DNA of 34,892 nucleotides from contig JAUWEG010000017.1 of assembly GCA_030608385.1 (NCBI GenBank), positions 1-34,892 on the forward strand, given 5' to 3'. The notes below the pieces were generated by a model, which saw nothing but the letters and a program-made list of their open reading frames with translations, searched no databases and was not told where the DNA came from. The position numbers and the translations under genes were made by a program. The DNA comes from Candidatus Heimdallarchaeota archaeon (GTDB lineage: Archaea > Asgardarchaeota > Heimdallarchaeia > Heimdallarchaeales > Heimdallarchaeaceae). This document shows, piece after piece, positions 1-34,892 of the stretch; position 1 is the first letter of the stretch, and the number at the start of each line of letters is the position of its first letter.

Positions 1-645
1 GTCCTTCTACCACCTGCAAGAATAAGGGAATCTGCAAAATCACTTTTAAAAAACTATAATGATAAAGAATTATTTGAAATTCATCCTCATGGTTACAATC
101 ATGTCGAATGGTCTTCGGGTTTTAGGAGATTTTCTTTTGAAAAAACATCAGAATTTATAGAGAAGATTTTCATAGAATACAATCAAATATTCAATTCTGT
201 ACCCATAACAAATGCAGCACCAAACTTCCAGACAAACAAGTTTTATTTTCAAATCATGAAAGAAAAGGGAGTAGAATTCTTAGCTGACTATAAGTATTCA
301 GAACCGTTCCAATTACAATTTGAAACTAGAGAAAAGAAGTCACAACAGATTCTCCAACTTCCTGTTACTGAGCCAACTTTTGAAGAGTTGTTACAAAAAG
401 GAAAAGGTATCGAAGAAATAAAGAAAATATATAGAAAAAATTTCAAGAAATATATAGATCAAAGCACTGACTATGTTTGTTTTTATCTGCATGCAATTTA
501 TGAACCTTTTAAACTGCGAAAACTGTTGGAAGATCTCTTTAACCTAGTAATTAAGCTTGATATGAAACCGGTTACTCATAAAAGCTTTAAGGATGTCGTT
601 AAGAAAACTTCAGCTATTCGCTATGAAGAATTAATACAGAGGTAA
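1..645 (+). CDS. Polysaccharide deacetylase / ArnD-like deformylase family protein (5'-truncated by window edge)
   Basis: Frame 1 is open from base 1 (VLLPPARIRESAKSLLKNYNDKELFEIHPHGYNHVEW...) through the listed ORF 256..645. HPHGYNHVEW and NAAPNFQTNKFYFQIMKEKGVEFLADYK resemble the ArnD-type NodB-fold deacetylase pattern. Confidence 0.7.
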   Translation, partial: VLLPPARIRESAKSLLKNYNDKELFEIHPHGYNHVEWSSGFRRFSFEKTSEFIEKIFIEYNQIFNSVPITNAAPNFQTNKFYFQIMKEKGVEFLADYKYSEPFQLQFETREKKSQQILQLPVTEPTFEELLQKGKGIEEIKKIYRKNFKKYIDQSTDYVCFYLHAIYEPFKLRKLLEDLFNLVIKLDMKPVTHKSFKDVVKKTSAIRYEELIQR

Positions 646-649
646 TATA

Positions 650-1795
650 ATGAATAAGAAAAAAGTATGCTTTCTAACTCAAGAATACAGAAAGGGAGCA
701 ACTTGGATTTATTGTTTCCAATTGGCCAAGATTTTAAACGAAGAAGGAGATTGGGAAGCACATATTATCTCAGCAGCTAAGGATTGTGAATCAGCTAGTG
801 GAAAAATAGAAGTGCCGTTTTTGTCCTTAATTAAAACCTCTTCCTCAAGATATTTCTATTCTAGAAACTACTGGAAGAAGTCAAAAGAAATTGTTAATAA
901 ACTAAATCCAGATGTTGTTCAAGGAAATATGAACCTACTATCTTCATTAGGAATTAAGAATAAATATCCTATTGTTGAAACCGTTCATACCACTTTTAGT
1001 AGGGAAAAACGAGGAGTTGACAAATTACCTTTCAAACAACTAAGCTGGGTTGAACGAAGGGTTCGTCTTTTATTTCCATTATTGAAATTCGTTGAAAAAC
1101 GAGTTCTAAAAAGAGCTAATCATTTAATTGCAGTTAGTGAAGCTATTAAAGAGGAATTAGTAAAATACTACTCCATTGAAGAAGAACAAATAACTGTCAT
1201 CCCAAATGGTGTAGATACTAAAATTCACTATAAAACAGATGAAAAAATCTACATGAAGAAAAATAAGGAATTGGTTTTAGGTTTTCTTGGAAGAATGACA
1301 GCAGGAAAAGGAGCTCATTTAATTCTGCCAATAATTAAGAAAATTAAGGAAAAAATTCCTGATGTTAAACTACTCATTGCAGGAGATGATCTGAACTCAA
1401 GAAAGAAAATATTAAGCCAGATTAATAGATTGGGACTAAATGAGAATATCATAGATTTTGGATATATTTACGATAACCATAAGAAGAATACATTCTTCAG
1501 TTCTATTGATCTATTGTTACTTCCTTCTAGTCATGAAGGTATGAGTTTGGTACTGTTAGAAGCTATGGCTTGTCAAACCCCAGTATTAACAACCCCTGAA
1601 GCAAATACTTTCGACCACAAAAATACCTTGATAATCACACCTAGATCTGTTAATCACTTTGCTACAAAAGCAATCGAAATCTATAACAACCCAAAAATGG
1701 TTGAGGAAATTCAAAAAAGGTCTAAGGAAGTAGTAGAACAGCTTTCATGGCAAAAAACCGCAGAAAGAACAAAAATTGTTTTTGAAAATCTATAA
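650..1795 (+). CDS. Glycosyltransferase family 4 (GT-B fold)
   Basis: 381 aa. Contains VIPNGVDTKIHY, LGFLGRMTAGKGAHLILP and PSSHEGMSLVLLEAMACQTPVLTT (EX7E motif), typical of GT4. Confidence 0.9.
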   Translation: MNKKKVCFLTQEYRKGATWIYCFQLAKILNEEGDWEAHIISAAKDCESASGKIEVPFLSLIKTSSSRYFYSRNYWKKSKEIVNKLNPDVVQGNMNLLSSLGIKNKYPIVETVHTTFSREKRGVDKLPFKQLSWVERRVRLLFPLLKFVEKRVLKRANHLIAVSEAIKEELVKYYSIEEEQITVIPNGVDTKIHYKTDEKIYMKKNKELVLGFLGRMTAGKGAHLILPIIKKIKEKIPDVKLLIAGDDLNSRKKILSQINRLGLNENIIDFGYIYDNHKKNTFFSSIDLLLLPSSHEGMSLVLLEAMACQTPVLTTPEANTFDHKNTLIITPRSVNHFATKAIEIYNNPKMVEEIQKRSKEVVEQLSWQKTAERTKIVFENL

Positions 1796-2821
1796 AGAAG
1801 AACTAGAATCATCAATATCGCTTTCAGAAGTCTTTTCTTCTACGTTTTCTGTTCTTATTTCGCGCTTTTTTTGTTTTTTCTTCTTTCTTCGTTCTATTCG
1901 TTTTTGTTTTCTTAGTTCTCTAATCTCCTTTTTCTCACTCAAAGGAAGTATAAACAACCAGAAAACAGGTATCCATAAAATAAGCATAATGTAGCCGAGG
2001 TAATTATGTACTGGTTCTCCAACCTCTCTTCCATAGAAGTAGTATAATGAAATTACTATGATGATTCGTAAAATATTGATGAAGTAGGTTCCAAAAATTC
2101 CAATTAATGTAACAAGTCCTGTTCTATAATTCCAACGTAGTCTTTTCCTTGCTTCAAATAACATGATTAGGAATATGGCTGTAAAGATTGTAAGTGAATG
2201 AATTCCACTACACCTAGCATCAATGAGTATTGCTGCTTCTCCGCTAGGAGCTGTCATAAAATCAATTTTAGTCATATAACTCGTTGTTAACCAAGTAACA
2301 TCACTAATATTCATACCAAAAGCAATCAATAAAGAGGACACTATAGTTCCAGTTAGCTTTGTTAGCCATCTAGCTATCCCTAAATCAAAGAGAAAGGTAT
2401 CTAAACCTGAAAAAATAAGGGCATAAAAAACGGCTGTTAAAATAACCATATACAAGCCAGGGGTTCTGTATTTCTTGAAAAAAGAATCATCCCATGAAAC
2501 ATAGAGAACCATGATAAGAGCAAAAACTAAACCCATAGGAACAAGAGCGACTGTAGGAATGGGGAGGGACAGAAACATTGCTTTCTCTTCTTCACGAAAT
2601 GTTTCAAAGAGAACGTAAAGATAAACAACAAGTCCTAGAAGAACAAAAGAAACAGAATATCTCAGATATCTATTTTTTAGATAAGGTAAAGCAGGAGCTA
2701 TTTTCCCATTAATTTTTGAAAAGATATTTTGAGTCTTTACAAAACGATTCTTCTTGGTTTCATCATGGGAGCTTGTTTCATTAAAATCATCTTGTTTCAT
2801 GTCTACCATCTTTCCCACCAA
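1790..2821 (-). CDS. Exosortase/archaeosortase family transmembrane protease
   Basis: 343 aa, multiple TM helices. Ordered Cys/Arg/His motifs match the family: ARCSGIHSLTIF, FINILRIIIV, VHNYLGY. Long basic C-terminal tail. Confidence 0.8.
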   Translation of the reverse strand: MVGKMVDMKQDDFNETSSHDETKKNRFVKTQNIFSKINGKIAPALPYLKNRYLRYSVSFVLLGLVVYLYVLFETFREEEKAMFLSLPIPTVALVPMGLVFALIMVLYVSWDDSFFKKYRTPGLYMVILTAVFYALIFSGLDTFLFDLGIARWLTKLTGTIVSSLLIAFGMNISDVTWLTTSYMTKIDFMTAPSGEAAILIDARCSGIHSLTIFTAIFLIMLFEARKRLRWNYRTGLVTLIGIFGTYFINILRIIIVISLYYFYGREVGEPVHNYLGYIMLILWIPVFWLFILPLSEKKEIRELRKQKRIERRKKKKQKKREIRTENVEEKTSESDIDDSSSSL

Positions 2822-2987
2822 TATTGGATTTCAGTATAGAGATTTAATCTCAAAGTTAACACTTCAGTATTGGATTATCTCCAAGACACATTTAATTTGA
2901 TTGTATATTACTAAAAAATCTCACTCTGTTAAACCTAACGTTTCTTCAAATGCCCCTTATAACTGGAAATAGATGAGATTGAAGATC

Positions 2988-3197
2988 CTAATCATCTTCA
3001 AAAATGATGTTATTATATTTGTTGTCAATATTTGGGAAACGAAAATCAGTTGATTGTTTTGATGCATAGTGTTCCCTATAAAAATCTCTAAGTGCGAGCC
3101 TTATTGCTTCAGATCTTGAAGCATATCTACCCTGTAGGACCATTTCATCCAGAATTTCAACAAACTCACTTGGCAATCTTATTGAAATTAAATTCAT
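2988..3197 (-). CDS. Ribbon-helix-helix (CopG/Arc-type) DNA-binding protein
   Basis: 69 aa: MNLISIRLPSEFVEILDEMVLQGRYASRSEAIRLALRDFYREH is a standard RHH domain. Confidence 0.85.
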   Translation of the reverse strand: MNLISIRLPSEFVEILDEMVLQGRYASRSEAIRLALRDFYREHYASKQSTDFRFPNIDNKYNNIIFEDD

Positions 3198-3401
3198 TTG
3201 TTAACCCCTAAACAAATTTTAATCACCATATTGGTGTACGATTTTGCATTTATAGATTTGTAACACTCTTCATTCTTGATGATTCAGTAGTTTGTTATCA
3301 AGTAAACATGTTATTTAAGGTTTGTGTCGGATGTAGAGAGAATTCAGAAAAGAAATAGAAAAGTTCTACCTCTTAGGCAATCTGTAAAGTTCTTAAATTT
3401 A

Positions 3402-3971
3402 CTATATCATATTTTCCTTGTCACATTTCTCACATGTAAGTATAGTACCAGAAGGTAAATAATCATCTGATTTGGTTATAACATGACCACAATAACAAAC
3501 ATATCCTTTCAATCTTGCGGGATTACCAAAAACTAAAGCATGCGCTGGTACATCTTTTGAAACAAGACTTCCTGCACCTATCATTGCATATTCTCCCACA
3601 GTTATTCCGCACACTACAGTAACATTAGCGCCTATTGAAGCACCTTTTTTGACTAGGGTTGGTACTAACTCCCATTCAGGATTCGCAGCTCGTGGCAGGT
3701 AATCATTTGTAAAACAAACATGGGGACCAACAAATACATCGTCCTCAAGAGTTACACCATGGTATACTGAAACGAAATTTTGTATCTTCACATTGTCTCC
3801 AATCATAACCTCAAAATCAACAAAAACAGATTTTCCAAAGATACAATTTTTTCCAATAGTTGTACCCTTTCTCACTTGTACTTGATGCCAAATTTTTGTT
3901 CCATCTCCAATTGTGACATCATCCTCGATAAAAGCTGTAGGATGTACAAAATAACTCATATTGTTATTCAT
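3402..3971 (-). CDS. Left-handed beta-helix (hexapeptide) acyltransferase, WbbJ/WlbB-like
   Basis: 189 aa with hexapeptide repeats (FIEDDVTIGDGTKIWHQVQVRKGTTIGKNCIFG...VFVGPHVCFTNDYLPRA...GNPARLKGYVC) and a C-terminal CYCGH...CEKC element. Confidence 0.85.
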   Translation of the reverse strand: MNNNMSYFVHPTAFIEDDVTIGDGTKIWHQVQVRKGTTIGKNCIFGKSVFVDFEVMIGDNVKIQNFVSVYHGVTLEDDVFVGPHVCFTNDYLPRAANPEWELVPTLVKKGASIGANVTVVCGITVGEYAMIGAGSLVSKDVPAHALVFGNPARLKGYVCYCGHVITKSDDYLPSGTILTCEKCDKENMI

Positions 3972-4017
3972 ATTGTGAAATCCTAATCTTAAGATAAAAA
4001 ACTTTACCTTGTATTGT

Positions 4018-4773
4018 TTAGTTATTTCTTCTACAAATGCAATTTACATCTCTCTCAACTTCGAAGGTTTCGAAGCTGTTGTATTGTAAATCAGCGTGTA
4101 GTATCTTGTTAGCAAGTAGTTTATCTTTATCTTTGAAAACCAGATATTTTATAGCTTCATTGGCTTCTATTAAACCAAAAAATCCTGCTGTTGTCCCCAT
4201 AACTCCCTCTTCTCCAGTAGTGGGATAAGTACCAGGTGTGGGTATTTCTTTGAACACACATCTGTAACAAGCTGTTTCTTTAGGTAAAACAGTTATCATT
4301 TGTCCTTCAAACTGGAATACACCCCCTATCACAAAAGGTACCTCCAATTTGATACACATATCATTTACAAGGAATTTTGTTTCAAAATTATCACTCGCTT
4401 CTACTACAAAATCATAACCAGAGATTATTTTTTCTGCATTGCTTTCATTAAGATGAGTTTTGTGTAATATTATTTCTATATCTGAATTGAGTTGAGAAAG
4501 TTTGTTGAATGCTGAATCTATTTTAGTTTTATCCAGATCAGTTTCATAATGTAAAATTTGACGATTTAAATTGGACAATTCTACTCTATCTTGATCTAGT
4601 AATCCTAAATTTCCAACCCCAGCTGAAGCTAAGTAATATACAACGCTAGAACCTAACCCGCCTAAACCTATTACCAAAACTTTACTTGATTTCAGTGTTT
4701 TTTGACCCTCAACACCGATGTTTGAGATTATAATTTGACGATTGTATTTCTCTAACTCATCTTTACTAAGCAT
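4018..4773 (-). CDS. HesA/MoeB/ThiF family adenylyltransferase (E1-like)
   Basis: 251 aa: YNRQIIISNIGVEGQKTLKSSKVLVIGLGGLGSSVVYYLASAGVGNLGLLDQDRVELSNLNRQILH; paired CYRC ... CIC cysteines. Confidence 0.9.
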   Translation of the reverse strand: MLSKDELEKYNRQIIISNIGVEGQKTLKSSKVLVIGLGGLGSSVVYYLASAGVGNLGLLDQDRVELSNLNRQILHYETDLDKTKIDSAFNKLSQLNSDIEIILHKTHLNESNAEKIISGYDFVVEASDNFETKFLVNDMCIKLEVPFVIGGVFQFEGQMITVLPKETACYRCVFKEIPTPGTYPTTGEEGVMGTTAGFFGLIEANEAIKYLVFKDKDKLLANKILHADLQYNSFETFEVERDVNCICRRNN

Positions 4774-4846
4774 TTTGAAGTCAACCTACCAGTAAAACTT
4801 GAATTCAATAAATCTTTCTTATGATTAGTAGAAAATAAGAACTCTA

Positions 4847-5260
4847 CTAAATACTTGCCACGTATTCCTTTTCTATTAGTCTGCGAAACTCTTCTATTTT
4901 CACATGAAGTTTTTTAGCCTCTTTTTCTATAATATTGGGGAGTTTTTCATATCCTAATGCTTTTTCATAGCATTTTGAGAAATAGTTGAGTTGAAAAACA
5001 AGCTGTACAATTCGTGCATATTGAAAAACTTGGTCAGGATTGGTCACTAATGCTACTTTCAAAGAAATCTCATTCTGCTCTTCAGGGCTCAAATCTATGT
5101 TTAATCCTTCACGATTACATTGATCAAATAATTTATTGAGCATAAGCCTACCTTTCTTCAAAACCTGAGCAAGGTCTTGTGCAACGTCAGAAAGACCTGG
5201 AACTTCTTTTCCTATTGTTTCCGCGCTCTCAGTTATACTTTCAAGATGCATGATTCCCAC
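4847..5260 (-). CDS. Conserved-looking hypothetical helical protein
   Basis: 137-aa ORF with plausible amphipathic helices; no family recognised. Confidence 0.55.
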   Translation of the reverse strand: MGIMHLESITESAETIGKEVPGLSDVAQDLAQVLKKGRLMLNKLFDQCNREGLNIDLSPEEQNEISLKVALVTNPDQVFQYARIVQLVFQLNYFSKCYEKALGYEKLPNIIEKEAKKLHVKIEEFRRLIEKEYVASI

Positions 5261-5346
5261 TTTAGTAAAATAAAAATCGCGGAGCTTCTTATAAGTTTTT
5301 TCAGAAATAAGATAAATAAAAAGAAAAGAAAAAAGGGAATAATGAA

Positions 5347-7440
5347 TTAAGGTTCTAAAAGCATTCTTAGGCTGATTAAGTGACTATTAATTTCGTTCTT
5401 TAGTTTCTCAATGGTTTGCTGCCTTTCTCGGAAGAGTTTCATATATGACTCTCTGGTCATGTTCTTCTTGACCCTGTATTCTTGCTGAAGCATGCGAAGA
5501 TTTCTTCTTTCTTCGTAAAGTTTTCTTTCAGCAATCTCGATCTTTTGGACATATTCCTTATATCTTCCACCAAAAGCTATCAGAGATTCTTTTGTCTTCT
5601 TCAAATCTTCTTCCTCTATTCTTTGGCGTTTCTCGAGTTTGGCAATCAAATCTTTGCCTGCTTTAGCTTTCAATTTCTTTGCAGCTAATTTTGACCTAGT
5701 TTCCCGTAATCTCTCACGAATAGATAGAATTTCTTCATATTGTTTAACAAATTCCTCTATTTCATCTACCGGAATGAATTCTTTATCCGATTCATCTACC
5801 ACTAAATCTTTAGCTTTCTTTGTTGACCACCTAATACCAAGATAGACTGCAAATACTACACCTACAACAATTACTTGTAATAAATAAGTAATCAACATGT
5901 TCAACCTCGAATAGCGGTAACTGATTATTACAGGAGCATTGTCATTTCCTGAAAAAGTAGTGAACTTAAAGCTCATAATACGTCTGAATCCAAGTGTAGT
6001 GAATTCGAATTTTTTATCATAACTTATATACATATCTTGATAGGGATCAGGATTATTGTATTGAATTTCTTGGTATACAGCTCCCTTAGGTAGAATAACA
6101 TCTACTTTGAGTTCATCAATGGTCCAATTCACGATAGAACATGGCTCAAACGAAAACTTATAGTTAATAGAGCCTGTTTCTTTTGTTAAGAAGGTATCCA
6201 AAGGAACTCTATAAATTATGGTGAATGTCATTTGGTCCCCATAGAACAATGGTGTTCTTGGAAATATTACCAAAGCATCATGGCCTGGAAAAACGCTAGG
6301 GCGTTGATTATATGCCCCTGGAGTAAATATTTGATTCTCAACTTGATAAATTTGATTTAATGAACCTACTTCATCATATAGATCTATGATGGTTGCATTT
6401 ATTGGTATAATTATAGGAAAGGCGTTCAGAGCATATGGTTTTAGATCTATTTCATTATAATCATCTGGTTTCTTAGGACCAAGAAAAACTAATGTTTGAG
6501 ATTCTGTTATCTTAACCAAACCAAAAGGATCAATTTCAATTTTCCGATACACATTAGATGATTTAAACAGAATTGTGTTAGCAGGATTTTCTACATCACC
6601 GGAAGCACTAACTGATGATAAATAGACGTTCAACATCAAATCATCTTCATATGATTGAGTATAATTAAATGGCTCTCTAGTTATGTTAGACCACTTTAGA
6701 AGACCAGTTTCGGCATCAGTGATTAATATTATGCCTTCTGTAGAATTGTTAGGAGTTATTGTATGTTCCGCATCGTCTAAGAAAATATCTCCTCCTTGTT
6801 TTTCTATCCAGACTAATCCATCAACTATTGGAATATTATTGATTAAAGGGTAAACTAATTCCTCATACTTGAGCACTTGTTCAGTATTAACAATTGTATA
6901 TGTATAAGGATATGCAAATTCAATATAGACATTGATGAAATATTGAGCTCCTTGACCAATACTTGTTAAGTCTAGGTTAAATGGAACCGTGAAGGTTGTG
7001 TAATTAATATATTTCTGAAAAGTATAGGTTCTCTTAGCAGTTGAGTTCCCTATACCTTCATATGATGCATTCGAAACACGGAAACTTGCAAATGTAATAT
7101 TATCAACATGAATGTTAGGCAGAGTGTAATTGAAATATGTCATCACGCTTTCATTCCCAATGATATTTACTTCAATAGAATCTATTAAACCCAGAGTGCC
7201 AAAAGTCTGCATTTCTACTGTTCTATTAACAACAGCAGTTGCGTTAAACCCATAGGTGTAATTAGATGAAAGGGAATAAACTTCTTCACTAATTGGGGGG
7301 ATGGGATTGCTTAGATTGGTTGGTTCAGTTACCATGATATCGTTGGAGTAACCTTGAACTAATCCGGACATTGTTATTAATGACATTGAAATTACAACTA
7401 ATATAGTCAAAGTAAACATCGTACTTCTGATTTTCTTCAT
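5347..7440 (-). CDS. Ribophorin I-like (OST1/RPN1-type) membrane protein: signal peptide, ectodomain, single TM, cytosolic coiled coil
   Basis: 697 aa. Signal sequence at N-terminus, many NxS/T sites, TM (LLQVIVVGVVFAVYLGI), coiled-coil tail. Segments such as IDELKVDVILPKGAVYQEI, PRTPLFYGDQMTFTIIYRVPLDTFL and YRKIEIDPFGLVKITESQTLVFLGP correspond in order to regions of eukaryotic ribophorin I as I recall it. Confidence 0.7.
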   Translation of the reverse strand: MKKIRSTMFTLTILVVISMSLITMSGLVQGYSNDIMVTEPTNLSNPIPPISEEVYSLSSNYTYGFNATAVVNRTVEMQTFGTLGLIDSIEVNIIGNESVMTYFNYTLPNIHVDNITFASFRVSNASYEGIGNSTAKRTYTFQKYINYTTFTVPFNLDLTSIGQGAQYFINVYIEFAYPYTYTIVNTEQVLKYEELVYPLINNIPIVDGLVWIEKQGGDIFLDDAEHTITPNNSTEGIILITDAETGLLKWSNITREPFNYTQSYEDDLMLNVYLSSVSASGDVENPANTILFKSSNVYRKIEIDPFGLVKITESQTLVFLGPKKPDDYNEIDLKPYALNAFPIIIPINATIIDLYDEVGSLNQIYQVENQIFTPGAYNQRPSVFPGHDALVIFPRTPLFYGDQMTFTIIYRVPLDTFLTKETGSINYKFSFEPCSIVNWTIDELKVDVILPKGAVYQEIQYNNPDPYQDMYISYDKKFEFTTLGFRRIMSFKFTTFSGNDNAPVIISYRYSRLNMLITYLLQVIVVGVVFAVYLGIRWSTKKAKDLVVDESDKEFIPVDEIEEFVKQYEEILSIRERLRETRSKLAAKKLKAKAGKDLIAKLEKRQRIEEEDLKKTKESLIAFGGRYKEYVQKIEIAERKLYEERRNLRMLQQEYRVKKNMTRESYMKLFRERQQTIEKLKNEINSHLISLRMLLEP

Positions 7441-7659
7441 AAATGAAACCTCGTGTTTCTAATCTTTGTGCCAATGAGGAGGAATGATTTTAAATATTTT
7501 GGCTTCTTATACATTTTATTTTTTTAAATTTAAATCACAGCACTTTTGAAAATAGGATAAAACTTTGATTAGAGGGTTTCAAAATAAAAATTTGCAGTAA
7601 AAAGTCACTAATGCATATAAAAACAAAACATTCGGAATATTTTTGTATTTTCAATATAT

Positions 7660-8484
7660 TTGTATATTGTGTATTCCCTAAAAATATCTCCTGAAAAACT
7701 TGCACGTATGATTGATCATACAAATCTTAAAGCATTTGCTACAAAGAAAGACATTAGCAAATTGTGTGAAGAAGCGCTAAAATACAATTTTGCTGCCGTT
7801 TGTGTTAATTCTGAACATATATCCTTTTGTAGAGAAATTCTAAAAAAATCTGAGGTTAATATTGCAGCAGTTGTTGGTTTTCCGTTGGGAGCTTCTACAT
7901 CAAAAACAAAAGAAACTGAAACTTTGGAAGCAATTAGTTATGGTGCAAATGAAATCGATATGGTTATGGACATAGGTAGTTTCAGAGAAAATAACTATTT
8001 CGCTGTAGGTAAGGATATCAGCAGAGTAGTTCAAGCTGCAGATGGTGTAATTGTAAAAGTGATATTAGAAACAGGATTTCTAACTGATGATCAGATTGTT
8101 AAAGCCAGTCAAATTTCGAAAAGTTCAGGTGCTCATTATGTAAAAACATCAACAGGTTTTGGACCGATGGGAGCTTTTATTGATCACATTGCTCTTATGC
8201 GACAAGCTGTTGGTAAAGATCTAAGCGTAAAAGCAGCAGGGGGAATAAAAACTGCAAGAACCGCTGTACGGCTGGTCAATGCAAGTGCAGACAGATTAGG
8301 TGCTAGTGCCGGAGTTGCCATAATAAATCAACTGAAGAAAATTATTGAAGAAGGGGGATGGTTCTACTTAAGCGAAGATAATCCTGAAGACATATACTCT
8401 TGGGGTGCAGCAGATCCTAAGAAACAACCAAAAGATGTATATGATTTTTATATTCAAAAGAAAAAAGAATTTAAGAGAAGATAG
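7660..8484 (+). CDS. deoC: Deoxyribose-phosphate aldolase
   Basis: IDHTNLKAFATKKDI, VAAVVGFPLGAST, VKTSTGFGPMGA, VKAAGGIKTARTA, RLGASAGVAII are DERA motifs. Start is TTG (7660) or GTG (7669). About 40-aa C-terminal extension. Confidence 0.93.
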   Translation: MYIVYSLKISPEKLARMIDHTNLKAFATKKDISKLCEEALKYNFAAVCVNSEHISFCREILKKSEVNIAAVVGFPLGASTSKTKETETLEAISYGANEIDMVMDIGSFRENNYFAVGKDISRVVQAADGVIVKVILETGFLTDDQIVKASQISKSSGAHYVKTSTGFGPMGAFIDHIALMRQAVGKDLSVKAAGGIKTARTAVRLVNASADRLGASAGVAIINQLKKIIEEGGWFYLSEDNPEDIYSWGAADPKKQPKDVYDFYIQKKKEFKRR

Positions 8485-8499
8485 CTAAAGAGAGTAGAA

Positions 8500-11157
8500 A
8501 TGATGAAGCGTTTTGATGATAGAAAGCTTATGCCTAAACTAACCCCAATGATGCAACAATGGCAGGATATTAAAAAACAATATTCTGAGTATATCATATT
8601 TTTCAGAGCGGGGGATTTCTATGAAACATTTAATGAAGATGCACAAATAGCTTCTCGAGTTCTTAATATTACTCTCACAGCTCGCACACTAGGAGAAAAG
8701 AAATTTCCTTTAGCAGGTGTTCCATATCATGCAGTGGATGCATATATTGCCAAAATGGTAGAAAATGGGTACAAAGTTGCAATGGTTGAACAATTGGAGG
8801 ATCCACAAACAACTAAGAAAATTGTAAAAAGAGGAGTTGTGCAATTAATCTCAAGAGGAACAATCACTTTACCAGAATCTCTAGCAAAGGGGCATAATAA
8901 TTACTTAGCAGCAATTTACAAGGAAGGAAATTTGATAGGTCTTTCAGCTCTAGATTTATCTACAGGTGAGTTTTTAGTTACAGATTTTGAAGGTGAAAAA
9001 GCAAAAAATCTACTAGAAGTAGAATTAACCCGCCTTAACCCATCAGAAATCATAGTAACCCAAGAATTTTGGGCAAAACTGAATATCTATTTTAATCAGC
9101 AAAAGTGTACTATCACATATAGAGATGATTATTTTTTTGATATTGAGCAAGGACTTCAGAATCTTCATAGATTATTCGATGTTCTAAGCTTGGATGGATA
9201 TGGGGTAAATGAATACGTTCCTTCGATAGGAGCAGCAGGAGCTACACTCAAATACATTAAAGAAACTCAAATGAGAGAAAATTTTCCAAATATCACAAAA
9301 ATCAGTCAAATCAAGAGTCAAGACTATATGTTACTTGATTTCAGTACTATTAGAAATCTTGAACTGATAGAAAATTTACGTGACAGAACAGAATATGGAA
9401 CACTGAGGCAAGTTCTTGACAACACTAAAACACCAGTGGGATCAAGATTGCTCACAACATGGATACTACGTCCTAGTCTTAATCTTTCAATAATTCAAGA
9501 GAGAATTGATGCAACAGAAGAATTATCCTCAGATTCAGTATCTAGAGAAGAATTGAGAAACATACTTGGAAGAATGAGTGATATTGAACGTTTGATAGGA
9601 AGAATATGTCTTGGAAGAAGTAAACCACGAGATTTAACCGCTTTGAAAAGTTCATTGGAATTGATACCAGATATTAAATCAGTTCTTTCAGAATTCAAAG
9701 CATCTCTCATAAAAGATATCAAAAAGAATATTGATCCATTGCCAGAAGTGGTAAATATAATCGCTACAGGAATTGAAGACGAAGTTCCCGTGAGTATTAA
9801 AGATGGTAATGTTATTAGAGACGGATATAATGAAGAGCTGGACGAGCTAAGGAAAATACAAAGAGGGGGAAAATCATTTCTTACTTCTTTAGAAGCAAGA
9901 GAGAAAGTTCGAACTGGAATAAAGACTTTAAAAATTCGTTACAACAAAGTATTTGGTTATTATATTGAAGTCCCAAAGGCCTCAGCAGTTAATGTCCCTC
10001 AAGAATATGAAAGAAAACAAACACTTGTGAATGCTGAGAGATATATTACCCCAGAACTAAAAGAATATGAAGAAAAGATTCTAAACGCTGAAGAAAAAAT
10101 ACTAGTTTTAGAAGAAGAATTATTCGACCAATTGTTGGAGGAAATAACTCAATATGCCAAACCAATCCAACAAAATGCCAATTACTGCGCAGTAATTGAT
10201 GTTATAGGAACCTTTGCACAAAATGCAGTGTATTATGATTACTCAAAGCCAGAAATTACGAAAGAAAGCATTATTGAAATAAAGGACGGGAGACATCCTG
10301 TTGTTGAAAGACTATTGGAACAAACATCCTTTATTCCTAATGATACATTACTGAAAAATGATTCAGAAAGAATATTAATTATCACAGGTCCAAACATGGG
10401 AGGAAAAAGTACATTACTGAGACAAGTTGCTTTAGTAGTTTTAATGGCTCAAATTGGTAGTTTTGTACCTGCAAGCTTTGCAAGAATCGGACTAACTGAT
10501 AGAATTTTTACAAGAATAGGTGCTCATGATGTTTTAGTAGAAAATCGTTCAACATTCATGGTAGAAATGTATGAATGTGCTAATATCCTCAATAATGCTA
10601 CAGAAAAAAGCTTAGTGATTCTAGATGAAGTTGGTAGAGGAACATCAACATATGATGGGGTTGCCATAGCTTGGTCAATAACAGAATACCTTCATGATCA
10701 TATTGGTAAGAATGGACCACGAACACTTTTTGCAACACACTATCATGAGTTAATAGAATTGGAAGAAAAAATGCCTAGAATAAAAAATTATCATGTTTCT
10801 ATCAAGAATGTTAATGGAGATATTCACTTCCTCTACAAAGTGAAAGAAGGAGGAATAAGTGAGAGTTTTGGAATTCATGTTGCTTCACTAGCAGGATTAC
10901 CAGAAGACGTTATCACAAATGCAGATAATCGCTTATCATTATTACATGAACAAGAGTTAGAAAAAAGTACCACTAAGAAAAGTGAAACTATTAAGACTAA
11001 ATCTTCAAAATCAAAAGTTTCTACTATTTATTCAGCATATGAAGAAATTGTTGAGAATGTTTCTAGATTGAATTTAGAAGATACAACACCAGTAGAAGCA
11101 TTCAATATCCTAAATGATTTAGTTAAGAAAAGTAAAAAAACTTTGAAAGAGAAATAA
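8500..11157 (+). CDS. mutS: DNA mismatch repair protein MutS (bacterial MutS1 type)
   Basis: 885 aa; FFRAGDFYETF mismatch-binding motif, GPNMGGKSTLLRQVALVVLMAQIGSFVPA Walker A, LVILDEVGRGTSTYDGVAIAW, LFATHYHEL. Confidence 0.97.
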   Translation: MMKRFDDRKLMPKLTPMMQQWQDIKKQYSEYIIFFRAGDFYETFNEDAQIASRVLNITLTARTLGEKKFPLAGVPYHAVDAYIAKMVENGYKVAMVEQLEDPQTTKKIVKRGVVQLISRGTITLPESLAKGHNNYLAAIYKEGNLIGLSALDLSTGEFLVTDFEGEKAKNLLEVELTRLNPSEIIVTQEFWAKLNIYFNQQKCTITYRDDYFFDIEQGLQNLHRLFDVLSLDGYGVNEYVPSIGAAGATLKYIKETQMRENFPNITKISQIKSQDYMLLDFSTIRNLELIENLRDRTEYGTLRQVLDNTKTPVGSRLLTTWILRPSLNLSIIQERIDATEELSSDSVSREELRNILGRMSDIERLIGRICLGRSKPRDLTALKSSLELIPDIKSVLSEFKASLIKDIKKNIDPLPEVVNIIATGIEDEVPVSIKDGNVIRDGYNEELDELRKIQRGGKSFLTSLEAREKVRTGIKTLKIRYNKVFGYYIEVPKASAVNVPQEYERKQTLVNAERYITPELKEYEEKILNAEEKILVLEEELFDQLLEEITQYAKPIQQNANYCAVIDVIGTFAQNAVYYDYSKPEITKESIIEIKDGRHPVVERLLEQTSFIPNDTLLKNDSERILIITGPNMGGKSTLLRQVALVVLMAQIGSFVPASFARIGLTDRIFTRIGAHDVLVENRSTFMVEMYECANILNNATEKSLVILDEVGRGTSTYDGVAIAWSITEYLHDHIGKNGPRTLFATHYHELIELEEKMPRIKNYHVSIKNVNGDIHFLYKVKEGGISESFGIHVASLAGLPEDVITNADNRLSLLHEQELEKSTTKKSETIKTKSSKSKVSTIYSAYEEIVENVSRLNLEDTTPVEAFNILNDLVKKSKKTLKEK

Positions 11158-11206
11158 CAGTAAATATTGCTTTAATTGCCTTAAAACAAAGAACATCTGT
11201 GATTCT

Positions 11207-13021
11207 ATGAGTAGAAAAATAGTCAAACTAGATAAGCTTACTATAAACAAGATAGCTGCTGGAGAGGTTATTGAACGACCAGCGTCTGTTGTTAAAGAAC
11301 TTGTAGAAAATTCAATTGACGCACAGAGTAGCAAAATCACAATAAACATTCAAGAGGGAGGGAAAAAAAGTGTAGAAGTTATAGATGATGGAATAGGGAT
11401 GGAATCTACTGATGCAAGATTGTCAATTAATCGGCACACTACCAGCAAAATAAATAATGCAGATGATCTATTTTCAATTTATAGTTTAGGATTTCGAGGA
11501 GAGGCTTTAGCAAGTATTGTTAGTGTTGCTCAGGTTGAGATAATCACCAAAACAGAAGAGTCAGATTTAGGAATTCACTTAGTGATTGAGGGGGGAGAAA
11601 TTGTTTCAGACAAACAAGCCTCCGCACCGAAAGGAACACGCATTAGTGTAAAAAATCTCTTCTTCAATGTTCCCGTTAGAAGAAAATTTCTTAAAACAAT
11701 ATCTACTGAAATCAATCACATTACAGAATATGTAACTAAACTAGCACTTGCAAATCCTAGCATTTCTTTCACCCTTACTCATAATGGAAAGGATATACTT
11801 ACAGCTCCCAAAGGTGATTTGATTGTACAAATTACCGCAATCTTTGGTGAAAATATAGCCAGAGCTTGTTTACCCATCAATAAGAAAGAAAATGAATACA
11901 GTGTTACAGGTTTTATTACTAAACCAGAATTTTCCCGAAAATCCAAAGACTATCTGTATATCTTTGTCAATGGAAGGTCTGTAACCAACAAAGTCATATC
12001 TGAAGCAGTTTCGCGAGGATATGGTACCGCAGTTCCCCATAATAGATATCCCATAATTTTTCTATATTTCGACTTACCGCCAGATGAAGTTGATGTCAAT
12101 GTACATCCAACTAAGAAAGAAATCAGATTTAGCAATGAAGCTAAAGTATATGCACTAATTGAAACGGCTATCAGAGAATCATTAGAAAGAAGTGGGTTAA
12201 AATTATTCGAAACAGTTATTGAAACAAGGCACAAACCAACAACTCTAACTTCGGTTGGAACCAAAAGTCATGAATCTGAAAAGAGAAAATTACCTACTCC
12301 TATAAGTCCGAGAGAAAGACCAGATTACAAAATAGTAAAAAGTAAGGAACAGAGAATTGATAAATTTCTTCCAACAATGGATAAAAACATAGAATTACAA
12401 GAAGAAGGCTTTGAACGAAAGAAGAGTATTAGAATTCTTGGGATTATCAAGGACACTTACATTGTTGCTGAAACCCAAGAAGGATTGTTCTTATGTGATC
12501 AACATGCTGCTCATGAAAAAATAAATTATGAGAGATATATTAAACAAATAAAAAAGAAAAGTGTCTCAATTCAGCAGTTACTTGCTCCTATTTCAGTTAC
12601 ACTAAAACCCTCTGAATTTGAAATAATAGAAAGTATAGAGGAAAATCTCAAAACATTTGGTTTTGAAATTGAAGTTTTTGGTAAGAATGAAATATTAATT
12701 CGGTCAATTCCATCTATTATGGGTGTAACTATAGAATTCAATGTAGCAAAGGACATGATTGATATTTTTAAAACAAATGTTTCAGAGATAAAAGAAAAAT
12801 TGGATTTAGAAGATTTAGGGTTTGTAAAAGACATAATATCCATCTTTGCATGTAGAAGATCAATTAAAGCTGGGGATAAAATCACATTAGATAGAGCGGA
12901 ATTGCTTTTGAAAGAGTTACTAGAACTAGAAGAACCTTTCACCTGTCCCCATGGAAGACCAACCATCATTATACTAAATGAAAAATACATAGAAGAGCTT
13001 TTTAAGAGAGATTATAGATAA
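11207..13021 (+). CDS. mutL: DNA mismatch repair protein MutL with C-terminal endonuclease motif
   Basis: 604 aa; KIAAGEVIERPASVVKELVENSIDA, GFRGEALASI; C-terminal DQHAAHEKINYE fits DQHA(X)2E(X)4E; FACRRSIKAGD and CPHGRP. Confidence 0.96.
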   Translation: MSRKIVKLDKLTINKIAAGEVIERPASVVKELVENSIDAQSSKITINIQEGGKKSVEVIDDGIGMESTDARLSINRHTTSKINNADDLFSIYSLGFRGEALASIVSVAQVEIITKTEESDLGIHLVIEGGEIVSDKQASAPKGTRISVKNLFFNVPVRRKFLKTISTEINHITEYVTKLALANPSISFTLTHNGKDILTAPKGDLIVQITAIFGENIARACLPINKKENEYSVTGFITKPEFSRKSKDYLYIFVNGRSVTNKVISEAVSRGYGTAVPHNRYPIIFLYFDLPPDEVDVNVHPTKKEIRFSNEAKVYALIETAIRESLERSGLKLFETVIETRHKPTTLTSVGTKSHESEKRKLPTPISPRERPDYKIVKSKEQRIDKFLPTMDKNIELQEEGFERKKSIRILGIIKDTYIVAETQEGLFLCDQHAAHEKINYERYIKQIKKKSVSIQQLLAPISVTLKPSEFEIIESIEENLKTFGFEIEVFGKNEILIRSIPSIMGVTIEFNVAKDMIDIFKTNVSEIKEKLDLEDLGFVKDIISIFACRRSIKAGDKITLDRAELLLKELLELEEPFTCPHGRPTIIILNEKYIEELFKRDYR

Positions 13022-13034
13022 GACAGGTGAAAAA

Positions 13035-13334
13035 ATGCCAAACAAGAAAGTGACAAAAGCTAAGAATCTGATAAATAAAATTGATAGGGCCGCAGGTATT
13101 CAACTTACAATGATTTTACTGATTGTTGTAGCTTATGGAATATTCTTGTCTGTACAAAAATTTCTCTTTGATTTTGAAAGTTTTAGAACAAAGATAGTTA
13201 TAATTAATGTCTTACTAGCGGCAGGGATTCTTATTGAAATAGTGTATTTTATTTGGCACACATACAAAACAGACAATAAGAAGAATGTGGAGATAAAAAC
13301 TGATTCAAATGAAAAAACAGAGAAGAGTGGATGA
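13035..13334 (+). CDS. Small two-TM hypothetical membrane protein
   Basis: 99 aa; two hydrophobic helices (IQLTMILLIVVAYGIFL; IVIINVLLAAGILIEIVYFIW) and charged tails; starts 14 nt after the mutL stop. Confidence 0.6.
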   Translation: MPNKKVTKAKNLINKIDRAAGIQLTMILLIVVAYGIFLSVQKFLFDFESFRTKIVIINVLLAAGILIEIVYFIWHTYKTDNKKNVEIKTDSNEKTEKSG

Positions 13335-13343
13335 TTTCAAAAA

Positions 13344-13736
13344 TTATTTTCTTTTTCTCCCGTAAATTTCCTTGAGTTGTTGTTCAGTAAGCATAACGGG
13401 AATACTTTCTTTTATATCAAATTGATGATTTTCATCATGAGAACAATATAGCTTCCCACTTTGAATTTCAATTTTGAAACATTCTTGACAATCCTTTAAC
13501 GATACATGTTTTTTGATTTCATCTATTTCTTTTATCCTTTCTTCCCCATTATCACTTATTTCTACGAGTTGGAATTGAAGAAAATTGCAATAATAGTTAC
13601 AAACAACTTCAGTTTGTTCATTTTGCAAAGGGATTGAAATTTTCTCTAATGTCTTTACTTCCTCTGCAATTTCCAATTTCAAAGGCCATGATTTATCAAT
13701 TGGACATGCCAATAAGTCCATCAATCTATGTTTCAT
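13344..13736 (-). CDS. Trm112 family zinc-finger protein (long form)
   Basis: 130 aa; MKHRLMDLLACPIDKSWPLKLEI at the N-terminus and IEIQSGKLYCSHDENHQFDIKESIPVMLTEQQ at the C-terminus match Trm112 ends, with a central insertion. Confidence 0.8.
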   Translation of the reverse strand: MKHRLMDLLACPIDKSWPLKLEIAEEVKTLEKISIPLQNEQTEVVCNYYCNFLQFQLVEISDNGEERIKEIDEIKKHVSLKDCQECFKIEIQSGKLYCSHDENHQFDIKESIPVMLTEQQLKEIYGRKRK

Positions 13737-13804
13737 TATAGTCCCTTTTTAGCAAATCAATAATAATGTTTCCTTTAAGATTTCAAATTAAAATGTACAT
13801 ATTG

Positions 13805-14536
13805 CTATTTCCGCATTACTCCAGTAATAAATTCGCTATCTAGTTTTTCATAACGTTCTATCGAACCAATATCTTCCCAATACACATCATCTGGAATATA
13901 AGCGTACATCTGTTCATTTTCTACAAACTTGGGAAATATGTCTTTTGATAAATCAATGCTTGTACTGGAATCAAACTCATTAAGATAATTGAATACAATT
14001 GGATCTAAAATACTAATTCCAGTATTAACCAGTAAAGGTATTTGGGGTTTCTCCACAAATTTTTTGACTTTATTAGATGTATCGACTTCAGCAGTACCAA
14101 CGCGTATTTTCCAACCCCTAGACGCTAAAATGGTTGCCCATTTTCCATGATTGGTGTGATAATTTACCATCTCAGAGAAATTTACGTTGGTTATAATATC
14201 AGAATAATAAATTATCATTTTTCTCTCCCCAATATATTCTTGAGCATTGAGTAAAGCAGTACCTGTCCCTACAGGTCCTGGTTTATCAGGAACATAAATC
14301 AAATTCATCCCCAGTTTCTCACCATCTCCAAAGTATCCTTGTATCTGCTCTTTTTTGTAATTCACCAACAAAATTATATCGTTAATACCGTGTTTCTTGA
14401 AATGTTTAAGCACATACTCTAGAATAGGAACTTGATCTTCCCCAATAGGCATCATAACCTTCTGCATATAGTAAGTTAAAGGTCTCATTCGAGTACCTTC
14501 TCCTCCACAGAATAGTATACCAACAGTATCCGTCAT
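13805..14536 (-). CDS. Sugar-1-phosphate nucleotidyltransferase (NTP_transferase family)
   Basis: 243 aa; GILFCGGEGTRMRPLTYYMQKVMMPIGEDQVPILEYVLKHF; YWEDIGSIERYEKL. Confidence 0.9.
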   Translation of the reverse strand: MTDTVGILFCGGEGTRMRPLTYYMQKVMMPIGEDQVPILEYVLKHFKKHGINDIILLVNYKKEQIQGYFGDGEKLGMNLIYVPDKPGPVGTGTALLNAQEYIGERKMIIYYSDIITNVNFSEMVNYHTNHGKWATILASRGWKIRVGTAEVDTSNKVKKFVEKPQIPLLVNTGISILDPIVFNYLNEFDSSTSIDLSKDIFPKFVENEQMYAYIPDDVYWEDIGSIERYEKLDSEFITGVMRK

Positions 14537-14662
14537 CTCTATGAACGAGTAAATAAGTTATTGATATTTGTTGTGCACTGCTCATAAATTTGTCTTCGAA
14601 GCTGAGATTTGTCTTTTCAGCTTAAGAAATTCTTATTAACATATAAAACAAGTACATAAAAC

Positions 14663-15316
14663 ATGGATGCAACCAAAACATCTACACTGGATGAAATTGT
14701 ACTTAAGTTACGGGAACACATCGAGATGTCCTATTGGGATGGCAGGGGAAATAGACAAACATTTAGAGAGGATGTCAAAAAACTCGTAGCTGATGAAAAG
14801 CTAACAAAAGATGAATATAATTATTTGCTAAAAAATGAGAGACGGGTTTTAGTCAAAACACAACTCATACATTTAATTCCTGAATTACAATCACAAGATG
14901 TTTTTGAAAATACGCTAAAACACCTTTCTAATGTCGTTTTTGGGAAAAAATATAAGGAAGCTGAAACAAAAAAAGGAGATTTAGAGAATCAAATCATTCG
15001 TCAGATTGCTCAACATCTAAATTCAACTTTACATCCTCAGATATCTACAGTAAATGACGGGTTTGGGATAATTAGGCATCTCATAAGCGAGAGCGTAGAT
15101 ATTTCTCAAGAACTTCTCAAGATTTCTAATCAGTTAATAGAAATTAGAGATGCTCTATTGGAAAAAGGTCATAACCCAATGCTACTTCGTGAAATCGAAC
15201 AATTATCTACAAAATTAATTTTTGCCTCTAAAAGCAGTAATCCTGAAGATATTCCAAGCAAGGAAGAAATATTAAATATGTTAAATGAAATACAAATTAG
15301 TTCAGGAATTGAGTAA
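14663..15316 (+). CDS. Hypothetical helical protein
   Basis: 217-aa ORF, soluble, predicted helical; no recognised family. Confidence 0.6.
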   Translation: MDATKTSTLDEIVLKLREHIEMSYWDGRGNRQTFREDVKKLVADEKLTKDEYNYLLKNERRVLVKTQLIHLIPELQSQDVFENTLKHLSNVVFGKKYKEAETKKGDLENQIIRQIAQHLNSTLHPQISTVNDGFGIIRHLISESVDISQELLKISNQLIEIRDALLEKGHNPMLLREIEQLSTKLIFASKSSNPEDIPSKEEILNMLNEIQISSGIE

Positions 15317-15399
15317 AAGCATTGCTCGATTCTTTTATGATTTTGTTCAGAACAACATTACTTTCTTATAGCAAGCATTAAAAAGTGAAAGTAAGTTTC

Positions 15400-15411
15400 A
15401 TTTTATAAGTT
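15400..15411 (+). promoter_or_regulatory. TATA-like element upstream of metK
   Basis: attttataagtt about 20-30 nt upstream of the TTG start, consistent with a leaderless or near-leaderless transcript. Confidence 0.35.
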
Positions 15412-15430
15412 ATTTTGGAGAGATGAAAAA

Positions 15431-16600
15431 TTGGATTCCTACAAGATTGTTGCCTCAGAATCAGTAACAGAAGGTCACCCCGATAAAATATGTGATCAAA
15501 TTTCAGACACCATTTTAGACGCCATTTTGGCTGAAGATCCAGATGCTCATGTTGCTTGTGAATGTTTTGTAACAACTGGATTAGTCCTAATTGGTGGGGA
15601 GATAACCACTACTAAACCTGTAATCTTGAACTATGAAGAGATTGTCAGAAATACAATCAAGGAAATAGGTTATGATGATTCTAGTATTGGTTTTGATTAT
15701 AGGGGGTGTGCAGTCATTAACACTATACACTCACAATCACCTGACATAGCTATAGGAGTCAGAACAGAGGAACAAAAAGAACAGGGAGCAGGAGATCAGG
15801 GGATCATGTATGGATACGCTACAAATGAAACGCCTGAATACATGCCCTTACCCATAGTTCTAGCACACAAGCTAACACACAGATTAACTGAAGTTAGGAA
15901 GAAAGGAATTTTAACTTTTTTAAGACCTGATGGAAAATCTTTGGTTGCGGTAGAGTATAAGAATGATATTCCTTTTAGAATAGAAGCTATTGTTATTGCA
16001 GCACAACATATTGAAGAAACCACTATTGACGAAATCAAAGCAGGTATTCAAAAAGAAGTAATAGAAAAGGTTGTATCAAAAGAATTACTAGATGATAGAA
16101 CTAAGATTATCATCAACCGAACAGGTCGTTTTGTAACCGGTGGACCTCATGGTGATGCAGGGTTAACTGGTAGAAAAATTATTGTAGACACATATGGAGG
16201 AGTAGATTCCCATGGGGGAGGAGCATTTTCAGGAAAAGATCCTTCCAAAGTAGATCGTTCTGCATCTTATGCAGCTAGATACACAGCTAAAAATGTTGTT
16301 GCATCAGGATTAGCAGATAAATGTGAAATACAAGTATCCTATGCCATTGGAGAACCAAATCCATTAGCTGTTAATGTTGAATGCTTTGGAACTGAGAAGG
16401 TAGATATAAAGAAATTAAAAAAGGCAATTCTTAAGATATTTGATTTCAAGCCTGGCTCAATAATTGAGCACCTTAAACTGAAAAGACCGATTTATAGGAA
16501 AACTTCTTGTTATGGTCATTTTGGTAGAGACTTACCAGAATTTACTTGGGAAAAAACAGACAAGATTAATGAGTTAAAAAGAGAAGTAAATCTTCAATAA
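15431..16600 (+). CDS. metK: S-adenosylmethionine synthetase (bacterial/eukaryotic MetK type)
   Basis: 389 aa; ESVTEGHPDKICDQISDTILD, GAGDQGIMYGYATNET, GGPHGDAGLTGRKIIVDTYGG, GGGAFSGKDPSKVDRSASYAARY. TTG start. Confidence 0.95.
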   Translation: MDSYKIVASESVTEGHPDKICDQISDTILDAILAEDPDAHVACECFVTTGLVLIGGEITTTKPVILNYEEIVRNTIKEIGYDDSSIGFDYRGCAVINTIHSQSPDIAIGVRTEEQKEQGAGDQGIMYGYATNETPEYMPLPIVLAHKLTHRLTEVRKKGILTFLRPDGKSLVAVEYKNDIPFRIEAIVIAAQHIEETTIDEIKAGIQKEVIEKVVSKELLDDRTKIIINRTGRFVTGGPHGDAGLTGRKIIVDTYGGVDSHGGGAFSGKDPSKVDRSASYAARYTAKNVVASGLADKCEIQVSYAIGEPNPLAVNVECFGTEKVDIKKLKKAILKIFDFKPGSIIEHLKLKRPIYRKTSCYGHFGRDLPEFTWEKTDKINELKREVNLQ

Positions 16601-16606
16601 ACACAC

Positions 16607-16645
16607 ATTCCTTTTTTCTTTTCGATTCAAAAACTTTTTTTATTC
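16607..16645 (+). terminator. U-rich terminator after metK
   Basis: Two T tracts (ccttttttcttttc; cttttttttattctt-like) immediately 3' of the metK stop. Confidence 0.45.
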
Positions 16646-16656
16646 TTCTACTTCTG

Positions 16657-17331
16657 TTGTTCGAAAGCATGAATAACAGCAGAAGTTTCAGTGTTGAAAA
16701 ATCAATTCAAAAAATTCTTACTGAAGAAAAACCTAAAACTGTAAGAAAGCTTATTCAAAGGACACTAGAACTTACAGAAGCAAATGAAAAACAAGTCTAT
16801 CAAACAATTAAAGACTTGGAAAAAAGAAACGCTATTCACCTAGGTTCACCTAAAATTTCTAGAAAATTACCTAAAACTATACCAGATTTTTTGTTTAAGT
16901 TGCATTATTTTTCTGTCGAATTTTGGCTTACTTTAGGTCTTTGCATTCTTTTCTTTATTACAGTACTTCTAATTCCAGAAACCTCGCCTTTGTTGTTTTT
17001 AAGAGTTATAATAGGAGGAATATTTGGAGTTTTGATACCAGGTTGGACAATGACTAATCTTATCTTTCCAAGATTATATGAAGCAATTGATCAATATGAG
17101 CGGATTTTGATATCTTTAGGAATTAATATTGGAATAATGATTTTTTCAGGGTTGATACTAAATCAGATATGGGTTATGGAAACACCTTCGTTTGTCATAA
17201 TAATTGGATCTCTTACAGTTTTTATCTTATTCTTAACTGCCCTATTACGCATTCTAATAGGTGCGGGGAAATTAGAGTTCAATATTTCATTATCTAGATT
17301 CAATATTTTCAAAAAGGGTGATACAAAATGA
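16657..17331 (+). CDS. DUF1616-like multi-TM membrane protein with N-terminal winged-helix-like segment
   Basis: 224 aa; N-terminal KTVRKLIQRTLELTEANEKQVYQTIKDLEKRNAIHL (wHTH-like), then four TM helices with FLRVIIGGIFGVLIPGWTMTNLIFP and DQYERILISLGINIGIMIFSGLIL. Confidence 0.7.
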   Translation: MFESMNNSRSFSVEKSIQKILTEEKPKTVRKLIQRTLELTEANEKQVYQTIKDLEKRNAIHLGSPKISRKLPKTIPDFLFKLHYFSVEFWLTLGLCILFFITVLLIPETSPLLFLRVIIGGIFGVLIPGWTMTNLIFPRLYEAIDQYERILISLGINIGIMIFSGLILNQIWVMETPSFVIIIGSLTVFILFLTALLRILIGAGKLEFNISLSRFNIFKKGDTK

Positions 17332-17852
17332 AGAGGTATCAGAAATTCATTTTGATTCTGTGTGTATTTTGTATCACTACAATAGTGCATAATCAAATAC
17401 CAATTGTTCAAGGCCAAGCTGAACAAGAAGCATCTGCAGCCATTCAAGAAGCGGATGAAAAACTTACTTATGTATTGGAACTACTTGAAGAAATCTCCAT
17501 TTATGATGAAGATATTCGCAACTTGATACTACAAACCGATGATGCACGACAATTGATCAAAGAAGCTAAGGATAACTATGCAAGTAGTAACTTCACAATT
17601 TCTTATCAAAAAGCAACCGGAGCGATTCTACAACTTGATTCTATTATTGGAAAAATCGATTCTAAAATTCAAAGTAAGACTCAGAACAAGATAATTATTT
17701 TTTCACTTGTGGGTGTGCTGGCTGGTTTAGGAGCAATAATGTTTAGTTTTCTCTTCATTAGCAAAATATATCCCTGGTACGAGAAGAAGAAAATCGAAGA
17801 ATACAGTAAGCTTGAGATTAATTATAATAATTTCAAAGGGGATATGAAATGA
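17328..17852 (+). CDS. Secreted/membrane protein: signal peptide, helical ectodomain, C-terminal TM
   Basis: 174 aa; start overlaps upstream stop (ATGA). Confidence 0.65.
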   Translation: MKRYQKFILILCVFCITTIVHNQIPIVQGQAEQEASAAIQEADEKLTYVLELLEEISIYDEDIRNLILQTDDARQLIKEAKDNYASSNFTISYQKATGAILQLDSIIGKIDSKIQSKTQNKIIIFSLVGVLAGLGAIMFSFLFISKIYPWYEKKKIEEYSKLEINYNNFKGDMK

Positions 17853-18475
17853 CAAAAGAGAAGAAGAGCTTGATTAAGAAGGTCAATTCTAAGCTCACCC
17901 AGTCCCAAGTAAATAGGATAATATCATTGTCAATCATTCTTGTTGTTGTTGCATCTGTAATTGGAATTTCATCAAGTGTATTTTTCCAAAAAAAACCAGA
18001 TGGATTCTCAGAGTTATCTCTTCTAATGTATAATGATTTGACTGAAATTTTTGAAGCGAACAACTATCCAATACAAATTTATTCTTATGAAAATGTTTCA
18101 GTCTATTTTATGGTTAAAAATTTCGAGAATAGTGTAAAATATTATCAATTGCAAATAAAGGTAGTAGAACTTACTCAAAACGTTAGTTCACAGCAACCAA
18201 TTTCTGCTATATCGTCCTTTTTTCTCTATGCAAATGATACATTTGAAAAAATCTTATCACCAGCTACAAACGCGGAAAAAAAAGAAACTGGATTGTTTGC
18301 TGGAGACTACATCTGGGAACCAACTGAACTTGTATTATATTTAAATTCTGAAGTTGTAAGTAAACTCACTAGTCCAAATTTCCTCAAGATTGTGTTTGAG
18401 CTTTGGGAATTCAATACAGAAAAAGAGAATTTCCAATACACAGGAGTATTTGCTTTCCTTGAATTAGAGTACTAG
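17849..18475 (+). CDS. Single-TM protein with extracellular domain resembling the C-terminal part of DUF1616 proteins
   Basis: 208 aa; TM near N-terminus then GFSELSLLMYNDLTEIFEANNYPIQIYSYENVSVYFMVKNFENSVKYYQLQIKVVEL; start overlaps upstream stop (ATGA). Confidence 0.6.
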   Translation: MTKEKKSLIKKVNSKLTQSQVNRIISLSIILVVVASVIGISSSVFFQKKPDGFSELSLLMYNDLTEIFEANNYPIQIYSYENVSVYFMVKNFENSVKYYQLQIKVVELTQNVSSQQPISAISSFFLYANDTFEKILSPATNAEKKETGLFAGDYIWEPTELVLYLNSEVVSKLTSPNFLKIVFELWEFNTEKENFQYTGVFAFLELEY

Positions 18476-18483
18476 GTGATATC

Positions 18484-19131
18484 TTGAAAGTTAAAATACT
18501 AATTTTGTCTGATATCCATAGCCAAAATATCACTTTACTCAATATTCTTCACTCAGCTAAAAATCTCAAAAAACCACCAACCCATTGCTTAATTGCTGGA
18601 GATATAACCAATTTTGGCACCATTGCAGATATGGATCAAATCTTAAACACAGTTAATGATTACTTCAAAAATGTATTTTTTGTAATTGGAAATTGTGATC
18701 CTTATGCCAGAAATGAAGAATTTGAAACAAAAGCAATTAATGTAGAATCAAAAATTCAAGAAATTGAATTCTTTAAGATTATAGGATTTGGAACGCATAA
18801 ACCAAAATTAAAACAAAAACTGTTAAATAAGTTGAAAAAATCAAAAGACAAAGTTTGCCTTCTTACACATGTGCCGCCCCACAATACACAAGCAGACATG
18901 GTTTCGTTGAATCGACATATTGGTTCGATTGAATTGAGAAAATTTGTTGAAAAAAATTCTCACATATTTTTGGTTGTATCAGGACACATTCATAATTCGC
19001 CTACTATAACTAAATTAAATGAATGTACAGTGGTTAATCCAGGCCCTGTCACAACAGGTAATTTTGCGATTATAGAGGTTGATTCAGATTTCAAAATAGA
19101 GGGAAAAATATACAATTTATATGAGATGTAG
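18484..19131 (+). CDS. Calcineurin-like metallophosphoesterase
   Basis: 215 aa; LILSDIHSQN, HCLIAGDITNFG, VIGNCDP, LLTHVPPHN, VSGHIHNSP, NPGPVTTGNF. TTG start. Confidence 0.88.
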   Translation: MKVKILILSDIHSQNITLLNILHSAKNLKKPPTHCLIAGDITNFGTIADMDQILNTVNDYFKNVFFVIGNCDPYARNEEFETKAINVESKIQEIEFFKIIGFGTHKPKLKQKLLNKLKKSKDKVCLLTHVPPHNTQADMVSLNRHIGSIELRKFVEKNSHIFLVVSGHIHNSPTITKLNECTVVNPGPVTTGNFAIIEVDSDFKIEGKIYNLYEM

Positions 19132-19135
19132 AAAA

Positions 19136-19798
19136 ATGAAACAAGAAAATTATAAGCTTAAGTTTTTATCCAACTTAACAGAATTGAAAGAAGTGCTCCA
19201 AAAGGCACACAAGTATGTTAAAAAACAATTTCAGCTTTATGAAGACAAAATGTCACATTCATTTGATCACATAATCCGAGTTACAAATACGTGTTTAGAA
19301 CTAGCGCCAAAACTTGATGCACATTTGGATGTATTACTTATTGCATCTATTTTTCATGATGTGGGAAGACCCATTGAGGAAATAAATGGAAAGTGTCACG
19401 CAGAAATAAGTGCTGAAAAAGCAGTTGAATTTCTAGATGGATTGAATCTCACCTTGCTAAAACAAGATGTGACTGAAGCTATTCTTTCCCACAGATTCAG
19501 TAAAAATATTGCTCCAAAGACAATAGAAGCAAAAATACTACAAGATGCTGATGCGCTTGATGCATTAGGAGCAATTGGTCTTTACAGAACCATCAGCTTC
19601 AGCTGTGAGAGGGGGCTTAATATGAAAGAGGCCTTAGTTCATTTTGATGAAAAGCTCTTCAAACTCCCTTCAAGGATGCATTTCTCTATAACTAAAAATA
19701 TAGCAGAAGATAAATGTAGTATTCTAAATGAATTTATTAAAAAAGTTGGAGAAGAGTCAAGTAACATTCACTTCAATACCTTTATGAATAAAGTATAG
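19136..19798 (+). CDS. HD-domain phosphohydrolase
   Basis: SHSFDHIIRVTNTC, ASIFHDVGRP, ILQDADALDALGAIG. ATG at 19136 preferred over the listed 19121 start, which overlaps the upstream gene. Confidence 0.88.
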   Translation: MKQENYKLKFLSNLTELKEVLQKAHKYVKKQFQLYEDKMSHSFDHIIRVTNTCLELAPKLDAHLDVLLIASIFHDVGRPIEEINGKCHAEISAEKAVEFLDGLNLTLLKQDVTEAILSHRFSKNIAPKTIEAKILQDADALDALGAIGLYRTISFSCERGLNMKEALVHFDEKLFKLPSRMHFSITKNIAEDKCSILNEFIKKVGEESSNIHFNTFMNKV

Positions 19799-19882
19799 TC
19801 AAAAATATTAGGTTTCAAAGCAGAATTTTAAATATAGCTAAATGCATAGATTCTACTTGGATAACATTGTAATGGTGAACTT

Positions 19883-20578
19883 ATGGCAACTCTTGAACAA
19901 GGGAATATGGTAAACATAAATTATACTGGGAGAACAATAGAAGACAATAAAGTATTTGATACTACATTTGAAAACATAGCAAAAAAAGAAGATATTTTTG
20001 ATGAGAAGGTGGTTTATCGACCTTTTACTCTTATAATTGGAAAAAATTGGTTACCTGTAGGTCTTGAAGAGGAATTAGTGGGGATGAAGGAGGGGCAGAA
20101 GAAAACAATTGAAGTTGAAGCAAAAAAAGGATTTGGATTAAGAGATCGTTCTCAAATTAGGTTAATTCAAAGAAGAGAGTTTCAAAGACATCAAATCAAA
20201 CCAAAGGAAGATATGAAAGCAGAGATTGGCGGTCAAATCGGACGTATCTTGAAGGTTTCAAGTAGTAGAGTAAAAGTAGACTTTAATCATGATTTAGCAG
20301 GAATGGATTTAGTTTATGAAATTGAAATTGTAAAGAAAGTTACTGAGGTTAAAGAGCAGTTCATATGCTTACTCGAAAAAAGATTACCTGGAGTTGATTT
20401 TGCTTCGACAAAAATAGAGATTAAAGGAAAAATCATTGAAGTAGAATTACCAAAAGACACTAGATTCATGGAGTATATACAGTTTATTCGAAATGGCGTT
20501 ACAAGAGATTTAGGAGAAATATCTAATAAGTATGATAAGGTCTCTTTTATAGAATATTATGATGTTGAAAGGAAATAA
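19883..20578 (+). CDS. FKBP-type peptidyl-prolyl isomerase (long archaeal, SlyD-like)
   Basis: VNINYTGRTIEDNKVFDTTFE, PFTLIIGKNWLPVGLEEELVGMKEGQKKTIEVEAKKGFGLRD, plus insert domain and C-terminal extension. Confidence 0.9.
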   Translation: MATLEQGNMVNINYTGRTIEDNKVFDTTFENIAKKEDIFDEKVVYRPFTLIIGKNWLPVGLEEELVGMKEGQKKTIEVEAKKGFGLRDRSQIRLIQRREFQRHQIKPKEDMKAEIGGQIGRILKVSSSRVKVDFNHDLAGMDLVYEIEIVKKVTEVKEQFICLLEKRLPGVDFASTKIEIKGKIIEVELPKDTRFMEYIQFIRNGVTRDLGEISNKYDKVSFIEYYDVERK

Positions 20579-20588
20579 ATTTATCCAT

Positions 20589-21026
20589 TCATTTATTTAC
20601 TTTACTTGCTTCAACCAAAACCAGATTATACCCGAGTGGACAGTTGATATCTTTCATACTCTTAATAATTTTAATTTTTGAAGATTCTGTATATTTTATC
20701 GGAACACAAAAATCATAATTTTCACACAATATCTCTGAACAATTAATAGGTTTTCGAGTTGTTATTAGGTTATTCAAATATTTTTGTTTTTCAATTGCTA
20801 TTACGTCACTTATCTTTTGTACCTCACAGACAATCATGATACCATTATCAATCAGACAGGGATGTTCTTTATCTCTAATATCTACAACTTCATAAGAAGA
20901 ACCTATTTCAAGCTGCTCAATGCAAACTTGTATAAATTGGCAGTTTTTACAGGTTTGTGTTTCACCTTGATGAATAAAGCAATAGCCTATTTTTGCTACA
21001 TCCTTTGGTATAAATGAAATCAACAT
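20589..21026 (-). CDS. UPF0179 family protein
   Basis: 145 aa with IGYCFIHQGETQTCKNCQFIQVCIEQLEIGSSYEVVDIRDKEHPC and further cysteines (CSEILCENYDFC, CPLGY), the archaeal UPF0179 pattern. Confidence 0.75.
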   Translation of the reverse strand: MLISFIPKDVAKIGYCFIHQGETQTCKNCQFIQVCIEQLEIGSSYEVVDIRDKEHPCLIDNGIMIVCEVQKISDVIAIEKQKYLNNLITTRKPINCSEILCENYDFCVPIKYTESSKIKIIKSMKDINCPLGYNLVLVEASKVNK

Positions 21027-21075
21027 ATCTAAGTAGATTTAGAAATTGTCTTTTTTAATATTCTCAAATGTATGT

Positions 21076-22146
21076 TTAACTAATCACTCCTGTAACACTA
21101 GCAATATTAACAGCTGCTTCATGAGTTAATCCATCCTTTCCTAGAATTGTAAATCTCTGAGGACGGATTGTATGAGCTATTTCTAGAGCTTGGATAATTT
21201 CCTCATCCTTTAAGCCAAAATCTTTTGCTCTTGTCGACAAACCTAAATTACTCATCACGGATTTAATATTTTCCCAATCTAAATCGTGTAGGTAGGCCAT
21301 CATAATTGTCCCTAGAGCACATTGTTCCCCATGTAAGGCTGGTTTTTCAGCAAATGAATCTAAAGCATGACTAAACATATGTTCAGATCCACTTCCTGGT
21401 CTAGATGATCCAGCAACACACATTGCTAAGGAACTACTGATTAGAGCTTTTACAACAATCCTACTATAACCTTCAGCCTGACTTTTAATAAGATCTGCAT
21501 TTTTAGTAATCAATTGTACGGTCATATCTGAGAGTGCAATTGAATATTCACTAATTGGTTCATTTTTCAGTCGGTGAGAGAGTAACCAATCTTTAATTGC
21601 TGTTTTCTTAGCGATGATATCACCACAACCAGCTGCGGTAAACTTGTAAGGAGATTTATCAAGAATTTTCGTATCAGCAACAACAGCAATTGGAGGTAAA
21701 GCTTGAATAGAATGTCTCTTATTTGATCCTATAATTGAAGCTCTTGAACTAGCTACACCATCATGACTTGCAATTGTTGGTATTGAAATGAATCTTTGAT
21801 TGGATTTGAAAGCCACAGATTTAGCGATATCAATTGGTTTTCCTCCTCCTAGACCAATAACAAAATCGGGTTGGGTTTCTTCGTGTATCCTTAACTGCTT
21901 ATCTACTTCATCTAATGTACTATCCTGAATAGTACTTGTATATACACTATGATTTTCACTGTCGGATAGAATATCTTCTACTTCTTTTCCTATTCGTAAT
22001 CTCAGGAAATCATCTGTAATCAGTAAAGCTTTGCTACCTAATGATAAACGATCAATGATTTCCGGTAAGCTGTTTAGCATATCGGCTCCCAAGCACAAAA
22101 GAGTTGGTAATTCTATGAATTTAAATTCATTAGTAATATTAGCCAT
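21076..22146 (-). CDS. egsA: Glycerol-1-phosphate dehydrogenase (NAD(P)+)
   Basis: 356 aa; VIGLGGGKPIDIAKSVAF, SIPTIASHDGVASSRASI, AAGCGDIIAKKTAIKDW, GSGSEHMFSHALD, LHGEQCALGTIMMAYLH. Confidence 0.9.
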   Translation of the reverse strand: MANITNEFKFIELPTLLCLGADMLNSLPEIIDRLSLGSKALLITDDFLRLRIGKEVEDILSDSENHSVYTSTIQDSTLDEVDKQLRIHEETQPDFVIGLGGGKPIDIAKSVAFKSNQRFISIPTIASHDGVASSRASIIGSNKRHSIQALPPIAVVADTKILDKSPYKFTAAGCGDIIAKKTAIKDWLLSHRLKNEPISEYSIALSDMTVQLITKNADLIKSQAEGYSRIVVKALISSSLAMCVAGSSRPGSGSEHMFSHALDSFAEKPALHGEQCALGTIMMAYLHDLDWENIKSVMSNLGLSTRAKDFGLKDEEIIQALEIAHTIRPQRFTILGKDGLTHEAAVNIASVTGVIS

Positions 22147-22209
22147 TCTAAGAAATTATTCTAATGGGTTACTTTTATATTTTGACTTGAAATTGTTATA
22201 AAAATCAAG

Positions 22210-23184
22210 TTGATAGTATTGTCTCTCCAAAAAGAATATGATGTCTTCGAATTAGGTAGTAAATTGGGTTATTTACCATATATGATTGATAGGTTCATAG
22301 AAATGCTTGGAGAATGTGAAACAAAAGAATTAATCAAATTTAATGAAACTACTCTACCTCAATCCATTCGATTGAATTCACTTAGAAATTCTTTTGAAAA
22401 CTCTGAGAGATTATTGAAAAAGAAAGGAATTCAGCTGGAGAAAAACACGGAATTTCCAGAATCTAGAACTATTACAAAATCACCCCATCCTATTGGAGCA
22501 ACGCCTGAATATCTCAATGGCTTCTACATATTACAAGGTAAGAACTCTATCTACCCTCCACGAATTTTAGACCCACAAGAAGGTGAACTTATAGGAGATT
22601 TTGCTGCGGCCCCTGGAGGAAAAACATCTCACTTAGCACAGTTAATGAACAATAAGGGAATCATAATTGGGTTGGAAATAAGCGCTAACCGTTGTAGAAG
22701 CCTAAAATCTAATTTATCGAGAATGGGAGTCGAAAACACAGCTGTTTTCAAAATGGATGCACGTAATGCAAAAGATTTCAATCTACAATTTGATAAGATT
22801 CTTCTTGATGCTCCATGCTCAGGTTCAGGAATTATAATAAATGATCCAACTAGAAAGAAAAGCAAATCTTTGAAAGACATCTTACATTATCATGATTATC
22901 AAGTTTCATTACTGACAACTGCTCTTAATGTTCTAAAAACTAATGGGGAACTTGTTTATTGTACCTGTTCTTTGGAACCTGAAGAAAATGAATTGGTAAT
23001 CTCTGACATTTTGAAAAAAGTTGATGTAAAATTAAGTGAGATTGAAGTTAAAGGGAAACCTGGAATAACAAAATTCCTTGATATGGATTTAGAAAAAAAT
23101 CTCACAAAAACAAGAAGATTATATCCACATGAAACAAATGGAGAAGGATTCTTCATTGCTAAACTGGTGAAAAATTATGAATAA
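22210..23184 (+). CDS. RsmB/NSUN family RNA cytosine-C5 methyltransferase
   Basis: 324 aa; DFAAAPGGKTSHLAQLM, LLDAPCSGSGII, LVYCTCSLEPEENE. TTG start; start uncertain. Confidence 0.92.
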   Translation: MIVLSLQKEYDVFELGSKLGYLPYMIDRFIEMLGECETKELIKFNETTLPQSIRLNSLRNSFENSERLLKKKGIQLEKNTEFPESRTITKSPHPIGATPEYLNGFYILQGKNSIYPPRILDPQEGELIGDFAAAPGGKTSHLAQLMNNKGIIIGLEISANRCRSLKSNLSRMGVENTAVFKMDARNAKDFNLQFDKILLDAPCSGSGIIINDPTRKKSKSLKDILHYHDYQVSLLTTALNVLKTNGELVYCTCSLEPEENELVISDILKKVDVKLSEIEVKGKPGITKFLDMDLEKNLTKTRRLYPHETNGEGFFIAKLVKNYE

Positions 23185-23722
23185 ACCAACATTTCGAATT
23201 AGAACGAAAGAAGAAAATAAGCTTATTATGGATACAATGGAAGCTGATTTTGGTTCAAATGTTCTAGTAGCATTCAAAGAATATGATTTTTGGATAAAGG
23301 AAGGCAAAGTAAAAGAAGTATTCACAGTTCCTAAAGAGAGTTCAGATTTAATCACAAAAATCTCCATTTTAGAACCTTATTCAGCAGGGATACCTATAGG
23401 AAGTATTTTGTCAAATTCATTTCATCTTGAAATCGAAGGAGCGTACATGATTTCCAACTACACATCAAAGAAAATTACTGTTAAAACTGTTCAATTCCTA
23501 TATGGTAAACCTATATTCAAAGAGAATATTACCAAATATGAGGAAGATTTTGATAAAAACGACCAAATAATAGTTATAGGAGAAAATAAGCTCTTTTACG
23601 GGGTTGGAAGGGCAGAAATTAGCAGTAGAGAACTTTCCTCTCTAGAAGAAAACACAATTGTAATAAAAGGATCAAGAAAAAAGCCATTAGATGTTGGCTG
23701 GTATTTAAGAGGAGGAAGTTGA
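23177..23722 (+). CDS. NIP7-like pre-PUA/PUA domain protein
   Basis: 181 aa, overlaps the upstream methyltransferase by 8 nt; order and segments LEPYSAGIPIGSILSNSFHLEIEG...QFLYGKPIFKENITKYEEDFDKNDQIIVIGENKLFYGVGRA match the NIP7/PUA layout. Confidence 0.7.
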   Translation: MNKPTFRIRTKEENKLIMDTMEADFGSNVLVAFKEYDFWIKEGKVKEVFTVPKESSDLITKISILEPYSAGIPIGSILSNSFHLEIEGAYMISNYTSKKITVKTVQFLYGKPIFKENITKYEEDFDKNDQIIVIGENKLFYGVGRAEISSRELSSLEENTIVIKGSRKKPLDVGWYLRGGS

Positions 23723-23866
23723 AGATTGCTCTTTTGTAGTATAATCAAACTAAAGGAAATCAAGATATAACAAGCAAAAACAAAAAGTATTTAAACATAG
23801 TTTAGAGAATTAATTTAGTTTTAAACTTTGTTTAAGCAAATATGAGGGCTTGTTCTTCAAAAATAT

Positions 23867-25810
23867 TTGGTTTTAAGGAATACAGTAGGTTTGAACACTT
23901 TGAGTTATAAAGAAGTATTAGAGAAAATATCCGAAGACATACATAACGAACTCCCTGAAAACTCTGCAATTACTACTATAGAATTTGAGGGACCAGAGGT
24001 TGCAGTTTATTCTAAGAAACCCAGGGTGTTAGTTGACGATGAAACAATTGTAAAGGAATTAGCTAAGAAATTAAGGAAAAGAATAGTTATTCGTTCAGAT
24101 CCTAGTGTAAGACTACCAAAGGATGAAACAATTTTCGCGATAAATGAATTAGTTGGAAAAGAGGGAGAGATAACTAATATCGATTTTGATGAACTAGTTG
24201 GTGAAGTAATTATAGAAGCATTGAAACCCGGTGTCATAATAGGGAAATCAGGTGAAATGTTACGTAATATAATTGCAAAAACATTATGGCGACCAAGAGT
24301 CATGAGAACCCCTCCAATCGAATCAAGGGTTATAAAAACTATAAGACACCTTTATCAAGAACATTCAAAGAAACGTCAAGAAGTCCTTAGAACCGTTGGA
24401 AAGAGGATTCACAGACCAATAATTTACAGAGATGATACAATAAGAGTTACAGCGCTAGGTGGTTATGCAGAAGTAGGTAGAAGTTCTTCCTTAGTACAAA
24501 CTGGAGAAAGCAGAATACTAGTTGATTGTGGAATCAATGTTGGGAGTAACACCCCAAATAATACATTCCCAAGATTTGATTTACCAGAATTTGACATTGA
24601 ACAACTTGATGCAGTTGTGATATCACATGCTCATCTTGATCATTCAGGTTTTGTTCCTTATCTGTTTAAGTATGGATACAAAGGTGCAATATACACTACA
24701 CGACCTACTAGAGATTTAATGACTATGTTACAAATTGATTATCTTGATGTAGCAAATAAAGAAGGTAAAACATTACCTTATGAACAAAGGGATATCAGAA
24801 ATTCAGTCTTACATACAATTGTTTTAGATTATGGAGAAGTAACAGATATAACGCCAGATATACGACTAACTTTTCATAATGCAGGTCACATAATTGGAAG
24901 TGCTATTCCTCACCTTCATATTGGAGAAGGAGTCTACAATGTTGCTTTCGCTCAAGATATAAAATTTGCTAAATCCAATCTATTAGATGCGGCTAATGCA
25001 AGGTTTCCAAGATTAGAAACATTATTTATTGAATCAACTTACGGCAAACCACAAGATATTCTTCCTTCAAGAATTGAATGTGAAAAAATGTTGAGAAACA
25101 TAATATATGATACTATTAAAAAAGGAGGTAAAGTTCTAATTCCGGTACTTGCAGTTGGAAGGGCTCAAGAAATACTTGTAGTTTTGGAAGGGCTAATGAG
25201 AAATGGAGAACTCCCAAAGATTCCAATATATACTGATGGTATGATAAGAGAAGCTTCAGCAATTACAACAGCTCATCCAGAATTCTTATCAAAGAATTTA
25301 AGAGAAAGAATTTTCCATGAAGGAGAGAATCCTTTCCTAGCTGAGCAGATGAAACATGTAGGAGCTAGTGAAGAAAGGGAGTTAATTATTGAAGGCGACC
25401 CATCAATAATCTTGGCTACAAGTGGTATGATGAATGGAGGGCCCAGTGTTCAATATTTCAAAGCACTTTGTTCAGATCCAAATAATGCACTAATCTTTGT
25501 AAGCTATCAGGGTAAAGGAACTTTAGGCAGCAAAATCAAAAAAGGGATTACAGAAATTCAAATGGTTGAAAATAGAAAAACTGTGATGTATCATATTGAA
25601 ATGGCTGTTCACAGTATTTCTGGTTTTACAGGTCATAGTGATAGAAGGGAGTTAGAAAATTATATCAACAAAGTTACTCCAAAACCAGAAAGAGTTGTTG
25701 TTATTCATGGTGAAGAATCAAAAGTAACAAAGTTTGCGTCTTGGATATACAAAACCACAAAAAGAGAAAGTCTTGCACCTCCTAATGGAACAACTATCAG
25801 ATTAAAATGA
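23867..25810 (+). CDS. fttA: aCPSF1/FttA: KH + metallo-beta-lactamase + beta-CASP ribonuclease (archaeal termination factor)
   Basis: 647 aa; KH segment GVIIGKSGEMLRNII, MBL motif SHAHLDHSGF, NAGHIIGSAIPHL, FAQDIK, ESTYG, ILATSGMMNGGPS, SGHSDRREL-type (FTGHSDRRELENYI). TTG start. Confidence 0.95.
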   Translation: MVLRNTVGLNTLSYKEVLEKISEDIHNELPENSAITTIEFEGPEVAVYSKKPRVLVDDETIVKELAKKLRKRIVIRSDPSVRLPKDETIFAINELVGKEGEITNIDFDELVGEVIIEALKPGVIIGKSGEMLRNIIAKTLWRPRVMRTPPIESRVIKTIRHLYQEHSKKRQEVLRTVGKRIHRPIIYRDDTIRVTALGGYAEVGRSSSLVQTGESRILVDCGINVGSNTPNNTFPRFDLPEFDIEQLDAVVISHAHLDHSGFVPYLFKYGYKGAIYTTRPTRDLMTMLQIDYLDVANKEGKTLPYEQRDIRNSVLHTIVLDYGEVTDITPDIRLTFHNAGHIIGSAIPHLHIGEGVYNVAFAQDIKFAKSNLLDAANARFPRLETLFIESTYGKPQDILPSRIECEKMLRNIIYDTIKKGGKVLIPVLAVGRAQEILVVLEGLMRNGELPKIPIYTDGMIREASAITTAHPEFLSKNLRERIFHEGENPFLAEQMKHVGASEERELIIEGDPSIILATSGMMNGGPSVQYFKALCSDPNNALIFVSYQGKGTLGSKIKKGITEIQMVENRKTVMYHIEMAVHSISGFTGHSDRRELENYINKVTPKPERVVVIHGEESKVTKFASWIYKTTKRESLAPPNGTTIRLK

Positions 25811-25818
25811 ATAAACAT

Positions 25819-26325
25819 CTAGAATTGAAATTCCCAAATGGAATCTCTGAGATGATGGAGATTCTTAATGACCTTCCCTTTCTTAGATTTTGAAAAGTCT
25901 TTTGAAGAAATTAATGATTTACCTATGCCAATTATAGAATTCGCCCTCTCTTCATGAATGACAACAATTGAACCTTCTTTTATCTCCTCGTCAAAAAAGA
26001 CAATTCCGGGAGACATAACATCAGCTCCATTAGTAATAAACCTGATTGCCCCTATATCAACTACAATTTTAGGGAGGGAATGAGTATGTTGTCGCAAAAA
26101 ATGGATTGTAGGTATTTTCATATTTTCATGGTCAAAAACCCATATTTTACGATTATTGACAATAAAAGTACCAATATCTGTTTTAACTTCTTCAATTATT
26201 ATATCTTTTTGCAGAGAATTTGTTATTTCTTCACCGAAAAATTCTGTTAAATGAGCGATTAATGCTCTTTTATCCTTTTTTGATAAGTGATTTCTTGTTT
26301 TAATTTGCATATTAGTACATTCCAA
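25819..26325 (-). CDS. MCT-1-like PUA domain protein
   Basis: 168 aa; VVDIGAIRFITNGADVMSPGI ... GKVIKNLHHLRDSIWEF resembles the MCTS1 PUA and C-terminus. Confidence 0.8.
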   Translation of the reverse strand: MECTNMQIKTRNHLSKKDKRALIAHLTEFFGEEITNSLQKDIIIEEVKTDIGTFIVNNRKIWVFDHENMKIPTIHFLRQHTHSLPKIVVDIGAIRFITNGADVMSPGIVFFDEEIKEGSIVVIHEERANSIIGIGKSLISSKDFSKSKKGKVIKNLHHLRDSIWEFQF

Positions 26326-26331
26326 AAATCA

Positions 26332-26775
26332 TCATTTTTGCAATCTTTCAAGAATAGAACTATAAGACTTCTTTATTGCTTCATATCTATCTTTTGAAGA
26401 CATCCCTAGAACATACATCTGTTCTTCATTTTCTAATCTTCGTGTATATTCTTCTCTCAATGAAGAAACGAATGTATCAATCGCATCCCTTACATTGGAA
26501 AGCAAATCTAGTCCAGGCGAGGGTATGGTATAAATATATTTCAAGGTTGGATAAGTGTCAGCTTTTCTCTCTATTAATCCAATCTCTAACATTTGCTTGA
26601 GATGTTTTTCAACAGCAGGTCTCGAAATACCTAATTCTTTTGTAAGTTCATCTGCCGTTAATTTCATATTTCCTAAAAGGGTAAGGATTTTTCTCCTAGT
26701 ACCATCGCGGAAAATTGAATAAATGACATCTACAATGGGGTTCTCCTTTTGAGAATCATCTAAAATCTCAGGCAT
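26332..26775 (-). CDS. ArsR-like winged-helix transcriptional regulator
   Basis: 147 aa; IFRDGTRRKILTLLGNMKLTADELTKELGISRPAVEKHLKQMLEIGLIERK. Confidence 0.88.
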   Translation of the reverse strand: MPEILDDSQKENPIVDVIYSIFRDGTRRKILTLLGNMKLTADELTKELGISRPAVEKHLKQMLEIGLIERKADTYPTLKYIYTIPSPGLDLLSNVRDAIDTFVSSLREEYTRRLENEEQMYVLGMSSKDRYEAIKKSYSSILERLQK

Positions 26776-26808
26776 ATATCGACATCTGGTTTTCTACTTA
26801 AATTGTTG

Positions 26809-26852
26809 TCGGTTTAAACTTCTCGGTTTAAGCTTATAACTTAAGATTTAAG
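26809..26852. promoter_or_regulatory. Candidate operator: TCGGTTTAA direct repeat and TTAAG/CTTAA half-sites
   Basis: TCGGTTTAA at 26809-26817 and 26823-26831 (14-nt step); TTAAG 26828-26832, CTTAAG 26840-26845, TTAAG 26848-26852, between divergent wHTH and bactofilin-like genes. Confidence 0.4.
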
Positions 26853-26880
26853 TTTATTACCTAATTGATTAAAAAAAACA

Positions 26881-26890
26881 TTATATAAAA
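26881..26890 (+). promoter_or_regulatory. TATA box of bactofilin-like gene
   Basis: ttatataaaa 31-40 nt upstream of ATG 26921, preceded by a purine-rich aaaaaaaaca BRE-like stretch. Confidence 0.5.
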
Positions 26891-26920
26891 TGTTGATAAA
26901 TTAGTTTTAAGGTGTAAGTA

Positions 26921-27823
26921 ATGAGTCAAAATGACATAAGAATGTATAAAGAACTCTTAGATCTCCTAGATAAGAGGAAAGAAGAAGGCGCAATCGACAA
27001 AGCTAGCTATGAAGAATTAAAGGAAAGATACACTGAAAAATTAAGTTCAGCTAGACAAGAATTAGAATTTAGAAAAGATGCACCTGACATAAAAGTATCA
27101 GGATCAAAAGCTTTCACACAAGATTCTATTACTGTTTCTGGTGCTGCCACAATATCTGGAGGGAAAGTGACAAGAGATATAAGAATCTTTGGATCGGGTA
27201 AAATCTCTGGAGATATTGAATGTAAAGCATTGCGATGTTCTGGATCAGTTAAAGTTTATGGAAATGTACTCGCACATGGTGAAGTAAAGTGCTCAGGTTC
27301 ATTTAAATGCGAGAAAGATTTACATACTGATGAAAATGCCTCGTTTAGTGGTTCAGCAAGAGTTTCAGGAGAAACCGTGGTTCAGGGACATCTTTCTGTA
27401 ACTGGATCCTATAGAAGCGAAAAGAATACACAGGCCATTAGAGGAGCTACCCTCACTGGTTCTTCTATAATAGGAGCTAATCTACTTTCTGAAGATACAA
27501 TTAAAATTGGAGGAAAAGCACGTATTGAGAAAAACATCTTGTGCGATAATGTATTAATCGAAGGTCGAAGAACCGTTTTTGAATCTTGGTTTTTCAGGAA
27601 AGCTAAAAAAATAGTAACTGTTTATGGAAGCATCATTGCACAAAATGAAGTAGATGTTCAAGATGTTAAAGTATTTAAGAATATTAAGGGAAGGGTTGTA
27701 AAACTAGGCCCTAATACTTTGGTAGAGGGGAGAGTATTTTATGTTGAAGATTTGTTCATGGCAGATAGTGTGAAGTTGATGAAAGACCCTAAGAAAGTAT
27801 CCCAAGAAGAAATTAAACTCTAG
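26921..27823 (+). CDS. Bactofilin-like polymer-forming protein with SHOCT-like N-terminal helical hairpin
   Basis: 300 aa; KELLDLLDKRKEEGAIDKASYEELKERYTEKL (SHOCT-like), followed by short-period beta-helix repeats (ITVSGAATISGGKVTRDIRIFGSGKISGDIECKALRCSGSVKVYGNV...SARVSGETVVQGHLSVTGS). Confidence 0.75.
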   Translation: MSQNDIRMYKELLDLLDKRKEEGAIDKASYEELKERYTEKLSSARQELEFRKDAPDIKVSGSKAFTQDSITVSGAATISGGKVTRDIRIFGSGKISGDIECKALRCSGSVKVYGNVLAHGEVKCSGSFKCEKDLHTDENASFSGSARVSGETVVQGHLSVTGSYRSEKNTQAIRGATLTGSSIIGANLLSEDTIKIGGKARIEKNILCDNVLIEGRRTVFESWFFRKAKKIVTVYGSIIAQNEVDVQDVKVFKNIKGRVVKLGPNTLVEGRVFYVEDLFMADSVKLMKDPKKVSQEEIKL

Positions 27824-27860
27824 ATATTTTCTTTGATATCTCTCTCTTTCTTTTCCAGTT
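27824..27860 (+). terminator. U-rich archaeal-type terminator
   Basis: Pyrimidine-rich tract (attttctttgatatctctctctttcttttcc) directly after stop; convergent gene follows. Confidence 0.4.
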
Positions 27861-27888
27861 TCAACTATTCTGTTTCCGAAGATAGAAT

Positions 27889-29406
27889 CTAGATTTGATA
27901 TAAAGGTGAGAATTTTTCCTTTAAATATTCTATATGATATCTTGGTTTCAGGTCTTCTCCTGTGATACTTTTAACCATATCGAGACAATCCAAAGTTCCA
28001 CCCCTCTGATGGATATTTAATCCAAGCCATTGACGGATGGGCTTGAATTTACCATTTTGTAGAGATGTTTTCCAATCAGGAAAATCTTGAGACATTTTAG
28101 CTGCTATTTGAGAAGAGATTAAGTCACCTATCCCATAACCAAAGAAGTAACCGTAATATTGTGAATACCAGTGTAAATCTTGCATCAATCCTAAAGTATC
28201 GTTTGGAACATCAACTCCTAAATAGTGCTTGTATTTTTCGTTCCAAACCTGAGGTAATTCTTTCGTATCTATCTTCCCAGCAAACCAATCTCTCTCTATT
28301 TCAAACCGAATTATGATATGCAAAATATAAGTAACCTCATCAGCTTGTATTCTAATAAAACTAGGATTTACAGCATTAAGAGCAAAATAGAAATCTTCCA
28401 AAGAAATATTCTTGAAAACATCTGCAGTATCTTTTTGAAACTGAGGGTAATAATAATTCCAAAACTCTTTTGAGCTAGCAATAATGTTTTCAAGAAATCT
28501 AGATTGTGATTCCCCAAAACTTGGAGACGACATGCGATATATAGGTTGATTAAACCATTCATCCTTCCCTTGTAATCCATGAATGGCATGACCACATTCA
28601 TGTGCCCCCGCAAGAAAAGCAGATAAAACATGGTCTTCGTGATATTTTACAGTAACCCTGACATCCTTAAAACCACCACCAATCGTTAAAGGATGTTCAA
28701 CCTCAGCAATATTTCCAACTGCATTATCTGAATAGAAATCATATTCTAAGAAGCGTGCAAGGCTTTCAACCATTTTCACCTGAGCTGAACGTGAAACGTT
28801 CCTACTAAGAAATGATCTATCAGGTTTTACTTCTGATTCAGAGCATTTCTTGATAAAAGGAATAAGAAAGGTCTTTACTTCATCAAAGAGATTAGAAAGT
28901 ATTTTTACACTAAAACCCTTATCTCGACTATCTATAAGTGCATTAAAAGGATCATCCATATTTTTTGATTTAGCCAAGAGAGAGGTAGACTCTACATTGA
29001 GAGCAAATAAATTTTCTAAATCAGGAAGAACCATTTGAAAGTCAGATTTTGCCTTAGCTTTTTTCCAAACTTCAAGAGTTTTGTTTGATTGATTAGCAAG
29101 TTTTCCTACTAACTCAGATGGAAGAATTGTTCTGTCATCATAATCTCTTCTAATCAATTCTATATTTCTTCTTTGAAAATCATCAAGGGAATTGTCTTTT
29201 TCACATGTTTCCAATAATGTACCTATTTCTGATTTGGTAGTTAAGCCATGAATTTTTTGACTAATATATTGAAATTGTTTTGCTCTATACCCTACTGCAG
29301 CGGGGGGCATGTGTGTATTCATATCCCAATAAAGAACTCCACTAATTGAATTTAATAATTGTATTTCTTGATAATTTTCTAATATGTCATCATATGCTTT
29401 GCTCAT
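27889..29406 (-). CDS. Carboxypeptidase Taq (M32) metallopeptidase
   Basis: 505 aa; AGAHECGHAIHGLQG (HExxH), SPSFGESQSRFLENIIASSKEFW, HIIIRFEIERDWFAGKI, NIHQRGG. Confidence 0.93.
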   Translation of the reverse strand: MSKAYDDILENYQEIQLLNSISGVLYWDMNTHMPPAAVGYRAKQFQYISQKIHGLTTKSEIGTLLETCEKDNSLDDFQRRNIELIRRDYDDRTILPSELVGKLANQSNKTLEVWKKAKAKSDFQMVLPDLENLFALNVESTSLLAKSKNMDDPFNALIDSRDKGFSVKILSNLFDEVKTFLIPFIKKCSESEVKPDRSFLSRNVSRSAQVKMVESLARFLEYDFYSDNAVGNIAEVEHPLTIGGGFKDVRVTVKYHEDHVLSAFLAGAHECGHAIHGLQGKDEWFNQPIYRMSSPSFGESQSRFLENIIASSKEFWNYYYPQFQKDTADVFKNISLEDFYFALNAVNPSFIRIQADEVTYILHIIIRFEIERDWFAGKIDTKELPQVWNEKYKHYLGVDVPNDTLGLMQDLHWYSQYYGYFFGYGIGDLISSQIAAKMSQDFPDWKTSLQNGKFKPIRQWLGLNIHQRGGTLDCLDMVKSITGEDLKPRYHIEYLKEKFSPLYQI

Positions 29407-29482
29407 TTAATATCACTTACAAAAAGACGAATGGTATTCAAAAATATTATCCCCTGAATAGAAAAAGTAAGTAGGAAACAGA

Positions 29483-30733
29483 TTATTTGCTTCCAAGATA
29501 TTTTGCTTTGTCTCCTAGCTGCTCTTCAATACGTAGTAGTTGGTTATATTTTGCAGTACGTTCTCCTCTTGCAGGAGCACCAGTTTTTATTCTCTCAGCT
29601 CCAAGAGCTACAGCTAAATCAGCAATGAATGCATCTTCTGTTTCTCCTGATCTGTGAGAGATATTTATACCCCAACCATTGTTACGTGCTAGATTGGCAG
29701 CTTGAATAGATTCAGTTAATGTCCCGATTTGATTGACTTTCAGTAAAAGATAATTTGCAGCTTTCTTATCAATCGCCATCTGTATTCTCTTTGGATTTGT
29801 TACAGTTAAATCATCTGCAACTACAGATATATCAGGTACTTTTGCATGTAATTTTGCAAAAGACTCAAAATCATTTTCATCAAATGGATCTTCAATTGAA
29901 ATTATTGGATATTGATTAACTAAATCGACATAATAGTCGACAAGCTCACTACCAGTTAGTTTCTTTCCATCAACTTCATACAAAGAATCTTCAAAGAATT
30001 CAGATGCCGCAGAATCCAATCCAATAGAGATTTGTTTTCCAGGTTTATAACCTGCATCTTTAATGGCTTCAACTAGCATATCAAGTGCTTCAGGTGCAGT
30101 ATCAACTGGACTACCAAAACCCCCCTCATCACCTAGATTAATTGCTGAGGGTCCAAATTTCTTTAAATTGTTCCTTAGAACTTGATAAACCTCGCATATT
30201 GATCTCAAAGCTTCGCTGTATCTTTTGAAACCATGAGGAATAAGCATAAATTCTTGGATTTTCAAATTACCTCCTGCATGTTCCCCACCATTGATAACAT
30301 TTAACATAGGAACAGGTAAACTTGTTGCATCCTTATTCATATATTCATAAATTGGAAGGTTCAATCCATTCGCTGCAGCTTTACATACAGCTAATGAAAC
30401 ACCAAGCATTGCATTTGCTCCAAGTTTAGATTTATTTTCAGTTCCATCAATTTCCAACATTAGATTGTCAATTGCTTCTTGCTCAGTTACTTCCATTCCT
30501 ATAACTTTGGGGGCAATGAGTTTGTTTATGTTTTCAATGGCTTTTAAAACACCCTTTCCAAGAAATCTTTTGTCTTTGTCTCGTAATTCAAGTGCTTCGT
30601 GCTCACCAGTAGAAGCACCAGAAGGAACTAAAGCACGACCAAAGCCTTCAGATGTATAAACATCCACCTCAACAGTAGGATTTCCTCTTGAGTCTATTAT
30701 TTCACGAGGAATAATCTTTGTTATTTTAACCAT
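29483..30733 (-). CDS. eno: Enolase (phosphopyruvate hydratase)
   Basis: [103 protein letters not shown]. Start set at MVKITKII; listed ORF starts at 30754. Confidence 0.96.
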
Positions 30734-30787
30734 AGTAATCAAAGATAAAAACAAAGTACAATTATTAAGGATTTTTCAAGGTATATC

Positions 30788-31786
30788 TCAAGTTTTGAAA
30801 TGTTCAAAACCCTCATTTGACATATTATGCATTGAAAATTTTTGCTCTGAAATAATTATTTTTTTATGGTTTTTATTGAAATGGCCAATCTTTCTTACAA
30901 ACAATTTTTTCTCTTTGGCCTGTTTTAACAATTCTTCCTCCATCTCTGGAATAATAGAGAAAATAAGTTCAAACTCTTCTCCTCCATTAAATGTTAAATC
31001 TAATGGATTCAGTTTTTTAGTATTAGCGTAAGATTCTACTAGAGAATGAATAGGAACTTTAGTGACATTAATTCCCATTTTATTTATATCTGATAATTCT
31101 TTCAAAGTTATAAAAAGACCATCCGAACTATCTATACATGTATTGATTGAAATTTTGCTAAAAAGATCTAAATATTCGATTTTCGCTTTTGGTTCAAATA
31201 TAGAAGACAGTACTATTTCTTGCAAATCAACTGGAACTTTTTGATTTTTCAGAAGTAGATTATAACCAAGGGACGTTAGTCCAAAAAAACCTGTTGAAAA
31301 AAGTAAATCTCCATTATTGGCACCTTTTCTGGGAAGTAATTTCTCTCGCTCACAAACACCAAATGAAACAATATCTACAATAATATCAGCTGTTTCATTT
31401 AAATCCCCTCCAAGGTATAAAATATCATATTCAGTACATTGATCTCTTATCCCTTGAATTATATCCATTGCTCTAGATATTTCTAAATTTGAAGGGAACC
31501 CAATGCTTGCAAGACAACCTAAAGGTTTTGTGCCTTTTGCAACAATGTCGCTAACAGACATTGTCACAGCTTTTTGCCCTATTTGTTTGTCTGACATTCC
31601 TGGAAGAACATCAGTTTCAAACACCAACATATCTGCATTAATTACAAGAATTTTTCCTGATTCTAACGCAAAAGTCGAAGCATCTTCATTGTAATCGAGG
31701 ATAGGAGTATCTACCAGATTAGCTATTTTCGATAAAAAAAGCTTCTCTCCAATCTGTTTCATTTTACGGGTTGTTTGTTCTTTCAT
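30788..31786 (-). CDS. thiL: Thiamine-monophosphate kinase (ThiL; AIR synthase superfamily)
   Basis: 332 aa; MGEK/QIGEKLFL start, LVINADMLVFETDVLPGMSDKQIGQKAVTMSVSDIVAKGTKPLGCLASIGFP, LGGDLNETADIIVDIVSFG, CIDSSDGLF, NGGEEFELIFSI. Confidence 0.85.
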   Translation of the reverse strand: MKEQTTRKMKQIGEKLFLSKIANLVDTPILDYNEDASTFALESGKILVINADMLVFETDVLPGMSDKQIGQKAVTMSVSDIVAKGTKPLGCLASIGFPSNLEISRAMDIIQGIRDQCTEYDILYLGGDLNETADIIVDIVSFGVCEREKLLPRKGANNGDLLFSTGFFGLTSLGYNLLLKNQKVPVDLQEIVLSSIFEPKAKIEYLDLFSKISINTCIDSSDGLFITLKELSDINKMGINVTKVPIHSLVESYANTKKLNPLDLTFNGGEEFELIFSIIPEMEEELLKQAKEKKLFVRKIGHFNKNHKKIIISEQKFSMHNMSNEGFEHFKT

Positions 31787-31888
31787 TTAATTCCCCTAAT
31801 ATATGTTATTTGTGACATTTCAAAAGAATTTCTAATTAGTTGAAGAGATCTTAAAACAAAAATGAAAGAAAGGAGACTGAAGAAACTG

Positions 31889-32725
31889 CTATGTTAACAC
31901 TCCTGAAAAGTAGAAGAAGAATACAAAAAGTGCTACTGGCATTGCTATTGCAACAAAAGCATTAACCCAAGCCATTTTTCCTATGATTCTTAATGATATA
32001 GAGGAATAGATAATAAATACAAGCCACAAGACTACCATTATTCCCTTAAATATCCACATAGCTGGAGAACCATACAAGTTATCTATATAACCGGTAAAAT
32101 CTCCAAAATCTACCTGGTCTGAATCCCCTAAACCCCCAGATGGCCCCATTAACGTGAGAAATATACCAAAAAATTCTCCTATAGTAATAGCTGCAAGTGA
32201 ATAACCAATTATTGATCTGAATTGTTTTGTTGTTGCCTCGGAGCCAAGTATTGCTGCAAATTTTGCCATTAACCAAGTTGCAATAAATAGGAAAATTTTA
32301 TACATCAACCAAACTACTAACGGCATTATAACTAGAGTAACTAAAAACAAAATGAATCCCATTGATATTGTCATTGACCACTTGTCAGGATCAGAACTTC
32401 CAATTAAGAAAGAGGTTGAATATACAACTCCTGATTTTACCATAACCATATAATATCGCAAAGAGAGAAATAGAGAAAATAGGAATAAAATGATATTGCC
32501 ACCTTTTTTTTCAGTAGCAATTGCGATTTCTTCACTGGTTCTAAAAGGATGTCTAAAATATGCATACAACCGTATGAAGACTTCTCTTAATGAGGGTTTG
32601 AATGAAAATTTCTTCAACTCATACTCCAGAAGTCCAAAACCACAAAATGGGCAAACAGAGTATTCTAATGGAACAGTCTCAGAACAGCTTGGGCATTTTT
32701 GTGTACTTTCACTCATGTTGCTCAA
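31889..32725 (-). CDS. Zinc-ribbon + Yip1-like multi-TM membrane protein
   Basis: 278 aa; N-terminal CPSCSETVPLEYSVCPFCGFGLL ribbon, then multi-TM domain with LREVFIRLYAYFRHPFRTSEEIA preceding hydrophobic segments, Yip1-domain-like. Confidence 0.65.
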   Translation of the reverse strand: MSNMSESTQKCPSCSETVPLEYSVCPFCGFGLLEYELKKFSFKPSLREVFIRLYAYFRHPFRTSEEIAIATEKKGGNIILFLFSLFLSLRYYMVMVKSGVVYSTSFLIGSSDPDKWSMTISMGFILFLVTLVIMPLVVWLMYKIFLFIATWLMAKFAAILGSEATTKQFRSIIGYSLAAITIGEFFGIFLTLMGPSGGLGDSDQVDFGDFTGYIDNLYGSPAMWIFKGIMVVLWLVFIIYSSISLRIIGKMAWVNAFVAIAMPVALFVFFFYFSGVLT

Positions 32726-32815
32726 ATCTTTATATTGGTTTAGGTTTAATATTTATTGTGGCTAGTTAATGAAAACTTTTGTGTTAAATGTAATGAGAAG
32801 TTGAAGTATAAAAAA

Positions 32816-33568
32816 TCATCTTTTTCTTTTGTTAGACCTCTTCTTCATAATTTTAAAGAAGGATATTAGAAGAAATATTACTAATAAGGAAGATAAATCC
32901 ATAAAGACGGTCTTAGTTTGGCTTTCAATTTCTAAACTAGTTAAAATTAGTTCTATAGATAGTTCATATAATCCATATGATGTGTGTGCTTTGAGTAAAA
33001 CTCCTGTAGAACGATGATAGTATAAAGTTGAAAACTGTCCATAATAATCACTAGTTTGAAATAAAATAACTTCATAAACTTCATTTTCTCCATTAATGAT
33101 CTGTTCAAAATTACTTATCTCATTAATAGATGTATTAGTTTGCTGAATTTGTGATTCAATATTTTCCCAGTTAGATGAATTAGCATAGAAACCACCATTC
33201 CAAGGGTAAATCCCAATAGTCAAACCAAATGCTAAATCAACATTCCTAACATTATAAAAGGAACTGTTTGTCAAAGCATTTCCAAGAAATAATGTTCCAT
33301 TGATATCAGTTTCAGTAATCGAGGTTATATTGTATCTAATTTGATCGTTAGGAACAACTGACCAGTTCCCAAAATATGTACCTGGAGGCCAAGTTCCATA
33401 AAATACGTTCTCGGTACCACTTGATTCTAGAACTTCATAAGTAAGCAAATCACCTACACCTAATTCAGTATTTGATGCAACTGAAGTTAAACTAAAAAAT
33501 GTAAGCATAAACAGAAAAATTACACACAGAAAGAACATCGAAATTTTATTGGTTTTGTTATATTTCAT
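32816..33568 (-). CDS. Hypothetical cell-surface protein (signal peptide, ectodomain, C-terminal TM and basic tail)
   Basis: 250 aa; hydrophobic N-terminus, NxS/T sites, C-terminal LLVIFLLISFFKIMKKRSNKRKR. Confidence 0.65.
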   Translation of the reverse strand: MKYNKTNKISMFFLCVIFLFMLTFFSLTSVASNTELGVGDLLTYEVLESSGTENVFYGTWPPGTYFGNWSVVPNDQIRYNITSITETDINGTLFLGNALTNSSFYNVRNVDLAFGLTIGIYPWNGGFYANSSNWENIESQIQQTNTSINEISNFEQIINGENEVYEVILFQTSDYYGQFSTLYYHRSTGVLLKAHTSYGLYELSIELILTSLEIESQTKTVFMDLSSLLVIFLLISFFKIMKKRSNKRKR

Positions 33569-33622
33569 ATTGAACCCTAGGAAAGTTATTACATATTTAA
33601 TATAATATGTTTAAATTTATTG

Positions 33623-33715
33623 TGGCGGATCAGGCAGGATTCGAACCTGCGACCTCCAGCTGTCTCCAGTATAAACTTCCGAAGGCTGGTGCCTTATCCA
33701 CTAGACTACTGATCC
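33623..33715 (-). tRNA. tRNA-Arg (anticodon UCG) with 17-nt intron; CCA encoded
   Basis: Minus strand GGATCAG TA GTCT AGTGGATA AGGC A CCAGC CTTCGG[AAGTTTATACTGGAGAC]A GCTGG AGGTC GCAGG TTCGAAT CCTGC CTGATCC G CCA. 7-bp acceptor, 5-bp anticodon and T stems; 93 nt minus 17 gives 76 nt. Anticodon at 33680-33682. Confidence 0.93.
33662..33678 (-). other. tRNA intron at canonical position 37/38 with bulge-helix-bulge
   Basis: 4-bp central helix CTTC/GGAG flanked by 3-nt bulges GGA (cut GG^A) and ACA (cut AC^A). Confidence 0.85.
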
Positions 33716-33730
33716 CATACTAATTTTCAT

Positions 33731-33742
33731 TTTTATTATACT
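33731..33742 (-). promoter_or_regulatory. TATA-like element upstream of tRNA-Arg
   Basis: Minus-strand agtataataaaa about 20-25 nt upstream of the mature 5' end. Confidence 0.4.
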
Positions 33743-33829
33743 TTTTATCTTTTCTGTTGAAAGCTTAACAATTGTTCATTACAATATTACGTTTAGAACT
33801 AAAAGGGATTTTGGAATATGAGAAAGAGA

Positions 33830-34870
33830 TTATCGAGGAATGCCATTTTCAATCCAGGAATTTATGAGTCTCTCGAACTCCTTTTTCTTCTTTATAGATT
33901 GAGTTTGATATGCGTAAATCTGTGACATTGCTAATCCACCAAGTTCAATATAAGCCTCATCCATATCACATATTGCTGCGATTCTAGCTTTCCAATTCTC
34001 ATCAGTATCTGCTTGTTGTGCATAAGACATGAATAATTTCAATATTTTTTCAATCTTTGAAGAAACAGCTGATTCATCGGTAACAGGTTTTGTGGTAACA
34101 TTTATTTTAGCAGGTTTAGATTCTTCTCTAGGTGTTGGTTTAGGCTCAGGTTTGGGTTCAGCTTTTGGAGCTGGCATAGAAGAAGGCTTTTCGACTTCTT
34201 GTGATTCATCAAAAATATTTTCTTTAATTATAGGTCTTGACGAGTTTGCTGATTGTGAAGGTATTGATTCTTTTTGAGGTTCTTCTCTAATTGGTGCAGA
34301 TTCCTTCTTTTTAGAAACTGAAGAGGGTGTTGCAAATTTTATCTGATCTGGCGAAATTGTATCAGATGCTTTGGATGCAGGTATAGAACCTGTAGAAGTT
34401 GTAACAGATGCAACCTTTGAGGAAGTTGTAAAAGCACCCTTTGGTGCAGACAATGTTATGTGAGGAATCTGTCTTGCATTAATGATTGCATCTAAACCTA
34501 TGTCAATTGGTTCAACTAATGGTTTTAGAGCGGGCGTTTCTGCCCCAAGTTTTAGTATTTTTTCTTTCAAGGTTTGACTTCCAGCTGTCATAAGACTAAG
34601 TTTCTTTCTAAGCTCTTGGTTTTCTTCTCGCAGTTTTTCTTCTCCTTTTTCAGCTTCAGTTTCAATCGATTCAATTGAACCCATCAGAGCATGCATTTGC
34701 AGTTGAAGTTCTTCTCTTTCAGCGTTAAACAAATCTTGTTGTAATCGTGTGTCTTCTATTTCTTTATCCAGATCTACCTTCTCTTTTTGCAAGTCTTCAA
34801 CTAATTTAGATAGATGATCTAATTCTGTTGTTAGTTCACGAACTTTTTCATCTGATTGTGTTTGAGACAT
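33830..34870 (-). CDS. Coiled-coil protein with Pro/Lys/Glu-rich linker and small C-terminal helical domain
   Basis: 346 aa; N-terminal heptad-like region (VRELTTELDHLSKLVEDLQKEKVDLDKEIEDTRLQQ...), linker PKAEPKPEPKPTPREESKP, C-terminal SSKIEKILKLFMSYAQQADTDENWKARIAAICDMDEAYIELGGLAMSQIYAYQ. Confidence 0.7.
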   Translation of the reverse strand: MSQTQSDEKVRELTTELDHLSKLVEDLQKEKVDLDKEIEDTRLQQDLFNAEREELQLQMHALMGSIESIETEAEKGEEKLREENQELRKKLSLMTAGSQTLKEKILKLGAETPALKPLVEPIDIGLDAIINARQIPHITLSAPKGAFTTSSKVASVTTSTGSIPASKASDTISPDQIKFATPSSVSKKKESAPIREEPQKESIPSQSANSSRPIIKENIFDESQEVEKPSSMPAPKAEPKPEPKPTPREESKPAKINVTTKPVTDESAVSSKIEKILKLFMSYAQQADTDENWKARIAAICDMDEAYIELGGLAMSQIYAYQTQSIKKKKEFERLINSWIENGIPR

Positions 34871-34892
34871 TTTTTCTTGAAGTTTCTCAAAA

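Follow-up and report, generated by a model that had tools for sequence, protein, structure and literature searches.

A ribophorin I (OST1) homologue in a Heimdallarchaeota genome and the glycan-related genes in its neighbourhood

Ribophorin I in Asgard archaea and in eukaryotes

Ribophorin I is an accessory subunit of the complex that glycosylates secreted proteins in human cells. Ribophorin I and Ost3 had been reported in Asgard archaea before 2023, and in that year the full set of oligosaccharyltransferase (OST) subunits was described, with Ost2, Ost4, Ost5, Swp1 and WBP1 also reported (PMC10307638). Ost2, WBP1 and Swp1 were limited to Heimdallarchaeia, with Njordarchaeales included in the case of WBP1, and the subunits of subcomplex III were reported as restricted to Heimdallarchaeota (PMC10307638). 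Further, the tail of OST1 from MK-D1 was crystallised in 2024; it forms a bundle of four helices and binds ribosomes (PMC11417166). From the presence of ribophorin I in Asgards it follows that OST had accessory subunits, and ribosomes were docked, before the ER arose, a point that is already published, and the homologue described here is a real find in a known family and not a new one. What is added is an intact 697-aa orthologue with a ribosome-binding-type tail in Heimdallarchaeota, together with genomic linkage to genes for glycan building, which offers candidate genes for testing a role in N-glycosylation.

The OST1 gene lies in a stretch of 34,892 nucleotides that was analysed as a whole (the window), and its product can be compared with several described systems. 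OST1 of the Lokiarchaeon MK-D1 (PDB 8WHN) has the same signal peptide, ectodomain, single transmembrane helix (TM) and four-helix cytosolic tail, but it comes from another Asgard class, ribosome binding has been demonstrated for the MK-D1 orthologue only, and the present genome differs in having no TRAP-alpha detectable by Pfam. Human RPN1, found in OST-A and OST-B (6S7O, 6S7T, 8B6L), gives an end-to-end profile match and the best fold match; however, it resides in the ER and is complexed there with RPN2, OST48, DAD1 and others, whereas the archaeal OST1 belongs to a cell without a known ER, is about 90 residues longer and carries many more sequons. Yeast Ost1 (6C26, 6EZN) is homologous in its ectodomain (E 2.6e-23 with a profile of Asgard homologues), but its chain (476 aa) lacks the cytosolic four-helix tail that the archaeal and human proteins share. 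In single-subunit archaeal AglB systems the same chemistry is expected from the STT3/AglB catalytic subunit, and archaea with such systems lack OST1, whereas the genome studied here has accessory subunits and an STT3 whose nearest match among solved structures is eukaryotic STT3A.

Protein layout and family identity

The OST1 gene has an ATG start and open reading frame (ORF) boundaries exactly at the coordinates given in Table 1, and the four segments quoted in an earlier sequence-only reading of this DNA are all present in the translation, in the order given there. A Pfam search found a single copy in the genome, and seven related genomes carry an intact copy with 80-98% identity, so that the ORF is not a chance one. 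These seven related loci all come from Candidatus Heimdallarchaeota genomes, AB_125 included, and the present genome belongs to an AB_125-like genus of Heimdallarchaeota.

Hydropathy peaks at residues ~4-30 and ~511-540 correspond to a signal peptide and a single TM, and the ectodomain contains 16 N-X-S/T sequons where shuffled sequences of the same composition would have 5.7 (p = 0.0002), in agreement with what had been read from the sequence. A type I topology (a putatively cleavable signal, ectodomain outside, one TM) fits both the hydropathy and the model helices. The tail (residues 541-697) is charged, with 40 K/R and 31 D/E, and in an AlphaFold2 model built without templates (mean pLDDT 75.4) it is predicted as four helices (558-586, 592-623, 626-658 and 663-695). 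The cytosolic coiled-coil tail suggested earlier was right as to a charged, helical segment, while the prediction is a four-helix bundle and not one long coiled coil. Similarly, the proposed likeness in layout to eukaryotic ribophorin I holds for signal, ectodomain, TM and tail, and the sequon richness that had been part of it is not needed for the analogy. Sequon richness is not known as a defining trait of eukaryotic ribophorin I, and Asgard surface proteins in general are probably rich in sequons.

Table 1. Coordinates of OST1, its parts, its neighbours and candidate partner genes; positions refer to the window unless a contig or locus is named
Feature	Position	Strand	Basis or remark
WlbB/WbpD-type hexapeptide sugar N-acetyltransferase, 189 aa	3402..3971	-	PDB 3mqg, E 1.1e-46
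MoeB/ThiF/UbaA-like E1-type adenylyltransferase	4018..4773	-	Pfam ThiF, 246.6 bits
ORF of no known family, 137 aa	4847..5260	-	just downstream of OST1; genus-conserved
Ribophorin I / OST1 homologue, 697 aa	5347..7440	-	stop codon 5347-5349; Pfam, profile, Foldseek
Cytosolic tail, residues 541-697, four-helix bundle	5350..5820	-	predicted helices; 8WHN match; best-conserved region
Single transmembrane helix, residues 512-540	5821..5907	-	hydropathy maximum 2.46 at residue 516; model helix 512-550
Extracytosolic beta-rich ectodomain, residues 31-511	5908..7350	-	16 sequons; Pfam match in C-terminal half
Signal peptide region, residues 1-30	7351..7440	-	hydrophobic residues 4-28; model helix 2-31
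OSTC/DC2-like membrane protein, 141 aa	contig C38, L048:2868-3293	-	OST3_OST6 membrane half; human OSTC
OST48-like candidate, 365 aa	C38:24626-25720 (L062:1498-2595)	-	signal peptide, C-terminal TM
DUF354 genes near OST1	L111:12940-14046, L079:13669-14844, 20 more loci	+ (L111), - (L079)	

The Pfam model Ribophorin_I (PF04597, cut-off 25 bits) matches residues 287-535 with 70.3 bits over profile positions 193-435 of 437, while the relatives L002, L003 and L005 match it from positions 2-15 on, and none of 14 control genomes has a match. In a single-sequence phmmer search against PDB chains, human OST1 (E 3.4e-4), yeast OST1 (0.0037) and 8whn (0.0068), a cytosolic domain from an Asgard OST1, were found at E <= 0.01, and nothing besides OST1 chains and 8whn. 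A profile of 18 Asgard homologues matched human RPN1 with E 5.6e-38, covering residues 36-601 of 607 of the human chain, and 8whn with E 4.5e-32, and thus indicates homology to eukaryotic OST1 over the full length, N-terminal half included. The profile match is not independent of the Pfam match, because the homologues were gathered with the same Pfam model; the comparison of predicted folds is the more independent evidence. Foldseek of the predicted structure against the PDB placed RPN1/OST1 chains at all of ranks 1-8, with E values from 2.3e-27 (8b6l_O) to 2.3e-21 and TM-scores of 0.58-0.75 normalised to the target, before significance fell to 2.9e-6 at rank 9. Both the assignment to the ribophorin I family and the description of the protein as a relatively complete example, cytosolic tail included, are borne out by these Pfam, full-length profile, 8whn and Foldseek matches.

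A surface or S-layer-like protein unrelated to ribophorin I, rich in sequons and ending in a coiled coil, could show the same layout, a reading favoured by an ectodomain that is sequon-rich and divergent, at 15-20% identity even inside the phylum. However, the family, profile and fold matches all point to RPN1/OST1, the ribophorin I match over the ectodomain is significant, and Pfam and NCBIfam scans of OST1 gave no competing family, whether DUF2207 or another surface protein. The profile and fold results refute, in our view, an unrelated surface protein, to which we give next to no probability. With a probability of roughly 0.88, the gene encodes the Asgard orthologue of ribophorin I, which would act within a multi-subunit oligosaccharyltransferase as a non-catalytic accessory subunit that docks ribosomes.

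Distribution and candidate partner subunits

The Ribophorin_I model matches in 131 of 231 genomes of the Asgard phylum, distributed over 43 of 63 genera, and with this Pfam model alone OST1 was undetected in 100 of the 231, where the protein may not be needed or may have diverged too far. The genome analysed here, which is only 89% complete, encodes one STT3 of 757 aa (ORF L050:4338-6611, contig C107), whose closest solved relative is human STT3A (E 2.7e-89) and whose neighbours, named by reading the sequences, are EF-1A, FtsY-like, prefoldin-like and eIF6-like genes. It also encodes a 141-aa protein that matches the membrane half alone of OST3_OST6, with 27.4 bits barely above the cut-off of 27, and whose family profile, run against PDB chains, picks out human OSTC (E 7.3e-7) and chains of no other type. 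Judged from sequence, the OST3/6 member of this genome thus resembles OSTC/DC2, without a thioredoxin domain. A thioredoxin-like OST3_OST6 match (C207) was rejected as an ordinary thioredoxin (89 versus 27 bits).

The contig of the OSTC-like gene carries, some 2 kb away from it, the gene for a 365-aa candidate that shares 47% identity with a weak OST48_N match in a related genus. The candidate has no OST48 match in its own Pfam scan, and its family profile matches IFT52 and not OST48; it is a possible, unconfirmed OST48-like protein. No match to the Pfam models of DAD1, TRAP-alpha and Ost5 turned up in this genome, although a search of this kind can easily overlook subunits that are short or divergent, and the DAD1 and TRAP-alpha models matched in none of the genomes searched, relatives included, which makes them uninformative on absence. 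TRAP_beta Pfam matches occur in 16 of 21 genomes, the present one included, and were not accepted as proof, since the model also matches in Methanosarcina and on long proteins. The partner search that the sequence-only reading had proposed (STT3, OST3/6 and WBP1/OST48) thus yielded an STT3 and an OSTC-type protein, with the OST48-like protein only possible, and the multi-subunit OST that it had suggested agrees with published work (PMC10307638, PMC11417166).

Gene neighbourhood and proposed role

Downstream of OST1 come the 137-aa ORF, the ThiF-type gene and the WlbB/WbpD-type acetyltransferase, in this order. The 137-aa ORF matches no Pfam or NCBIfam family, and it is 72-99% identical and adjoins OST1 in the relatives examined. 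Among the loci examined, this ORF and the ThiF gene stand beside OST1 in its own genus only, so both were left out as functional evidence, and the ThiF-type neighbour is probably unrelated in function to OST1. The best PDB match of the acetyltransferase, 3mqg, is WlbB of 2,3-diacetamido-uronic-acid synthesis. A MutS and MutL pair at 8500-13021 (plus strand) is kept upstream of OST1 across the genus.

Gene context was surveyed in 60 OST1 loci (the present one and 59 fetched neighbourhoods) from 23 Asgard families, with the ORFs clustered. The acetyltransferase lies near OST1 in nine of the 23 families, this window included, and often within 150 bp; its cluster mixes ~190-aa and ~260-aa proteins at 36-97% identity and need not be one ortholog group. 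A Glycos_transf_4 gene (PF00953, GlcNAc-1-P-transferase) is likewise near OST1 in 9/23 families, and one or both of the two genes are close to it in 15/23. Genomes carry about one copy of PF00953 and mostly one to three of the acetyltransferase, sometimes none, and because these copy numbers are low, either gene would fall by chance into the same 20-kb stretch as OST1 in about 1% of cases. Under a naive binomial the values are 2e-14 for PF00953 and 9e-12 for the acetyltransferase, which overstate independence, as the families share ancestry. Strand and order differ among families, which indicates that the arrangement was reshuffled while proximity stayed. This proximity to glycan genes supports a role of OST1 in N-glycosylation independently of homology, and the linkage is the only part of the findings for which no earlier report was found in the open-access literature searched.

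The context also bears on whether the ribophorin I homologue mainly anchors ribosomes at the membrane translocon and takes no specific part in glycosylation. The tail is the best-conserved region of the protein, with a mean identity to distant Asgard homologues of 28.5% against 14.7% and 20.4% for the two ectodomain halves, and for MK-D1 binding to human ribosomes was shown with the tail by itself (PMC11417166), both of which speak for anchoring. However, the ectodomain fold is kept too, lipid-linked-glycan or sugar-nucleotide genes are found near OST1 in the 15 families counted above, and the clustered neighbourhoods show no conspicuous translocon gene family. We consider anchoring without a specific glycosylation function clearly unlikely and favour the accessory OST subunit.

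As such a subunit, the protein would most likely be inserted into the cell membrane by its signal peptide, so that the ectodomain faces outward and the four-helix tail lies in the cytosol, and would form a non-catalytic part of a multi-subunit OST around the STT3 of the genome. The tail would dock the translating ribosome, the ectodomain would keep STT3 and its substrate close to the exit of the Sec channel, and sequons would be glycosylated on emergence. We infer complex formation, co-translational glycosylation and a corresponding in vivo role in this organism.

Alg13/14 homologues are missing from most Asgards (PMC8993221). DUF354 genes (PF04007, glycosyltransferase-like) lie within ~3 kb of OST1 in 7/23 families, and in the PDB one of the encoded proteins weakly matches a KDO transferase (E 4e-4). 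Speculatively, these DUF354 neighbours are candidates for a replacement of the Alg13/Alg14 step. A partly conserved N-glycosylation locus might be composed of OST1, a dolichol-type GlcNAc-1-phosphate transferase, a WlbB-type acetyltransferase and DUF354, where DUF354 may supply the second-sugar step, and might serve an OST-A-like co-translational OST with RPN1 and a thioredoxin-less OSTC-type subunit; we put this forward tentatively, as a rather doubtful proposal.

Other genes in the window and the surveyed loci were observed in passing. A Trm112p-like gene lies near OST1 in 8/23 families and within 20 bp of it in family f19, and a protein of this type is encoded in the window at 13344-13736 (minus strand). 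A membrane protein of the exosortase/archaeosortase family (1790-2821, minus strand), whose C-terminal tail is long and basic, adjoins a GT4 glycosyltransferase (650-1795), which places surface-protein processing and glycan genes near OST1. In addition, the window encodes a 300-aa Bactofilin-domain protein (26921-27823, plus strand; PF04519, 35 bits), here in an archaeon.
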